From Acidobacteriota bacterium (GTDB lineage Bacteria; Acidobacteriota; Terriglobia; Bryobacterales; Bryobacteraceae), in the NCBI GenBank assembly GCA_029776225.1, contig JAKOTR010000031.1:1-64000 (forward strand): a DNA stretch of 64,000 nt, given 5' to 3'. Below are positions 1 to 64,000 of the stretch, piece by piece. Below the pieces are notes generated by a model. It ran no database searches and was not told where the DNA came from. It saw only the letters and a program-made list of their open reading frames with translations. The translations under genes and the position numbers were made by a program. Within the stretch, counting starts at the first letter, position 1; each line of letters begins with the position of its first letter.

Positions 1-1
1 C

Positions 2-1735
2 GCCAGTGCGCTGCCCGGCGGGATGCACACGGTCGAGATCCGCGCTCTATTCGACAAGCATCCAGCAAGCAACGGCTATTACTTCTACTTCGATTATCTT
101 TGGCCACTCGAGCCGCAGGATCCGCCAGACCCTCCGAAGGTCTATACCGATGTCTCCGCGGCAATCGACTTCGACACCGACCACGGCTACAAGAAGCCGC
201 CTGCCTGGCACGTGTGGCACCTCAAGCAGCTTGGCTTCATGGGCCAAGCCGACGTCTACATGGGCGTCTTCTGGAACAACAAGCGCCGGCGCGTTGAGGC
301 CACCTACCCAAATTGCACTTTGACCCTGAACTCCTGGCAAGTGGACCAGCCGCTCTGGATCACGCTGGGCGACCCGCTAGGACAGCAGCCTGGCACAACG
401 CTGTACTTCTCACCTGGTGCAGCCCTCGCCACGGAGGATATCGCCTCGCATGTGCGCGCGATGATCAATGTCACCTTTCCGGGCGTCTGGTGCACGAGCG
501 ACGGCAATTCGATTCACATCCGCTCCCGCGCGCCGAGCTATCGATTCAGCATCTCGGCCAGTCCGCAATGGAGCATCTCTCAGGGCACACCCGCACTGCA
601 TCAGGCTGGCGCCGAAGGCGACTGGGAGATGATCGACTCGATCTCGCCCGTGCTGACGCACGGGGCGCGGAACTGGATCCGTGACCTGGCGCGCGAGTTT
701 AAGCAGGCCGGCATCCTTGCCAGCTTCGCCTTCTCCATGGAGTGCTATTTGCCGCCAGCGGCCATGCGTGCGCGGTACCTGCATTACGAGAACGGGGTAG
801 TGTTACCTGGCGAGGAGGTGTTCCTGCCGATCCCGTCGCACCAGATGCATTTCGGCCAGCGCGTGCGGGCCTATCTCAGGCAGATGTACAAGGAATGCGC
901 CGACGAGCTTGCCTCCGCGGGGCTTCCGATCGTGCTCCAGTTCGGCGAGACGCAGTGGTGGTATTTCGACAACATCGGCCCGGCCGAACAAGGTCTCGAC
1001 CCGCAGGGCGGCATGCCTTTCTACGACGCGGAGACCATCCAGGCATTCCAGCAGCGCTTCGGCCGTCAGATCTGGCCATTCCGCCGCAACACGGATGACC
1101 CCATCGGAGACCCGGCTCACCCCTATGAGACCGCAAACTTCCTGCGCGATCGCATCTGGGAGTACTGCGCCGAGGTCATGAGCTACGTCCGGCGGTTCCA
1201 TCCCTCGGCGGTGTTCGAGTGCCTCTGGCCGCTCGACGCCAATCAGGGCAAACCCGCACCTGACCCGGCATTCCGCGCGCTCAACTTCCACGTGAACCTG
1301 CCCAACGAATGGAAGACTTCCGGCTACGGTGTGAAGTACTTCCGCGCGGAGGGTTTCGATTATGACGTCTGGCAGAAGAACGCACGGCTCATGCGGCAGA
1401 CGCTCGAGTTCCCACTGAAGCTCGGCCGCCCGGCGTCGGAGTGCATGTACCTGGCCGGCATCTACGGCCCGCCCGACCCGCCGATGCGCGAGGCCTACGG
1501 CATGTGGCGCAACCGCGGATTGTATTCGTTCTGCTTCTGGGCGTTCGATCAGTTCTGCCTGAACTCGCGGCCAGTACCGCTGGAAGTGCCTGCGCAGGCC
1601 GCCGCGACGCTTGTCTCCTATCGCCGGCCGCGCGCCGCGCGCTCGCCCGAAGCGCCTGTCGCTGTTGCCTATGCACCTGAGCCGAGCAGCCGGCTGAACA
1701 CATTCCGATTGAACGCGAGGAGGTTGAACGGATGA
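2..1735 (+). CDS. Phage tail-associated TIM-barrel-like protein, 5' partial
   Basis: The frame is open to the left edge, so the true start lies outside the window; the first internal ATG is at 23. I do not recognise a named family with certainty. The protein (about 577 residues visible) is rich in aromatic residues, has no signal peptide, and contains a central stretch (residues about 210-480) with glycoside-hydrolase-like features: alternating hydrophobic strands, 'FGETQWWYF' and 'FECLWPLD'. Together with the following tail-fibre gene, whose ATG overlaps this stop codon (ATGA at 1732-1735), this suggests a phage or gene-transfer-agent tail/baseplate protein with a TIM-barrel-like domain, possibly acting on cell-surface glycans. 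The overlap implies translational coupling. The family and catalytic role are inference; the pairing and overlap are seen. Confidence 0.5.
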   Translation, partial: ASALPGGMHTVEIRALFDKHPASNGYYFYFDYLWPLEPQDPPDPPKVYTDVSAAIDFDTDHGYKKPPAWHVWHLKQLGFMGQADVYMGVFWNNKRRRVEATYPNCTLTLNSWQVDQPLWITLGDPLGQQPGTTLYFSPGAALATEDIASHVRAMINVTFPGVWCTSDGNSIHIRSRAPSYRFSISASPQWSISQGTPALHQAGAEGDWEMIDSISPVLTHGARNWIRDLAREFKQAGILASFAFSMECYLPPAAMRARYLHYENGVVLPGEEVFLPIPSHQMHFGQRVRAYLRQMYKECADELASAGLPIVLQFGETQWWYFDNIGPAEQGLDPQGGMPFYDAETIQAFQQRFGRQIWPFRRNTDDPIGDPAHPYETANFLRDRIWEYCAEVMSYVRRFHPSAVFECLWPLDANQGKPAPDPAFRALNFHVNLPNEWKTSGYGVKYFRAEGFDYDVWQKNARLMRQTLEFPLKLGRPASECMYLAGIYGPPDPPMREAYGMWRNRGLYSFCFWAFDQFCLNSRPVPLEVPAQAAATLVSYRRPRAARSPEAPVAVAYAPEPSSRLNTFRLNARRLNG

Positions 1736-3592
1736 GTAACTATCCGAACGCGATCGACGACGCATCGAGTCTCTACTCGCCCGCCGATGCCTTCTCCGCA
1801 AAGCCGCTCGAAACGATCACTACGATGCCGGTCTACGCCGGCGACACGACTATCGGCGTCGAGTCCACCGGTGTGGGCTTCCCCGACGAGTACGGGATTC
1901 TTTCGATCGACGACGAACTGATCGTCTACACGGGCAAGACGGCCACGCAGTTCACCGGCTGCCAGCGCGGCGCGTTCGGCACCGTTGCGGCGCAACACAC
2001 CTCCGGCGCCACCGTGCGGGCCAACATGGTCTCGGCCTACATCAAGGCTCTTCAGGAGGCCGTCGTCGCCATCGAACAGGAACTTGGGGTCGCATCGAGC
2101 CGCAACTACGTCCGTAAAGACGGCGCGGTGACAATCACGGGCGCGAAGACCTTCGTCGACGGCGCAGAATTCGGCTCCGGCAACAAGGCCGCAACGGGCC
2201 TGGTGCGCCTGCCGAACAACGGCGCGCTGAAATGGCGCAAGGCCGACGGCTCAGGTGATCTGGGCCTGGCGCTGAACGCCAACGACCACCTCGTCGTAGA
2301 CGCCATCATCGACTTCGCGCCCGGGCAGACCTTCGGCGCGTTCTCATACCCGGATGCGGGCTATGGCAACAAGGGCATCGTACAGATTGATGCCGCCGGA
2401 GGCCTAGCCATCGAGTCGGGTGTGCTCTCGATGGCTGCGTCCGGCGCAGCGCCAGGCACGTATCCGAAGGTCACAGTGGACGCCAGGGGGCGCGTGACCG
2501 CCGGGGCAAATCTCGCGGCTGGCGACCTGCCGGGCCACACGCACACCGCCGGCGATATCGTCAGCGGCGAGTTCCCGCACAAGGTCCAGAAGGACGGCGC
2601 CGACGTTGGCACGCGCCGTGCGCTCAACCTCGTCCAAGGCACGCGCGTCTCACTTGCTGCCGCCGACGATCCCGCCAACGACCGCGTGAGCGTGACCATC
2701 AGCGCGAGTCCTCCGGAAGCCGGCGAAATCACCAACGCCCTCGCCTACATCCCGGCCAACCGCGCGGGCGAGCACTTCACCGGGCCGATCGACTGCGGTC
2801 CCCATCAGACCGTCGGAGGCCCGCTCGAGAACATGGCGAAGCACTCCGAAGACTTCGCCGCGACCGTCTGGGACAAGAATGGCGGCTCCTGCTCAGTCAC
2901 GTCGAATGCTGTCATCGCCCCGGACGGCAATCAGACCGCAGACGTGATCACCGCCATCAGTGAGACGCCGGTAATCCAGCAGCAGGTCGCGGGCCTCGCC
3001 GACGGCGGCACCTATACCTTCTACGTCTGGGCGCGCGTCCCCTCCGGCAACCGCAAGGTGTCCATCGCCATCGTCGACAATGCATACGCGGCCTACTTGG
3101 CCGGACCCACGCAGGTGACGCTGACGACCTCGTGGCAGCGCTTCAAGATCACTGGCACGCTGGCGACCGGCCAGACTGGCCTGTGGATCGTCATCCGCCA
3201 GTACGCCGCCAACGGCGACGACTGGACCACCGGCGACATCCACCTTTGGGGCGCCTGTCTCCAGCAGGGCAGCGACCCACAGAACCCGCACCTGGGCCTC
3301 CCAAACGCCGCACATCGCCTCCGGCCTCGCCGCCGGCCCCGCCGTCATCGCCGCGCCGGACTCCTCCGCCTCACCCCTCAAGATCCACGGCCCCGCCTCC
3401 AACCTTGCCGACAGCACCCTCCTCGAGCTCACCGCCAACGGCGAACTCATCCTCGCTGGCGGCTCCGGCAACGGCTACCGTCTCGCAGAACTGGGCGCCG
3501 CAAACAATCCTTCCGGCTGGGCCGGCGTAATCAAAGTGAAGACCCCCGCCGGGACCACCCTCGGCTACATATTGCTGTACACCAATCCGTAA
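1732..3592 (+). pseudogene. Phage tail-fibre-like protein with a frameshift near 3280
   Basis: The N-terminal part reads as a tail-fibre or receptor-binding protein: an N-terminal attachment-like region (residues 1-80), a 'VTITGAKTF' repeat-like strand near residue 133, a 'GHTHTAGDI' segment near 267, and a carbohydrate-binding-like jelly-roll at about 365-515 of the type common in phage fibres (pattern SEDF...W..., APDG, LWGACLQQG). After about base 3280 the frame becomes Arg/Pro-rich nonsense, whereas the +1 frame continues sensibly (TWASQTPHIASGLAAGPAVI, ending in YILLYTNP and TAA at 3590-3592). So the intact protein would be about 620 residues and one base has been gained or lost at about 3275-3290. 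This may be a real mutation, a sequencing error or, less likely, a programmed shift. Its start overlaps the upstream gene by four bases. Confidence 0.7.
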
Positions 3593-3733
3593 CTGCCCAA
3601 AACGAAGAGCGGGGAAATGCCACGTTTCTGTCGCGTTCCGGCGAGGCTCCAGTGCTTCTGTGCGCTTCTCCGCCTTCCTTTGGCGTTAGTACTACTGGGT
3701 CATAAATAGAACATTTCATGCTATGCTTGTTTT

Positions 3734-4866
3734 GTGACTGCCGCCCGTTCCGGGCCAGGCTCTCAACAGACGCGCCTCACGGATTACCTCAACCGCCTGG
3801 GCCAAGCCGTGGGGCACAAGGACCGGCATCAGCCGCTGAAGGACTACTGCACCGGCCTGCTGCTCGACGTCGAGCGCAAGAGCATCGAGCCCATGGCCGC
3901 ACGCCTGCATCCGGGCCGCGTGCAGGCGGCCCGGCAGTCGATGCATCACTTGGCTGCCAAGGCCCCCTGGTCGAGCGACGCTCTGCTGGCTGAAGTGCGT
4001 CGCTACGTGCTGCCCAGGGTGCAAAGGCAGGGGCCGGTGGCAGCATGGATCGTCGACGACACTGGGATTCCGAAGAAGGGCAAGCACTCGGTGGGCGTGG
4101 CCCGGCAGTATTGCGGCCACTTGGGCAAGCAGGACAATTGCCAAGTCAGTGTGAGTCTGAGCGTGGCCACCTGGGAGGCGAGCCTGCCGGTGGTCTGGCG
4201 GCTGTATCTGCCGCGCGAATTGGGCCGAGGACCGCGCCCGGCGTCGCAAGGCCGGCGTGCCCGACGAGGTCGAGTTCCAGACCAAGCCGGAGATCGCGCT
4301 CGCGATGATCGGGCAGGCGCTGAAGGATGGGGTCCCGCCCGGCGCGGTGCTCGCCGATGCGGCCGATGGCAGCGACACGCGGGTCCGGGAGGCGCTGGAG
4401 GAGCTTGGGTTGCGCTATGTGGTGGGCGTTCAGGGCAGCACGAGCCTGTGGCGGCCGGGTGAGGCGCCGCTGGAGGCCAAGCCCTGGAGCGGGCGCGGAC
4501 GGCCCACCAAGCTGCTGCGGCGCAGCCAGGATCACCGGCCGCTGACGGCGCGCGAGTTGGTGATGGAGCTGGGCGAGAAGCAGCTGAAGCGCGTCAGGTG
4601 GCGCGAGGGCGCCAGCAAGCCGCTCGGCTCGCGGTTTGTGGCCGTGCGGGTGCGGCCGGTGCACCGGGACTACTGGCGCTCGAAGCCGCACGGCGAGCTG
4701 TGGCTGCTGGCCGAGTGGCCGCGCGGAGCACAAGAGCCGGCGAAGTTCTGGCTGGCGAATCTGCCCGAGGAGACGCCGCTCGAAGAGCTGGTGCGGCTGG
4801 CCAAGCACCGCTAAATTGTCGAGCGCGACTATGTGGAGCCGAAACAGGAACTGGGGCTGTGGCATG
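3734..4866 (+). pseudogene. Degenerate IS701-family (SRSO17-type) DDE transposase
   Basis: Starts at GTG 3734. The first part carries the first DDE Asp region (WIVDDTGIPKKGKHS near residue 105). At about 4217 the sensible frame switches by one base: the first frame turns to Gly/Arg-rich nonsense, while the new frame reads NWAEDRARRRKAGVPDEV and then VLADAADGSDTRVR with the second Asp. An in-frame TAA at 4812-4814 interrupts a segment that would read LAKHR-stop-IVERDY, which contains the catalytic Glu. Homology fades near 4866 before the C-terminal helices. The element therefore has a frameshift, a nonsense codon and a 3' truncation and cannot make an active transposase. I could not define its terminal repeats. 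Confidence 0.85.
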
Positions 4867-4908
4867 CCCCAATAGCATTAGATCGGCCACTCTTACATTC
4901 AGTTACGC

Positions 4909-4924
4909 CGGAAGATTTTGGGAC
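4909..4924. repeat. Left 16-bp target-site duplication of the ISNCY element
   Basis: CGGAAGATTTTGGGAC abuts the left terminal repeat of the IS and recurs exactly at 6620-6635 next to the right terminus. Long target duplications of this kind are known in the IS1202 group. Confidence 0.85.
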
Positions 4925-5020
4925 TGTCGCGGCAAAGTGAGAATGTCAGGGTAGAGCAAAGTAAGAATGTCAGGTTGACAGGTTGACGCTGGGGAGGTAG
5001 CAGAAAACGGAGGTCTGCTG

Positions 5021-6328
5021 ATGACCCAAGCCGACCGGGACCGCCTGGTGGCATTGAAGAAAGCGGCTCAGGGGCTGATAACCCGCAAGCAGGCTGCGCA
5101 AGAGTTGAAGGTGAGCGAACGGCAGGTATACAGGCTGCTGGCAGCGCTCAAAGAGCGTAAGGACAAGGCCGTGATCCATGGCTTGCGTGGGCGGGCGTCG
5201 AATCGCCGGGTCGGGGCTGATGTGGAGCAGCAAGCGATGACGATGCTGAGCGATCCCAAGTTCGACGGCTTCGGGCCGACACTGGCGGCGCAAGTTCTGG
5301 CCAACAAGCACGGCATTGAGGTGAGCAAAGAGACGATGCGAACGTGGATGACGCGCGCTGGGTTGTGGCGTCCCAAGGCACAGCGAGTGCGCCAAGTGCA
5401 CGTTTGGCGTGAGCGGCGCGAGCGATTTGGGGAGCTGGTTCAGTGGGACACGTCCGAGCACGACTGGCTGGAAGGACGGGGCGAATTGCGGTACCTGATC
5501 ACGTTGATCGACGACGCAACCAGCCGCGTGTTTGCGCGGTTCGTACGCCACGATTCGACGGAGGAAAACATGGCGGTGCTGGAGCAATACCTACACCGCT
5601 ATGGTCGACCGCTCGAGTTCTATACGGACAAGTCGAGCATCTTCCACACCACGCCGAAGAAGAATCATCCGGCGCGCGAGGAGCCACTGCCGCCTACCCA
5701 GATCGGCCGAACGCTACGGGAACTAAACATCGGCTGCATTGCTGCGCATTCGCCACAAGCCAAAGGCCGCGTGGAGCGAAGCTTTCAAACGGCGCAGGAC
5801 CGGCTGGTCAAGCTAATGCGAGTAGAAGGAATCACGACCTTGGAGCAAGCCAACGAGTTTCTGGAGCGGGAGTACTTGCCCGACTGGCATGCCCGTTTTG
5901 CGGAAGTTCCAGCCTGTAGCGACGACGCGCACCGACCGCTTGCCATGCATCACGATCTACACGCGATTCTCAGCCGCAGCGAGCAGCGAAAGGTCACCAA
6001 TGACTATACATTCCGTCTGAACGGGCGAAGCTGGCAAAGCGACCCATTGCAGGTGCGGCCTCGCTTGCGCGGAGCGTTCATCACAGTCGAGCAGCGGCGC
6101 GACGGAACCATAGCAGCTCGATTTGAGGGGACTTACCTGGCCGTACGTGAGTGCGAACCCACGCCGGCGTCAACTCCGGTCAAAGAGGAGGGTACATCGA
6201 AGCCGGCTCAGGCTGTTTCGCGAAAGGCTCCAAACGCTGGCGGCAAGAGCAAATGGATGAAGAACTTCTGGAAGTCCAAGTCGCCGACGTTAGACCAGGC
6301 GATCCACATCGCTAACGCCACCAGCTAA
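5021..6328 (+). CDS. ISNCY/IS1202-group DDE transposase
   Basis: 435 residues, the usual size. It has an N-terminal helix-turn-helix (residues about 15-55, LITRKQAAQELKVSERQVYR), a second DNA-binding region to about 125, and a retroviral-integrase-like core: WDTSEHDWLEG near 143 (first Asp), LITLIDDATSR near 160, EFYTDKSSIF near 205 (second Asp) and GRVERSFQTAQDRL near 250 (catalytic Glu). The C-terminal beta domain (about 320-385) is intact. ATG 5021 follows an AGGTCTG-like purine stretch. All catalytic residues are present and the element has clean ends and target duplications, so it may still be active or was so recently. Confidence 0.9.
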   Translation: MTQADRDRLVALKKAAQGLITRKQAAQELKVSERQVYRLLAALKERKDKAVIHGLRGRASNRRVGADVEQQAMTMLSDPKFDGFGPTLAAQVLANKHGIEVSKETMRTWMTRAGLWRPKAQRVRQVHVWRERRERFGELVQWDTSEHDWLEGRGELRYLITLIDDATSRVFARFVRHDSTEENMAVLEQYLHRYGRPLEFYTDKSSIFHTTPKKNHPAREEPLPPTQIGRTLRELNIGCIAAHSPQAKGRVERSFQTAQDRLVKLMRVEGITTLEQANEFLEREYLPDWHARFAEVPACSDDAHRPLAMHHDLHAILSRSEQRKVTNDYTFRLNGRSWQSDPLQVRPRLRGAFITVEQRRDGTIAARFEGTYLAVRECEPTPASTPVKEEGTSKPAQAVSRKAPNAGGKSKWMKNFWKSKSPTLDQAIHIANATS

Positions 6329-6338
6329 AAAAGGAAAA

Positions 6339-6359
6339 GCCGGGCAAACTGCGCCCGGC
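6339..6359 (+). terminator. Hairpin after the ISNCY transposase
   Basis: GCCGGGC / GCCCGGC arms of 7 bp with a 7-nt loop lie 10 bases after the transposase stop. There is no strong U-tract, so this is a probable rather than proven terminator. Confidence 0.5.
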
Positions 6360-6429
6360 TCATCTTCGCGTTTAAAGCCCACAAGCCGAAGCTCAAGAGC
6401 TTCACCAGCATGATCGCACACAAAGCAAA

Positions 6430-6451
6430 ACCCGGGAACACAGTCCCGGGT
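6430..6451 (+). terminator. Second hairpin in the ISNCY 3' region
   Basis: ACCCGGG / CCCGGGT arms of 7 bp around an 8-nt loop. This could be an additional terminator or a structural element of the transposon end. Confidence 0.35.
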
Positions 6452-6619
6452 TCTGCAACCGATCACGCCGGAGCCAGCCCCGTCGCTTCGGCTTTGGGCA
6501 TCCGGACGGGCGCGACCCCTCCCGGACGACCCAAACTAACACGCTCCCTCCGGCGTCGGGCCAAAAAGCTGACCTTTCTACTTTGCCCCGGGGCATGACG
6601 TATCTAAATTGCCTTGACA

Positions 6620-6635
6620 CGGAAGATTTTGGGAC
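6620..6635. repeat. Right 16-bp target-site duplication of the ISNCY element
   Basis: Exact copy of 4909-4924, directly abutting the right terminal repeat, which ends ...TTGACA at 6619. Confidence 0.85.
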
Positions 6636-6939
6636 TTGACAGACCCACCCAACCCATGCTAGGAAAGGCCAAGGAGTAAATGAGGGTTGATGCGGTTCGC
6701 TTACGAACAGTCAGCCAGCTATAGTCGCAAATCATCGCTGCCCTTCGGTTTGCGATTCCCCGCGACTTTGCTCTGCCTTCTCTCCTTACCGATGGCTGTC
6801 CGCGCCGTCGTCGCCGCTGCCCGCAGTTCAAACCGGCGGCACTCGCAGCGCGGCTTTCGGCACTTCTCCTGCGGCCTGTTATCCATACAGACACGTTGTG
6901 GCCTCCCATTATCTCTAAAGAAAGGAGATTTCTCGACAA
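6636..6939 (+). other. Gene-free 304-bp leader before the Cys-rich cluster
   Basis: I see no convincing coding frame here. A TTGACA hexamer at 6636-6641 could be a -35 element with a weak -10 (TAGGAA at 6660-6665), but this is speculative. The stretch from about 6660 on is more AT-rich than the flanking elements. It presumably holds the promoter for the gene set starting at 6940; the upstream ISNCY insertion may have displaced the native promoter. Confidence 0.3.
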
Positions 6940-7170
6940 ATGGCGCTGAAGCAACACGGTACTTCTGTGCTAGGAGCCTCCATAGCTGCATTGGCATTCG
7001 CACTGAGCTTGCCCACGGACAGTGTGTTCGCCGACGGATGCACGAGCAAGTCCTGCACGTATTACGTTAGTGGTACCCCATCCTCTGGGAGTTGTGCCTC
7101 TTCCGGAAGCAATTGCGACCGCTGTTCCAATGGCTTAGATCAGCAGCAACAGGATGCCTGCAAGGTGTAA
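6940..7170 (+). CDS. Exported six-cysteine mini-protein, paralogue 1
   Basis: 76 residues. A Sec signal peptide (MALKQHG n-region, hydrophobic core SVLGASIAALAFALSL) with a likely cut after SVFA leaves a mature peptide of about 44 residues starting DGC. The mature part has six Cys in the order C-x4-C-TYY, then GSC, N-C-x2-C and QQQDAC, and is otherwise Ser/Gly/Gln-rich. The same pattern recurs at 7294 and 8862, so these are paralogues. Purine-rich AAAGGAG lies 12 nt before the ATG. I do not recognise a family. The even Cys number and neighbouring thioredoxin-fold gene suggest three disulfides formed outside the cytoplasm. It could be a secreted toxin, signal, adhesin or metal-binding peptide; function is unknown. 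Confidence 0.7.
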   Translation: MALKQHGTSVLGASIAALAFALSLPTDSVFADGCTSKSCTYYVSGTPSSGSCASSGSNCDRCSNGLDQQQQDACKV

Positions 7171-7293
7171 CCTTTCGCGGCTGCAGGCTTTCTCCTTGCC
7201 GTGGGCTTTCGTGAAGGGAAGTCCAACGGCGCGGCAACTCTGAATCTCAGGAAGACCAATCCAGATCAACTCTAAGGAGAACGAGTATTTGCC

Positions 7294-7533
7294 ATGAAAA
7301 CGGAAAGCTGTCTACCATTATTCAGTCTCTCGATTGCCCTCGCGACGTTTACGTTGGCCGTTAGTACTGACCGAGTGTATGCATCGGGATGCCAGAACAG
7401 CACGTGTACTTACTATTATGGGAATGGCTCCTCGACTACGGGGAGTTGCGGGACATATACTGGAAGCTCTGGCAGTAATTGCGCTTGCACTAAAGACAAC
7501 AACAGTCAACAGCAGTCGGCTTGTGATTTGTAG
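7294..7533 (+). CDS. Exported six-cysteine mini-protein, paralogue 2
   Basis: 79 residues. The signal peptide (MKTESCLPLFSLSIALATF) probably ends after RVYA, giving a mature peptide of about 49 residues starting SGC. The cysteine frame matches paralogue 1: C-x4-C-TYY, GSC, N-C-x-C, QQQSAC. The middle is a Tyr/Gly/Ser loop (YYYGNGSSTTG). AAGGAG lies 14 nt upstream of the ATG, a longer gap than usual. It sits 123 bp after paralogue 1 and 98 bp before the next gene on the same strand. Tandem duplication with a conserved Cys and QQ pattern but diverged loops suggests selection for the disulfide framework. No known family recognised. Confidence 0.7.
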   Translation: MKTESCLPLFSLSIALATFTLAVSTDRVYASGCQNSTCTYYYGNGSSTTGSCGTYTGSSGSNCACTKDNNSQQQSACDL

Positions 7534-7631
7534 CGAACTGCTCCAGACTGCCGACCTTCACTCGATCCCTCGCGACACTCACAAAATTGAGCGAGCGGTC
7601 AAGGGTTAGGTGCGAGTGTTGGAGAGGGTTG

Positions 7632-8213
7632 ATGGTTGGTTGCCATCGGAGGGCCCCTTTGGCGAGTTGGCTCCCTGCTATTGCAATCGTTCTGCTGTCC
7701 GCGAACTCTTTGTACCTCGGTATAAGGGTTTCTGACGAGATATCGATTTGCAAGGCGCGCCGCGATAGATTTGCATACTTGCCACGCGACAGCAGCCTGA
7801 ACGGTATCGCGTCAGACGGGAAGGTGATCTCGCCTGCGGTGGCTGCTAACGGTCGTCTCGAAGGCGAAGGTTTCCTCTTGCTTTTCGTCATCGATGTAGG
7901 AAAAGGCACTGAGGAGATCGAGTATTGGAATAAGGTTATCGAGACGGTTGCCGCAGCGCGTCCTCAAGGAGGCCGACCAATTTATTACTGGGGAATTTGT
8001 AACGCCGGAAACGCGTGCAATCAGTATCAGCGGCTTGCAAATTTCACGATCGTTGCGTTCCTCGATCTCTATCAAATGCACGTCGTCGCCAACACGATCC
8101 AGGCCCATGGAGCGCTGCTGTACGACCGGGCAATGATCCTGCGGTCCCACATCCCGTCCTCAAACGAACCGTCACTGCAAGCTAGCCTCATAGTGAAGCA
8201 CCTGAGAGGATGA
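7632..8213 (+). CDS. Membrane-anchored protein of the Cys-rich peptide cluster
   Basis: 193 residues from ATG 7632, chosen because GGAGAGGG lies just upstream; an in-frame TTG at 7587 is less likely. One N-terminal membrane segment (about residues 10-29, ASWLPAIAIVLLSANSLYLG) is followed by an extracytoplasmic domain with predicted strand-helix alternation (FLLLFVIDVG, HGALLYDRAMILRSHIP) loosely like a thioredoxin fold but without CxxC. Three Cys remain outside the membrane (SICKA, GICNAGNAC). It ends three bases before the next gene, so the two are co-translated and may form a complex. I do not recognise the family; the fold comparison is inference. Confidence 0.6.
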   Translation: MVGCHRRAPLASWLPAIAIVLLSANSLYLGIRVSDEISICKARRDRFAYLPRDSSLNGIASDGKVISPAVAANGRLEGEGFLLLFVIDVGKGTEEIEYWNKVIETVAAARPQGGRPIYYWGICNAGNACNQYQRLANFTIVAFLDLYQMHVVANTIQAHGALLYDRAMILRSHIPSSNEPSLQASLIVKHLRG

Positions 8214-8216
8214 TGT

Positions 8217-8756
8217 ATGCGGATAAACTGGAGGCATTTCAATGAGTGCCTGATTGTTGCTCTCATTGTAGTCAACGTATTTGAATTGGAGCTGTTCTAC
8301 TGGGTACGAGGCAAAACAGGGCTTTACCAACCCACTTCCACATTCCCTTCCTTAGCCGGCTTTGGGTCAAACCCTCAGCGCTATATTCCTGCCGTTACCC
8401 CCTGCGTTTTGCTTCGCGTATCCTCTGACTCGTGCAACTATTGCCGGGTCGACCAGCCTTTTTATCGTCGCCTTGCCGAGCAAGTGCGTCGCGCTGGATG
8501 CGAATCGGTTATTGTTTCTCCTAGAAGTGGACCACTGAATTTCCAAGGCGATGCTTGGGGTACCATCCATCTTCGGTTTGTCGACTACCGCCTTGGGCGT
8601 ATCCTAGTCCCATTTGTTACCCCTCAGACCATTCTCCTGGACGGAGATGGACGTATTCGATGGTATCGGGAGGGGACTATGGACCAGAAGGCTCTGGCCA
8701 AGGCGCTTCGCGAATTGGCAAGACTTCATTCGGATCGAGGTGCAAAAACGGGCTGA
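8217..8756 (+). CDS. Membrane-anchored thioredoxin-like protein with CNYC motif
   Basis: 179 residues. ATG 8217 has GAGAGGA about 6 nt upstream and lies three bases after the preceding stop. One N-terminal membrane anchor (residues about 11-30, LIVALIVVNVFELELFYWV) is followed by a TlpA/thioredoxin-like domain: strand PCVLLRVSSDSCNYC with a CxxC redox pair near residues 75-78, then a helix (RRLAEQVRRAG), the cis-Pro segment FVTPQTILLDGDGRIRWYREG near 140-160, and a final helix. The expected role is thiol-disulfide exchange on the periplasmic side. Its position between the genes for six-Cys exported peptides makes those peptides its likely substrates. The substrate link is inference; CxxC and the cis-Pro loop are seen. 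Confidence 0.75.
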   Translation: MRINWRHFNECLIVALIVVNVFELELFYWVRGKTGLYQPTSTFPSLAGFGSNPQRYIPAVTPCVLLRVSSDSCNYCRVDQPFYRRLAEQVRRAGCESVIVSPRSGPLNFQGDAWGTIHLRFVDYRLGRILVPFVTPQTILLDGDGRIRWYREGTMDQKALAKALRELARLHSDRGAKTG

Positions 8757-8861
8757 GCTCGGGGTGCCATGGTGTCGTGGCAGGTGTTGTTTGGAAAAAG
8801 ATTTGCAAGTACGGTGTCCCTAGTGTAGCAAGGAGACGGATTGTGCCGGAGGGAGGCCAGA

Positions 8862-9119
8862 TTGAACCCCCGAAGAAGAAGTCTCATCCTTGTTGCTGTG
8901 GCAACAGCCGTCGTTTGCTTGGCTTCGTGGCTCGTGATCAGCCATAGCCTGCGAGGTGGGCGGTGCAGAAGCGTGCCATGTACATACTTTGACGACAGAG
9001 GTCGGCCGCTTCCAGGAACATGTGGGGAAAAGGAAGGCGACAAGACCCACTGTTACTGTATCTCCAACGAAGATAAGAGTCGGAGCCAGGAACAGTCCGT
9101 CTGCGTCGCTAACCGATAG
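8862..9119 (+). CDS. Exported/anchored six-cysteine mini-protein, paralogue 3
   Basis: 85 residues from TTG 8862, chosen because GGGAGG lies 5 nt upstream and it leaves a compact NPRRR n-region; TTG 8841 with AGGAG is an alternative. A hydrophobic segment (SLILVAVATAVVCLASWLVI) acts as signal peptide or anchor. The following 50 residues repeat the family framework: C-x4-C-TYF, GTC, H-C-x-C, QEQSVC. Compared with paralogues 1 and 2 the loops are charged (Asp, Arg, Glu, Lys) instead of Ser/Gly. The gene lies 105 bp after the CxxC protein and 75 bp before a TIGR03435 gene, all on the same strand. The cysteine spacing, not overall identity, supports paralogy. Confidence 0.65.
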   Translation: MNPRRRSLILVAVATAVVCLASWLVISHSLRGGRCRSVPCTYFDDRGRPLPGTCGEKEGDKTHCYCISNEDKSRSQEQSVCVANR

Positions 9120-9194
9120 TGTCTTCTAGATTAGGTTCTGCTCTATGCAAAGCACCACTATTTGTTAGCCAAATCAGAAAGGAGTGATTCTCAC

Positions 9195-10106
9195 GTGAAG
9201 GGTCGACGAGGTTTCGCGCTGATGGCATTGGGCCTTGCTGCCCTTCTCCTGACAAGTCGCACACCAGCAGCCGAGGTGAATGAGCCCGAATTCGAAGTGG
9301 TCTCCATCCGACCAGTGCCGCCCAACGCCCCGAATATTCTTCGGTCAGCCGACTTTACGCCGATTCTACCAGGCGGTCGCTTCAGCGACCCGAGAACAAC
9401 CCTTTTCTTCATGATCGCGATCGCTTATGATGTGAACAACCCGTCAAGGCACTTACTTGGGTTGCCAAAGTGGGCTCATGAGAAGGCATACGCGGTATCA
9501 GCGCAGCCCGCCGACGGTTTTCCGGATCTTCCTCCGGAAGAGAACAAGAGGGCGGTCAAGGCCATGTTGCGCAGAATGTTGGCGAAGCACTTCCAGCTCA
9601 AAATCCAGAAGGAAACATGGGTAGGCCCCATTTACCGCCTCGTAGTTGACAAAGGGGGCTTGAAGATTCCGGAGGTCAAGCCTGCCCATCCGCCGGTGAA
9701 GCCGGGACGAGTGAACATAGCCGTTGGCGACCAGTCAGGCCGGATCATTGGCCGACAGGTGACGATGGAGGGGCTAGCGACGGCCCTGTCTCTTTTTTTT
9801 GACGCTCCGGTAAGAGATGAAACCGGCCTTAAAGGGTATTACGACCTGGACGCCGCCTGGAAAAGTCCGGACCCGGATGCGGCGTCCTCGGGCGGCCTCG
9901 GTGCGGAGGGTCTAGCCATGCTCATCTCCAATTTGCGAAGCCAGTTCGGACTCCGCCTGACGCGAGCGAAGGGTCCTGCCGACTACTGGGTAGTCCAACA
10001 TGTGGCACTGCCTACCCAAAATAACTGGTCGCGCGGTGGAGATCGCCGCCTTCGAGCGGTGCTGCACCAGCCAATTTGCCGCAATTCGAGCCTATTTGTG
10101 CGATGA
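9195..10106 (+). CDS. TIGR03435-family soil-associated exported protein
   Basis: About 303 residues from GTG 9195, preceded by AAAGGAG with a 10-nt spacer; the upstream TTG 9162 would split the ribosome site. A signal peptide (GFALMALGLAALLLTSRTPAA) precedes the family hallmark FEVVSIRPV and the segment RHLLGLPKWAHEKAYAVSA, then VKAMLRRMLAKHFQLKI, and ends near the usual VVQHV...PT terminus. TIGR03435 proteins are expanded in Solibacter-like acidobacteria; their function is unknown. The C-terminus carries about 25 extra Arg/Ser-rich residues, suggesting loss of the original stop. The TGA overlaps the ATG of the receptor gene by four bases (ATGA at 10103), which implies coupling to it. Confidence 0.85.
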   Translation: MKGRRGFALMALGLAALLLTSRTPAAEVNEPEFEVVSIRPVPPNAPNILRSADFTPILPGGRFSDPRTTLFFMIAIAYDVNNPSRHLLGLPKWAHEKAYAVSAQPADGFPDLPPEENKRAVKAMLRRMLAKHFQLKIQKETWVGPIYRLVVDKGGLKIPEVKPAHPPVKPGRVNIAVGDQSGRIIGRQVTMEGLATALSLFFDAPVRDETGLKGYYDLDAAWKSPDPDAASSGGLGAEGLAMLISNLRSQFGLRLTRAKGPADYWVVQHVALPTQNNWSRGGDRRLRAVLHQPICRNSSLFVR

Positions 10107-12982
10107 GCCGAAGACAGCACAGTCGTCTTGGAGTGTTTCTTGCCTGCCTCGGCATATTTGGCGCCTGCTCCGCGGCGGAGACGGCGGACATCCGCGGGCG
10201 TATTACGTTCGGCGGTATTCCCGTTCCTGGCGTCACTGTTACTGCCAGCCAAGGAAGTGCAGTACAGTCCGTCATCACGGATTCCGCGGGTTTCTTCCAG
10301 TTTTCCAACCTGAGCGATGGAGTCTGGATAGTGGAAACAAACATGCAACTGTTTGCTTCCCAGCGTCGCGAGATCGTACTTCCGACAACTGGCTCGGTTG
10401 AGTTCGAATTGCCCCTTGCCCCCTCACTCCCAGAGGCAACCGCGTCCGGACTGGGCACAGTTCCCCCCAACTTCGAACTGGTTGAGGTGCGCGCTGTCAA
10501 GCCGGCAAAATCCGTCGACAGGCCCCCGGACCCACCACCGAATCAGGTGGCCCCCTCCCAATCCGAACCGGAGGATATTGGAGCGCGTGGCGCCAGTATC
10601 TTTCTGATTTCCGGCAGCCAGAACAACGGCGCTACTACGCCCTTTGCACTGACACCGTCGTTCGGAAACAACCGTCCCAAGGCGCGATCTCCCTACAACG
10701 GCAATCTGGGCCTCCTCCTGAACCATGCGTCATTTGATGCCCGCCCTTATTCGCTAACCGGGCAGAATACTCCAAAACCGGATTACAGCCGGGTGCAGAG
10801 TCTGCTCTCGTTCGGCGGACCACTCCGCATCCCGGGCATTCTCCAGGGACGCAATCTCGGCTGGTTTACTGTCCAGTATCAACGCTATCGAAACCGCGTT
10901 GCTGAGACCTTCACGGCATTGATGCCAACGCTCGAGCAACGGACTTCGGTCCCGGAGGATCGCATCAGCCCGCAGGCCAAGGCGCTGCTTGCGCTGTATC
11001 CCTTGCCGAACTTCGACGGCGGGTCCGGATACAACTACCAAGTGGCTGCCGTATCCGGTGGGCATCGAGACGACTTACAGGCCAGTTTCAACCAAGCGGT
11101 AAACCGGAACACGTTCCAGGTCAACCTGAGCGCGCAAAGCCGCCGTGACAGCAAGCCAGACCAATTCGGTTTCCTGAACACGAGCCGCGGCCTCGGACTA
11201 ACTTCCAGCTTGGGTTATCGCCGTCTGTTTCGCTCGCCAAAGTTTTTTACCGCTCGTCTGGAATTCAGCCGCCTCTCGGATCGCGTGACGCCATTCTTTT
11301 CGAATCGAATCAATTTCTCCGCGGTCGCAGGCATACAGGGCAACAACCAGGACCCTGAGAACTGGGGACCGCCGAACTTGCAATTTGCCAGTGGCATCGC
11401 TGGCCTCACACTTCCACAAGCGGCCTTCAACCGGTATCAGAGCTTCAAGGTACCCCTGGAATATGGTCTGGTTCGCGGCCGTCACGACATCGCCCTCGGA
11501 TTTGCCTTTCAAGGACAGCATTGGAATCTTTTGTCACAGGAAGATGCACGTGGCACTTTTAGCTTTACGGGGGATCGTGACTTTCAAGCGTTTCTTCTGG
11601 GTCTTCCCGCGGTGAGCTCGATTGCCTTTGGCAATGCTGATAAATATCTGCGGAACTCCGTCTACGAGTTATTTATCCAAGACAAGTGGCGTGCCAGCTC
11701 CACTTTTACGGTTAACGTCGGGGTACGGTGGGACTATTCGTCGCCAGTACGGGAAAAATACGGCCGCCTAGTAAATCTGGCAATTTCTCCCGGTTTTTCG
11801 TCTGCCGTGCCCGTGATCCAAAGGGACGACACGGGAGGTGATTGGTTCCCGCGGCCGGATCGCAACAATATCGCCCCGCGCATCGGCTTGGCTTGGCGCC
11901 CATTCGCTGCGGCGGCCATGGTTTTCCGGGGAGGCTATGGCATCTATTACGACTCTGGCGTCTACCAGCCCGTCGCTTTACGAATGGCGCAACAGGCGCC
12001 ATTGTCCACCAGTCTGCGCGTCGCGAGTACGCCTGAAACGCCCCTCACGCTGGCGAACGGCTTTCCGCGACCGCCCTCCATCACCCAGGCGACAACGTTC
12101 GGCGTGACTCCTAACTTCCGGGTTGGCTACGCGCAGGTATGGCAGTTCACATTACAGACAGATCTTCCTGCCGCCATGCAACTGGCAGTGAGTTATCAAG
12201 GAATCAAAGGTACGCGGGCGCAGCAGCAATTCCTGCCGAACACTTTTCCGGACACCTTCCTCGAACCGGCAGGATTTACTTACCTGGTCTCTGACGGCAA
12301 TTCCATTCGCCATGCAGGTCAAGTGCGACTTCGCCGCCGGCTCTCAAACGGGTTTGCCGCAACGATGCAGTACACGTACGCCAAATCGATCGATAATGCC
12401 TCGCTGGGCGGGCGCAACGAGGCCGGACCTTTGATCGCACAGAATTGGCTGGATTTCAAGGCCGAACGCGCCCGCTCGAATTTCGACGAGCGTCATGTGC
12501 TGGACGCAACCCTGGAGTACAGCATCTGGGCCCGCAATCCGCTTCTTCGCAATTGGACATTCACGTCTCAATTTGTCGCGGGCAGCGGATCGCCGCTCAC
12601 TCCAATCTATTTTGTAAACCTGCCGGGTACGGGCGTTGTGGGGAGCATACGGCCAGACTACACTGGCGCTCCCTTATATGACACTCCTCCGGGTCTATAC
12701 GTGAATCCGGCAGCTTTCGCCCCGGCTCCTCCTGGCCGATGGGGTAACGCCGGCCGCAACATCATCAACGGTCCAGCGAGGATTGGGATCAACGCGTCGG
12801 CTGGCCGTACTTTCGCCGGCTGGGACCGTTTGAGCTTCGACGTCCGCCTGGAGGCGGTCAATGCGCTGAACAACGTCGTGTATACGCGCTGGAACACAAT
12901 CATTGGCAATAGTCAGTTCGGTTTACCCAATGCGGTAAACCCGATGCGGACCGTGCGGGTGGTCCTGCGCGCCCGGTTTTGA
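10103..12982 (+). CDS. Oar-like TonB-dependent receptor with carboxypeptidase-regulatory domain
   Basis: About 959 residues from ATG 10103. A signal peptide (GVFLACLGIFGACSAA) is followed by a carboxypeptidase-regulatory-like beta-sandwich at about 30-110 (DIRGRITFGGIPVPGVTV, SVITDSAGFFQFSNL). A Pro-rich linker follows, then a long outer-membrane beta-barrel with repeated aromatic strands, ending in VVLRARF with the terminal Phe typical of BAM substrates. The plug region is short and atypical, unlike SusC. Family knowledge: these acidobacterial proteins are predicted outer-membrane receptors or pores for large substrates or peptides. Start codon overlap with the TIGR03435 gene and the VWFA gene nine bases downstream suggest one operon. 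Confidence 0.88.
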   Translation: MSRRQHSRLGVFLACLGIFGACSAAETADIRGRITFGGIPVPGVTVTASQGSAVQSVITDSAGFFQFSNLSDGVWIVETNMQLFASQRREIVLPTTGSVEFELPLAPSLPEATASGLGTVPPNFELVEVRAVKPAKSVDRPPDPPPNQVAPSQSEPEDIGARGASIFLISGSQNNGATTPFALTPSFGNNRPKARSPYNGNLGLLLNHASFDARPYSLTGQNTPKPDYSRVQSLLSFGGPLRIPGILQGRNLGWFTVQYQRYRNRVAETFTALMPTLEQRTSVPEDRISPQAKALLALYPLPNFDGGSGYNYQVAAVSGGHRDDLQASFNQAVNRNTFQVNLSAQSRRDSKPDQFGFLNTSRGLGLTSSLGYRRLFRSPKFFTARLEFSRLSDRVTPFFSNRINFSAVAGIQGNNQDPENWGPPNLQFASGIAGLTLPQAAFNRYQSFKVPLEYGLVRGRHDIALGFAFQGQHWNLLSQEDARGTFSFTGDRDFQAFLLGLPAVSSIAFGNADKYLRNSVYELFIQDKWRASSTFTVNVGVRWDYSSPVREKYGRLVNLAISPGFSSAVPVIQRDDTGGDWFPRPDRNNIAPRIGLAWRPFAAAAMVFRGGYGIYYDSGVYQPVALRMAQQAPLSTSLRVASTPETPLTLANGFPRPPSITQATTFGVTPNFRVGYAQVWQFTLQTDLPAAMQLAVSYQGIKGTRAQQQFLPNTFPDTFLEPAGFTYLVSDGNSIRHAGQVRLRRRLSNGFAATMQYTYAKSIDNASLGGRNEAGPLIAQNWLDFKAERARSNFDERHVLDATLEYSIWARNPLLRNWTFTSQFVAGSGSPLTPIYFVNLPGTGVVGSIRPDYTGAPLYDTPPGLYVNPAAFAPAPPGRWGNAGRNIINGPARIGINASAGRTFAGWDRLSFDVRLEAVNALNNVVYTRWNTIIGNSQFGLPNAVNPMRTVRVVLRARF

Positions 12983-12991
12983 CCATTTGCT

Positions 12992-15064
12992 ATGCGGCCT
13001 TGGTTACTCTTGCTCTTCGCGCCGGCCCTCCTCTCCGCCCAAGTCGCGCCAAACACACAAACCGGCCAAAATGCCGATTTTCGCATCACGACGCAGTTAG
13101 TCACCGAAGTCGTAATCGTGAAGGACAGGCGCGGCAACTTCATCGAAGGTCTGACCGCTGACGACTTTGTGGTGACAGAAAACGGAGTTCCTCAACAGAT
13201 CCGCTTTTTTGAATTTCAGAAACTCGCAGAGCCGGCGCCTTTGCCGCCCATATCGGTGGATCAGCCAACGGCTTCCAACGTCCACCGGGCGCGCCCTTCT
13301 ATCCGTTCCATCCGCCCCGACGATGCCCTCTACCGCAACCGGCGGCTTCTGGCTTTTTACTTCGATCTCGCCACTTTAGCAATACCAGATCAACTGCAGG
13401 CTCTTGATGCCGCTGCCCGGTTCGTGCAGACGCGCATGTCCTCCCAGGACTTGGTCGCCATCCTCGCGTTTACTCGCGGCAGTGTTCAAGTGTTACTCGA
13501 TTTCACCGCCGACCGCCAGGTTCTGCTTCAGGCATTAGAAACTCTTAGACGATCCAATGAATACAGTGAAGGCTTCGGCGGGCTGGGCGCCGAAAAGCCA
13601 GGTCCGGGCGCTTCCTTCGGCCAAAACAGCCCGGAGTTCAATATCTTTTTCAATGACCGCCAACTTTCTGCCCTGCAAACAGCAGCGAATCTTCTTGGCA
13701 GCGTCAATGCGATGAAGGTCCTGGTTTACTTCACGACGGGACTTCGGCTGGAGGGCGTGAACAACTTAGCACAGCTTCGCGCGACCATCAATGCGGCAGT
13801 CCGTGCGGGGGTTTCGCTTTGGCCTATAGACGCGCGCGGACTTGACGCAGAGCCGCCGCTTGGGGATGCCCGGAGCGGTTCTGTGAGCGGACTTGCCTTG
13901 TATACGGGAGCAGCTCTGGAGCGTGCGGTCGAGAACCGGGAGCGCCGGCAGGACACATTATGGACCCTGGCCGCCGAAACGGGGGGCCGGGCGCTGCTGG
14001 ATTCCAACGACCTGTTGTCAGGAATCGTGCAAGCGCAACAATCCATGAGCAGCCACTATATTCTGGGCTATTACACCACCAACGATCAGCGTGATGGCAA
14101 GCTTCGCAAAGTGAGTATCGCGCTGCCAAAATATCCTGGGGCAAAGCTCGAGTACCGCAAAAGCTACTACGCACCGAAAGAATTCAGCGCGTTTGACGCT
14201 GCCGACAGGGAGCACCAGCTGGAAGAAGCGTTCATGTTGGAGGATCCGATTACGGACCTAAAATTGGCGTTGGGAATCGCATATTTTCAGATCAATAACG
14301 CAGAATATTTTCTCAACCTTTCGGTAACCATTCCGGGCCACGAATTGATGACGGGCAAAGCACAAAGCCAGGAGCGCACACGCATCGAGTTTATCGGCGA
14401 AATCAAAAGTGACTACGGAGAAACGGTGTCGAACGTACGGGACAGCGTCGATATCAAACTTGGTGCGAACTCCGCGATTGAGTTGTCGCGGCGCATCGTT
14501 CAGTACGACACCGGATTTACCCTTCTTCCTGGCCGATATCACATCAAGTTTCTTGCCCGCGACAATGAAACCGGGCGAATCGGTACGTATCACATGCCGT
14601 TTGTGATTCTCAATCTCAACAAAGAGGTGAGCCAACTTCCGATCAGCTCCGTGGTGCTCGGCAGCCAGCGCGTCGACCTGCGCGAATCGATCCGTGCGAC
14701 GCTGAAGCAAAAAGATCAGCGCCTTGAGGCTGGCAATCCGCTCGTGGAAAACGGGCTGAAGCTCCTCCCTTCCCTGACCAAAGTGTTCCGCAAGAAGGAG
14801 GAGCTGTTCTTGTACCTTCAGGTGTATCAAAGCGAGAAGCCCCTGGCGTATGTGACGTTCTACCGCGATAAAGCCCTGGCCTTCGAAACAGCTCCGGTTG
14901 GGCCAGCCTATTCTTTACGGGAACCGCTGCGCGGCCACGTCCTGCGCTTCCGCATTCCTTTGAAACAGTTCGACCCTGGCGAATATGTTTGCCAAGTGAA
15001 CATCGTGGACCCGGCTCGCGGGCGGGCGCGATTCTGGCAATCGCCCGTGGTAATTACTCCCTAG
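12992..15064 (+). CDS. Exported VWFA-related protein (TIGR03436 type)
   Basis: 690 residues. A signal peptide (RPWLLLLFAPALLSA) precedes the acidobacterial VWFA-related module: TEVVIVKDRRGNFIEGLTADDFVVTENGVPQQI (residues about 35-65, quoted here in part as the conserved family opening) and then a von Willebrand A-like domain at about 115-360. The usual metal-site start DxSxS is replaced by DLATL (LAFYFDLATLAI), so metal-dependent adhesion is doubtful. A C-terminal beta-rich domain of about 250 residues follows. Nine bases separate it from the receptor, so it is probably cotranscribed. It may act as a periplasmic or surface protein-binding partner of the receptor; this is inference from context. 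Confidence 0.85.
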   Translation: MRPWLLLLFAPALLSAQVAPNTQTGQNADFRITTQLVTEVVIVKDRRGNFIEGLTADDFVVTENGVPQQIRFFEFQKLAEPAPLPPISVDQPTASNVHRARPSIRSIRPDDALYRNRRLLAFYFDLATLAIPDQLQALDAAARFVQTRMSSQDLVAILAFTRGSVQVLLDFTADRQVLLQALETLRRSNEYSEGFGGLGAEKPGPGASFGQNSPEFNIFFNDRQLSALQTAANLLGSVNAMKVLVYFTTGLRLEGVNNLAQLRATINAAVRAGVSLWPIDARGLDAEPPLGDARSGSVSGLALYTGAALERAVENRERRQDTLWTLAAETGGRALLDSNDLLSGIVQAQQSMSSHYILGYYTTNDQRDGKLRKVSIALPKYPGAKLEYRKSYYAPKEFSAFDAADREHQLEEAFMLEDPITDLKLALGIAYFQINNAEYFLNLSVTIPGHELMTGKAQSQERTRIEFIGEIKSDYGETVSNVRDSVDIKLGANSAIELSRRIVQYDTGFTLLPGRYHIKFLARDNETGRIGTYHMPFVILNLNKEVSQLPISSVVLGSQRVDLRESIRATLKQKDQRLEAGNPLVENGLKLLPSLTKVFRKKEELFLYLQVYQSEKPLAYVTFYRDKALAFETAPVGPAYSLREPLRGHVLRFRIPLKQFDPGEYVCQVNIVDPARGRARFWQSPVVITP

Positions 15065-15263
15065 AGAATGGATGGAGCCCTCTACACGCATGAGGTCCCA
15101 AAGTTAACGTGTAGCAAGAATTAATGTCTTATAACTGTAGTAGGTAGAAAATATTAGCTGTTGCGCAGAATAACGCATTACTACGCGTGTTTGAATGCTG
15201 GGGAACCGAGACCGTGCCTCGCACTTTTCTTTCGGACTGAACGTGAAACGTGAGTGAAGCAGC
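15065..15263. other. Intergenic region with CTACACG/CGTGTAG inverted repeat
   Basis: Arms at 15082-15088 and 15108-15114 could form a weak hairpin ending the upstream operon. The rest is AT-rich and probably contains the promoter of the glycosyltransferase gene. No gene seen. Confidence 0.35.
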
Positions 15264-17204
15264 ATGCGTGACGTGCAAGTTAGGCAAGAGACAGAGGTTT
15301 CTGGCAGTGAACTAAGTGCTGCGTGCCTGGTGCCTTTAGGACATGTGCCATCGACTCTGAACCGTTTCGGCTGGCTAAGGCCATTTGGCAATTCAACCCT
15401 GCTTACCCGATGCCTGGAGGGCTTGAAAGGAAGATCGCCTTGGCCGGTCGCCGCGCTAGTGACCCCCCCCTGTAATATGAAAATCTCGAGCACCTTAGCG
15501 CAGCTTCAAGTCAAGGAGTTGCAATCGCGCGGCGGAGCTTGGCTGCGCTCAATCGGGTTCGTCAGTTTAAACAACGGCCTGAACCGTGTTGTTCTGGCTC
15601 ACGGATTAGTGGGATTGGATCTGTTGCCGGAATCCGTCATCAAGAAACTAATAACATTGCATGGCGAGCTACGCTCCGATGTTACGTTTTGTGGTGACTT
15701 ACCCGCTCCGCTATACTTGGGAATCTGTGAGGAGAGGGCCCTCGAGTTTTTCGCCAGTTTGCCGGAGGGCGTAGCAGCAAATGGTGATCCCAGATCTGTA
15801 TTCGCGAATTTGGCGAGCATTGCAGGGACATTAGAAGAAACAAACCAACTCATAGTTCGACGACTGGAGTTGCTGCACGGTTTCGGTCTCAATCGGGGCT
15901 GCATTCCACGGTGCATTCCGATGGAAAGCGAGGTTGATGTCGAGCGAATTCAGACTGCCCTTGCTCTGTCCGATGCACAGGGGACTGGTGATGCTCTGCG
16001 AACCTTCCGAGACTTGTTGATACGAGATTGGGCAGCAGAAAGTCGCCAGGTCATTTGGCCGACAGCGACACGGACGAGTGGCAAACGCGTCGTGCTTTTC
16101 GCATCAAATCCGAGTGCATTTTCCGGCAGTGAACAGGCGCTCATCTCGACCGTTCAATCCCTCCGCGGTGGCGATATCGACCTCCATTGCCTGATTGGAG
16201 AAGAAGGCGTGTTCACAGAACGATTGAAGAAGGCTGGCGCCAAGTTGCACTGCCCGAATAGAGACTTCGCGGCCCCGACTCTTCCAAATTTCCTGCTCTC
16301 CAGAGCCGTATTCGACGCCGTCCGCCCTGAGATTCTTCACTGCAATGCTTACGTCGGAACTCCCTTGCTAGCACAGGCGAGGGCGAACGGAGTCCCCATT
16401 TTACAATGGGCGAGACTGGCGCGCTTCGATGGCATACTGGACCACCTGATCGCAGCGGACATCATTACAGCAGTTTCTGGCTTCGTCCGTGAGCGACTGA
16501 AGGAGGAGATGATCGATCCTGAGAAAATTAGGGTGCTTTACGACGGCATTGACACGGAATACTTCAGTCCTGGGGGGCCTAAAATGAGGCTCCGCATGCG
16601 CGAGAAGTTACAATTGCGAGCCGACGAGTTCACCATACTCTGCATAGCACGGTTTGTGCCTTACAAGCGGCACGACCTTCTGATTCACGGCTTTGCTAGG
16701 GCAAGCGCTCAGCGCCCAGGTCTTCGTCTCTTACTCGCTGGAGATGGGGATGGTCAGAGTACGATGTCCGAAATGCAAGCGCTAGTGTCACGCCTAGGTG
16801 TTGAGGATGCAGTGTCTTTTACAGGATTTGTGTCCGATGTACGCACACTTATTACTGCTGCGGACGCTGTAGCCCTATGCTCTGACGACGAGCCGCTTGG
16901 ATGTTCCGTACTTGAGGCGATGGCGATGGCCAAGCCGATCATTTTGTCACAGTCCGGCGGCTTCCCTGAGATAGTTACGGACAATCATGACGGATTGCTG
17001 TTCAATGCCGGCGATGCCGAGGCGTTGGCGCAGCGCATACTTAAGCTCGCGGCATCGGCCGCATTGTGCAAACGGCTGGGGAGCACTGCCCGGAAAACTG
17101 TCCAGGAGAGGTTTTCCCTCTTCGCGCACGCGTCAGCTCTCCGCAGAATCTACGAAGAGGTCGCTTGGAGGAAGACAGACGCTCAAAGACGGCAAGGCGC
17201 TTGA
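15264..17204 (+). CDS. Two-domain glycosyltransferase (GT4 C-terminus)
   Basis: 646 residues. The C-terminal 370 residues are a GT4/GT-B glycosyltransferase: an N-lobe beginning KRVVLFASNPSAFSGSEQALIS, a hinge IRVLYDGIDTEYFSPG, donor-site LCIARFVPYKRHDLLIHGFA and the E-x7-E region EPLGCSVLEAMAMAKP followed by GFPEIV. The N-terminal 260 residues resemble a degenerate SpsF/KdsB-like nucleotidyltransferase fold (LRPFGNSTLLTRCLEGLKG, VVLAHGLVGLDLLPESVI), but the match is weak. Such fusions occur in surface-polysaccharide modification, here a guess. The ATG at 15264 has only a weak ribosome site; starting at ATG 15477 would remove the conserved-looking N-terminal domain. Its last 22 bases overlap the end of a decayed IS481 gene on the other strand. 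Confidence 0.75.
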   Translation: MRDVQVRQETEVSGSELSAACLVPLGHVPSTLNRFGWLRPFGNSTLLTRCLEGLKGRSPWPVAALVTPPCNMKISSTLAQLQVKELQSRGGAWLRSIGFVSLNNGLNRVVLAHGLVGLDLLPESVIKKLITLHGELRSDVTFCGDLPAPLYLGICEERALEFFASLPEGVAANGDPRSVFANLASIAGTLEETNQLIVRRLELLHGFGLNRGCIPRCIPMESEVDVERIQTALALSDAQGTGDALRTFRDLLIRDWAAESRQVIWPTATRTSGKRVVLFASNPSAFSGSEQALISTVQSLRGGDIDLHCLIGEEGVFTERLKKAGAKLHCPNRDFAAPTLPNFLLSRAVFDAVRPEILHCNAYVGTPLLAQARANGVPILQWARLARFDGILDHLIAADIITAVSGFVRERLKEEMIDPEKIRVLYDGIDTEYFSPGGPKMRLRMREKLQLRADEFTILCIARFVPYKRHDLLIHGFARASAQRPGLRLLLAGDGDGQSTMSEMQALVSRLGVEDAVSFTGFVSDVRTLITAADAVALCSDDEPLGCSVLEAMAMAKPIILSQSGGFPEIVTDNHDGLLFNAGDAEALAQRILKLAASAALCKRLGSTARKTVQERFSLFAHASALRRIYEEVAWRKTDAQRRQGA

Positions 17205-18403
17205 TCGTCATTCAGACGGAACGCGAGCGCGCGGCCGTCAGGGCTCTCGAAGTCGGTGAAGGCGACCGCCTCGCCGTCGCCGCCGCTCGCTTCCAATCCA
17301 TAACTTGTATTTGGCGGGAGGTCACCGGACACCCACGCCGAAGTCTGGTGGGGTGTTTCGGTAGCCAGTTTGGCGGCAGTCGCCTGCCGCATACGGTCGG
17401 GTCCATCCAAGAACGCCTGGTGGGGCGTTCTTCCTTTGGTGCGGTAGCCCTGGTGGGGCCGCTGGGTATTGTACAGCTCCAGCCAGCGGTCGAGATCAGC
17501 CTGGAGTTCAGCGACGCTGCCGTAGAGTTTCTGGCGGAAGGCGACGCTGAAGAACTCCTCTTTGACGGTGCGGTGGAAGCGTTCGCAGAAGCCGTTGGTT
17601 TCCGGGCAGCAGACGCCGGTGCGGCGATGGCCGATCTGGTTGATGGCCAGGTAGAGTTCGTAGGCGTGGTGGAGTTCCCGGCCGCAGTACTCGCGGCCAT
17701 TGTCGGTGAGCGCATGCTGCACGGCCAGGCCATGTTCGTCATAGAAGGGCAGCACGCGGTCGTTGAGTAGACCGGCGGCGGTGATGGGCGTTTTGGAGAG
17801 ATAGAGCTTGCCCCAGGCGTGGGAGCAGAAGGCGTCCACAACGGATTGCATGTAGATCTCGCCAGCGCCCTTGAGTGTGTCGACGAAGTAGGTGTCCTGG
17901 CAGAGCAGATAGCCCGGATGTGAGGACTCGATGTGCTCTTCGGGTCCTGCGTGCGGCCGCGGTGAAGGCGCAACAGGCGGATCTGCCTTTCGGTGAGCAC
18001 GGGCCACCCTGCTCCAGGCTGCGGCGTTCCAGCCACAGGAGACGGTCGGAGCGGTGGAGCAGGCCGTGGCGCTGCCAAACGGCACGAACGGTGGAGGGGG
18101 CGATGCCGAACCCGGCGAGTTTCAACTGGCCGCTGAGGCGGATGTAGCTGTAGGTGGGGTAGCGGGCCGACATGTCGAGGATCTGTTGCTCGACCTCGGG
18201 CGGGTCTGGTTGGGCATGCGCGGGCGGCGTTTGGGCTGCGGGGCGAGCCCCTCCCGGCCGAACTTCTTGAAGGCTTCCTTGATCTCGTAGAAATGGCTGC
18301 GGCTGATGCCGGCGCGCTTGCAGGGGAGCTTGACGTTGTCCAGTTCCTCGGCCAGTTGCAGCAGGCCAAGGCGGGCTTTGATAAGTTGTTCTCGGGTGCT
18401 CAT
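17183..18403 (-). pseudogene. Degenerate IS481-like transposase, three frameshifts
   Basis: Reads leftward from ATG 18403, which has AGGAG seven bases before it. The helix-turn-helix N-terminus (STREQLIKARLGLLQLAEEL) is followed by a frame switch near 18185 into ILDMSARYPTYSYIRLSG, another near 18010 into VLTERQIRLLRLHRG and a third near 17945 into the integrase core (YLLCQDTYFVDTLKG, ALTDNGREY, ETNGFCERFHRTVKEEFF). The catalytic Asp, Asp and Glu of the rve core are still visible. With three indels in about 250 bp the gene is dead. The right side lies next to the group II intron target. I could not find convincing terminal repeats or a target duplication. Confidence 0.85.
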
Positions 18404-18467
18404 GCGGGTTCTCCTGTGACGTTTTGTCTTGGAAACCAAAACGCTATCACCAGGACCGCGTGGGCGC

Positions 18468-18484
18468 CCGAGTTGTGGGGGCCG
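18468..18484. repeat. Intron-flanking inverted repeat, 3'-exon arm
   Basis: CCGAGTTGTGGGGGCCG here is the exact reverse complement of 20574-20590. The two 17-bp arms lie in the exon DNA on either side of the group II intron, so before insertion they formed one long hairpin with a loop of about 28 nt. Confidence 0.7.
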
Positions 18485-18527
18485 CTGTCGAGTAGGCGCG
18501 GCAGGTCGCCCTGCCGCGCCTCTCACA

Positions 18528-18558
18528 GAACCGGACTTGCGGGCCTCGCATCCGGCTC
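18528..18558 (-). ncRNA. Group II intron domain V hairpin
   Basis: On the minus strand GAGCCGGA pairs with TCCGGTTC around an internal GCG/CGC stem. This is the catalytic core hairpin of the intron at the expected distance from the 3' end. Confidence 0.75.
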
Positions 18559-18572
18559 TTTGGATCGATGTC

Positions 18573-20145
18573 TCACCACGCCAGAAGCATCTGGCGGGGA
18601 ACTTGCGGTAGAGGGTTGGCCACGCGCCAGCGGTCATACAATGAACCAAGCTGGCCATGGAACCAAGCATTGGGGTATGCCTTGGTCATCCCCGGTCGGT
18701 TGCTACGGTGCCAGACACCCCGCCCAGAATAGCAGGATGCTGAATAACGTACGGTTCAGCGTCTTGGCGAACGTAAAATCAATGACTTACGATCGCTCTT
18801 TTATGACCAAGCGAGGAATTTCAGCATCCTGATAGGCGACCCCAGCCGCCTGCGCCGGGCTGGCGCCTCGTCTCACGAAGTGTCGGTACAGGAACCGAGG
18901 GCGCTTCTTCTGGCAGATCACGATGGCCCGCAGCCTGCGGCGGACATGCGCGTCATACCTTCGGAATTCCTCCGCTCCTGCTTCGGTACAAATCCGGAAA
19001 TTTGCGATCCACCCCTGGGAATATTCGTTCAGTCCTTCCATGCAAGCCCGCAGCGAGTTCCCCCAGCTTCTTGGTGTCAACTCCAGAATCCGGGCAGTGA
19101 GCTTCGCCTTTGTCTTGGCCGATCTGAGCACCTCGACGTTGGGACCCCTGTCGGTTCCCAATCGAAATCCCAGAAAGTGAACCTCCCCCGGCTGAGTCAC
19201 TGAACTCTTCGCCTCATTGACCTGAAGACGCAATCGCCTCTCCAGAAAACGACGCGTCGAGGCCATGACCCTTTGCCCGGCTCGCTGGCTCCGCACGAAG
19301 ATATTGCAATCATCGGCGTAGCGCACGAACCGAAGTCCCCGGCGCTCCAGCTCCCAGTCCCATTCGTCCAGGACGATATTGGACTGCAGCGGAGATAGCG
19401 GGCCGCCTTGCGGCGTGCCCTCTTCCGTGGACACTTTTGTACCGTCCGGCATCACCACCTTCGCCTTCAGCATCCGCCGCCCCAGGTCCAGGATCCGCTC
19501 GTCACCCGCCTGCTGCCCCAAGCGGTTGAGCAGGCGTTGATGATGGACTCGATCGAAGAATTTCGACAAGTCCAAATCGACGACGACTCGGTAGCCTTCT
19601 CCCAGATACTGCTTCGCCTCCGCAATGGCGGTGTGAGCGCCCCGATTGGCGCGGAATCCGTGACTGCTGCGATGAAACCGCGGCTCGAAGATCGGCTCCA
19701 GAACCTGGAGCACGGCCTGTTGCACCCACCGGTCCACCGCATTCGGAATACCCAAGCCGCGCTCGCCGCCTCCCGGTTTGGGAATCCATACGCGCCGAAT
19801 CTCACCCGGCCTGTAGGTTCCCTGGAGAAGAGACTTCTGCAACTCGGGCAGCAGAGCCGGCGCCTCATCGACCACCTGCTCCACACTCCGCCCATCGACA
19901 CCGGGCGCCCCTTTGTTTCGCAACACATTCAGCAGCGCCTGCGCCAGATTGCTCGCCGACGCCACCGCCTCCATCAGCCGCCCCTCGGCGGCTGCGCAAG
20001 TGGCAGGCTCCATCCGGCCGCTGCCCTTCGCTGTATGCACCAAGAATCGCTTCCCATAGGACTCGTCCCGCGGGGCGCGTGCCTTGTCCCCTTTCGGGCA
20101 GTCGGCGAACGCGAAGGCCAACTGCCGTGGTTCTGCGCTTTTCAA
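18573..20145 (-). pseudogene. ltrA: Group II intron reverse transcriptase/maturase, C-terminus split by a MITE
   Basis: TTG start at 20145 after GGGGGAG. The RT domain is intact: GAPGVDGRSVEQV, RRVWIPKPGGGERGLGIP, VVDLDLSKFFDRVHH, GTPQGGPLSPLQSNI and the catalytic FVRYADDCNIFV. The maturase X domain follows (LNEYSQGWIANFR). At GVAY the frame enters the MITE and stops at 18787 (452 residues). If the MITE and one copy of its CTAT duplication are removed, the frame continues SGRGVWHRSNRPGMTKAYPNAW and on to a stop at 18573, the normal conserved C-terminus. So a recent insertion removed the last 50 or so residues, though RT activity might survive. Confidence 0.88.
18733..18831. mobile_element. 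99-bp MITE, copy 1, in the intron RT gene
   Basis: Begins CAGGATGCTGAA and ends TTCAGCATCCTG (perfect 12-bp terminal inverted repeats). It is flanked by ATAG on both sides (18729-18732 and 18832-18835), read as a 4-bp target duplication. It is the same length as the copy at 23386 and differs at 11 of 99 positions. It encodes no protein; an autonomous relative with the same ends must supply the transposase and is not in this window. Confidence 0.92.
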
Positions 20146-20573
20146 TCCATCTCCCCCTTCGCTCCACCGGCTTTCACCGGCTTCCCGGCTACTATGAGGA
20201 GATCCGACTTCTCTCCGGGCTTCGGACAGTCGTTGATCCTGCCTTCCGCCCTACCGCTTGCGCGGACCCAGGGAGATCTCTTGGAGTAAGAGTGACCCAT
20301 GTCCTGCCGCTCCCGTCCCCCATACCGTCCCGGCCACGGTTGGATATCGGGCGTCGCGTTCCCGAGCACGCTTGCCTCCACCAGGCCGGCCTCACGGGGC
20401 TTCACTTGCGTTCGGTGCTGCAGTTCGCCTCCAGCTTTCTCCCCACGCGCCCTCGCGGTGTCGCGCAGTTGCCTTCGGCTCACAGTTGCCTCCAACAGGC
20501 CCTGTAGGGGACTTGCACCCCCAATCGGTCACTCATATCCAACACACGTGGTCGGGCTTCGCCCTCCCTACGC

Positions 20574-20590
20574 CGGCCCCCACAACTCGG
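20574..20590. repeat. Intron-flanking inverted repeat, 5'-exon arm
   Basis: CGGCCCCCACAACTCGG, the reverse complement of 18468-18484, placed about 27 bases upstream (minus strand) of the proposed intron 5' end. A small internal hairpin (GGGC-TTC-GCCC type) lies between it and the intron. Confidence 0.7.
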
Positions 20591-20752
20591 ATCGTGTCCG
20601 CTCAACTCCCGCTAAGTTCACCGTCTAATCGTGCTATTACTGGCGAACACCGGTCATGAGCTGTTGAAGTCCGTACTGACGTACTGACAACTTTCGCGCA
20701 CGGCTTCCGGAGTCACCCTTCTGCCGGCAGCGATTGACGCCGCCACGGGGAG

Positions 20753-20761
20753 GACGCATCT
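20753..20761. repeat. Left 9-bp target duplication of the DUF6788-type IS
   Basis: GACGCATCT immediately precedes the left terminal repeat and recurs at 22652-22660 immediately after the right one. Confidence 0.9.
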
Positions 20762-20917
20762 CAGCAGTTTCGGAACACCGCTGAACGGCAGGTGCGCGGC
20801 GAGCCTGCAGAGTAAGGCGCGGAGAGTGTTCTGCCCCGCTCCGGCGATGCTTCCCTATTTTCGCGTTCAAAACATTCGCTTGCATTCTTGTTTGTCTTGT
20901 AACATAATTGCTACAAG

Positions 20918-21274
20918 ATGATCCCGGACCCCAGAGGCTCCCTCGCCTCCCACTGGCGGCAGCGCAAGTTCGACCTCCTGCGGCGCTTCACTCTCCCTGC
21001 TGATCTGCTGCCCGGCTCTCTCACCCTCAGTACTACCCGTTGTGGCAAGCCCACTTGCCACTGCGCGGAAGGTGAAGGCCACCCCGCCTGGACCCTCACC
21101 TTCATGTCTGGCCGCAAGCGGCGCGTCGAACGCATCCCGCGCGAGTGGATCGAGCATGTGCGCCAGCAGGTCGAGGCCGGCCACGAGTTCCAGAACGCGC
21201 TCCGGGAAGTGCTGACCGCCAATGCTGAACTGCTGGTGCTGGCCCGCAAGCAGCGGCGTAAACCCCGGCGATGA
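20918..21274 (+). CDS. Small IS accessory protein, DUF6788-like
   Basis: 118 residues, basic, ending in a KQRRKPRR tail. The middle has RCGKPTCHCAEGEGHPAWTLTF with three Cys and a His (C-x5-C-x-C) that could bind zinc; RRVERIPREWIEHVRQQVEAG follows. Proteins of this kind are regularly encoded just before this type of transposase and are annotated DUF6788. They may bind the ends or regulate transposition; no biochemical role is known to me. The stop overlaps the transposase ATG (ATGA at 21271), so both are produced together. A palindromic TTGTAAC...TTGCTACAAG-like region just upstream may be the promoter or operator. Confidence 0.75.
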   Translation: MIPDPRGSLASHWRQRKFDLLRRFTLPADLLPGSLTLSTTRCGKPTCHCAEGEGHPAWTLTFMSGRKRRVERIPREWIEHVRQQVEAGHEFQNALREVLTANAELLVLARKQRRKPRR

Positions 21275-22464
21275 AAGGTCCCACGCCACGCAGCCTGCTG
21301 CGCTATGTGACGCAGCATCTTCGTTTGGAGCCGTACCTGAAATCGCCCGGCGACACGCGCCCGCACCCGCAGATTCCAGCGCGCACGCTGTTGTGGTCTC
21401 TGTTGATCGGCCGCGTGATGCGCGAACTGAGCTTTCATGCGGTCGAGCAACTGGTGCAGACCGCGGATTGCCGTGCCTTAGGGGTGGCGAGCTCGTTCGG
21501 CGACGACACGCTGGCCTACTTCACCGAGCGCTTGGATGCCGGCGTGACCCGTGCCGCCCTGGTCGATGTGATCCGTCTGGCCAAGCGCAACAAGGCCTTT
21601 GACAACTGCCGCTTCATCGGCCTGGCGATTGACGGGACCGCCGCCGGGCGCAGATCCAAGCGGGATTGCCCGCTGTGTCGCCCGATCTACAATGCCAAGA
21701 AGAAAGTCATCGGTTACGGTCATCCCTGCGCCGCCATCAGCGTGGTCGGAACGGGCCTGTCGCTGACATTCGACGTGGAGCCCTACGGGCCAGGCGACAG
21801 CGAATACTCCGCCGCACAGCGCTTACTGGCGCGGGCCATCCAGGCCCGGGGGGCGCGCTTCGCCGATTACCTGGTGGTGGATGGCGAGTTTGCCACCGCG
21901 CCGTTTCTGCACGCCGCCGACAGGGCGGGCACGTTCGTGGTGGCGCGCCTGAAAGACAACCTGCCCGAACTAAAGGCGGCCGTGGAAAAGCGCTTCTGCT
22001 CACAGCCGCCCACGCGCATCTACCACGTCGGCAAAGACCGTGTGGAAGTTTGGGATGCGGACGACTTCGATCCCTGGGAAACGCTCCGCTGGCAGACCGT
22101 GCGAGCTTTCCGTTACCGGCAGCACAAGCCGGATGGCAGCATCATCCAGGCCGACTGGCTCACCAACTTTCCCACCCGCAAGGCGGGCACTCTCGCCCTG
22201 TTTCACATCGCCAAAAGCCGCTGGGAGATTGAGAATCAGGGTTTCAACGACGCCAAGAACCGCTACGGCCTCGAACACATCTGCCATCACCAGCCCAACA
22301 GCATCTTGGTGAACTGGTTGCTGACCTTGTTGGCGATGGTCATTGAACGGCTCTATCGCATTCGCTATCTGCATCGCGGTACGCACCCAGTGCGCTCAGC
22401 AAGCCAACTGTGCCTCCTGCTCTGGCTGGGCCTGTCGCGGTCGCTCGCACCCGACACCAGTTGA
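21271..22464 (+). CDS. IS4-like DDE transposase
   Basis: 397 residues, full length. First catalytic Asp in FIGLAIDGTAAGRRSKRD (near residue 115), second in ADYLVVDGEFATAPF (near 208), and the Glu in a YREK-like segment FHIAKSRWEIENQGFNDAK (near 315). The C-terminal helix region (ILVNWLLTLLAMVIERLYR) is typical. Translation is coupled to the upstream DUF6788-like gene. No frameshift or stop. The element it belongs to has perfect target duplications. Confidence 0.85.
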   Translation: MKGPTPRSLLRYVTQHLRLEPYLKSPGDTRPHPQIPARTLLWSLLIGRVMRELSFHAVEQLVQTADCRALGVASSFGDDTLAYFTERLDAGVTRAALVDVIRLAKRNKAFDNCRFIGLAIDGTAAGRRSKRDCPLCRPIYNAKKKVIGYGHPCAAISVVGTGLSLTFDVEPYGPGDSEYSAAQRLLARAIQARGARFADYLVVDGEFATAPFLHAADRAGTFVVARLKDNLPELKAAVEKRFCSQPPTRIYHVGKDRVEVWDADDFDPWETLRWQTVRAFRYRQHKPDGSIIQADWLTNFPTRKAGTLALFHIAKSRWEIENQGFNDAKNRYGLEHICHHQPNSILVNWLLTLLAMVIERLYRIRYLHRGTHPVRSASQLCLLLWLGLSRSLAPDTS

Positions 22465-22651
22465 TCATCGCTTCCCTCGCCTCCTCGTGTCCGCGCTGCC
22501 CCCGCAATTTCATCCGCCTGAACCCCAATCGGGGCTTGGAGAACTGCCCTCGAAAATAGGCCAAGCGCCCCAACCGCCCTCGTGCCGCTTCGAATCGACC
22601 GCTTTCAAGCACTGCCCGCGCTTGCTCTGTCGCGGACTTCCGAAACTGCTG

Positions 22652-22660
22652 GACGCATCT
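22652..22660. repeat. Right 9-bp target duplication of the DUF6788-type IS
   Basis: GACGCATCT, identical to 20753-20761. Confidence 0.9.
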
Positions 22661-22700
22661 GCGCAGGCTTGATCTCAGATCTCAGTGCCTCCATAATTCC

Positions 22701-22728
22701 CATGGCCATGCGAGTTCACATGGCCATG
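22701..22728. repeat. Two CATGGCCATG palindromes
   Basis: Self-complementary CATGGCCATG occurs at 22701-22710 and 22719-22728, separated by eight bases. It lies 50-75 bp beyond the 3' end of abiEii. It may form a cruciform, a weak terminator, or be a dimer-protein binding site; no gene is seen at 22661-22776. Confidence 0.45.
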
Positions 22729-22776
22729 ATAACGTCACGGATCGTCGGTGCCTTGATCGCGGTACGAGAAGCGCGC

Positions 22777-23710
22777 TCATGGCAGGTTTGCCTGTCGCAG
22801 GACCCGGCGGATCTCTCGGAAAACCTGATCAAATGGCGGCAGCACGGCCATCTGATTCGAGAGCCGTGTAGACCAGAGCGCCTTCAGCCGCGCTTCCTTC
22901 TTGATGATGGCCTCCTGGATTCCCGCCGCCTCCTGCTGCCGGAAGGCGAGCTTGGCACTCATCGCGGGCACCAGTTCTGACAGGTCGATGCCCTCGCAGG
23001 AGACGAGATGCCAGAGATCGTAGAGATCGCGCGGTTCATTGCGGGCGCGATCGGCGAGTGCCAGAACTTTCTCCGTGGTGGTCTCGGCCAGCGAGTACGC
23101 CTGGACTATTCGGCCGTCCGGCAGGTCTGAGAATTCCTCGTAGGCCCGAAGAACCGGTCGGCCCTCAAGCGGAAAAACGATCTGCTCCCGAATTGTAATG
23201 TCTACCTTAACGCCGCCGCCAGCTGGCAACGGTCCGACATATCGCAAGTAGAACGTGTGACTGTTCGCGTGCGAGTGGCGGTCCTCGCGGTCGAACGCGA
23301 ATTCCATTCCGCAGGCGTGGCGAACGGCGGCGTACACCGATTCCAATCGCCGGCGAATTTCCTCGAATGGCATCGGCTCGATTAGCAGGATGCTGAAGAA
23401 CGCACGGTCCAGTATTTTGGCGAACATAAAATCTGTGACTTACGATCTCTCTTTTATGACCGAGCGAGGAATTTCAGCATCCTGTTAGCGTGAAATCCAG
23501 GTCCTCAGAAAATCGGTAGTCGCCACAGTAGCAGCGCTTGAGTGCGGTTCCGCCTTTGAAGGCAAGGCTCCGCCGGAGTTCGCTTTCAGCCAGTTCGGCC
23601 AGGAACCAAGCCAGGCAGTAGTCCCGTTCGAGGACGCTTTCGGGAATGCGACGGCCGCCGGCCTTCGCGAGACGGTTGGCGAGGAGAGAGAGATTGCGCT
23701 GCGGTATCAG
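22777..23710 (-). pseudogene. abiEii: AbiEii-type toxin (nucleotidyltransferase), disrupted by a MITE
   Basis: Type IV toxin of the AbiE system; family members are nucleotidyltransferases that inactivate tRNA acceptor ends. The reading frame starts at CTG 23710 (IPQRNLSLLANRLAKAGG), one base after the abiEi stop; relatives have ATG there, so the start may be mutated or noncanonical. Residues about 48-73 hold motif I: FKGGTALKRCYCGDYRFSEDLDFTL with GGT and the SEDLDF Asp pair. The MITE at 23386-23484 follows that motif directly. Removing it and one TTAG rejoins DFTL to IEPMPFEEIRRRLESVY; the distal part ends ...FREIRRVLRQANLP at 22777. The insert adds 103 bp and brings an immediate stop. The distal part alone (216 codons from an ATG inside the MITE) lacks the catalytic motif. 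Confidence 0.9.
23386..23484. mobile_element. 99-bp MITE, copy 2, in abiEii
   Basis: Same 12-bp ends CAGGATGCTGAA / TTCAGCATCCTG as copy 1, about 89 percent identical, flanked by TTAG at 23382-23385 and 23485-23488. The insertion point is verified because the interrupted toxin reading frame becomes continuous when the element and one duplication are removed. Confidence 0.93.
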
Positions 23711-23957
23711 TTCAGGTCCTCCGGGCGGCTTCGAGTTCGTCGGGCGCCACGTTCATTCGGAGGCGCCAACTGGAAACGTGTGGCCCTTCGACCGGCAGCA
23801 TCGGGTCGAGCACGGCATATGTCGCGCTTAGAGAACTACGAAGGCGATCCAGGTCCTCCGGCGCGGCGATCTGATAGAAATCGAGCAGGTATCCGAGCCG
23901 CCGGACGACAGCCCCAACTCCCAAGCGCAGGGCGTAGTCAATCAGCCGAACAGGCTT

Positions 23958-23960
23958 CAC
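23958..23960. repeat. CAC target duplication of the IS3 element (left)
   Basis: CAC at 23958-23960 is repeated at 25389-25391. Three bases is the usual duplication for many IS3-family elements, and deleting one copy plus the element restores the abiEi frame. Confidence 0.85.
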
Positions 23961-24028
23961 TGAAGTGGACCCCGTTTTCTGGACAGTCTGCTTAAGTGGA
24001 TCGGCGGCATTGAAAATGGAGAGAAGCA

Positions 24029-24316
24029 ATGCCGAGAACCCGCAAAACCCACCCGCCGAGCTTGAAGGCGAAGGTCGCCGTTGAGGCGATCCGAGGCGTG
24101 AGGACCGCCGCTGAGATCGCCAAGGCCTTTGACGTGCATCCGAATCTGGTCGCCACATGGAAGAAGCAGGCGCTGGAGCAGATGCCAACGATCTTCGCCG
24201 GCGCCCAGGCCGGCCGCCAGGATTCCGATCCCGAAAAGGACGCCCTCTACCAGCAGATTGGGAGGCTGAAAGTGGAGCTCGACTTTCTCAAAAAAAGAGT
24301 CGGCTTGCACGATTGA
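24029..24316 (+). CDS. IS3-family transposase OrfA
   Basis: 95 residues. ATG 24029 has GGAGAG seven bases upstream. Helix-turn-helix (KAKVAVEAIRGVRTAAEIAK, then HPNLVATWKKQALEQ) followed by a leucine-zipper-like C-terminus (DALYQQIGRLKVELDFLKK). OrfA binds the terminal repeats and, fused to OrfB by frameshifting, makes the active transposase. The A7 run at 24290-24296 near its end is the likely slip site. Confidence 0.9.
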   Translation: MPRTRKTHPPSLKAKVAVEAIRGVRTAAEIAKAFDVHPNLVATWKKQALEQMPTIFAGAQAGRQDSDPEKDALYQQIGRLKVELDFLKKRVGLHD

Positions 24317-25142
24317 GGACAAACGCCAATGGATCGATCCGCTCCATCCCGAGCTCGCCATCCGGCGCCAGTGCCAATTGCTGGGGCTGGCCCGCTCCAG
24401 CTATTACTACCGGCCGCGGCCGGAAAGCGAGGAAACGCTGGCGCTGCTGCGCCGGTTGGACGAGTTGTACATGGAACTGCCGTTCTTCGGCAGCCGCCGC
24501 ATGGCGGCGATGCTCGGCGTGAACCGCAAGCGGATGCAGCGGCTGATGCGCATCGCCGGCATCGAGGCGCTGTACCCAAAACCGCGACTCAGCCGGCCGG
24601 GGCCGGGTCACGAGATCCATCCCTACCTGCTGCGCGATCTGGTCATCGACCGGCCCAACCAGGTCTGGTCGAGCGACATCACCTATGTGCCGATGCGGCG
24701 GGGCTTTCTCTACCTGGTGGCGGTGATGGACTGGTTCAGCCGCTATGTGCTGAGCTGGGAACTGTCGACGACCATGGACACCGGCTTCTGCCTGGCGGCC
24801 CTGGAAGCCGCCCTGGGCCAGGGCGCGCCGGACATCTTCAACACCGATCAGGGATCGCAATTCACTTCTGCCGATTTCACCGGCGTCCTGCGGCAACGCC
24901 AGATCCTGATCAGCATGGACGGCCGCGGCCGCTGGATGGACAACGTCTTCATCGAGCGGTTGTGGCGCTCGGTGAAGTGCGAACTGATCTACCCGGGCGA
25001 TTTCGCCGACGGGCGGCAATTGTGGATGGCGCTGGACGGCTATTTCCGCTTTTACAATCACAGCCGTCCGCATCAGGCGCTGGGCTACCGGACGCCCGCC
25101 GAGGTTTTCGCTGCTCGCATCCAGCAACCCGCGATGACTTGA
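24270..25142 (+). CDS. IS3-family transposase OrfB (rve integrase core)
   Basis: The open frame begins at 24270, overlapping orfA, and reads KKESACTIEDKRQWIDPLHP into the HTH_21-like region (GSRRMAAMLGVNRKRMQRLM) and the rve core: VWSSDITYVPMRRG (Asp), DIFNTDQGSQFTS (Asp) and WMDNVFIERLWRSVKCELIY (Glu), ending HQALGYRTPAEVF. The first ATG in this frame is 24378, too late for a full OrfB. OrfB sits in the +1 (equal to -2) frame relative to orfA across the A7 tract, not the common -1 frame. So either the shift is unusual or one base has been gained or lost in the homopolymer. Otherwise all catalytic residues are intact. Confidence 0.85.
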   Translation, partial: KWSSTFSKKESACTIEDKRQWIDPLHPELAIRRQCQLLGLARSSYYYRPRPESEETLALLRRLDELYMELPFFGSRRMAAMLGVNRKRMQRLMRIAGIEALYPKPRLSRPGPGHEIHPYLLRDLVIDRPNQVWSSDITYVPMRRGFLYLVAVMDWFSRYVLSWELSTTMDTGFCLAALEAALGQGAPDIFNTDQGSQFTSADFTGVLRQRQILISMDGRGRWMDNVFIERLWRSVKCELIYPGDFADGRQLWMALDGYFRFYNHSRPHQALGYRTPAEVFAARIQQPAMT

Positions 25143-25388
25143 ACTTGGGGCTCCGCCCCAAACCCCGGGATTTATCGCTTTCGGCCAGACTGGCTGCTTC
25201 GCGTTTGGAGAGCCGCCGGGCTGCCGTACAATCAAGGAGCCTCGCGGGAAGACAGGGCAACGCAGGGATGCGACCCGAGCGCCTCGCGAGGTCCGGACTG
25301 AAAGGGCGGTAGTAATGCCGCCCTCCGAACCCGCCGCGACCCACTTAAGGAAAGGGCAAAAACTGTCCAGTCCTTGGGGTCCACCTCA

Positions 25389-25391
25389 CAC
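25389..25391. repeat. CAC target duplication of the IS3 element (right)
   Basis: Matches 23958-23960; see the element entry. Confidence 0.85.
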
Positions 25392-26005
25392 CTGGCGGCG
25401 CATCCAAAGGCCCTTGGCGACCTCGGTGATCCCGCCGCAGTACGCCGGCAGGTGCAGCCCGTCGATTACGGTCCGGTCGATATCACTGATCTTCACCGAT
25501 TCCTGTTTCGAGATCCAGTGAGTCGTCACACCGGAAACATCTTCATGGCGAACGAGAACAAACCGGAACTCCGTACCGTGAATGGTTCGCCTGCGAAGGC
25601 GTTTCGTTGTGCTGGTGAAAATCACAAACTGGGGCTGCGTGAGCATTCGGTGCAGCTCCATGGCGGATGCGTGTGAAATGAAGTATTCGGCACCAGCCGC
25701 GAGGTGTCGGGCGATGATATACGGATTGCCGGCGAACTCCGTCTCTCGGCCGAGTTCCGGAGGCACGAGCACAAAGAGACCAGGCTGCAACCTCGACACC
25801 ACACCTCGGGCTACAGCATGCCGGATCAGACTCCGCGCCGACGCCGGCGGCAACCCGGTGATGCTCTCGACCTCGGCGTGCGTGAAGGTTGTCTGGCCAT
25901 TTTCGTAGAGGGCGGTCAGCAATTGGGCGGTCCTGGAGCCAGCCGTCTTCGGCGGCACCTTGGCTTCGGCGCGCAAGATGCGTGGCGTAGGATCACCCCA
26001 GTCCT

Positions 26006-26049
26006 ATGATAATGGTCTGTGTGCGTTTCGTGCAATGGCATGGCACGAA
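26006..26049 (-). promoter_or_regulatory. Candidate abiE promoter with overlapping inverted repeat
   Basis: On the minus strand TTGCAC (26035-26030) and TATCAT (26011-26006) are separated by 18 bp, about 30 bp before the abiEi start. An inverted repeat TTCGTGC / GCACGAA (26027-26033 and 26043-26049) overlaps the -35 hexamer. AbiEi proteins bind inverted repeats at their own promoter, so this is a plausible auto-repression site. The remainder of 25977-26462 holds nothing that I recognise. Confidence 0.5.
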
Positions 26050-26462
26050 TTGCGCCCAAAACATAATGTCGGACCCGTAGAAAGTTCGAGGACCGTTGAG
26101 AGAGGGGAGCCATTCCATACGCCTGAATCTACGCGTATCCGCCATCCGTTCGGCAATATGGTCCGAAAGTCTGTCCCCTCGAACTCTCTGTTTTTTTCCG
26201 ATGACAGGTTCTGGTTCAAGTAGGTTCGGCCCGTTGAGACAACACTGTGGTCGTGTAGGCGCGGCCGGAAGTTCGGGTGTTGTTCCTGGCCTGGTGGTTC
26301 ATCTCGACGGTGTATCGCTTTTCGAGATATTTTTTGCACGGAGCCACCGGGAGTGACTGTCGGGCAAGAATTTCGATTCCCCGAAAAGCTGCTTTACACT
26401 GGGAGGCGGCGGCAGCTCGCTGGCGCGCGCCGCGCGACGTTCGCCGAAAGGGGTTCCGGAGC

Positions 26463-27435
26463 ATGCGGATCAGAAGAGGCTCCAGTGGCGCGAAGGTGGA
26501 AGAGATCCAGCGCCGGCTGCGTGAACTCGGTCTATATCGCGGGCCGGTGGACGGTCTGTACGGAGGAGGGACGGAAGCCGCAGTCAAGACTTTCCAGCAG
26601 GCGCGCGCGTTGGCGGTGGATGGAATCGTCGGATTCGAGACTTGGGCCGCGCTGTTTCCAGGGGAGCCGGCGCCCGAGACCGAGGATCCCACCAGCTACC
26701 CGCTGGCGCAGCGGTGCCTGGCGCTGACCGGCTCGTTCGAAACCGGAGCCGGCATTCCCGAGTGCTATGCGGGGCTGACCGGAGACTTTGACGGGCAAGG
26801 GCTCAGCCTGGGCGTGCTCCAGTGGAATCTGGGACAGGGCAGCTTGCAGCCGCTACTCATCGAGATGCTATCCCGGCACCGCGACGTGTGCAGTGCAATC
26901 CTGCACGAACACCTGCCGGTTTTCGAAGCCATGCTGGGCTCAAGCAAAGCCGAGCAGCTCGCCTGGGCCCGGTCTATCCAGGACGTACGGGGTCCTGGAA
27001 CCGTGGCGCGGACTCTTGAAGGCAATCGCCCGCACCCCGGAGTTCCAGGCGATTCAGGTGGAGGCCGCCGGCGCCGTTCACCAACGCGCGGTGGCCATGG
27101 CCGCCGAATACGGGCTGGAGACCGAGCGCGCAGTGGCGCTGATGTTCGATATCTGCACGCAGAACGGATCTATCAGTGCGCTTGTTCGTGCCCAGATCCT
27201 CCAGGATTTCGCCGCGCTGCGTTTCCCGCCAGGATCTGCGGATGCCGAAGTCGTCCGCATGCGCATTATCGCGGAGCGGCGGGCGGCGGCAGCGCGCCCC
27301 GAATTTGTCGAGGACGTACGCGCCCGCAAACTGACGATCGCAAACGGCCGCGGCACGGTCCACGGCATCGAATACGACCTCGAAGAGTACGGTCTGAGGC
27401 TCCATCCCTACGCAGTTGACCGTGCCACTGCATAG
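26463..27435 (+). pseudogene. Peptidoglycan-binding, lysozyme-like protein with a frameshift near 26985
   Basis: From ATG 26463. Residues about 5-65 are a PG_binding_1 domain (GAKVEEIQRRLRELGLYRGP, DGLYGGGTEAAVKTFQQARA, VDGIVGFETWAALF). A catalytic-like domain follows with LTGSFETGAGIPECYAGL, DFDGQGLSLGVLQWNLGQGS: a Glu and Asp-rich set resembling the phage/chitosanase-like lysozyme superfamily. At about 26980-26990 the frame shifts by one base: the original frame becomes Gly/Pro/Arg-rich, while the other continues YGVLEPWRGLLKAIARTPEF and ends RLHPYAVDRATA at 27435. The intact product would be about 323 residues with no signal peptide, which fits a phage endolysin. The broken state may be real or a sequencing error. 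Confidence 0.7.
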
Positions 27436-27609
27436 GCGCTGGCAGCTCCATCTCCGGCACCTACCCGATTCCGTTCCTTGCCCGCGAGACTCCGCCGCTG
27501 AAAGCCGCGCATGCTTTGCGCAACAGGCTGAATACCATGCCCCTTCTGGCGGGCCTCATTCATGGTGAGACCGTAGCCCGAAAAGCTTCGTGTGCTCCTC
27601 AAATCAAAA
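27436..27609. other. Short intergenic region between convergent genes
   Basis: 174 bp without a recognisable gene, repeat or terminator hairpin. Confidence 0.3.
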
Positions 27610-28944
27610 TCACGCGATCCACGTGATGAGGAGGCCGATGCTCGCGGCAAATGTCGCGATCGTCGTGATCCACCCCAGCACGTTCATAGCGCGGCTGTTC
27701 ACGCGCCCTCCCACGATCGCTTTATTGTTCGTCATCAGCATGATTAACAGCATCAGAGGCGGCGTCAATAAGCCTTGCACGATTCCGGCCCAAATCAGAG
27801 CCTTGATGGGGTTGATGCCGAAGAAATTCATGCTCATCCCGGCCAGGGTAATTGCGAATATAGCGGCGTAGAACTTTTTTGCCTCTGAGGGCTTCGCATA
27901 GAGGCCGTTCTTCCAGCCAAAAGTCTGAGCCAGGTCATACGCCGCTCCGATGGTCATCACCGGCACCGCGAGGAAACCCACCGCAACAACTCCGATTGCA
28001 AAAAGCAGTCCGGCGGCATCACCGGCCAGCGGCCGAAGAGCCTGAGCGGCCTCTGCGGCCGTGCTGATCTCGGTCTTCCCCGCGGGGAACAGCGTCGAGC
28101 CGGTCGAAAGAATGATGAAGTACATTACGATGCTGGCAAAGAGCATGCCGGCGATCGTGTCCCATCTGGCCCTTCTCAGCTCTCTGTCTGTGACGTCTCT
28201 ACGCCCTGGGGCGCCTGCGTGTCCGTGCGCAATCGCTTCTTCCACTTCCATATTGGATTGCCATGTGTAGAGATAGGCGGACAGCGAGGTGCCGATGACG
28301 GCGACCAGCAACTGAAGGAATTCACGATTGAAATGGATGGCGGGAATCAACGTCCCTTTCAGGACTGCCGCCCAGTCGGGTCTGGCGAGAGCTGCCGATC
28401 CTATGTAGGCCAGCAGGGCCAGAGCAAGCCAACGGAATGTGTTCCGGATGAGCGTATACGAGCCCAGGCACTGGAGGGTCAGGATTACGAAGGTCGTCCC
28501 AACCACGAGCCATTCAGTGCGCACGGGTATCAACAGCCCGAGCGCTGCCGCCATTCCACCGAGATCGGCTCCCGCTTCAATGGTGTTCGAAATAAGGACT
28601 CCGATCAACGCGGGATAGAGGATCCATCGCGAGTAATGAGTCCGGATCTTGGCGAACAGGCCTTCTCCTCCGACCAGTCCCAGTTTCGAGGAGAGATACA
28701 CGACCGCGATCATCATCGGGAACGCAACGGGAGCGGCCCACAGGAATGATGGCCCAAACCTGGCGCCCGCAGCGGCGTAGGTTCCGATCGCCGACGGATC
28801 GTTATCCGCGGCACCGGTAATCAGGCTGAGTCCGACCGACCTGCGGGCGCCGCCGCTTTCCGGCTTGGACCGTTTTTCCAGGCGCGGCCGCGCCGGTGGC
28901 GACTGAGCCGTGTAATGCCCGGGCAAAGGATGACGCGCAGCCAT
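27610..28944 (-). CDS. NRAMP-family metal ion transporter
   Basis: 444 residues with about 11 membrane segments, the usual NRAMP length. The first helix has LITGAADNDPSAIGTYAAAG in place of the canonical DPGN metal-binding motif: Asp and Pro are kept, but the ligand Asn is not. The sixth helix reads GTSLSAYLYTWQSNMEVEEA, lacking the Met of the classic MPH motif. This pattern belongs to a bacterial NRAMP subgroup whose substrate (manganese, magnesium or other) cannot be told from sequence. The N-terminal 35 residues are Pro/Arg-rich and cytoplasmic. No yybP-ykoY-type leader is visible upstream. It follows the UroD gene at a distance of 353 bp. Confidence 0.88.
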   Translation of the reverse strand: MAARHPLPGHYTAQSPPARPRLEKRSKPESGGARRSVGLSLITGAADNDPSAIGTYAAAGARFGPSFLWAAPVAFPMMIAVVYLSSKLGLVGGEGLFAKIRTHYSRWILYPALIGVLISNTIEAGADLGGMAAALGLLIPVRTEWLVVGTTFVILTLQCLGSYTLIRNTFRWLALALLAYIGSAALARPDWAAVLKGTLIPAIHFNREFLQLLVAVIGTSLSAYLYTWQSNMEVEEAIAHGHAGAPGRRDVTDRELRRARWDTIAGMLFASIVMYFIILSTGSTLFPAGKTEISTAAEAAQALRPLAGDAAGLLFAIGVVAVGFLAVPVMTIGAAYDLAQTFGWKNGLYAKPSEAKKFYAAIFAITLAGMSMNFFGINPIKALIWAGIVQGLLTPPLMLLIMLMTNNKAIVGGRVNSRAMNVLGWITTIATFAASIGLLITWIA

Positions 28945-29297
28945 ATAATTCCTTCCGCAAACCGTCTGGCGAGGTCACGGCCGGGGCTATTCGCAGTGGA
29001 ACGGATTCCGGCAGAAATCGGTGCGGGTTCCAGGCCGGGCGACATAAACGGCACCCAGGTTCTCGCGGAGTAAGTATGCGAAAAACCGGCCCTCCAATGC
29101 CTCAGTCGCCCGTGCCCGCCGATATGAGGTGTACGATGGCTCGCGGTGCGGGCTGGCCGCGATACCGAAATACTTGAGAAGAGAGCCTACCACGCCCCTG
29201 TTCTCTGGCGGATGCACGATTCTCCACGCAAGAAGGGAGAATTTGCCCCTCTGCCCTGAATGATAGCACAGCGGTGAAATTAAACAGCGGGGCGCGT
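28945..29297. other. Gene-free 353-bp region upstream of the NRAMP gene
   Basis: No convincing frame on either strand and no riboswitch-like structure recognised. It presumably contains the NRAMP promoter. Confidence 0.3.
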
Positions 29298-30356
29298 TTA
29301 CGAGAGTTCTCTTTCGAAGTCGAGAGTGCCCGCCGCCAGCTCGTCTATGACGTGCCTGATGGCGTGAACGTGCTCCGGGTTTCCGTCGTAGGCAACCACG
29401 CCGCAGCCCAGCAGAAAGCCGGGGTGCGCGTGGAAGTCCTTCAGGATTTCCACTGCCTGGCGGCGGACGGCAGCTGCGGGTCCGCGGTTGACAAGCACTG
29501 CGTCGACGTTCGCCCGCACCGGAACGCGGGCGGCCAGCGCCTTCTCGCACCACTTTGCCAGATTCGCCGGACGGTCCGAGAGGAACTGGGTGGCGCCCGT
29601 GGCAATCAAATCGTCAATGATGCTCGTTGTGTTGCCTCCGATGATCAACGGCAGAAACCGTCCGCCGGCGGCCTTCAACTCGGGGATCACATAGTCCCGA
29701 TAGACCGGCAGAACCAGGCTCTTCACCACGCGGGGCGAAGCGAGCGTCGGCGTCGCCCTGGAGTCGAAAATGATCGGCTCCACACCTCGTTTCAGGAAAG
29801 CCTTTCCGAACTCCACGGTGACGCGGGCACAGAACTCAATCACTTCCCGCGCGAAGCCGGGGTCGTCTACGGTAAGTAAGACCCACTGTTCCGCGCCGAT
29901 CAGTTCTGCCGCCATGGAGTACGGCCCGGTGACCGCTCCGCGCACGATGATCCACGCTCCGATTTCCCGGCTCAAACGGTCCGCCACCTCGAGGTAAAGC
30001 GGCATGCGCCCTGCGCACTCAGGGTCGGGCACGCCGAGCCTGCGCAGATCGGCGGGGCAATGGACGACCGGCTCGACCACGGCAGGGCAGTCGTTCGAAT
30101 CCTCGAAATAAACGACCTTGCATCCCAGCGCCTCGGCCTCGACGTTGTAAACATCGATGCCGATCACCAGCATGTCGGCATCGTAAACCTCAAGCTCCTT
30201 CATCAGCCCCGCGTAGAGAAGGTCGGCGCTGCGGCAGATCTCGGAGGGCGACTTTCCGATCAAGGCACCCTTGTGCTCGTAGATGGCCGGAACGAAGGGA
30301 ATGCGGTCCGCCGGCTTCAATGCATAGACCGCCTCCACTCTCTCACGTTTCGTCAT
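29298..30356 (-). CDS. Uroporphyrinogen decarboxylase-family protein (MtaA/CmuA-like)
   Basis: 352 residues with a URO-D TIM barrel: opening MTKRERVEAVYALKPADRIP, AWIIVRGAVTGPYSMAAELIG, GVEPIIFDSRATPTLASPRV and the C-terminal DFHAHPGFLLGCGVVAYDG. The heme enzyme's signature (PVWxMRQAGR) is absent, so this is not hemE. The Cys in LGCGV fits the cobalamin-dependent methyltransferase or demethylase branch, which would move methyl groups from methoxylated or methylated substrates. There is no partner corrinoid gene nearby. It is cytoplasmic. It lies 180 bp after a large receptor gene on the same strand and may belong to the same utilisation locus. Confidence 0.82.
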   Translation of the reverse strand: MTKRERVEAVYALKPADRIPFVPAIYEHKGALIGKSPSEICRSADLLYAGLMKELEVYDADMLVIGIDVYNVEAEALGCKVVYFEDSNDCPAVVEPVVHCPADLRRLGVPDPECAGRMPLYLEVADRLSREIGAWIIVRGAVTGPYSMAAELIGAEQWVLLTVDDPGFAREVIEFCARVTVEFGKAFLKRGVEPIIFDSRATPTLASPRVVKSLVLPVYRDYVIPELKAAGGRFLPLIIGGNTTSIIDDLIATGATQFLSDRPANLAKWCEKALAARVPVRANVDAVLVNRGPAAAVRRQAVEILKDFHAHPGFLLGCGVVAYDGNPEHVHAIRHVIDELAAGTLDFERELS

Positions 30357-30535
30357 ATTTTGGCGTGTCCGAGCATATCACAAAAAGGCGCACGAGCTGC
30401 GTCCACATGCGGGCCAGTCGCGGAGGGGGCTGAGTATTGAGGGGGATTTTCAACCAGCGGAAGGCGGCAATTTCCGCCGGCGTTGGAGGCCAGTGGCCGG
30501 ATAGTAACATCCGGCCACTGGAGTTAGCTCCCGCA

Positions 30536-33500
30536 TCACCACTTAACTGCAAGTGTGAGGTTCATGAGCGGTTGACCACCGTAGTGGGCACTAATTGCAT
30601 CCCACGTCACTTTTCCGAAGTAGTGCGGGTTTCTCAGGTTGAGCGTGGTGCTAGGTTCCGCGAAGTTGTACCACTTGAACGGGTTCTGGAAATCGAACCG
30701 GAACTGGACGCGAGCGCGCTCTTTGATCGGCACTTCCTTGGATGCCGAGAGGTTTGCCGCGATGACGCGCTGCTTGCTCCAGATGTTGCGTCCGGCGTTG
30801 CCCCGTTCATAAGACGGCGCGTAGGTCACGCAGTCGTTCCCGAAGGGGGTTGCCGGTCCGCAATCGATCAGGGAGTTCTGATACTGGCGGGTCCACCGGT
30901 CGGGACCGAGATCTTGCCAGTTCTCGCGGAGTCTGGGCCTGCGCAGCAGGACCGCGCTGGTGGTCTGCGGCATCCAACTCGGGTAGTTCTGAGTGTCCAT
31001 ACCGGAGATGCCGATTCCGAGCGGCTCACCGCTGTAGATGGAGTAGGTCCACACGAAATCGAAACCGCCGATCAGCATATTCAGCCATCCACCGCGGTTC
31101 AGGAACCTGCGGCCTTTGCCTATCGGGATTTCATACATCATGCTGCCGGAGAACCTGTGTGTCTGGTCCCAATCGGCGCGCCCTCTGTTCAGCTTGCGCT
31201 CCAGGTAGATGTTGGAAACGTTTTCGTCGATCGTTTTGCCGAACGTGTAGAAGGCCAGGAAGTTCAGGCCCTTTGAGAAGCGCTTTTCGATTTTCACCGT
31301 GCCGGAATGGTGGCTCAGTTGCCCGTAGTTGCCCTGGTAATAGAGGTTGCCCCAGTTCGGGAAGGGCCGCGAGTACTGCGCAACGGGAATCCAGGCATCC
31401 CGGGCAACCGGATCGTCGGCCAGGTAGCCCCAGGGCAGGGTGTTGAACTGCAGGCTGCCGCTGTTGCCCACCTGCCTGCTGCCGTTGTATTGAACTTCCA
31501 GAAGGTAATCCCGGCTGAGTTCGTACTGGATGCCGAAATTCCAGTTCATCGTGTACGCAGCCTGAAGGTTCCTGTCCACGATGTTGGCGCTGTGGCCTCC
31601 CGGATTGCCGACATACGGCAGCGAACCGTCCGGTCGAAGAGCCGGATAGACCACCGGAGCGGGTCCTTCCTTCAACTGGAACAACGGCCGCGGATCGCCC
31701 GTCGGCCGGGACTGGGTGACGGAGCGGGACATCAACTCATCCGTGTACAGGAACCCCAGTTTCATATCCACGTGCGAGAGCGCAAAACCACTCCGCACGA
31801 CGAACTTCTGGTGCGGATGCCACGCAAGTCCGATTCGCGGCTGGTAGTTGTTCCAGTCCGTGTTGTACGGCTTGGCGCCCTTGGGGTGCGTCCAGGCTCC
31901 GCGGCAGCCTTCCGGCGGGCAGCTCCAGCCAGTGTACTGATTGTCGTCGATAGCGTTGGGGTCCCAAATGCTGATGAACCCGTACTTCTGCGTCGGCGGG
32001 GTCTCCACACTGTACCGCAGACCGAGGTTCAGCGTCAGGGTTGGGTGGATTTTCCAGTCGTCCTGGAAGTAGAAGCTGTGTTGCCAGGAACGCGGAAGGT
32101 TCGAATTCAGGGTCTGGCTGAAGGTGACCGAACTGATCGACCCAACCAGGAAACTGGCAAAGCTGTTTCCCGTATTGGGCAGGTCGGTGCCGTTCGGACG
32201 GAGTCCCGCCGTGCTCGTGAACGAGAAGTTTCCGCTGGGGCTGCCGATGCCGTAGGAGTTGACTCTGTACCGCATGAGCTCGTAGCCCCACTTGAACGCG
32301 TGGGACCCGCTGACCTTGGAGACATCCTGCTTGAACGACAGCGTCTCGTTCACGTCGACCGTGGGAGTGCCCTGCCCGAGGCTGCCGTAAAAGCCGAGCG
32401 GGAAGTGGTCCGGCGCGAGGTTAGGCAGACCGATCTCCGCTGCCATGTTCTTCATGTAAGTGGGAACTTCCCACCCCTGCCTGCGGCGGTAGTAGCCTGC
32501 TCGCGTTTCGCTGACCAGAGTGGGGCTGAGCACCCACGTCGTGCCCAAGGAGACCGTGTGCATGTGGATGGGCTCCCGAGCCTCCGAGCTGCTGAACGGC
32601 AGGTACTTGATTGTCGTGGGCTTGGTCCAGTAGTCGCGCTCGTTCCACGTGTAGCTGAAGTAGGATTTCAGCGAAGGGCTGAACTGGTGGTCGGTGCGGA
32701 TCGACCAGTTCGGCCAGAGGACCGCAGTTACCGGCGCCAGCGCCAAATTCTGCGTTGGTCCCGTCGTAGACATGCTTCCCGGCTGGTTTGGGTGAGTGAA
32801 AGGATCGTAGCTTAAGATCTTCGCAGCTACCGGATCAAACTGCGACTTCGGAATGATGTTATCTGGGAATGGATCCCGGACCCAGGTGCCATCAGAAAGC
32901 TGCCGGGTCGTACGGGGATCGTAAATCGGCTGGCCGATCCCTCCGAACCTGAAGTCGCCCTGCTTCATTTCCTCGGTGGGCACCGTGTACTGATTCTGCT
33001 TGGCCTGCTTATCGATCAGTTTTTGCCAGGCCAGCATGAAGAACGTACGGTTGCGGCCGTCGTAGATTTTCGGAATGTATACGGGGCCGCTGATGTTCGC
33101 ATCCGGCTGCGCGAAAACGATCATATCGCCTCGCTGCGTCGGGGTCTCCCGGTCGAAGTACTTGCGGTGCTGCATTCTGCGGGTGCGGCCGAGCATCGAG
33201 AGCATTCCGTGGAATTCGTTCGTGCCGGTCTTCTTGACAACCGTGATCGCGCCGCCGGCGGAGTGCCCGTATTCGGCCGGGAGCGCCGACGTAATAACCT
33301 TCACCTCTTCTACGGCGTTGAGGATCGTGTCCGAGGTCAAGCCGTTGTTGTCTGTGCCGGTGGCGAGTGCCCCGTCTTCGAAATACCCGATGTAGCCACT
33401 GCGCAGGCCGTTGATGTGGAAGTTGTTCATCTGGCCCGCATAGCCGAAGCCGTTCATCGTCATGCCGGGGACGAGGTACATAATTGCCTTGACGTTGCGC

Positions 33501-33991
33501 TGATACAGTGGCAACGCGTACTGGTAGTCGCCACTTACCACCTGGCCGGTCGCCGAGGTTTCCGTCTCCAGCAGCGGCACCGCTGCGGTGACTTCGATCG
33601 ACTCGCTTACCGCGCCGACCTCCAGGGTGGCATTGATAGCCATCGTGTCGCCGGTTCTCAATACCGCATTTTCGCGTATGAAACTCTTAAATCCAGCCGC
33701 TTCAACGGTTATCCTGTAGGGTCCGGGCCGGAGAGATCCCACGCGGTAGATCCCTTCCGAGTTCGTCTCCGTTACGCTTTGAAAGTTTGTTTCGGTCTGA
33801 GTGATCGTGACTTTGGCGCCGGGCACAACAGCGCCCGTAGAATCGGCTACCCGGCCGGTGATGGTGCCGGTGTCGATTTGCGCCCAAGCTGGAAATACTG
33901 CCAGGAATAGTAGGGAAAATACAGCGCAGATACATCGAATGCTCTGTACTTTCTTTGATGTAGTTGAGCAAGAAAGCAATTCAGTCAGCAC
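30536..33991 (-). CDS. Oar-like TonB-dependent receptor, 1151 residues
   Basis: Start GTG 33991 is preferred because AAGGAG lies eight bases before it; an upstream ATG at 34030 is possible. Signal peptide (CICAVFSLLFLAVFPAWAQ), then a carboxypeptidase-regulatory-like domain (TGTITGRVADSTGAVVPGAK; GIYRVGSLRPGPYRITVEA). The plug-like region has YQRNVKAIMYLVPGMTMNG and VEEVKVITSALPAEYGHSAG, followed by the beta-barrel to a C-terminal LTLAVKW. Residues NEFHGMLSMLGR mark the first barrel strands. Such receptors import or bind large ligands at the outer membrane in acidobacteria; the ligand is unknown. It is followed by the UroD gene and preceded by the exported hydrolase pair, all minus strand. 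Confidence 0.9.
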   Translation of the reverse strand: MLTELLSCSTTSKKVQSIRCICAVFSLLFLAVFPAWAQIDTGTITGRVADSTGAVVPGAKVTITQTETNFQSVTETNSEGIYRVGSLRPGPYRITVEAAGFKSFIRENAVLRTGDTMAINATLEVGAVSESIEVTAAVPLLETETSATGQVVSGDYQYALPLYQRNVKAIMYLVPGMTMNGFGYAGQMNNFHINGLRSGYIGYFEDGALATGTDNNGLTSDTILNAVEEVKVITSALPAEYGHSAGGAITVVKKTGTNEFHGMLSMLGRTRRMQHRKYFDRETPTQRGDMIVFAQPDANISGPVYIPKIYDGRNRTFFMLAWQKLIDKQAKQNQYTVPTEEMKQGDFRFGGIGQPIYDPRTTRQLSDGTWVRDPFPDNIIPKSQFDPVAAKILSYDPFTHPNQPGSMSTTGPTQNLALAPVTAVLWPNWSIRTDHQFSPSLKSYFSYTWNERDYWTKPTTIKYLPFSSSEAREPIHMHTVSLGTTWVLSPTLVSETRAGYYRRRQGWEVPTYMKNMAAEIGLPNLAPDHFPLGFYGSLGQGTPTVDVNETLSFKQDVSKVSGSHAFKWGYELMRYRVNSYGIGSPSGNFSFTSTAGLRPNGTDLPNTGNSFASFLVGSISSVTFSQTLNSNLPRSWQHSFYFQDDWKIHPTLTLNLGLRYSVETPPTQKYGFISIWDPNAIDDNQYTGWSCPPEGCRGAWTHPKGAKPYNTDWNNYQPRIGLAWHPHQKFVVRSGFALSHVDMKLGFLYTDELMSRSVTQSRPTGDPRPLFQLKEGPAPVVYPALRPDGSLPYVGNPGGHSANIVDRNLQAAYTMNWNFGIQYELSRDYLLEVQYNGSRQVGNSGSLQFNTLPWGYLADDPVARDAWIPVAQYSRPFPNWGNLYYQGNYGQLSHHSGTVKIEKRFSKGLNFLAFYTFGKTIDENVSNIYLERKLNRGRADWDQTHRFSGSMMYEIPIGKGRRFLNRGGWLNMLIGGFDFVWTYSIYSGEPLGIGISGMDTQNYPSWMPQTTSAVLLRRPRLRENWQDLGPDRWTRQYQNSLIDCGPATPFGNDCVTYAPSYERGNAGRNIWSKQRVIAANLSASKEVPIKERARVQFRFDFQNPFKWYNFAEPSTTLNLRNPHYFGKVTWDAISAHYGGQPLMNLTLAVKW

Positions 33992-34171
33992 TAATCCAAC
34001 TCCTTGACCGGCTGTGTGCAGGCCGGTCACGATGTGTTTGTGTTATGGTTTGCCAGCATCCGATAAACATGCGGCGCCGGTCTCTTAAACGGACGGACTC
34101 CTCCTGCACACCCAGAGCAGTCCGCCCGAAAACTGGTTCGCTCTCGTGCTGCGCGAGTTTATTCGAAAACG

Positions 34172-35392
34172 CTAAGCAGCCGGATTCGAAATCCCTGCCG
34201 ATTCCATGAAAGCGACGTATGCTTTCATCTCTTGAACGCGCTTCTGAACCACCTTGAAGATGTCTTCAGCGTGTTCCCTGATGGTCAATTGTGAGCAAGT
34301 ATTGGGATTTTTCTTTGTGGCTTCGTCGACGGTGCGGATCCAATCGGGCGGGATCTTGCTCGCCCCGGCGAGCGCTCCCGCCAGCGCGCCGGCTGAGGCG
34401 GCAAGGCAGTCGGTGTCGCGCCCGAAATTTACGGTCATGATGATCGTGTCCTCGACGTTGCCATTCGTGGCCAAAAACGCGGCGAACGCCTTGGTCGCGA
34501 TTTCGACCGCATAGGAATAGTGGAAAGGCAATCCGCCCGAACCGTCGTAGATTTCGTAAAAGGCGTCCCGCATCTTGGTCGTGTTGCCGTACTTCCGCGC
34601 GATGTCCAGACCCCTTTCCAGTTCCGGCCTGATCGACGGGTGGGCGTATTTCAGCGCCGTGTTGATCACCGAATCGACCGTCGCGTCGGGACGGCAGGCG
34701 TGCGCGAGCGCCGCGTTGTAGGCTGCTCCCCACAGGAATCCCTCGCTCGTAAGCGGGTGGTAGATGCGGCCCACATCGTATGTGTCCCGGATTGCGCCTT
34801 CTTCATCGCACGCATTCACCATCGCGATGGGCATAAAGGAGCGGACCATGGTGTTCAGGCCGTGCGTGTAATTGACTACGGTGCCGATGTAACCGGCGGG
34901 AACAACGCCGAGCTGGTTGTTGTACCCACGAACCTTTGCGACCTGTGTCGTCTCGACGTCGAACTCCGTGACGATTTTCTTCATCCGCTCCATTCGCTCG
35001 TCGGGGTTGGTTCTTGCCCAGGTCCGCGCCAGGTCTGCGGCGTTGATCCGGTCGCCCTTTTCGGCGATAGCCAGGCACATCTGCTTCACGCGCTCTGTGC
35101 CGTCCTCGGTCGAGCCGGCGACGTAGGGAAAGTTCCACCAAAGGTCCCAGGGCTCGAAGGTCTTCAGGACGCCGTACTTTTCTGCGATCTTTTCCCGGGA
35201 AAAGCCCTCGACCGCCACCCCCATGGCCGAGCCGATAAAGCTCCCGGCCAGGCAGCCGTAAATCTTGTCGAAAAGGTTGTGGGCGGGCGCGGCAGAGGCT
35301 GTCTGGACGGAGCCCGCCAGCGTGGCCGCCAGCGCCGAGTTCAGCAGGTCGCGCCTGCGGAGTTGATGGCTTTTGCCGTCGGGTTTAGTCAT
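34172..35392 (-). CDS. Exported ADP-ribosylglycohydrolase-fold protein, paralogue 1
   Basis: 406 residues. A twin-Arg-like N-terminus (LRRRDLLNSALAATLAGSVQ) suggests Tat export. The ADP-ribosylglycohydrolase fold is clear: DKIYGCLAGSFIGSAMGVAVEG, STEDGTERVKQMCLAIAEKG in place of the TDDT metal motif, a helical core and VNFGRDTDCLAASAGALAGA, equivalent to GGDTDT. Most acidic metal ligands are kept (E-D and D-T-D). Cytoplasmic DraG-type enzymes remove ADP-ribose; an exported form in a saccharide-use setting more likely cleaves an N- or O-glycosidic bond of another substrate. It sits 29 bases after paralogue 2 and upstream of the receptor gene. The substrate is inference. Confidence 0.85.
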   Translation of the reverse strand: MTKPDGKSHQLRRRDLLNSALAATLAGSVQTASAAPAHNLFDKIYGCLAGSFIGSAMGVAVEGFSREKIAEKYGVLKTFEPWDLWWNFPYVAGSTEDGTERVKQMCLAIAEKGDRINAADLARTWARTNPDERMERMKKIVTEFDVETTQVAKVRGYNNQLGVVPAGYIGTVVNYTHGLNTMVRSFMPIAMVNACDEEGAIRDTYDVGRIYHPLTSEGFLWGAAYNAALAHACRPDATVDSVINTALKYAHPSIRPELERGLDIARKYGNTTKMRDAFYEIYDGSGGLPFHYSYAVEIATKAFAAFLATNGNVEDTIIMTVNFGRDTDCLAASAGALAGALAGASKIPPDWIRTVDEATKKNPNTCSQLTIREHAEDIFKVVQKRVQEMKAYVAFMESAGISNPAA

Positions 35393-35421
35393 AATCCTTT
35401 CCTATCTCTGGACAGTGCCTC

Positions 35422-36633
35422 TCACGCGCCGGCCGATTCCAACACGGCCGCGAGCTGTTTCAACTTCTGGACTTTGTTCTGGAGCGCGCGGTAGATTCCC
35501 TCCGCGTACGCCTTTGTGGGCAGTTGCGATGCGGTGTAGTTGTTTCTCCTTGCCGCATCGTCAACCGTCCGGATCCACTCCGCCGGTATCGCGCTGGCGC
35601 CCGAGAGAGCGCCCGCCAGCGCGCCTGCCGCCGACGCCACGCCCGCGGTGTCCCGCCCGAGGTTTACTGCGAAGACGATCGTATCCTCGAAGTTACCCTT
35701 CATCGCCGCGAAAATAGCCAGCGCCTTGCAGGCCGCCTCGGCCGCATAGGTTTCCGCACACTTAACGCCCTTGGCGCAGTACATTTCGGTAAGTTCCTTA
35801 CGGAGTTGAGCCGGTTCGGGCTGCTTGGCCGCAACGGCCAGGGCACGCTTCAGGTTCCGGCGGATTTTACGATCCGCATACTCCCCCGCGGCGGCAATCA
35901 CGGAATCCACGGTGGCGTCCGGCCGGAAGGCCATAGCCAGTGCGGCTTGGAAGCTTGCTCCCCAGTGGTAGCCGTCGCTGTGCAGCGGCTGGTAAACACG
36001 CCCTACATCATGCACGTCCCTCACCGCCTCTGCCGGGTCGCAGGCGTTGATCATGGCAATCGGCTGGAAGGACCGCACGGTAATGTTCTGGTGGCTGTAA
36101 GGAACGTGCGTTCCGATGATCCCGGCCGGAATGAGACCGCTTCGGCCCATCGCCATCAGCGGCCGGTCGAACGGCGCCGCGCCGAGTTTCATCGCCTCAA
36201 ACTTCTTGTCGTCCTTTATGCCGATCCAGTGATTGACCAGATCTTCCGCGGTGACCCTGTCCTGCTTTGCGATGATTGCCAGGGCGATGTGCTTGAACTG
36301 CTCCGCTCCGCCATCGGTGGTCCCGGCCGGCCGCATTGCGGCAATGCCTTCGGAGCGGAACGGATGAAACGATTTCAGCGTGCCGTACTTCTTCGCGATC
36401 TGTTCCTCGGACCAGAGCGCGACCGGAGCCCCCATAGCCGCGCCGATGAAGGCTCCGGCGACACAGCCGTAAAACTTGTCGAACAGACTGCGCGGCTGCG
36501 CCGGATCCGCCCATAGGCGGTCTCCCAGGACGATCGAGCCTGCGAGTGCGCCGCCCACAATACCAGCGAACTTGCGGCGCCCATGCGGGCTGCCCACACT
36601 CGGCCCGTCCAGTGTGTTCTTGTCGGGCGACAT
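35422..36633 (-). CDS. Exported ADP-ribosylglycohydrolase-fold protein, paralogue 2, altered metal site
   Basis: 403 residues from ATG 36633, chosen because AAGGAG lies eight bases upstream; the longer frame to 36696 is unlikely. The N-terminus has GRRKFAGIVGGALAGSIVLG, a Tat/Sec-like export signal. The fold parallels paralogue 1 (DKFYGCVAGAFIGAAMGAPV), but the first metal motif reads TTDGGAEQF and the second NLGRDTAGVASAAGALAGA. Compared with the family, acidic residues are missing from both motifs, so catalysis may be weakened or changed. The gene is 52 bases after the beta-helix gene and 29 bases before paralogue 1; the pair arose by tandem duplication. Confidence 0.83.
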   Translation of the reverse strand: MSPDKNTLDGPSVGSPHGRRKFAGIVGGALAGSIVLGDRLWADPAQPRSLFDKFYGCVAGAFIGAAMGAPVALWSEEQIAKKYGTLKSFHPFRSEGIAAMRPAGTTDGGAEQFKHIALAIIAKQDRVTAEDLVNHWIGIKDDKKFEAMKLGAAPFDRPLMAMGRSGLIPAGIIGTHVPYSHQNITVRSFQPIAMINACDPAEAVRDVHDVGRVYQPLHSDGYHWGASFQAALAMAFRPDATVDSVIAAAGEYADRKIRRNLKRALAVAAKQPEPAQLRKELTEMYCAKGVKCAETYAAEAACKALAIFAAMKGNFEDTIVFAVNLGRDTAGVASAAGALAGALSGASAIPAEWIRTVDDAARRNNYTASQLPTKAYAEGIYRALQNKVQKLKQLAAVLESAGA

Positions 36634-36685
36634 TTCCTTTCTCCTTGCGTCTTCTACGCGCTGGTGTCCGGATTCGCGCGAGAAC

Positions 36686-38284
36686 TCACCGGGCACTTGT
36701 GAATTGGTGTGCGCCGATATCCAGGCTGCCGTCCGCCGGCAGGGGATTCCCGTAATAGTCGCGCGTGCCCGGGTCGATGTTGAACAGCTTTTTCAGATTC
36801 AGACCCTTGCTTATGGCCGGCGAACCCTGTAGCACCTGATATTCAAGAAGCGTCGCGAGCTTTCTCGGATCCATCAAAAGGCCGACGCCGCCGCCGCGGA
36901 ACAGCGGGTCTCCCACAACACCGACGACCTTGTCCCCAACCTTTTCCTGGCCGGTGGCCGCTGCCCATGCGTTCAGGTCGGTGTACTTGCCCACCTGGAA
37001 CCCGCGGCCGCCCAAGCCGAAATAGAGATTGCCGACAAAACGGCCTACGCTGTCCAGCGGCCGCGCGGCGTCGTGATATTCAATCTGCGGGCCGCCCGTG
37101 GCGAAAATGTTGTTGTAAAAAGTGATGGTTGGCAGCTTGCCGCTAACGCCGCGTTCGGTGCCGCCGAAATCAACCGCCGCACCCTGGGAGTTGAAGATCG
37201 TATTGTTGTGAACCATGGTGTCGATCATGTTCTCGCTGCCGATCCAGACGCGAATCGCCGCGACGTGCCGTATCGTGCGGCCTTCCCTCTTGTCGGTCTT
37301 CAGACCGTCGTCCTGGCTGATGTTATAGCGCACGATGTTGCCGGAGAACTTATTCCGGCCCACCTGGCAGATCAAAAACCCGGGGCCGAAATTGTTGTGC
37401 GAGTAATTGTACTGAATGATCGAGTTAGTTACTCCACCGTCAAGGTCGAATCCGCCACCGTCGCCCGTTGTGCTCCGGTTATGATGCGAAATGTTGAACT
37501 GCATGATGACCCTGTCGGATTGCCAGGTCCAGATGCCGACCGGGCCGTTTCCGCCTCTCCAGCCCATGTCCCAGCCGTTGAAGCGCGCCTCGCAGTATTC
37601 AATCACGGCGCCATCCGTGTAGCCGACGAAAATCCCGCTGCCGCTGTGCGTCCTGGTGAACGACGGATCGCCCGCGTTGTTCTCCGCGAGGCAGTGGGCG
37701 ATGTAGATGTTGCGCGATCTGGCGGGGCCCATGATGCCGATGCCTTCCTTGCCGTTGTCGTGCGCGTGCACCCGTGTGATGCGCACGTCGGCGACCCCGT
37801 TCATGTGGATGCCGTTCTTGCGGAAGCCCCAGACTTCGACGTCGTCCACCTCGATGTCCCTGGCCGACTGCGCAAACAGACCGGATTCCGTGCTCGCGGA
37901 CTTCCGTCCCGCGCCTTTGAGTTCCAGGTCGCGAATCACGAAATGATTGCAGCCGTCGATCGAAATGGCTCGTCCCGTTCCGCCGTCGATCACCGCCCGC
38001 CCGGCGTACGAGGTCACAGTCAGCTTCCTGCCGGGCGCGCCGCTGTCGGCGGCGTCGAGCACCAGCGTACCCTTGAAGGTCTGGCCACCCTCGAACAAGA
38101 TGCGATCGTCGGGCCCAAACGTGGTGCTGTTGAGCTTCTCAATCGTCTTCCACGGTTTGTCCATCGTGCCAGGGTTGGCATCGTCGCCCCGCGGGCTGAC
38201 ATAGTAATCCTTTGCGGCGCAAGTAACGCTCAGTGTAAGGAAGATAAGCGTCGTGATCGCCACGTCCAGACGTTTCATGTTCAT
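36686..38284 (-). CDS. Secreted right-handed beta-helix (pectate-lyase-like) protein
   Basis: 532 residues from ATG 38284 (AAGGGTGG upstream); a start at 38392 would bury the signal peptide. Signal peptide MNMKRLDVAITTLIFLTLSV, then KDYYVSPRGDDANPGTMDKPW, a standard opening of polysaccharide-lyase-like beta-helix proteins. Repeated coils with Asn/His ladders run from about 110 to 400 (HFVIRDLELKGAG, IHMNGVADVRITRVHAHDN, SIIQYNYSHNNFGPGFLI). The C-terminus ends DPLFRGGG... and GSLDIGAHQFT, a common terminal module. Likely an extracellular polysaccharide lyase or hydrolase, or glycan-binding protein; catalytic residues cannot be assigned by eye. It lies between the (alpha/alpha)6-like gene and the ADP-ribosylglycohydrolase-fold pair in one transcription direction. 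Confidence 0.85.
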   Translation of the reverse strand: MNMKRLDVAITTLIFLTLSVTCAAKDYYVSPRGDDANPGTMDKPWKTIEKLNSTTFGPDDRILFEGGQTFKGTLVLDAADSGAPGRKLTVTSYAGRAVIDGGTGRAISIDGCNHFVIRDLELKGAGRKSASTESGLFAQSARDIEVDDVEVWGFRKNGIHMNGVADVRITRVHAHDNGKEGIGIMGPARSRNIYIAHCLAENNAGDPSFTRTHSGSGIFVGYTDGAVIEYCEARFNGWDMGWRGGNGPVGIWTWQSDRVIMQFNISHHNRSTTGDGGGFDLDGGVTNSIIQYNYSHNNFGPGFLICQVGRNKFSGNIVRYNISQDDGLKTDKREGRTIRHVAAIRVWIGSENMIDTMVHNNTIFNSQGAAVDFGGTERGVSGKLPTITFYNNIFATGGPQIEYHDAARPLDSVGRFVGNLYFGLGGRGFQVGKYTDLNAWAAATGQEKVGDKVVGVVGDPLFRGGGVGLLMDPRKLATLLEYQVLQGSPAISKGLNLKKLFNIDPGTRDYYGNPLPADGSLDIGAHQFTSAR

Positions 38285-38385
38285 TCCACCCTTACTGACT
38301 CTTTTCTCTTCAATAGCGGTTCGCAAGAGCTCGTAACTCGAACTGCCTGCCCATACACCTACGTGGTTCGGCGACAGACGCCGCC

Positions 38386-40629
38386 TCACCACTGGAATTC
38401 GCCTTTCTCTCCAGGAACGACGGTGCGGCCGTTCAGCCGGATTCGGACCGGTTTGCCGAGCAGCCGGCCCCGATACCGGGCGCTGCGCGGCAGAGTGTTT
38501 ACATCGAGTTCAACTTGCTTTGCGGCACACTTGATGGATTTCACGACCACGCCATCCAGGCCGACCGCGTGGCAGCGTTCCGCATCGACGACAAGGTCGC
38601 CGTAGCGGCGCTCAAGCGCGATTGCCGTGGTGAGCGCGCTGCCCGTGCCCCAATGGAATCCCGACCGGCCGCTTCGCCGGTTTCTTCCCGAGTGGCCGTA
38701 ATTTTCGGCGCTTGCGCCCTTCGTCTCGTACTGATTGCCGAAATAGTTTCTCGGCGCAATCTCGCGGTTTTCTTCCATGACCACGAGAGCGAAGCTGGCC
38801 CGGGCCGCCGCGACGGCGCGCTCAAGCAGAGCGGGTTCTTTCGTTACGTCGTAGTAGTTGGCGAAGGTTTCGGCGAACTGCGCCTGGCGCGCGTCGTTCC
38901 ACTCGCCGTCCGTGTTCATGACCCCAAAGCCTCCGAAGGCCATGAGGTCCAGGTACGGCGGGTTCCACACCTGCTGGTAAAGGGACAGCACGTCAAGGCA
39001 GAACCGTCCCGCTGAAAGGTCCTCCGGGCGCTTGAACAAGAGGTACGCCACGCGGAACGCCTCCGCGCACCACTGCATCGCCAGCGTATTCTGCCCGTAC
39101 ATCTTCGTGACCGGATCGTAATAATTGAGTGGCTTTTTCGAGCACGAGAAGTACAGTTCGTAGTCGTCGAACCGCTGGTCGGGCAACACATGCGAGCGCA
39201 GCCAGTCCACGCCGGCTTTGACCGCCGCTTCGGCTTCGGCTCGCGTGCGGGAATCGAGCCTGTTCGCCAAAATCATCTCCCCGAGGAACCAAATAGGAAG
39301 GGCGCCTGAAGCCGAAGAGTCGAGAACGGGGTCGGCGCTATGATCCTCCACGCGCACGAGCGTCGGGAAGCCGCCATTGCTATGCCGCACACTGAGGACC
39401 GCCTGAGTGAACCGCGCAAGAAATGCGTCGGCTTCCGCGGATCGCTCCGGCCAGCGCAGCAGCCAGATCGCCGTCCAGGCCAGGTCGGGCAAATGGTACA
39501 ACCCTGGCCCGCCGCCGTGGTCGTAACTGGAATTCTGCCAGGTCCGGTCGACCGACCGGTAGATCATGGGGAAAAACCCCTTGGGGTTCGGAGACGTCAT
39601 CAAGAGCCGGTGGACATCGTAAGCGCGTTCCGTCCACTGGCGGTTGGACACCCGCTGTCCCCAGTGAAGCAGGCCCCATGCCGTTCGGAGATTATTGAAC
39701 CAGGAGTGGAACCAGAGGTCGCGCAGCGACTCCCTGCCTCCCCGCTGCCCGGTCTTCTTGTCTACATAAGTCGCCAGCGTGATGCCGCCGGTGCCGGGCT
39801 TCGGTCCCTCCACCCACAGGTCCCGCAGCGCCATCTCGTAGCCATAGCGGGCGTAGGTTTCAAACGGGACGACCTGCGGTTCGTGCCGGGCGATGTACTC
39901 CTTCCCGTACTGGTCCCAAAGAAAAGAGGAGACCCGGTTCAAAAAGGCTTCTCGCGTGGTCTTGCGAGAGTAAAGAACATAGCAGGCAAACCGGAACGAA
40001 TCAGCGCGAAACGGTTTTCCCGTCCGCCCGAAGTAAATGTGTCCTTCGGGGCGGGAATCGGCCACACCGTAGTCGATGATGGGCGCTTCGCCGTCGGGAA
40101 ATCGCAAGTCGAGAAAATGCGATGCCGGGCGCGAAGCGGCCAGCACCTTGACGTCCGGGATCACCGCCACGGCCGTCTGCCCTGCTGTCACGATGACGGC
40201 GGGCGAGCGGAAGCTATGATCCGCCGCAAATTGATGGGGCTTCTCTTTGATGTGCGGGATCCAGTGAAATGCCTTTCCGGCCTCGGACCAGGCCGACGGC
40301 TCGTCGGGCAGAAAGCGGAAGCGCGCGACCGCTTCCATGACATCGGTCGGGGCGTCAAACGAGACTTGCCATTCGACCCGCACGGTTTCCGGAGCGACGT
40401 CGCGCACCTGCCGCTCGATGCGCGGCTTTGCCCCTTCGGCGTTCACCTGCACGTCGCCCGCGATGATGGCAGGCTTGCCGACGGATACAGTTTGTGCGGC
40501 GCCGGGAAGTCCCGTCAGAGCCATCGCGAGTAAAAGGGCGGATTGTCCCGCCAGGGCGGCCAATCCCGAGCGGCGGCCTGCGCCAGGCGCGGGCATCTGG
40601 AACTCAGCTTTTCGGTTTTCTCTTGTCAT
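38386..40629 (-). CDS. Exported (alpha/alpha)6-barrel-like protein, putative glycoside hydrolase
   Basis: 747 residues, ATG 40629 with GGAAGGTGAG upstream. Signal peptide (LAALAGQSALLLAMALTGLPG). Residues about 60-250 are beta-rich; 250-660 show repeated helical hairpins with aromatic and acidic residues (WFHSWFNNLRTAWGLLHWG, DHGGGPGLYHLPDLAWTAIW, ALPIWFLGEMILANRL, NTLAMQWCAEAFRVAYLL), the look of an alpha-toroid glycosidase or lyase. A short C-terminal beta domain follows. I do not recognise a named family. It lies between the first receptor and the beta-helix protein, so a role in breaking down imported oligosaccharides is likely but inferred. Confidence 0.65.
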   Translation of the reverse strand: MTRENRKAEFQMPAPGAGRRSGLAALAGQSALLLAMALTGLPGAAQTVSVGKPAIIAGDVQVNAEGAKPRIERQVRDVAPETVRVEWQVSFDAPTDVMEAVARFRFLPDEPSAWSEAGKAFHWIPHIKEKPHQFAADHSFRSPAVIVTAGQTAVAVIPDVKVLAASRPASHFLDLRFPDGEAPIIDYGVADSRPEGHIYFGRTGKPFRADSFRFACYVLYSRKTTREAFLNRVSSFLWDQYGKEYIARHEPQVVPFETYARYGYEMALRDLWVEGPKPGTGGITLATYVDKKTGQRGGRESLRDLWFHSWFNNLRTAWGLLHWGQRVSNRQWTERAYDVHRLLMTSPNPKGFFPMIYRSVDRTWQNSSYDHGGGPGLYHLPDLAWTAIWLLRWPERSAEADAFLARFTQAVLSVRHSNGGFPTLVRVEDHSADPVLDSSASGALPIWFLGEMILANRLDSRTRAEAEAAVKAGVDWLRSHVLPDQRFDDYELYFSCSKKPLNYYDPVTKMYGQNTLAMQWCAEAFRVAYLLFKRPEDLSAGRFCLDVLSLYQQVWNPPYLDLMAFGGFGVMNTDGEWNDARQAQFAETFANYYDVTKEPALLERAVAAARASFALVVMEENREIAPRNYFGNQYETKGASAENYGHSGRNRRSGRSGFHWGTGSALTTAIALERRYGDLVVDAERCHAVGLDGVVVKSIKCAAKQVELDVNTLPRSARYRGRLLGKPVRIRLNGRTVVPGEKGEFQW

Positions 40630-40778
40630 TCAGCTCACCTTCCCACTGCTTTGTATCTCTCTTGTTAGCTGAACGGCAACCCGCCAGTGGCCCCCTCAAC
40701 TCAGCGACTCGCAGGAAAGCGCCGGGGCTTTTCCTGCGGTGGATGGCCCCGGCGCGATTCGATTCCGGGTGCGCCGGA

Positions 40779-43700
40779 TCAGAAGTCCAGCCTCGCGGCG
40801 ATCTGAACCTGGCGATTGCCGCTGATGCTGGTGATCTGCCCGAAGGTGGGCGACGTCACGTTGGTTTGGGGGCTGCCCAGTCGCGAGCGATTGAATCCGT
40901 TTAGCATTTCCGCCCGGATCTGGAAGCGCACGCCCTCACGAATCATCGTGTTCTTCTGGATGCCGAAGTCCTCGTTCAGCGACGCGGTCCTGCGTGCACT
41001 CCCGTACCGCCTCGCGGCAGTGCCGAGCGTGAGCGCAGGCGGGTTGCTGAACTTGTCCTTTAAAAGATAGGTGTTGTTAGGCGAATTCGGATTCGCGAAA
41101 TCGAACTTGTTGTCGTCGAAATTCGGGTTCACCAGCGGGCCGGGAGCGATGTTCGGGACGTTACCGCCGCCATTCCAGGCGCTGCTGGGAGACGAGGCCG
41201 AGAAGCCGAGGGGCGTGCCGGAGGCATAGTTGACGATCGCACTGATTGTCCAACCGCCAACGATCGCATTCAGAACACGTCCCGCCTCGCCAAGCAGCGG
41301 ACGGCCGCGTCCAATGGGCAGGTCGTAGCTTATGTAACCCTTGAAGACGTGCGGCATATCGGAGGTGGAATAGGATTTGTAGTTCCGCATGTTGTAGTAA
41401 TCCAAACCTCCGGTGTCTCCGCCGATGAGCGACGAATTGATATTGGTGAGGTTTTTCGACCAGACGTAGTTCGCATACGCGGTCAGTCCGTTCGAAAACT
41501 CCTTGTTCAGGATCACCTGGAGTGAATGGTAAGTGCTGAAGCCGAGGGGCGTACCGTAGGAACGGATGGTCGAGTTGCCCTGCACCTGCGGGTAGTCTCT
41601 CAGCGCGCTCGCGACGGTTCCCCTGAAGCCGGGGAACGGATACCGGATACCGTTGGCGGCCGCCTGGGCCTCATTGGTAACAGGGTTGTTCAGAGCGGCG
41701 CCGTACTGAGCCATCCACTCAGGCCGGATCTGATTGAGGCGAGCCAGTTCGCTCTTGAGGCTGGTGGCCTTGTTGGCCACATAACCGATATCAAGCACGA
41801 GATTTCTCGCCAGTTCGCGCTGGATGTTGAAGCTCCACATCTGGATGTATCCCGGGGTGCCGTAGAGGGGATCGATCATGCCGGGGCGGTTGAAGTTGCC
41901 CCAGCTCGGATCCCGCGAGCCCTCGGTGAACCGGTCCAGGGGAAGCCCGTCATCCCAATTAAAGATTCCCGCCCACCGGTTGACGGGGTCGGCTGAGAAC
42001 TGGTAGGTGCGGCCCACCATAATGCTGGTGGCAGTCCCCAGCGGGGTGGCTTCCCACGCGTTGAAGTTGTCGGCGTCGTACATGATTCCGTAGGAGCCCC
42101 GAAGGGTCCAGTTGCCTGCAGGCCGGAATGCGAAGCCGAAACGCGGGCCGAACGCGGTGTATACCTTCTTGCCGAAATATCTGCGCCCGGTGCAGTCAGG
42201 GCACTTGCCCGCGAACTCGTAGGCGCCCTTCAGCCCCGAGATCGGGTCGATAACCTCCGTGCTCCAACTGGAGATGCGGTCATGGTCCTCGACGAAGGGA
42301 GGCTGATAGTCCCACCGCAGCCCGAGGTTCAGGGTAAGCCGGTTGTTCACCTTGAAGTCGTCCTGGATGAACAGCGCGGTGTAGCTGCGGCGGCCGCCCA
42401 TCTTGCTGGGATCCACCCAGTTGCCGCTGTCTACAATGCCCAGAAGGTAGCTGGCGAACGCGTAGCCGGTCTGGTTGCCGGCAAAGGTTTCATTGGGAAT
42501 TGCAGTAGCCAGGGGGCTGAAGTTGAAGCCGACACGGTGGCGGCGGAGGAACCGCTGAGCGTAGCGCCGGACATCGATGCCGAGCTTGATGAAGTGGCGT
42601 CCCTTATTGAGGCTAAGCGTGTTCAGCAAGCCGTAGCCGTCGCTCCAGTTGAAGTCGCCGATCTGGTTCCCCACCCGGCTGAGGCTGACGAAAGGCCCGC
42701 CGCCCCAATTGATCTCCGGATACGCGATCGAGCTCAGGTTTGCGATACCCATCTCCTTGGCGCCGTCCACTTCCGCGTAGGCGTTGATGTTTGGGTTCAC
42801 CTGGCGGTTGTAATGGACGTTGATCGTGTTCAGAACGGTCGGAGTGATGGTCCAATCATGGGCAATCCGTCCCATTTGGGTCTTGATGCGCTGGGTGCGC
42901 GCCGAGGACAGCGGCCCACCGTCCACAGCGTTGGCATCGAACAGCACACCGCCGTCGTACATGAGCCTGGGCCTGGCGTTGTAGGCGTAGGAGCCGGAGA
43001 GCCTGTGGTCGCTCCCGATCAAATGGTCTCCCTTAACGGAGAACTGATACTGGTCGAAGCGGGGGTTGCTGGTGACCAGAAAATGTTGATTGTTCTCCAG
43101 CGGGATCACACCGTTGGCGTCCCGGACGGTTGGCAGGTAGCCCTGACGGACCTTCTCGTTGAGACGCTGCGAAACCTTGCTGATCCGCGATACAGGGATG
43201 ACGTTCCCAGGGAACATTTCACCGACCCAGCGTCCGTTGGGAAGCTGGCGGAAAGTAGCCGGGTCGTAAATCGCTCCCCTCAGAACGGGGCGTCCCAGCG
43301 CGTCGGTGACGTTCGGAAGGGCCGGACCAAGCAGGCGGCTCAGATCTCCATCCAGCCATTCCGGCTGGGGAGCAGTCCTGCTCGGGGCTCCCATCATTTC
43401 GTTCCGGAGGGAATACCTCTCGTAGGCGACATAGAAAAAGGTCCGGTCGCGGCCGTTGTAGACCTTGGGCAGGTACACCGGCCCGCCGAAACTGGCGGCG
43501 TAGTTTTTCTGGCGGTCGCGAGGCTTGTCAAGGCCGCGGAAGTTGTTGACAAAGCCGTTGGAGTTGAAAAATTCGTTTCGGATGCCAACGTAGGCGCTTC
43601 CATGGGGCGTATTCGTGCCGGACTTCATTACATAGTTGAACACGCCGCCCTGGGCCCGGCCGAACTCGGCCGAGATTCCGCTGGTCTGGACCTTGAGCTC

Positions 43701-44321
43701 CTGGAGCGCCTCCACCGAAACGGAGGATTCCCCAAAGTGGCCGGAAAGATACGTGGTGACCGAGGCCCCATCCAGCAGCGATTCTTTGGAGAACTCTGTG
43801 CTGCCGTTGATTCGGGTCGCCCAGCTCGAGCCGCTCACCCCAGGGGCAAGCTTGTAAGCGAATCCCTCGGCCTCCCTGCCGGCGTTGAACGTAAGCGGCA
43901 GGTCCTTTAGTTGCAGAGTGTCGATGCTCGTCCCCACCTCAGGCGAGTCCGTCGCCAGCCGCGGGAGCTCACCGGTGACCGTGATCGACTCTGCCACGTC
44001 CCCCACTTCCAGTGCCACGTCCACACGCCGGACCTCCGTCGCCCCGAGGGTAATGCCCTGACGCGACAGGCGCTTGAAGCCTGGCGCTTCGACAATCACC
44101 TCGTAGGTCCCGGGTTGCAGGTTGGGAGTGGAGAACTGTCCATATTCATTGGCCTGCGCTTTAATCGTCGCTCCAGTTGCCGGGTTCCTGATGGTGATGC
44201 TGGCGCCGGGAATCGCCGCCCCCTCTGGATCGGTGACAGTTCCGGCGATGGTTCCCCGGTTCAACTGGGCCATAGCCATTACAGCTAGCGAACACAGGAT
44301 CACTGCTATTCTGTGAACCAT
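40779..44321 (-). CDS. Oar-like TonB-dependent receptor, 1180 residues
   Basis: ATG 44321, signal peptide VHRIAVILCSLAVMAMA. The carboxypeptidase-regulatory domain follows (GTIAGTVTDPEGAAIPGAS; YGQFSTPNLQPGTYEVIVEA), then plug-like LPLTFNAGREAEGFAYKLAP, LDGASVTTYLSGHFGESSVS and ISAEFGRAQGGVFNYVMKSG, and the barrel. It ends RQVQIAARLDF with a terminal Phe. This is the first gene of the long minus-strand locus and faces the malectin regulator across a divergent intergenic region, suggesting it is the regulated promoter-proximal gene. Ligand unknown; with its neighbours, plant-derived or microbial glycans are plausible. Confidence 0.92.
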   Translation of the reverse strand: MVHRIAVILCSLAVMAMAQLNRGTIAGTVTDPEGAAIPGASITIRNPATGATIKAQANEYGQFSTPNLQPGTYEVIVEAPGFKRLSRQGITLGATEVRRVDVALEVGDVAESITVTGELPRLATDSPEVGTSIDTLQLKDLPLTFNAGREAEGFAYKLAPGVSGSSWATRINGSTEFSKESLLDGASVTTYLSGHFGESSVSVEALQELKVQTSGISAEFGRAQGGVFNYVMKSGTNTPHGSAYVGIRNEFFNSNGFVNNFRGLDKPRDRQKNYAASFGGPVYLPKVYNGRDRTFFYVAYERYSLRNEMMGAPSRTAPQPEWLDGDLSRLLGPALPNVTDALGRPVLRGAIYDPATFRQLPNGRWVGEMFPGNVIPVSRISKVSQRLNEKVRQGYLPTVRDANGVIPLENNQHFLVTSNPRFDQYQFSVKGDHLIGSDHRLSGSYAYNARPRLMYDGGVLFDANAVDGGPLSSARTQRIKTQMGRIAHDWTITPTVLNTINVHYNRQVNPNINAYAEVDGAKEMGIANLSSIAYPEINWGGGPFVSLSRVGNQIGDFNWSDGYGLLNTLSLNKGRHFIKLGIDVRRYAQRFLRRHRVGFNFSPLATAIPNETFAGNQTGYAFASYLLGIVDSGNWVDPSKMGGRRSYTALFIQDDFKVNNRLTLNLGLRWDYQPPFVEDHDRISSWSTEVIDPISGLKGAYEFAGKCPDCTGRRYFGKKVYTAFGPRFGFAFRPAGNWTLRGSYGIMYDADNFNAWEATPLGTATSIMVGRTYQFSADPVNRWAGIFNWDDGLPLDRFTEGSRDPSWGNFNRPGMIDPLYGTPGYIQMWSFNIQRELARNLVLDIGYVANKATSLKSELARLNQIRPEWMAQYGAALNNPVTNEAQAAANGIRYPFPGFRGTVASALRDYPQVQGNSTIRSYGTPLGFSTYHSLQVILNKEFSNGLTAYANYVWSKNLTNINSSLIGGDTGGLDYYNMRNYKSYSTSDMPHVFKGYISYDLPIGRGRPLLGEAGRVLNAIVGGWTISAIVNYASGTPLGFSASSPSSAWNGGGNVPNIAPGPLVNPNFDDNKFDFANPNSPNNTYLLKDKFSNPPALTLGTAARRYGSARRTASLNEDFGIQKNTMIREGVRFQIRAEMLNGFNRSRLGSPQTNVTSPTFGQITSISGNRQVQIAARLDF

Positions 44322-44651
44322 TAGTTAATCCCTCAACCTTTTGGTCCCCTCTCAGGAGCCTTCAGCCTGGAAGCCCTGGCAAGTGCTGTTCGAGCCGCCC
44401 ATGCATCGCGCCGGCTGTCTGACCTCCCGAAAGATTAGGCAGATTATAGGGGCGTGACTAGCCTGGATGTAGGCCAAACCTGCTAAACCAGGGGCGTTTT
44501 GTCTCTTTTATTGAATCTATGGGACTTACATAGCAACGTTAACTGTTAACGGAGGGCGACACCAAACGGACAGACGAGCTTGTGAGCGTCATTGACATCG
44601 CTTCAACTCTGCTGGTATCATGGCCGCTCGACAAAGGAGGTGAGGGGTCGT
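44322..44651. promoter_or_regulatory. Divergent intergenic region between receptor and malectin regulator
   Basis: 330 bp without a gene; AT-rich around 44450-44560 compared with its flanks. It must hold the promoters of both divergent genes and is the obvious place for a regulator-binding site. I do not see a clear inverted repeat. Confidence 0.4.
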
Positions 44652-46232
44652 TTGGCTGACAACCATGTGGAAGAGCTCGCCGAACTCGTTAGGGTGCTGA
44701 CTTCCAAAACACTCAGCCGCGCACCCAACCTTGTAAAGATTCTGGGGTATGTTTGCCGGGAGTATTTCGAAGGGCGGGCCGCGCTTCTTAAGGAATACAA
44801 TATCGCGGTCCAGGCCCTGGGCCGGCCGCCCGACTTCGATCCAACCAGGGACAGCATCGTCAGAACGGAAGTCTCCCGCCTCCGCAAGCGCCTGGCTCAC
44901 TACTATGCGACCGAGGGGGCGTCCAATGCCCTTCGGATCACCCTGCCCGAAGTGGGATACGTCCCGATTTTCACCCGCAGAGACGAGGCCGTTGGCGACA
45001 CCGCGAAAACGCCGGATGACGTGAAAACGCCAGACGCCGCCGGCGATAGAGAAAAGGAGTATTCCGAACCGCGGCCGAGCTTTTTCTTTCCTGCCGCTAG
45101 GAAAAAGACGCTCCGGTACTCGGCCGTGGCGTTTACGGTCGCGATCCTGGCGTTCGCGTTTGTCTATGTCGCTTTTTTGCGAGACAACGCTGGTAGCGTC
45201 ATTGAGGCCGCCTCGGCGGAACCAGCGCAGCAGCCCGCGATGAATAATGGGGGCCACCCTGCGCCTAAGGGGGCGATCCGGATTAACGCGGGTTCATCTT
45301 CGCGGTACCTCGACCGCTCAGGTCAGCTCTGGGAAAGCGACCGTTACTACAGTGGCGGCTCAACCATCGTCCGGCCGGGCAGGAGAATCGCGCGAACTTT
45401 CGACCAGCCAATCTATCAGTCCGCGCGAGAAGGAGACTTTCAGTACGATATCCCGCTGCCTCCCGGCGTTTACGACCTCCACCTCCATTTCGCTGAAATC
45501 ATTTTTCAGCCGGCTTTGGATTCGTCCGCCGAAATGCGCCGCTTTCATGTGACGATGAACGGCAAGCCCTTGCTCACCGATTTCGACATTGCTCTGGATG
45601 CTCCCGGCACCAGCACGGCTGACGAGCGTGTCTTCAAGGACGTCACCCCCGCTGAGGATGGCTTCCTCCACCTGAAGTTCACCTCATTTCTCAAGTCGGC
45701 CCTGCTTAGCGGAATCGAAATCATACCCAGCGAGCGAGGACGCATGCGGCCGATTCGCATTCTGGCGGGTCTCCGAACCTACTACGACCGTAAGGATCAG
45801 TTCTGGGGGCCGGACCGCTATTTTGACGGGGGATTCGCCGAAAACCTGCTGGCGAACGCGACAGGAACGCCCGATCCGGAGCTGTATGCACGGCAGCGGT
45901 ATGGCAACTTCAGTTATCACATCCCCGTCGCGCCAGGCCGCTACTCCGTCACTCTGCGTTTCGCCGAATCGAATTTCGGGGTAAGGGATTTCGGCATCCC
46001 AAGCCCCGCTCCAGACCGCACGGGCAGCAGAATCTTCGATATCTACTGCAACAGGGTGATCCTGGCGAAGAATTTCGACATCCTCAAGGAAGCGGGCGGT
46101 CCGAACATTGCACTGGAAAAGACCTTTTCCGGATTGGTGCCCAACGCGCAAGGCAAACTGGTGCTTTCGTTTGTTCCGGTCAGGGACTATGCATCGGTGC
46201 GCTCGATCGAGGTGATCGACGAGGGCTCGTGA
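44652..46232 (+). CDS. Membrane-spanning regulator with two malectin-like domains
   Basis: 526 residues from TTG 44652 (AAAGGAGGTG about ten bases upstream fits better than ATG 44592). Residues about 5-95 match the N-terminal module found in rhizobial and acidobacterial adenylate-cyclase-like regulators: LSRAPNLVKILGYVCREYFE, IAVQALGRPPDFDPTRDSIV, SRLRKRLAHYY and ITLPEVGYVPIF, probably DNA-binding. One membrane helix (YSAVAFTVAILAFAFVYVAF, about 150-170) leads to two tandem malectin-type domains (about 205-365 and 370-525), each with YY/YF...GG, a jelly-roll YDLHLHFAEI or YSVTLRFAES, and RIFDI/RRFHV strands. The topology is that of ToxR/CadC one-component sensors. Saccharide sensing and control of the divergent locus are inference. 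Confidence 0.75.
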   Translation: MADNHVEELAELVRVLTSKTLSRAPNLVKILGYVCREYFEGRAALLKEYNIAVQALGRPPDFDPTRDSIVRTEVSRLRKRLAHYYATEGASNALRITLPEVGYVPIFTRRDEAVGDTAKTPDDVKTPDAAGDREKEYSEPRPSFFFPAARKKTLRYSAVAFTVAILAFAFVYVAFLRDNAGSVIEAASAEPAQQPAMNNGGHPAPKGAIRINAGSSSRYLDRSGQLWESDRYYSGGSTIVRPGRRIARTFDQPIYQSAREGDFQYDIPLPPGVYDLHLHFAEIIFQPALDSSAEMRRFHVTMNGKPLLTDFDIALDAPGTSTADERVFKDVTPAEDGFLHLKFTSFLKSALLSGIEIIPSERGRMRPIRILAGLRTYYDRKDQFWGPDRYFDGGFAENLLANATGTPDPELYARQRYGNFSYHIPVAPGRYSVTLRFAESNFGVRDFGIPSPAPDRTGSRIFDIYCNRVILAKNFDILKEAGGPNIALEKTFSGLVPNAQGKLVLSFVPVRDYASVRSIEVIDEGS

Positions 46233-46337
46233 AATACCATCATCAGCAGCAGGGCTAATCGCCGTGGCGAGCTGGGACCTCGGGGCACTTCCGGCGTGAG
46301 TTTCTCCCCGGTTTGAATAGCCCCCTCAGATTGGCCT

Positions 46338-46613
46338 TCACTTCTTCGGCTGTTTTTGAAATGCGTATGCGCCGATGTCCCGGCCTCCGCCGGCGGGCAC
46401 CGGGTTGCCGTCGATATCCGTCTTGAAAATCTCGTGGGTGAGACCAATATCGATGCCCGCGTCTATGGCCGGGCTGCCGGGCCGCAGGCGGAAGTCGTGT
46501 TTTGCGGCATCGACGAACATCGGCTCGGCGATTTTGTCGCCTTCTCCCAGCCTGGCGCCGCCGGGACGCTGCAAATCTGGTTCCCGCTGGAACACCAGTG
46601 ACGGGGCTACCAA
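46338..46613 (-). pseudogene. C-terminal remnant of a beta-helix/choice-of-anchor protein
   Basis: The 91 codons read EPMFVDAAKHDFRLRPGSPA, IDAGIDIGLTH and DIDGNPVPAGGGRDIGAYAF, the standard C-terminal tail of secreted beta-helix and pectate-lyase-like proteins, as in the gene ending at 36686. There is no N-terminal domain, signal peptide or ribosome site, so it is a leftover of a deleted gene. Confidence 0.7.
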
Positions 46614-46668
46614 GTCGCCAGGCGACCGGAGTAGTATAATTCCCCTTCCACTACAAGCGAGAGTTGAT

Positions 46669-47801
46669 CATGGCTGATCAGTTATCGGTCCTTACGGAAA
46701 CAATCGGCATAGTTTATAGTTTTAAGACGCATTCAACAGATTCGGGATCGAAAGGAGAGCATCGGCGAGCAGAATACGAAGGCGACCCTGATCGAGCCGG
46801 TGCTCGCGGCACTTGGCTGGAACCTTCAGGAAATCGATGAGGTACGCCGCGAGTACCGACGCAAACCGCAGGACAACCCTGTGGATTACGCCCTGTTCCT
46901 GAACCGCACCGAATGCCTTTTTGTTGAAGCCAAGTCGCTAGAGAAGGACTTGAGCGATCGTAAATGGATTTCTCAGAATTTGGCTTACGCCACAGTGGCC
47001 GGAGTGCAATGGTGCGTTCTCACCAACGGCGACGAATACCGCATCTACAACGCGCATGCCGCGGTGGACGTAGAGGACAAGTTGTTCCGGACAGTTCGGA
47101 TCTCAGCCACCGAAGCGAAACATGTGGCTGAGACACTGATTCTGCTGTCGAAGGATATGATGCGCGGCAGCCGGCTCGACGAGCTCTGGAAGGCCCACTT
47201 TATCGACCGTAACGTCAGAATGGCGCTCGAAAGCTTGCTATCAGACGAAGACGGAAGACTAGTTCGGCTGATACAGAAAAAAGCGCCCGGCTTGACCCCG
47301 GCTGACGTCCGTGCTTCGTTGAAGCGCGCAGTAGTCCGTATCGACTTTCCAGTGCCGTTTGCTCCTCCGGCATCTGAGAAGACCGCCACTTTCCTGAGAA
47401 ATCGCGAAAGAGAGAAGGCGGGCTCGCGCCACGAGGCGGGCAAGAAAGCCTGGGAAACCATGAAAGCCATGTCGAATGCCACCCTCGAAAACTTAATTGC
47501 CGCCGGCATCATTAAACCACCGCTCGAAGTGGAGCGTGATTACAAGGGCGTGCGCCTGACGGCTGTTATCGAAGCCAACGCGAAGGTGGTTTTCTGTGGA
47601 AAGGCATACTCATCGCTGTCGACGGCCGCCGGCATGGCGCGCAAGTCTGTGATCGGCGCTCCGCACGGCTATCCGTACCCTCGGACGAACGGATGGCAGT
47701 TCTGGCAATATCGCGACGAGGACGGCAGATTGCAGGAACTGGACCGGGCACGGAAGCGCTATCTGGCGCTCACGCAGCAAGCCGCGGCATCCCCAAACTA
47801 A
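46669..47801 (+). CDS. Orphan HsdR-N (type I restriction R-subunit N-terminal-like) protein, possible 5' frameshift
   Basis: The core frame reads IGEQNTKATLIEPVLAALGW, then DNPVDYALFLNRTECLFVEAK, a PD-(D/E)xK nuclease motif (Asp...Glu-Ala-Lys), and WCVLTNGDEYRIYNA, typical of HSDR_N proteins. The frame is open only from 46713 and has no good start there; ATG 46669 (MADQLSVLTETI) lies in another frame, so one indel between about 46705 and 46730 probably separates start and body. Starting at GTG 46800 would cut conserved residues. The C-terminal 120 residues (LENLIAAGIIKPPLEVERDY...VVFCGKAYSSLSTAAGMARK) resemble a restriction-system DUF found beside such domains. No HsdM, HsdS or helicase domain nearby. 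Confidence 0.7.
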
Positions 47802-47802
47802 G

Positions 47803-50283
47803 CTAAAACGTGAACCCCAGAGCGGCCTGGAAGGTGCGCGGAGCCACGAAGTGCGTTCCGCTGAAGGTCGAAAGGAAGTTATAGAGGGCGACGCGGCCGG
47901 TCAGGTTCATCACCGCGAATTTCAACGTGGTCCGCACCCGCTCCCGGTGAAACAGGTTGTCGGTACCCACGGCGATATCAAAGAGATGGCGCGGAGCGAT
48001 GCGCGGAGGGTTGTGGTCCGGGTGCGCCGTGCCCGGGGCCGGGATGCGGAGGCGGGTGGCACCGTAATCCGGCGCGGTGCAGGCGGTAATGGGCCTGCCC
48101 GGCGCGGCACGCTGGTCCCCGCAATAGAAGCCGATGGCGGCCTGCTGCGCTCCCGTCAGCGCCAGGGCATCCTCCAGGCTCGATACTTCACCGGCGACGA
48201 GGCCGCTATCGTAACGCCAGATGAACGAAAACCACGCGCCATTGTTCGGCCGCTGGTAGCGAATGGCGGTGCTCTGCTGGAAAGCCTGGTCGTGATCGAT
48301 GCGGAAAACCGAGATTTCCAGCGGCGAATTGAAAATGAGCCCTCCGTTCTCCGGCCCGAAATAGCGGGCGCGCGTGTGCCCCATAGTCGTGGAGGCGCGG
48401 AACCCGCGGAGGTTCGGCGTGGAAAGCCTCACCGCGAGGCCGTCGATTTTTGACTTCCGCCAGGAGATTGGAAACGCGATCGGCGTGTTGAACAGCGCGT
48501 CGAAATCATAGGCGTTGTTCGTGAACTTCCAGAAGTAATCCGCGTCCACGACGAGAAAGCGTCCAACGCCCTGCTGGAGGCCCGTGTTGAACTGGTTGCG
48601 CCGGCCGGGTTGAAGCGGTTCGGCGGCGAACGCGCCGAAGACGAGGGCGCTGGCGGCACTCGACAGCAGCAGGTTTTCGTTATAGGGCGTCTCGAAAGTG
48701 CGGGAGTAGGCAGCGCGCAGAACGGTCCCTGTGGGCTGGATGAGATAGGAAACGCCGATCCTGGGCTGGAGCGACGTGGCCCGGCTCAGGCCGTCGTAGT
48801 GGTCGATCCGGACTCCGCCCGTGAAGTTGAAACCGCGCCACGCGACCGAATCCTGCGCGTAGAAAGCGAACTGGTTCACCGATCCGGTGGCGTTGAAGCG
48901 GAACAGCGATCCGTTGCGGGTGAGATCGTAAGGCAGCAGGCCGCATTCGGCCGGGCCGTCGCACCCCTCAAGGAAGGTGGGGTCCGTGATGCCGAAACCG
49001 AAGTTCTCCTTCAGCCGCGTCTGCATGATTTGAGCGCCGGACTTGAGGGTGTGCCTGCCCTGGAGGCTCGCGACATCAATCCGAATTCCCCAGTTAGTAA
49101 GTTGCCGCCGCTGATCTATGGTAGCGGGAGTATCCAGAAAACGATCGCGGCTGGGATAGTAATTCACACGATCGCTGCGAACAAACGGATTAATGCTCAG
49201 CAGGGCATTGGCGCCAAAAGAGCGCTGATAACTTGCGCCGAGATTGTAAGTGATCACCTTTTGCCGCTGGTCCTGGCCCGGCTGATCGTAAGTATTGGGG
49301 ATCTGAAACCAGTTGCGCGCGGCCAGAACGTTTACGTGGAGAGTCTGGGCGTTATCGATCAGGTAATCGAAACGGTCAAATACAGTCTGATTATTGCCGG
49401 CGGCATGAATCGGTCTGAATTCCGGGGTGTCGAGGAAGCGGCCGGAGCGGAGCGCGTTCGCGACAAGGTAATTGCCCATCCGCTCATTTCCCAGGGCGAC
49501 GCTCCCCTCCTCGGAAATTGTGCCGAACGAGCCGTAAGCGACGGAGAAGGAGCCCGTCGGGCGGGAGACGCCGAGCCCGGACCGCGTAATGGCATTCACG
49601 ATCAGGCTGGTCTTGCCGCCGAACTCCGCCGGGGCCGAGCCGGTTATGATCTCCATCGACTGAAGGGCGTTGAGGGGAAATTGCGTGGAAAACTGCTTGC
49701 TCTGCTGATCGCTGATGGGCTGGCCGTCGATGGAAAAGGTCACCTGCGCGTGATCGCCGAGAGGGTGAAAGAAACCGTTGGAATCCGCAGCGACGCCGGG
49801 AGCGCCCAGCACGATGGCATCGCTGAGGCTGGAAGCGGGCGAGCTGCCCGCAATCTTCAACATGCCCATCATGTCGAGGTCGTTGTGGGCGTAGGGCACG
49901 TTCTCGGTCAGGTCCGCGCCGCTTCCCTCGACGGTTATCGAGACCGTCTCCGCCGCCACATCGAGCCAGAGCTTGAGTGAAAGAGGAACCGAGGAGCGCA
50001 CTTCGATATCCTGGTGCGTCGTCTCGAAGCCCGGGGCAGAGACCTCAATGTGGTAGCGGTTCGCGGGAATGTTCACAAACCGGAATTCTCCGCCGGCTCC
50101 GGTCTGCGCAAAACGGCGATGTCCGGAAACCCTGTTGACGAGCGTCACCGACGCCCCCGGGACTGCGCCTCCGGACCGGTCGAGCACGATGCCCTCGACG
50201 GTCGCGCCGCCACCGAGGGATTGCGCGAATGCTGCGAACGCGCACAGGACGGCCGCTATAAGCAGCGCAGGGAGTCTCTCCAT
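47803..50283 (-). CDS. TonB-dependent receptor with carboxypeptidase-regulatory domain, 826 residues
   Basis: Signal peptide (ALLIAAVLCAFAAFAQ), carboxypeptidase-regulatory-like domain (TVEGIVLDRSGGAVPGASVT, GGEFRFVNIPANRYHIEVSA), then a plug closer to classic TonB receptors (SSLSDAIVLGAPGVAADSNG, FSIDGQPISDQQSKQF, SMEIITGSAPAEFGGKTSLI). The barrel ends TFQAALGFTF. A Cys pair region (EGCDGPAECG) in an extracellular loop is notable. It differs from the other three receptors by its shorter barrel and fuller plug. It stands alone: stop one base after the HsdR-N gene end on the other strand, and divergent from ftsY. Substrate unknown. Confidence 0.9.
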   Translation of the reverse strand: MERLPALLIAAVLCAFAAFAQSLGGGATVEGIVLDRSGGAVPGASVTLVNRVSGHRRFAQTGAGGEFRFVNIPANRYHIEVSAPGFETTHQDIEVRSSVPLSLKLWLDVAAETVSITVEGSGADLTENVPYAHNDLDMMGMLKIAGSSPASSLSDAIVLGAPGVAADSNGFFHPLGDHAQVTFSIDGQPISDQQSKQFSTQFPLNALQSMEIITGSAPAEFGGKTSLIVNAITRSGLGVSRPTGSFSVAYGSFGTISEEGSVALGNERMGNYLVANALRSGRFLDTPEFRPIHAAGNNQTVFDRFDYLIDNAQTLHVNVLAARNWFQIPNTYDQPGQDQRQKVITYNLGASYQRSFGANALLSINPFVRSDRVNYYPSRDRFLDTPATIDQRRQLTNWGIRIDVASLQGRHTLKSGAQIMQTRLKENFGFGITDPTFLEGCDGPAECGLLPYDLTRNGSLFRFNATGSVNQFAFYAQDSVAWRGFNFTGGVRIDHYDGLSRATSLQPRIGVSYLIQPTGTVLRAAYSRTFETPYNENLLLSSAASALVFGAFAAEPLQPGRRNQFNTGLQQGVGRFLVVDADYFWKFTNNAYDFDALFNTPIAFPISWRKSKIDGLAVRLSTPNLRGFRASTTMGHTRARYFGPENGGLIFNSPLEISVFRIDHDQAFQQSTAIRYQRPNNGAWFSFIWRYDSGLVAGEVSSLEDALALTGAQQAAIGFYCGDQRAAPGRPITACTAPDYGATRLRIPAPGTAHPDHNPPRIAPRHLFDIAVGTDNLFHRERVRTTLKFAVMNLTGRVALYNFLSTFSGTHFVAPRTFQAALGFTF

Positions 50284-50481
50284 CTATCTTCAGTATTCGG
50301 TGCGCGCCCAGGGTACCCTAGAAAATTTTGGTGAGCGGGCCCGGAAAGGCCGCAGGCGGGCCCGGACAGGCCGGTGAGCGGACCGCCGGCGGGCGGGGCT
50401 CAACTCCGCCAGGGCGTCCGGCGCAAACGGGCGAGGCTTACCGGTATTCCACGCGCAATATCGTTACAATTAAGTTCAGCA

Positions 50482-51432
50482 ATGATTCAAACGCTATTCG
50501 GCTCGGTGCCGACGCAACCTTCTCTGCTGGAACGCCTGAAAAGCGGCGTCCAGAGAACCCGGCAAGGGCTGGTGTCGCAACTGGAGACGGTGCTGGCGGG
50601 CCGCAAGGAGATCGACGCCGAGCTTCTCGAAGAACTGGAATACACGTTGATCTCCGCGGATATCGGAGTGAGAACCACCACCGAAGTGCTGGAGATTATC
50701 CGGCAGCGCGTGGACCGCAAGTTGGTGGGCGATGCCGGGGAACTGCGGCAGTTGATTCAGAACCATTTGATAGAAGTGCTGCAGGCGACCGAGCGGCCGC
50801 TGCCGCGCGTAACCACGCCTCCCGCGGTTGTGATGGTAGTCGGGGTCAACGGCACGGGGAAGACCACCACGATCGGGAAGCTGGCCCGGCTGTACCGCGA
50901 GGAAGGACGCAGTGTGCTGCTCTGCGCGGCCGACACCTTCCGCGCCGCGGCCATCGAGCAACTCGAAATCTGGGGCCAGCGCACGTCCACCGAGGTGATC
51001 CGGCAGAAGCCCGGGGCGGATCCGAGCGCGGTCCTGTTTGATGCGATCCAGGCGGGGAAGTCGCGGAAAATCGATTACGTGATCGCGGACACGGCCGGCC
51101 GGCTGCACACGAAATCGAACCTGATGGCGGAACTGGAGAAGATGCGGCGGACGGCTTCGCGCCTGATTCCCGGCGCCCCGCACGAAGTATTGCTGGTGAT
51201 GGACGCCACGACGGGCCAGAACGGGCTGGAGCAGGCCCGGCGGTTCACTGAGACGTCCGGCGTCACCGGTATCGTATTGACCAAGCTCGATGGAACGGCA
51301 AAGGGCGGTGTAGTGATTCCCATTGCCCGCGAGCTCAACCTGCCCATACGCTATGTGGGCGTAGGCGAGAAACCCGAGGATCTGCTGCCCTTCGAACCCG
51401 AGAAGTTTGTCGCCTCCCTGTTTGAAGCATGA
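50482..51432 (+). CDS. ftsY: Signal recognition particle receptor FtsY
   Basis: 316 residues from ATG 50482; a frame extension to 50374 is unconserved. NG domain only, without the long acidic A domain of E. coli: N-domain helices (LLERLKSGVQRTRQGLVSQL), P-loop GVNGTGKTTTIGKLA, DTFRAAAIEQLEIWG, the DTAGRLHTK G3 motif, TKLDGTAKGG (G4) and GVGEKPEDLLPFEP at the end. It docks SRP-ribosome complexes at the membrane translocon through paired GTP hydrolysis with Ffh. The stop overlaps the ribD ATG by four bases (ATGA at 51429), giving an ftsY-ribD-ribE operon. Confidence 0.96.
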   Translation: MIQTLFGSVPTQPSLLERLKSGVQRTRQGLVSQLETVLAGRKEIDAELLEELEYTLISADIGVRTTTEVLEIIRQRVDRKLVGDAGELRQLIQNHLIEVLQATERPLPRVTTPPAVVMVVGVNGTGKTTTIGKLARLYREEGRSVLLCAADTFRAAAIEQLEIWGQRTSTEVIRQKPGADPSAVLFDAIQAGKSRKIDYVIADTAGRLHTKSNLMAELEKMRRTASRLIPGAPHEVLLVMDATTGQNGLEQARRFTETSGVTGIVLTKLDGTAKGGVVIPIARELNLPIRYVGVGEKPEDLLPFEPEKFVASLFEA

Positions 51433-52547
51433 ACCCGGATTACATGCGCCAGGCGTTGGACCTGGCGCGGAGAGGTCTGGGGCGCACGAGCCCCAATCCC
51501 GCGGTGGGAGCCGTATTGGTGCGCGACGGCGCGGTCGTCGGGAGCGGCTTCCATACTTACGCGGGAAAAAAACACGCCGAGATTCTGGCGCTTGAGGAAG
51601 CGGGCGAGGCGGCGCGTGGCGCCACGCTATACATCAACCTCGAACCCTGCTGCCATGAGGGCCGCACCGGTCCCTGCGTGGACGCCCTGATCGCGGCCGG
51701 CATCAGCCGCGTGGTCGCCGCGATGGAGGACCCGAACCCGCGCGTCGCCGGGCAGGGTTTCGCGCGGCTGCGCCAGGCCGGCATCGAAGTGGAGCTCGCG
51801 GCGGAGTACGCCGAGGAGGCCGCCGCGCTGAACGAGCCCTTCGTACACTTCATGCGCACCGGCAGGCCGCTGGTCTTCGTCAAGGCCGCCGTTACGCTGG
51901 ACGGCAAGATCGCCGCGCCGGACGATAACCGGGGTTGGATTACCAGCGAGCAGGCGCGCGCGCACGTACAGAGACTCCGCCACAGCTCGGATGCCATTCT
52001 GACCGGCATCGGGACGGTGCTCGCCGACGACTGCCTGCTGAACGATCGCAGCGGATTGGAGCGGAGCCGGCCGCTGTTGCGGGTGGTGTTGGATTCGCAG
52101 CTCCGTATGCCGCTGAAGTCGCGGATGGTGACGAGCGCGCGGGGGGACCTGGTGATCGCCACGACGTCGGCCGCTTCAGCCGACCGTCGGCGCGCGTTAG
52201 AAAACGCCGGCATTCCGATTTGGACGATCGATGGACCTGCTGGACGCGTGAGCCTGCCCGGAGTAGTGGAGCGGCTGGCTCAGGAATGCTATCTCTCGCT
52301 GATGATCGAAGCGGGCAGCAGGGTGAACTGGACCGCTCTGGGATCGGGCATTGCGGACAAGATCTTTTTTTATTACGCGCCGAAGATTCTGGGCGGCTTG
52401 CAGTCCCTTCCGGTTGTAGGCGGCCCGGGCCGGCGGCGCCGAAACGACGCCATCCTGCTGAGGAACGTAAAAATACACCAGATCACCGCCGAGGAGTTCG
52501 CCGTGGAAGCCTGGCTGGTCAAGAGCGAAGACCAGCCTGGCGAGTGA
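51429..52547 (+). CDS. ribD: Bifunctional riboflavin deaminase/reductase RibD
   Basis: 372 residues. The N-terminal cytidine-deaminase-like domain (1-145) has the zinc site: KKHAEILALEEAG with His-Ala-Glu, and NLEPCCHEGRTGPC with the two zinc Cys. The C-terminal reductase (150-365) starts RPLVFVKAAVTLDGKIA, with GWITSEQARAHVQRLR and AILTGIGTVLADD; the segment FYYAPKILGG is typical. It converts the GTP-derived pyrimidine to 5-amino-6-ribitylaminouracil 5'-phosphate in the cytoplasm. Overlap with ftsY and six bases to ribE imply co-translation. No FMN riboswitch seen upstream, consistent with its internal operon position. Confidence 0.96.
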   Translation: MNPDYMRQALDLARRGLGRTSPNPAVGAVLVRDGAVVGSGFHTYAGKKHAEILALEEAGEAARGATLYINLEPCCHEGRTGPCVDALIAAGISRVVAAMEDPNPRVAGQGFARLRQAGIEVELAAEYAEEAAALNEPFVHFMRTGRPLVFVKAAVTLDGKIAAPDDNRGWITSEQARAHVQRLRHSSDAILTGIGTVLADDCLLNDRSGLERSRPLLRVVLDSQLRMPLKSRMVTSARGDLVIATTSAASADRRRALENAGIPIWTIDGPAGRVSLPGVVERLAQECYLSLMIEAGSRVNWTALGSGIADKIFFYYAPKILGGLQSLPVVGGPGRRRRNDAILLRNVKIHQITAEEFAVEAWLVKSEDQPGE

Positions 52548-52553
52548 TGACGC

Positions 52554-53195
52554 ATGTTTACGGGAATCATCGAGGAACTGGGCGTCGTGGAGCGGCTGGA
52601 AACCCAGCCGGTGGGGGCGCGCATTCGCGTACGCTGCCGCGAAGTGCTGGGCGACATCCAGGAAGGCGCCAGTATATCGGTGAACGGTGTCTGCCTGACG
52701 GTAACGGCCTACGATCAGTCGGGGTTCTCGGCGGACGTGTCGCCGGAAACACTCGAGCGGAGCAATTTGGGAGACCTGCGGGAGGGCTCGCTGGTCAATC
52801 TGGAGCGGGCGCTGTCGCTTTCCGGCCGGCTGGGCGGGCATCTCGTGCAGGGGCACATCGACGGAACGGGAGAGTTTCTCGCGCTGGAGCCGCTGGGCAA
52901 CTCCAACTGGTGGTTAACCGTGCGCGTGCCCGAGGAGCTGGCGCGGTATGTGGTGGAGAAGGGGTCGATCGCCATTGATGGGGTGAGCCTCACGGTGGCG
53001 TCTCTGGATGGGGACGTGATTGCCGCCACCGTGATCCCGCTGACGTATCAGCAAACGGCGCTGCGGACGCGGCGGCGTGGAGACCGCGTGAACCTGGAGT
53101 GTGACATCCTGGCCAAGTACGTGGAAAAGCTGGTTGGGGACCGGGCGCCGGCGTCGCGGCTGACCATCGAAAAGCTGCGGGAGATGGGGTATTAG
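52554..53195 (+). CDS. ribE: Riboflavin synthase alpha subunit
   Basis: 213 residues, the standard length. Two lumazine-binding repeats: MFTGIIEELGVVERL with ASISVNGVCLTVTAYDQSGF, and LGGHLVQGHIDGTGEFLALE with GSIAIDGVSLTVASLDGDVI. It joins two 6,7-dimethyl-8-ribityllumazine molecules to make riboflavin, as a trimer in the cytoplasm. ATG 52554 is six bases after the ribD stop. The lumazine synthase and RibBA genes are not in the window. Convergent with the DHH gene, 25 bp away. Confidence 0.95.
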   Translation: MFTGIIEELGVVERLETQPVGARIRVRCREVLGDIQEGASISVNGVCLTVTAYDQSGFSADVSPETLERSNLGDLREGSLVNLERALSLSGRLGGHLVQGHIDGTGEFLALEPLGNSNWWLTVRVPEELARYVVEKGSIAIDGVSLTVASLDGDVIAATVIPLTYQQTALRTRRRGDRVNLECDILAKYVEKLVGDRAPASRLTIEKLREMGY

Positions 53196-53220
53196 CGCCA
53201 GCCGGGCGCGGCGGCCGCGG

Positions 53221-54174
53221 CTACTTGCTGAGTTCGTGCCGGATCTCGTGGGCCACTTTCCGGGCCCCTTCCACATCTTTGATATCGAAGCTGATAGCGC
53301 CCACGCGGGCGTGGCCGCCTCCGCCGTAACGCTCGCAGATGGATGCCAGGTTATGGGCGAGAGGCGCGGGGGACCAGGGGTTCGATCCCACCGAGACCTT
53401 GGTACGGAAGCTCGAGGTGCTGACTGAGACCGTATAGATGGACTGCGGGAACAGGTAATAAGGAATGAACTTGTTGTAGCCCTCGAGGTCGAGGCCAATC
53501 AGGTCGAAAAACACCACCCCGTTGTCGCACTCGGCTCTCTTTGCGATCACATCAATCGTCTTGAGGTGGCGTTCGTAAAGCGGCTTGTATTCCCGCTGCA
53601 CTTCCGGTTCTTCGATGATTTTCGAAAGCGGCTCGTGCGTCATCCAGCGGATGATCTTCTGAACCATCTCCGAACCCTTCACGCCCTCGATGACCAGGGT
53701 GAGCTTCATCGCCGGAGCGCCGAGTTCGACAGCGGCCTTGGCGCTCTCGTATTGCGCGCCGTCAATGATTTCGGCCCAGGACACAAGATCGTCCAGGTCG
53801 GGAGCCCTGAAGCCGAATTTCTCCCGCGCCATCGTAGCGATGAAGTTGGTGCAGGAGCGGAACGTGGGGTCGTACATCTTACGTTCGCTGCGCTCGCGAT
53901 GAAAATGCTCGGCATCCTCGGGACTGAGGAAGGCGCTCTGGTGGTGATCGAACCACCAGGTCAGGCGTGGGTGAGGCGAATACTTGAAATCGACGATGGC
54001 GTTCACGTCGCCATCAAACATCGCGTCATCAAAGAGGTTGGAGGCTTTGTGAGCCAGCCCGGTGTAAGCGAATTCCGCGTCCGGGTGAAACCGGCCCTGG
54101 ATGAAGCGGGTGAAAAATGCAGCGGCAGCAGCCCCGTCGAAACAATGGTCGTGATAGAGGATTTTGACGCGCAT
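53221..54174 (-). CDS. DHH/DHHA1-family phosphoesterase-like protein
   Basis: 317 residues from ATG 54174 (a TTG at 54180 is also possible). N-terminal DHH domain: VKILYHDHCFDGAAAAAFF, NAIVDFKYSPH and WWFDHHQSAFLS, with the DHH motif itself as FDHH. The C-terminal DHHA1 domain has CERYGGGGHARVGAISF. The family includes NrnA, RecJ and cyclic-dinucleotide phosphodiesterases; this one is most like an uncharacterised NrnA-related group with a manganese centre, cutting short oligonucleotides or 3',5'-bisphosphates. The central insert HFHRERSERKMYDPTFRSCT is lineage-specific. Cytoplasmic; transcribed alone. Confidence 0.82.
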   Translation of the reverse strand: MRVKILYHDHCFDGAAAAAFFTRFIQGRFHPDAEFAYTGLAHKASNLFDDAMFDGDVNAIVDFKYSPHPRLTWWFDHHQSAFLSPEDAEHFHRERSERKMYDPTFRSCTNFIATMAREKFGFRAPDLDDLVSWAEIIDGAQYESAKAAVELGAPAMKLTLVIEGVKGSEMVQKIIRWMTHEPLSKIIEEPEVQREYKPLYERHLKTIDVIAKRAECDNGVVFFDLIGLDLEGYNKFIPYYLFPQSIYTVSVSTSSFRTKVSVGSNPWSPAPLAHNLASICERYGGGGHARVGAISFDIKDVEGARKVAHEIRHELSK

Positions 54175-54420
54175 GGTCAAAGCTTTTCAGCTTCCCTCAA
54201 AACGGGTGCCAAATGCAACCCGGGGGAACGTTCTATGTTAACGCCGATGGAAATGTCCCTCGTATTTCCTCGAAAAAACCGGGATTGCGGGGCTCAGGGA
54301 TGTTCCGGCGTATACCCCGTTAAGACGGAGCCGGAATGCGGAGCGGACCAAAACCCAAAAAATGGTACTTGACCGTTCCGAACATGGATGTTAGGTTCTA
54401 ACCAGCAGAGAGGCATTTCC

Positions 54421-54891
54421 GTGCAGAACATTATCAGAGTTGTTCTCTTGGCCTCGGCGTTCTGCGTAGGCATTTTCGCCCTGTGGGAAATCGGGGCTTT
54501 TGTATCCGGATTCTTGAGGACTCCGGAACAGGCGGCGCCGGACGTGGAAGCCGCAAAGACGACGCCGGAAGCGCCGCCGGCGGCCAAGCCGAAAGCTCCC
54601 GCGCCGCGCGCGAAGGTCTCCGAATCCGCCGCCGTGCCCGCGCCCGCACCGCCGGTTTCTGTCCGGCGCGAGCCGCCGTTCCCCACTGAGCAAGACATTC
54701 TCCCCGGAATGGGGCGCGAGGAACTCCGCGCGGAATTCGGCGAGCCCAGGCTGCGGGCGTCCAGCTACGAGCGCGGGTCGTTGCTCGAGACCTTTGTATA
54801 TCAGGACGAGGCCCGCAACGCAGTCACCGGCGCGAGGTTGCTGAACGGGACGGTGATTGCCGCCGACACCGCCGCGATCCACCGCGATTAG
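54421..54891 (+). CDS. Small single-span membrane protein with Pro/Ala linker
   Basis: 156 residues from GTG 54421 (AGAGAGG upstream). One N-terminal transmembrane helix (RVVLLASAFCVGIFALWEIG), a low-complexity Ala/Pro/Lys linker (about 45-90), and a C-terminal domain of about 60 residues: FPTEQDILPGMGREELRAEF, GEPRLRASSYERGSLLETFV and Y. This resembles the SmpA/BamE-like beta-hairpin ('G-M-x-x-x-E-x-x-x-x-F-G-x-P'), known from outer-membrane assembly and other periplasmic proteins. It is not a lipoprotein (no lipobox). No operon partner. The BamE-like match is by pattern only. Confidence 0.65.
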   Translation: MQNIIRVVLLASAFCVGIFALWEIGAFVSGFLRTPEQAAPDVEAAKTTPEAPPAAKPKAPAPRAKVSESAAVPAPAPPVSVRREPPFPTEQDILPGMGREELRAEFGEPRLRASSYERGSLLETFVYQDEARNAVTGARLLNGTVIAADTAAIHRD

Positions 54892-55045
54892 TTTCGAAAG
54901 GCCTGTTTCGTATACCCGCCTGAGGACCGGAGCGCCCCCTCGCGGTCTGGCGAGCCGTTCGCAAATGTGCGGTTGATGGTAGGATAGTGCCTTTGGGGGG
55001 CCTGAACCGGGGGCCCCTTTATGCTCGGCCCGAGCCTGACCGTGC

Positions 55046-55930
55046 ATGACTAAACTGATTCTCTCCATTCTTGCTACCTGTTCCCTCTCGCTGTTGCCGG
55101 CCCAAAGTCCTTTCGCCTTCCGCGAGGTGAATGGTGAAGCGATGGAGCTTACCGACGGCGGGAAGCCGGTTTTCCGGTATAACTTCGGGATGATTCTGAA
55201 GGAAGGCTTCCCGGAATCGATGCGCCGTTCCACCTACCTGCATCCCGTGTACGCGCCGGGCGGCGAAGTGCTCACCGACGACTTCAACCCTGACCACCCC
55301 CACCATCGCGGCATTTCCTGGATGTGGCCCGTGGTGATGGTGGACGGCAAGCTGTACGACCTGTGGACGATCCGCGGCATCCGCCAGAAGTTCGAGCGCT
55401 GGACGTCGCTCGAGACGAAGGCGAAGTACGCCGTCCTGGGCGTTCAGAACGGCTGGTATATCGGAGACCGACGGGTGGTCAAGGAAGAGGTAAGGATCCG
55501 CGTTGAGCCGGTCAGGAACAATACCCGCCGGCTCGACTTCACCCTGAAGTTCGACGCAGTGGACGCGCGCGTGGAAATCGCTGGCGAGCCGGACCAGAAC
55601 AAGGGCTTCGGCGGCTTCTGCTTCCGCTTCGCGCCGCGCGACGGCGGTGCGGAAAAAACCGTGATTCGAACCGCCACCGGCGTCCTCTCCAAGGACGGCA
55701 TTCAGACGATTCAACCCTGGGCGCAGCTCGAAGGAGTTTTCAATGGGCGGCCCGCGGGCGCTCGGATTGAGGATATGCGGTCCAACCCGGGCTATCCGAA
55801 TCCGTGGCTGCTGCGGCATGGGTTCGGTCTTCTAAACGTGTCCTATCCCGGCCTGCGCCCCGCGGTGATCGACGGGCGCGCGCTCGTACTGAAATACCGC
55901 GTCACACTCTTCTCGGGAACGCTGAAGTAG
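55046..55930 (+). CDS. Secreted DUF6807 (PmoA-like) family protein
   Basis: 294 residues. Signal peptide MTKLILSILATCSLSLLPA. The family core is present: FRYNFGMILKEGFPESMRRS, YLHPVYAPGGEVLTDDFNPD and the signature HPHHRGISWMWPVV (His cluster), then beta-sandwich strands to RYRVTLFSGTLK-like end. DUF6807 is annotated 'methane oxygenase PmoA' in databases by a misleading name; no such activity is proven. The conserved HxHH cluster may bind metal or form a sugar-active site; these proteins are common near glycan-use genes in acidobacteria and planctomycetes. Transcribed as a single gene here. Confidence 0.85.
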   Translation: MTKLILSILATCSLSLLPAQSPFAFREVNGEAMELTDGGKPVFRYNFGMILKEGFPESMRRSTYLHPVYAPGGEVLTDDFNPDHPHHRGISWMWPVVMVDGKLYDLWTIRGIRQKFERWTSLETKAKYAVLGVQNGWYIGDRRVVKEEVRIRVEPVRNNTRRLDFTLKFDAVDARVEIAGEPDQNKGFGGFCFRFAPRDGGAEKTVIRTATGVLSKDGIQTIQPWAQLEGVFNGRPAGARIEDMRSNPGYPNPWLLRHGFGLLNVSYPGLRPAVIDGRALVLKYRVTLFSGTLK

Positions 55931-55989
55931 GAGCGAGATTTTTTGCCACAACCGGCCGGCGTCCGCCATCTGTGCTGAAGCGGTGAACT

Positions 55990-56727
55990 GTGCGGGACGA
56001 AGACTTTGTGGCGTTTCTCCAATGGGCGATGCCGCAAATGGGGCTCCGCTGGGCGGGATTCCGCAAAGTGCGGGGCCAAGTCCGCAAGCGCGTGGCCCGG
56101 CGTATCGCCGAGTTGAGTCTTACCGGTCTTGAGGAATACCGCGACTGGTTGAAGACTCACCCGGAGGAATGGTCTGTACTGGATGCGGCCTGCCGGATCT
56201 CCATCACGCGTTTCTATCGAGACCGCGCCATCTGGCAATTTCTGGAATCGCACCTCCGCGCGCCGGAGGTCCGGGGCTGGTCCGCCGGTTGCGCCGCCGG
56301 GGAGGAGCCGTACACGCTGGCGATCCTTCTCCGCCTCGCCGGCCGCCGCTATTCGATTCTCGGGACCGACACGGACGCCCACCAGATCGAGCGCGCGTGG
56401 AAAGCCTGCTATCCCGCGGGCAGCCTGCGCGACCTTCCGCCGGCGTGGCGCGAGGCGGCCTTCGAACCAAAGGGCTGCCTGCGGGCTGAGTTCCGTGCCG
56501 GCGTGCGGTTCCTCCTTCAGGACATCCGGCGGGAGATGCCGGAGGGCCCCTTCGATCTGATTCTGTGCCGCAACCTGGTTTTCACCTACTTCGCCGAGGA
56601 CATTCAGCTCGAGATAGCCAGCCGGCTGGCCTCGCGCCTTGCACCTGGCGGTTTCCTGGTGGCCGGGATGCACGAAACGGCGCCCGGGTTTAAACGTCTG
56701 GCGCCAGGGATTTTTCAGCCCGCCTAG
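55990..56727 (+). CDS. CheR-type protein-glutamate methyltransferase, orphan
   Basis: 245 residues from GTG 55990. N-terminal helical domain (FVAFLQWAMPQMGLRWAGFR, VRKRVARRIAEL), then RISITRFYRDRAIWQFLE, equal to the FFRD motif; the SAM-binding motif SAGCAAGEEPYTLAILLRLA (family GCSTGEEPYSLA) and FDLILCRNLVFTYF (family CRNVLIYF). The S-T of motif I is A-A. The last part ends early but includes LASRLAPGGFLVAGMHET. It should methylate a glutamate on a receptor or a similar substrate. There are no che genes in the window, so its partner is unknown; such orphans can also act in signalling unrelated to chemotaxis. Confidence 0.85.
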   Translation: MRDEDFVAFLQWAMPQMGLRWAGFRKVRGQVRKRVARRIAELSLTGLEEYRDWLKTHPEEWSVLDAACRISITRFYRDRAIWQFLESHLRAPEVRGWSAGCAAGEEPYTLAILLRLAGRRYSILGTDTDAHQIERAWKACYPAGSLRDLPPAWREAAFEPKGCLRAEFRAGVRFLLQDIRREMPEGPFDLILCRNLVFTYFAEDIQLEIASRLASRLAPGGFLVAGMHETAPGFKRLAPGIFQPA

Positions 56728-56790
56728 ATTCACCCGCCGCCGCCCGGCGCGCCGTCCTCCGGGGATGCGTCAATCGCGTTCAGGACCGGT

Positions 56791-56910
56791 TCAAATTCTC
56801 CAGAGCGCGCCAAGCAGCCCTTTGAGCGCGGCCAGCGCCAGCACGAGGGCCACTCCGAAGGAAGCGGCGGCCGCCGCCACGAGTCCCGTCACAATCTCAA
56901 GAGCATTCAT
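56791..56910 (-). CDS. Predicted 39-residue single-span membrane protein
   Basis: ATG 56910 to TGA 56791 on the minus strand reads MNALEIVTGLVAAAAASFGV followed by ALVLALAALKGLLGALWRI. This is a clean hydrophobic helix with a short polar N-terminus and a basic/aromatic C-terminus, typical of small membrane peptides. There is no clear ribosome site, only a GC hairpin just upstream, so its expression is unproven. It is the only convincing frame in the 600-bp gap between the CheR and nrdJ genes. Confidence 0.4.
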   Translation of the reverse strand: MNALEIVTGLVAAAAASFGVALVLALAALKGLLGALWRI

Positions 56911-57325
56911 GGTCTATTCGGCCCCGTTCGGGGCCACTACCGGAACCGAAACAATCGTCCGGCCGCCGGTTTTTCTGTAGGGCCTTGGCGGACGGCAGCG
57001 AAGTTCCGGCTGTAGACTATGAGGGGGCCCGCCGCCGCGGGCAGCGAACTCGGCAAGATCACGGATATTCTGGTTGGCAGTTCTCATGGCTCCTTCGGCG
57101 GAAAATGGAGGGGGTAGCGTTCCCGAGGGCCTGTAGGGGGTAGAACCGCCGTACCGGGCGCGGAACGGCGAATTTTGCGGTAGACTGTAAATAGATCTAC
57201 TGCATATAGATATTTTTCTTGACGCAGCCCAATATATTGGGGGATGATTGCAAGCCGTGGGGTGCTCCTTAGCCTGGGATTTGCAGGAGCTCCCAAATAA
57301 TTTTTGCTGAGAGGAGCCGGACCTG
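56911..57325. other. Non-coding leader upstream of nrdJ
   Basis: About 415 bp without a supported gene; the last 150 bp are AT-rich and hold the candidate NrdR palindrome. A purine-rich GAGAGGAG lies ahead of the nrdJ start (57308-57315). No B12 box that I recognise, so a cobalamin riboswitch is not called. Confidence 0.4.
57228..57241. promoter_or_regulatory. Candidate NrdR box upstream of nrdJ
   Basis: Perfect 14-bp palindrome CCCAATATATTGGG centred about 90 bp before the nrdJ start. NrdR boxes have an AT-rich palindromic core of this form and usually come in pairs about 31 bp apart; a degenerate second site (TGCATATAGA, 57201-57210) is roughly at that distance. NrdR represses ribonucleotide reductase genes in many bacteria. 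Confidence 0.5.
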
Positions 57326-60121
57326 ATGGGTCAGCTTAGTGTCGATTTGAGTGCCCGTGTCCAGAATTGGAACAAGAAACTGAACAGCACAGAACGGAAG
57401 GGATTGTCATTTCCGCGATATTTCACCGCCCACCTTGCGAAGGACCGGACACCATACGACGAGTGCCGTTGGGAAATCCGCACCGCAAGCATCACCAACG
57501 ACAAAGGCGCGGTGATCTTCGAGCAGCGGGACGTGGAAGTCCCGGCGGACTGGTCGCAGACCGCCACGAACATCGTCGCCAGCAAGTACTTCCACGGGCG
57601 GCTCGGGTCGCCGGAGCGCGAATCGAGCGTCGCGCAGCTTGTGCGCCGTGTGGTGAATACGACCACCGAGTGGGGGAAGGCCGGCGGCTACTTCAAGACC
57701 GATGCCGACGCGGAGAATTTTCGCGATGAGCTGGCGCACCTGATATTAACCCAAAAGGCGAGCTTCAACTCCCCCGTGTGGTTCAACGTCGGCGTGGCGG
57801 AAGCTCGAGGCTATGGCTGGTATTACGACCAGGATTCGGATGCCATCGCGCGGCTGGCGCCGGGCCAGAGCCGGCCGCAGTGCTCGGCCTGCTTCATCAA
57901 CTCGGTTGACGATTCGCTCGAATCCATTCTCGAGCTGGCCAAGACCGAGGGCATGCTCTTCAAGTGGGGGTCGGGCACCGGCACGAACCTGTCCACTTTG
58001 CGCGAAGAGAACGCCCCCCTTTCCGGCGGAGGCCGCGCTTCCGGGCCGCTCAGCTTTATGAAGGGCTTCGACGCCTTTGCCGGCGTCATCAAGTCCGGAG
58101 GGAAGACGCGCCGCGCCGCCAAGATGGTGATCCTGAACGTCGATCACCCGGACATTGAAAAGTTCATCTGGTGCAAGGCCAAGGAAGAAAAGAAGGCGCA
58201 CACGCTGGTGGACGCCGGCTACGACGCTTCTCTGGATGGCGAAGCCTACAGCTCGGTGTTCTTCCAGAACGCCAACAACTCGGTTCGTGTTTCCGATGAG
58301 TTCATGCTCGCCGCTGTCGAGGACGGCGACTGGTGGACGCGGTCCGTTGTGAACGGCCAGCCGGTGAAGCGCTACAAGGCCAGGGAGTTGCTGAGGCAGA
58401 TCGCGCAGGCAACGCACGAGTGCGGGGACCCCGGCATGCAGTTCGACACCACGGTGAACCGCTGGAACCCGTGCAAGAACTCCGGGAGGATCAACGCCTC
58501 CAATCCCTGCTCGGAGTACATGTTCCTGGACGATTCGGCGTGCAACCTGGCTTCGCTCAACCTGCTGAAGTTTCTGGGGCCAGACGGCAAGTTCAACGTG
58601 GAAGCGTTCCGGCACGCGGTGGACACCATCATCCTGGCGCAGGAGATTTTTGTCGACTCGGCGAGCTATCCCACCGAGAAGATCGCCAGCAACTCGCACG
58701 TATTCCGCCCGCTTGGCCTGGGGTTTGCGAACCTGGGCGCGCTGTTGATGTCGCTGGGCCTGCCCTACGACAGCGATGAGGGCCGGGATTACGCCGCCGC
58801 CGTGACGGCGGTGATGTGCGGCCAGGCCTATCTCACCAGTTCGCGGATCGCCGAGGCAGTGGGACCGTTCCCCGCTTACGAGCAGAACGAGGAACCGTTT
58901 CTGGAAGTCATCCGCATGCATCGCGGGTCGGTGAGCCGCATCAACCCGCGGCACGCCCCGGAAATCGTCGAGGCGGCGCAAAAGGTCTGGGACGAAGCGT
59001 ACGAATCTGGACGTCGCCACGGCTACCGCAACGCGCAGGTGACGGTGATTGCGCCTACGGGCACCATCGGCTTCATGATGGACTGCGACACCACCGGCAT
59101 CGAGCCCGACCTGGCGCTCGTGAAATACAAGAAGCTGGTCGGCGGCGGGGTCATCAAGATCGTCAACAACACCGTGCCGCAGGCGCTGATCCGCCTCGGT
59201 TACACGCCCGAGCAGGTGGAAAAGATTGTCAGCTACATCGACGCCACGGGCACGATTGAAGGCGCGCCGGGCCTCAAAGAGGAGCACCTGCCGGTGTTCG
59301 ATTGCAGCCTCCGCCCGCAGAACGGCTCGCGGTTCATCCACCACATGGGCCACATCCGAATGATGGCCGCCGTGCAGCCGTTTATCTCCGGCGCCATCTC
59401 GAAGACGATCAACATGCCCGAGGATTCCACCGTCGAGGACGTGATGAACGCCTACATCGAGAGCTGGCGGCTGGGGCTGAAGGCGGTCGCGATTTACCGC
59501 GACGGCTCCAAGCGGGTGCAGCCGCTCAGTTCCGGCGACGGGAAGGAGAAGCGCGCCGCTGCGCCCGCGGAGAGGGTCGTTTACCGGCCGGTCAGGCGGA
59601 AGCTGCCCGACGAGCGGCAGTCCGTCACTCACAAGTTCTCGATTGCGGGGCATGAGGGCTACGTTACCGTCGGGCTGTATGAGGACGGCACGCCCGGCGA
59701 GTTGTTCATCACCATGGCCAAGGCGGGGTCAACCCTCTCCGGCCTGATGGACGGCTTCGCCACTGCCATCAGCTTCGCGCTGCAATACGGCGTGCCGCTG
59801 AAGTTCCTGGTGGATAAGTTCAGCCACGTGCGGTTCGAGCCGAGCGGCTGGACCGCCAATCCGAAGATCCCCTATGCGAAATCGCTGCTCGACTACATCT
59901 TCCGCTGGATGGGCGCGCGGTTTCTGGGGCCCGAGTACGCACTGACCGAAGCGGGCGAGACAACAAAGCTGACGCCGACGGAGCCCGACCCGCAGCCGAG
60001 CCTGCCGTTTGCTCCCGTGGCCGAGGACGCGCCCGCCTGCTCGGAATGCGGCTCCATCATGACCCGCAACGGCAGTTGCTTCAAGTGCGCCAACTGCGGT
60101 GGAACAAGCGGGTGCTCGTAA
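57326..60121 (+). CDS. nrdJ: Adenosylcobalamin-dependent (class II) ribonucleotide reductase
   Basis: 931 residues from ATG 57326. N-terminal region with VEVPADWSQTATNIVASKYF, then the ten-stranded barrel: SFNSPVWFNVGV, PQCSACFINSVDDSLESILE (with the first redox Cys), FKWGSGTGTNLSTLR (catalytic region), and NPCSEYMFLDDSACNLASLN with the active-site Cys and Glu. The loop PTGTIGFMMDCDTTGIEPDL is typical. The C-terminus (CSECGSIMTRNGSCFKCANC) is a zinc ribbon that also carries redox Cys. It reduces ribonucleotides to deoxyribonucleotides using B12, with or without oxygen. No inserted intein. Single gene ending in a strong hairpin. Confidence 0.96.
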   Translation: MGQLSVDLSARVQNWNKKLNSTERKGLSFPRYFTAHLAKDRTPYDECRWEIRTASITNDKGAVIFEQRDVEVPADWSQTATNIVASKYFHGRLGSPERESSVAQLVRRVVNTTTEWGKAGGYFKTDADAENFRDELAHLILTQKASFNSPVWFNVGVAEARGYGWYYDQDSDAIARLAPGQSRPQCSACFINSVDDSLESILELAKTEGMLFKWGSGTGTNLSTLREENAPLSGGGRASGPLSFMKGFDAFAGVIKSGGKTRRAAKMVILNVDHPDIEKFIWCKAKEEKKAHTLVDAGYDASLDGEAYSSVFFQNANNSVRVSDEFMLAAVEDGDWWTRSVVNGQPVKRYKARELLRQIAQATHECGDPGMQFDTTVNRWNPCKNSGRINASNPCSEYMFLDDSACNLASLNLLKFLGPDGKFNVEAFRHAVDTIILAQEIFVDSASYPTEKIASNSHVFRPLGLGFANLGALLMSLGLPYDSDEGRDYAAAVTAVMCGQAYLTSSRIAEAVGPFPAYEQNEEPFLEVIRMHRGSVSRINPRHAPEIVEAAQKVWDEAYESGRRHGYRNAQVTVIAPTGTIGFMMDCDTTGIEPDLALVKYKKLVGGGVIKIVNNTVPQALIRLGYTPEQVEKIVSYIDATGTIEGAPGLKEEHLPVFDCSLRPQNGSRFIHHMGHIRMMAAVQPFISGAISKTINMPEDSTVEDVMNAYIESWRLGLKAVAIYRDGSKRVQPLSSGDGKEKRAAAPAERVVYRPVRRKLPDERQSVTHKFSIAGHEGYVTVGLYEDGTPGELFITMAKAGSTLSGLMDGFATAISFALQYGVPLKFLVDKFSHVRFEPSGWTANPKIPYAKSLLDYIFRWMGARFLGPEYALTEAGETTKLTPTEPDPQPSLPFAPVAEDAPACSECGSIMTRNGSCFKCANCGGTSGCS

Positions 60122-60131
60122 GCACCCGCTT
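60106..60131. terminator. Bidirectional terminator between nrdJ and the phosphatase gene
   Basis: Perfect 11-bp stem AAGCGGGTGCT / AGCACCCGCTT with CGTA loop. The nrdJ TAA (60119-60121) lies in the loop and second arm, and the opposing gene's TGA is at 60131-60133, so one hairpin serves both convergent genes. Confidence 0.75.
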
Positions 60132-61183
60132 CAACCTCTCAATTCGACGTGATCGATAATCCGGCCGCCCGGAGTGACGGCTTCGAGAAGCGCGCGCTTA
60201 CCGTCCACGCTCACCTTCAGAAAGTGCGCGGTCTTCTCGAGCATTAGAGTGATTCCGGGCAGCGGCGCATCCACATCGTAGAGCGGCCCGCCGCCTCCTC
60301 CCGATACGAAGTAGTGGATTCCGTTGCTCAGAAAATGTTCGTAGGCGTGATCGTGGCCGCTGAAGACAGCGGTCACGTTGTACTTCTCAAACAGCGGAAC
60401 GAACTTCACCGTGTTGGGGTTGATGCCGCGGTTCTTCTTTGCGCTGTACGGCGGACGGTGAAACGCCACAAACCGCAGGTCAGCATTCTGGTTCGCCGCC
60501 AAGTCCTTTTCGAGCCACTCTAGCTGCCTCTGCCAGAATCCAGGGTCGGGGATATTCTCGAAATCCGTTTGCAGGATCGTGAAGTGAGCCGAGCCCCAAT
60601 CGAACGAGTAGTAGGGTACGGTTTGCAAGAATTCGAAAAACAGCGGGCTGTTCCTTTCATGGTTGCCCGCTGCGGGAAAGAACGCCGCGCTCCGGAGCAG
60701 TGCGCGCTCGATCTCGAAGAACTTTTTCCATTGCGACGTCTTCTTGCCGTTGTCGACCAGGTCGCCAGTGTGGATGAGGAAGTCGGGTTTGGTTCTCAGA
60801 ATGGCGTCAACAATGCGCCGGTGCACGCGGTGGCCGGACTGCGTGTCGCCGTACACCACGAATTGAAACGGCGCCGGGCCGGTGGGCGGAGTCTTGAAGC
60901 TGCCCTCAATGGTCTTGCCGTCCGCCTGGAAATCGTAGCAGTACCTTGTGCCCGGCTGCAGGTTGTTGAAAGTGACTTTGCCCGCGCGTGGCGTCTTCGT
61001 GTTGCCGGTCACCCAGCCCACCGTCGCGCTGTGCGGGCCGACGTTGACGGCGAACGGGCCGCCGAACAACTCGCCCTCACCCGCTATGATCGGCCCAGGC
61101 AACCTTCGCGCGCCCGTCTGGGCGATTGCAAGCGAGACGGCAAGCAGCACCCCGGCCCAGTAGCCCCTCTTGGCAACAGGCAT
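60131..61183 (-). CDS. Exported purple-acid-phosphatase-like metallophosphoesterase
   Basis: 350 residues from ATG 61183 (the preceding codon is also ATG). Signal peptide (GYWAGVLLAVSLAIAQTGA). Residues about 35-100 form a fibronectin-III-like domain (AVNVGPHSATVGWVTGN; FNNLQPGTRYCYDF). The calcineurin-like domain has all metal blocks: VVYGDTQSGHRVH (GDxQ), LIHTGDLVDNG (GDxxDxG), AAGNHERNSP (GNHE), FVAFHRPPYSA, VTAVFSGHDHAYEH (GHDH). It hydrolyses phosphomonoesters in the periplasm or outside. It lies 38 bp after the helicase gene's stop on the same strand, so may be cotranscribed with it. Confidence 0.9.
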   Translation of the reverse strand: MPVAKRGYWAGVLLAVSLAIAQTGARRLPGPIIAGEGELFGGPFAVNVGPHSATVGWVTGNTKTPRAGKVTFNNLQPGTRYCYDFQADGKTIEGSFKTPPTGPAPFQFVVYGDTQSGHRVHRRIVDAILRTKPDFLIHTGDLVDNGKKTSQWKKFFEIERALLRSAAFFPAAGNHERNSPLFFEFLQTVPYYSFDWGSAHFTILQTDFENIPDPGFWQRQLEWLEKDLAANQNADLRFVAFHRPPYSAKKNRGINPNTVKFVPLFEKYNVTAVFSGHDHAYEHFLSNGIHYFVSGGGGGPLYDVDAPLPGITLMLEKTAHFLKVSVDGKRALLEAVTPGGRIIDHVELRG

Positions 61184-61224
61184 CAAATTTTAGTGTAGCG
61201 GGTGGGTATCGTGAGGACGCCCGC

Positions 61225-64000
61225 TCACGCCTGCACAGCCGGGCACAGGCCGCGGTAGAACGGGCAGCGGTAGCACTGGCTGCCGGGCTTGGTGGGGAAC
61301 TGCATCTCCGACTGGGCCTTCAGGAAATCGCGGACGCACTCCCGGGCAGCGGCGAGGTGTTCGGGCTCCACTTCCACGGGCACCACAACGTTCGGCCGCA
61401 GGAAGTAGAGCAGCGCCTGGCTCGGCGCCCGGCCGGTGAAGCGTTCGAGCGCCAGCGCATAGAGCTGCATCTGAAGCGCGTAGGTGCGCGCGCGTTCGGC
61501 GGCGCTGTCCGCGTCCACGTCGTCCGTCTTGAAATCCACCAGCACCAGCCGTCCTCTTTCCTCGAACCACAGGTCGATGCGCCCCTGGAGAACGCACTCG
61601 TCAATGGCGAACACGAAATCGAACTCACGTTCGAGGCGCGACGCTGAAGACGCCCTGCGCGCCAGGTCGCTTGCGCGGAACCGCTCTACCAAGTCGCGCG
61701 CCTGAGGGGTGGCGTCGAGAACGGGCAAATCGGCAAGCAGGTCGTGCACCTGGCGGCCCAGTTCGCTGGCCTCCAGCGGTTCGTCCTCGGCGTCCCTGAC
61801 ACGCGCGATCTCCGCGCGGGGCGCGGCCTGCCAGCCGAGATAGCGGGAGAGGTAGTAGCGGCGCGGGCAGGCATGGAAGAGAGCGATGGAAGTGACGGAA
61901 GCCGTGGAGTCCTGCTGGCCGGTGATCGGGGGTCTGGAGAGCTCTTCCTCGTTGCCGGCGGGCGCTGCGGCCATGGGGCGGATCTCGCCGGTGTCCGCGC
62001 TAGTGGCGCACAGTACGCGCACCTGAAAGGCGCGCCCCGGCTTTACCCCTGACGGCTCGATCACCGCAGCCACGTTATCGGCGTCAGCCAGATTAATCCC
62101 AAGCCCCTCGGAAACCTTCGCCGCCCAGTTCTTCGGCCTCTTGCTCTTGCCGGAAACCGCCATCGAAAGCACCAGGTGCTCCTCGGCGCGCGTCATCGCA
62201 ACATAAAGCAGCCGGTTCTCCTCCTCCCGCGACCTGACCCGCTGTTCTTCGGAAAACAGTGTGTACGGCAGGTCCTTTAAAGCTTCGCCGGTAGCGGGAT
62301 CGAGCCAGCGCGCCACCACGCCTGCCGCCGGGGAGAACGTCAGTGGCGGAGATTCGTTTGAGACCCCTTTGTGCAGCGCCGCCAGGAAGACAATCGGAAA
62401 CTCCAGGCCCTTGGCGCTATGGATGGTCATCAGCCGGACGGCGGATGTCGAATCTTCCGGAGGCGCCGCCGGTTCGTCGGGATCGGCCTCGCGCAGCTCT
62501 TCCAGCTCCCGCACGAGGCGGCTGAGCGGCCGGGGGCGCGCGTCGTACCACTCGCGCAAGCGCACCAATAATTTTCGAAGATTCGCACGGGCGTGAGGGG
62601 TGAGCGAGCTCTCGTAACCGGTGCCGTCGATGGCTTCGAGCAGCAGGCGATCCGGCGAAACCTCGTCGGCAATGGACCGCAGCCTGCACAGCCGTTCGCG
62701 GAAGGCGCGCACGCGATCGAGCTCACCAGGGGCGAGCGCGGCGGTGTTGACGTGATCCAGCCAGTTCAAGGCAGCGCCCAGGTTGCCGATCTGCTTGAGG
62801 CGGAACAGAGTTTCGTTTTGCAAACCCGCCAGCGGCGAACGCAGCACGGCGGCCATGCTGATTTCATCCCGCGGGTTGTTGATCACGCGCAGCAGATGAA
62901 CCAGGTCGGTGACCTCCCGGGCCTCATAGAAGTGTTTTCCACGGGTGATCAGGAAGGGAATGCCGAGCTCGCGCAGCCCCTCTTCAATCGCGGGCAGCGC
63001 GTTGATGTTGCGCACCAGGACGGCCATGTCGCCCAGCTCCGCGGGCCGCGGTTTGCCGCCTCGCGGTTCGATCAGCAGCGAGCCTTCGAGTTCCCGGATT
63101 CTGAGCGCCAGAAGCCGCCCTTCGAGCGCCGCCGCTTCTTCCGCCGTTTCCGCAACCGCCGCGATCACCTCCACCGACGGCTCGCCTTTCGGCGTGAACT
63201 TACGGGCGGGCTCGAGTTCCTGCGGCTCGATGCCGTCCCCGCCTTCCAGGATTTTTTCGGCCGCAAAAAGGATCTCGCCGCGGCTTCGGTGATTCTGGCG
63301 CAACCGGTCCACCGGCCGCCCCTGCGCCGCTATGCTGTCGCGGAACTTCCGGAACACTTCGGGGTCGGCGTGGCGGAAGCCGTAGATGGCTTGGTTGATG
63401 TCGCCCACGGCGAAGAACGCGTCCGGTTTGCGGATCAGCTCGACGAGCATTGCCTGGAGCGGGTTGGTGTCCTGCAACTCGTCCATGAGGATCTCGTCGA
63501 AGCGCTCGCGAACGCGGTTGCGCAGCGGCTCCCGGTCGCGCAGCAGGCGGATGACGAGTTCCTCGAGATCGGCGAAATCCAGCGCGTTGAGCTCCTGCTT
63601 GCGGCGGCGGTACGCTGCGTCGAGCCGGGCGATGGCCTCGAACAGCAGCGCCCGCTGCGGCGCGTAGTATTCGGCGATGAGCGCCTGGCGTGCGGCCGGC
63701 ACGAGCTTCTGCTTCATCCCCCGCACGGCTTCGTAGATGGGGTTGTTCCTGCGCAGTCTTTTGAGATTGCAGTCGAACTCGGCCAGCACGTGGAAATGCT
63801 GCGGCGAAACGGGGCGATTCTCCAGCTCCAGCGCCCGCACGCACCACTCCTGTACCTGCGCCAGCGCCAGTTTCTGGCTAGGGGACCAGTCGCGGGGCCG
63901 CTCCGATACGATTCCGCGGATGCACTCCAGCAGCCTGGGGAAGGCATCGGCGCCGGCCAGGTTACGGCCAACCGATTCTGCGGGCACGTCGAGGACGGTG
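61225..64000 (-). CDS. AddA/UvrD-type helicase-nuclease, 5' partial
   Basis: The frame runs past the right edge, so the N-terminus with the Walker A is missing; about 925 residues are visible. Motif II/III: FDEILMDELQDTNPLQAMLV and VGDINQAIYGFRHADPEVF. Motif V LMTIHSAKGLEFPIVFL and motif VI LLYVAMTRAEEHLVLSMA. The C-terminus is a RecB-like PD-(D/E)xK nuclease (GRIDLWFEERGRLVLVDFKT with Asp...Asp-Phe-Lys) with the iron-sulphur 'staple' Cys set: FHACPRRYYL and CYRCPFYRGLCP. This fits an AddA-like subunit or single-protein relative that resects double-strand breaks. No addB is visible because the upstream side is outside the window. Confidence 0.9.
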   Translation of the reverse strand, partial: TVLDVPAESVGRNLAGADAFPRLLECIRGIVSERPRDWSPSQKLALAQVQEWCVRALELENRPVSPQHFHVLAEFDCNLKRLRRNNPIYEAVRGMKQKLVPAARQALIAEYYAPQRALLFEAIARLDAAYRRRKQELNALDFADLEELVIRLLRDREPLRNRVRERFDEILMDELQDTNPLQAMLVELIRKPDAFFAVGDINQAIYGFRHADPEVFRKFRDSIAAQGRPVDRLRQNHRSRGEILFAAEKILEGGDGIEPQELEPARKFTPKGEPSVEVIAAVAETAEEAAALEGRLLALRIRELEGSLLIEPRGGKPRPAELGDMAVLVRNINALPAIEEGLRELGIPFLITRGKHFYEAREVTDLVHLLRVINNPRDEISMAAVLRSPLAGLQNETLFRLKQIGNLGAALNWLDHVNTAALAPGELDRVRAFRERLCRLRSIADEVSPDRLLLEAIDGTGYESSLTPHARANLRKLLVRLREWYDARPRPLSRLVRELEELREADPDEPAAPPEDSTSAVRLMTIHSAKGLEFPIVFLAALHKGVSNESPPLTFSPAAGVVARWLDPATGEALKDLPYTLFSEEQRVRSREEENRLLYVAMTRAEEHLVLSMAVSGKSKRPKNWAAKVSEGLGINLADADNVAAVIEPSGVKPGRAFQVRVLCATSADTGEIRPMAAAPAGNEEELSRPPITGQQDSTASVTSIALFHACPRRYYLSRYLGWQAAPRAEIARVRDAEDEPLEASELGRQVHDLLADLPVLDATPQARDLVERFRASDLARRASSASRLEREFDFVFAIDECVLQGRIDLWFEERGRLVLVDFKTDDVDADSAAERARTYALQMQLYALALERFTGRAPSQALLYFLRPNVVVPVEVEPEHLAAARECVRDFLKAQSEMQFPTKPGSQCYRCPFYRGLCPAVQA

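Follow-up and report, generated by a model that had tools for sequence, protein, structure and literature searches.

The locus and the architecture of the putative regulator

The window, by which we mean the whole stretch of 64,000 nucleotides analysed here, comes from a soil acidobacterium and carries a gene for a putative membrane one-component regulator that is divergent to a gene for a TonB-type receptor (Table 1). The preliminary description had placed the regulator's open reading frame at 44652–46232, and this is correct: AAAGGAGGTGAG precedes the TTG codon and a stop codon occupies 46230–46232. Its divergent position to a receptor was likewise confirmed, the partner being the OMP_b-brl_4 gene at 40779–44321 (−) (Pfam, E 7.5e-167, 557.7 bits versus a cut-off of 30), with 330 bp between the two start codons. 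The further proposal of a 15-kb locus with glycan-like enzymes is only partly right: two proteins of the ADP-ribosylglycohydrolase fold, a beta-helix protein, a 747-aa protein and a second receptor lie downstream on the receptor's strand, and none of these is a proven glycan enzyme. The 747-aa neighbour of the receptor found no match in Pfam, NCBIfam or PDB sequence searches, and none of the window proteins scanned matched SusD. Beside the regulator, at 46800–47801 (+), lies a gene for a protein with the restriction-associated HSDR_N and RAMA domains. In the whole genome, OMP_b-brl_4-type receptors account for 54 matches, some of which are pieces of one gene.

Table 1. Positions of genes, protein domains and putative regulatory elements in the window
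Feature	Position	Strand	Basis and remarks
Membrane one-component regulator (putative)	44652..46232	+	526 aa; TTG start at 44652, stop 46230-46232
Shine-Dalgarno sequence AAAGGAGGTGAG, 5' of the TTG start	44633..44644	+	Direct sequence reading; strong
Predicted sigma-70 promoter of the regulator, TTGACA-18-TATCAT	44592..44621	+	11/12, TG before -10; shuffles mean 0.3
Candidate operator CGTTAACTGTTAACG: two GTTAAC, odd 15-bp palindrome	44537..44551	.	Motif search
N-terminal domain, residues 4-114, winged-helix-like model	44661..44993	+	AlphaFold model; without Pfam family
Single membrane helix at about residues 157-177, preceded by basic residues	45120..45182	+	Hydropathy and model
Malectin domain 1, residues 206-361; most canonical sugar residues missing	45267..45734	+	PF11721 and alignment
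Malectin domain 2, residues 364-524; sugar residues kept family-wide, two of five mapped positions altered here	45741..46223	+	PF11721 and alignment
Divergent TonB-type receptor, CarboxypepD_reg and OMP_b-brl_4, 1180 aa	40779..44321	-	Pfam
Gene after the receptor, 747 aa, without family	38386..40629	-	Pfam, NCBIfam and PDB sequence searches
Right-handed beta-helix protein	36686..38392	-	Family scan
Pair of neighbouring ADP-ribosylglycohydrolase-fold proteins, flanked on both sides by TonB-type receptors	34172-35392 and 35422-36696	-	Family scan
Second OMP_b-brl_4 receptor; upstream region without GTTAAC	30536..34030	-	Family scan and motif search

The AlphaFold model of the full-length regulator has a mean pLDDT of 86.8, with block means of 91–97 over residues 11–110. 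Its single hydrophobic segment (best 19-residue window from residue 158, KD 2.57) is modelled as a helix spanning residues 155–186, and two stretches match the malectin family PF11721 (Pfam, E 1.6e-38 for the protein, 132.7 bits versus a cut-off of 23). We infer that the sensor part lies beyond the membrane, opposite the DNA-binding-like domain.

The N-terminal domain (N-domain), about 110 residues long, is modelled as a set of helices with a beta-hairpin wing (pLDDT 94.7 for the domain alone). The helices occupy residues 2–13, 16–19, 22–36, 45–52 and 66–83 of the domain model, to which 3 must be added for full-length numbers, and are followed by the two wing strands. In full-length numbering, the candidate recognition helix spans residues 69–86 and the wing strands 94–97 and 106–109, while R71, R78, L81, Y85, Y103, F107, G41 and E48 are invariant in 66 relatives. 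No Pfam family was found in the domain at E up to 1, and Trans_reg_C (PF00486) did not match the window protein at the same limit; in one paralogue, the recognition-helix region gave a match to Trans_reg_C that stayed below the cut-off (E 0.0063). A profile search of PDB sequences returned nothing better than E 1, and the three weak rows for complex III subunit 9 (E 1 to 1.2) were rejected. A Foldseek search against the PDB likewise gave nothing at E 0.001 (best E 0.79). A structural aligner placed PrrA (Z 7.6), SaeR (7.1) and PhoB (6.8) in its top rows, with CadC at 5.9, all below Z 8 and interspersed with the unrelated folds of ScpB (6.4) and Fur (5.7). Because Z values this low may reflect a common arrangement, we call the domain winged-helix-like; the modelled resemblance, closest to the DNA-binding domains of OmpR, PhoB and CadC, is suggestive only.

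For the two malectins taken together, the best structural matches are the ectodomains of the plant receptors FERONIA and ANXUR (E 6e-19 to 1e-16), at 16–19 percent identity and with a loose two-domain superposition (rmsd above 8); single malectins match malectin itself and bacterial glucuronidase modules. PMC13335976 gives the sugar contacts of human malectin as Ser80, Glu102, Tyr104, Tyr131, Lys138 and Asp201. Five positions, namely four of these contacts and the neighbour of Tyr131, were mapped by hand via alignments, Ser80 and Asp201 being left out. Among 66 relatives, malectin 2 has E in 60, an aromatic residue in 62, an aromatic residue or His in 63, an aromatic residue in 60 and R in 66 at these positions. 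The window protein has Q415, Y417, N441, F442 and R460 there, so that Q415 and N441 replace the E and the aromatic residue of most relatives, and the window copy may differ in sugar specificity. Malectin 1 keeps the R in 63 of the 66 and one aromatic residue in 45, the other mapped sugar residues not being kept. Since the contact pattern is found in malectin 2 and is mostly missing from malectin 1, a sugar, if one is bound, would probably occupy malectin 2 or the cleft that separates the domains.

Paralogues, relatives and the divergent receptor

The genome to which the window belongs encodes 13 proteins with the N-domain. Two malectins are present in four of them (C45, C83, C73 and C62), that is, the architecture of the window regulator recurs in three paralogues. 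An OMP_b-brl_4 receptor is divergent to eight of the 13, three of the malectin type and five others, and is missing from this position at C62, C21_344, C45_131, C21_482 and C19_59. The nine further N-domain proteins (loci L025–L033, e.g. L026:9328-10635 and L028:9416-10774) possibly carry another sensor domain; in the seven scanned, nothing exceeded the Pfam cut-offs. The eight non-malectin proteins that were checked have a hydrophobic segment from residue 137–177 and then about 250 residues, and a second, weaker hydrophobic segment was seen in C19_59.

Beyond this genome, 275 plasmid records, whose names are mostly rhizobial, contain the N-domain; at the N-domain of the 15 listed (H1–H15), no gene is annotated in 12 and a hypothetical protein in three. 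Ten N-domain proteins from other genomes, picked mostly for their long reading frames, were scanned, and TPR repeats were found in five, PD40 in four and no match in one, with a below-cut-off TolB_N match in one of the TPR-bearing proteins. TPR or PD40 parts joined to an N-terminal DNA-binding domain are an architecture known from CadC-like regulators.

For related loci in GTDB genomes, the best 80 of 119 relatives were kept, of which 79 are, judging by their titles, presumably acidobacterial. The exception, L063, titled Arcobacter sp., bears a malectin regulator/receptor pair of the acidobacterial type and is probably a mislabelled genome bin. In 73 of the 80 loci there is an open reading frame that fits the N-domain model as well as the malectin model, which is more than chance would give. 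Setting aside the seven loci lacking such a frame and two with too little upstream sequence, and including L086, whose frame is short and apparently broken, 42 of 71 homologues have a divergent receptor no more than 700 bp away and 29 have none, the distances being approximate because gene starts were set at the first possible start codon. In four of these 29 a receptor is directly downstream on the same strand, and in seven (L052, L056, L057, L058, L066, L102 and L108) a same-strand receptor lies upstream at 0.3 to 5.6 kb. Among named strains, KBS 96 (L069) has the divergent receptor, with three copies of the GTTAAC motif described below, and none was detected in Granulicella sp. S156 (L094) or Silvibacterium bohemicum S15 (L091).

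Regulator and receptor appear to have diversified together: across 33 pairs with long receptors, their distances correlate at r 0.594, a value reached in none of 5000 permutations and to which shared organism ancestry contributes. The full-length malectin type was found in 13 of the 41 genomes sampled from the window's family (22 copies), and at E 1e-110 in two of 149 genomes of a phylum sample, one of them the window's own, a count in which misses are possible because scoring was limited to 10 candidates per genome. At the paralogous loci C83 and C73, the gene after the receptor has a GH9 match, and in the 23 of 45 loci where such a gene was found (L036 among them) it matches TPR repeats in eight and cytochrome c7 in four. 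Because the genes after the receptor vary in this way, the ligand may differ between loci.

The GTTAAC motif

Of the 45 divergent intergenic regions, 31 contain GTTAAC, versus 4.1 in shuffled sequence; the 14 without it include that of paralogue C73. It lies upstream of 31 of 43 malectin regulators with a divergent receptor versus 20 of 485 other genes of the same loci (Fisher p 5.9e-27, which overstates independence because the regions come from related genes). From the 503 control genes, 18 (6 with GTTAAC) had been removed, as their upstream regions overlapped the regulator or receptor promoter. No other palindromic hexamer of equal G+C count exceeded 18 of the 43 regulator upstream regions. 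The motif is tied to the malectin subfamily: it is found in 13 of 30 upstream regions of malectin regulators without a divergent receptor, compared with two of the nine other N-domain regulators of the same genome and one of six receptors beside non-malectin regulators, regions under 250 bases being left out of the non-malectin comparison. Of three external N-domain proteins that lack a malectin match, two (L106 and L113) also have it upstream.

The flanks of GTTAAC favour CGTTAACG. In 41 of the 45 regions, four near-duplicates being left out, 50 percent of the spacings fall within 1.5 bp of multiples of about 11 bp versus 27 percent at random (1 of 1000 randomizations as strong), an arrangement that would suit tandem binding on one helix face. 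A free motif search by expectation maximization returned about 1000 weak sites and was set aside, except for its hint of TTAA repeats spaced by about 11 bp. The CGTTAACTGTTAACG palindrome gave no support for a role as a hairpin (DNA fold z −0.46).

Single GTTAAC hexamers are not enriched across the window (six found versus 5.5 in shuffles), and none lies upstream of its three other receptors. Two GTTAAC within 30 bp, by contrast, occur in the whole 5.18-Mb genome only upstream of the window regulator and of the C83 paralogue, versus six places for the reversed control. In other genomes such a pair alone is not specific: the 41 family genomes hold 68, fewer than the reversed control (239), and 61 of these lie elsewhere than upstream of full-length malectin regulators, two of them near non-malectin N-domain proteins (G036:C109 and G025:C28), upstream by about 200 and 790 bp. 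The other seven are within 350 bp upstream of full-length malectin regulators (six of 22 regulators), compared with an arithmetical expectation of about 0.002; this count is no independent test, because some of the genomes share sequences with the loci used for motif discovery.

Where regulator and receptor stand in tandem, the distant receptor may have the motif in its own promoter, with three to four GTTAAC at L057, L058, L102 and L108 and likewise three or four at L136 (same record as L052), although L066 has none. Among 20 non-adjacent receptors, four have GTTAAC, all in tandem with a malectin regulator, and 16 do not. The presence of the motif in tandem receptor promoters argues that it belongs to the regulator and receptor promoters and does not merely reflect shared intergenic ancestry. 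One subclade has another candidate recognition helix, with VRVTANEVRKKLA and near variants in place of VRVEAHRLRKRL. In this subclade, a different element, GTACCAAAC (GTTTGGTAC), is present in seven of nine regions (L053, L055, L059, L060, L062, L064 and L076) versus none of 36 others, while GTTAAC is found in four of the nine versus 27 of the 36.

Sigma-70 sites were predicted on the regulator side in 15 and on the receptor side in eight of 41 regions. For the seven regulator promoters with GTTAAC near by, the nearest site is upstream, at −32 to −80; for six receptor promoters, the nearest site is at −75, −49, 0, +8, +11 and +41. The predicted promoters are thus not decisive between activation and repression.

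Proposed mechanism and relation to known systems

With the architecture, the conserved receptor pairing and the GTTAAC motif with its tie to the malectin subfamily in hand, we consider it reasonably probable that the protein is a ToxR/CadC-like one-component regulator that acts through GTTAAC on its own gene and the receptor operon and reads, with its tandem malectins, a ligand that is likeliest an oligosaccharide. The cytoplasmic winged-helix-like N-domain would bind the GTTAAC sites of the shared intergenic region (CGTTAACTGTTAACG, 44537–44551) and govern expression of the regulator gene itself as well as of the divergent TonB-type receptor operon. The periplasmic tandem malectins would read a ligand that enters through the divergent receptor or is produced near it; the likeliest candidate is an oligosaccharide held by malectin 2 or by the cleft that the two malectins form. 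The binding of GTTAAC by this protein, the class of ligand, transmembrane signalling and the sign of regulation are what we infer; as to the last, activation would be a guess from the ToxR/CadC precedent. A ToxR-like regulator had been proposed in the preliminary description, with homologues never linked to receptor loci as one of the findings that would speak against it. The pairing in 42 of 71 homologues did not refute the proposal, which also agrees with the winged-helix-like model, the basic residues before one membrane helix and the promoter motif, but the likeness is architectural only, and Trans_reg_C does not match the window protein.

The same description held that the protein senses saccharides directly through two malectin domains. 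The tandem PF11721 domains bear out its architectural part; direct saccharide sensing is plausible and a good hypothesis, but malectin 1 is mostly without sugar residues and two are changed in malectin 2. In addition, according to PMC6038381, the sugar surface is missing from the ANXUR malectins, and no tested carbohydrate was bound by ANXUR1, whose malectins form an inter-domain cleft instead. These same observations, together with the FERONIA and ANXUR ectodomains as top structural matches across both malectins and the co-diversification of regulator and receptor (r 0.594), would fit a regulator of the locus whose paired malectins recognize a protein or a peptide, such as the receptor's N-terminal domain or plug, much as FERONIA-type receptors and RALF peptides interact. 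We consider a protein or peptide ligand rather unlikely, given that about 60 of 66 relatives retain the sugar-contact pattern in malectin 2 and that GH9 genes follow the receptor at two paralogous loci.

The role of the N-domain, too, can be read otherwise. GTTAAC might be the site of another, cytoplasmic regulator, the membrane protein being a co-regulator or using a different site, as could be argued from the family members without GTTAAC, from its presence upstream of two of the three external non-malectin N-domain proteins and from the subclade with GTACCAAAC (7/9 versus 0/36). That subclade cuts both ways, however, because its promoter element changes along with its recognition helix, and the motif tracks the malectin subfamily even where a divergent receptor is missing (13/30, versus 2/9 and 1/6 for the non-malectin sets), which leaves a separate regulator improbable in our view. 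More improbable still, to the point where we would be surprised to see it borne out, is an N-domain whose target is not DNA but another protein, for example a sigma or anti-sigma factor, which would make the protein a sensor and not a transcription factor. The N-domain has no Pfam family, no significant structure match and nothing below E 1 among PDB sequences, which would allow for such a role, but its model has a basic conserved helix followed by a beta-hairpin, proteins of other genomes combine it with TPR or PD40 parts, and the promoter motif is strong.

Returning to a regulator that acts on GTTAAC and reads an oligosaccharide, a wider generalization can be put forward tentatively, as a possibility that we would stop short of calling probable: lineage-expanded membrane one-component regulators with an undescribed winged-helix domain may control many acidobacterial TonB-type receptor loci. 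Their malectin branch would be a self-contained oligosaccharide switch with its own operator code, consisting of GTTAAC phased at about 11 bp and of another element in the subclade with the other recognition helix. Acidobacteria are abundant in soils, and we know of no account that matches each acidobacterial receptor gene to its substrate. A regulator that has an external binding domain, a receptor conserved as its partner and a predicted operator would make ligand, target promoter and receptor substrate jointly testable.

In the parts of the literature that our searches reached, we found no description of such a malectin-sensor membrane regulator, and the papers pairing malectin with TonB, winged helix or ToxR concern, by their titles, other subjects. 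What is new here are the paralogues, the conserved divergent pairing and the GTTAAC motif, in sum a variant of the membrane one-component regulator with a predicted operator. With ToxR/CadC-like regulators it shares an N-terminal domain modelled as winged-helix-like, one membrane helix, a putative far-side sensor and presumably signalling by a single protein. It differs in that its sensor is a tandem malectin and its N-domain is not matched by PF00486 and begins with helices, whereas OmpR/PhoB domains start with a beta sheet. In Bacteroidetes, SusC loci have hybrid two-component and SusR regulators, with a local membrane sensor beside the TonB-type receptor. The window locus resembles these systems in having a membrane sensor local to such a receptor, but it has a single protein without a kinase or receiver match, an OMP_b-brl_4 receptor and GTTAAC sites.

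Compared with the malectin family itself (PF11721; animal malectin and bacterial malectin-like modules), both domains are over the cut-off and malectin 2 has the contact pattern family-wide, although in the window protein domain 1 is without most sugar contacts and domain 2 is changed at two of the five mapped positions. With the plant CrRLK1L receptors FERONIA and ANXUR1/2 the protein has in common a tandem malectin ectodomain and one membrane helix, but it has a DNA-binding-like domain where the plant receptors have a kinase. A plant-receptor-like tandem malectin layout occurs in what appears to be a bacterial one-protein signalling chain and, if the wider generalization is true, a FERONIA-like tandem-malectin ectodomain has here been placed directly on a DNA-binding domain.
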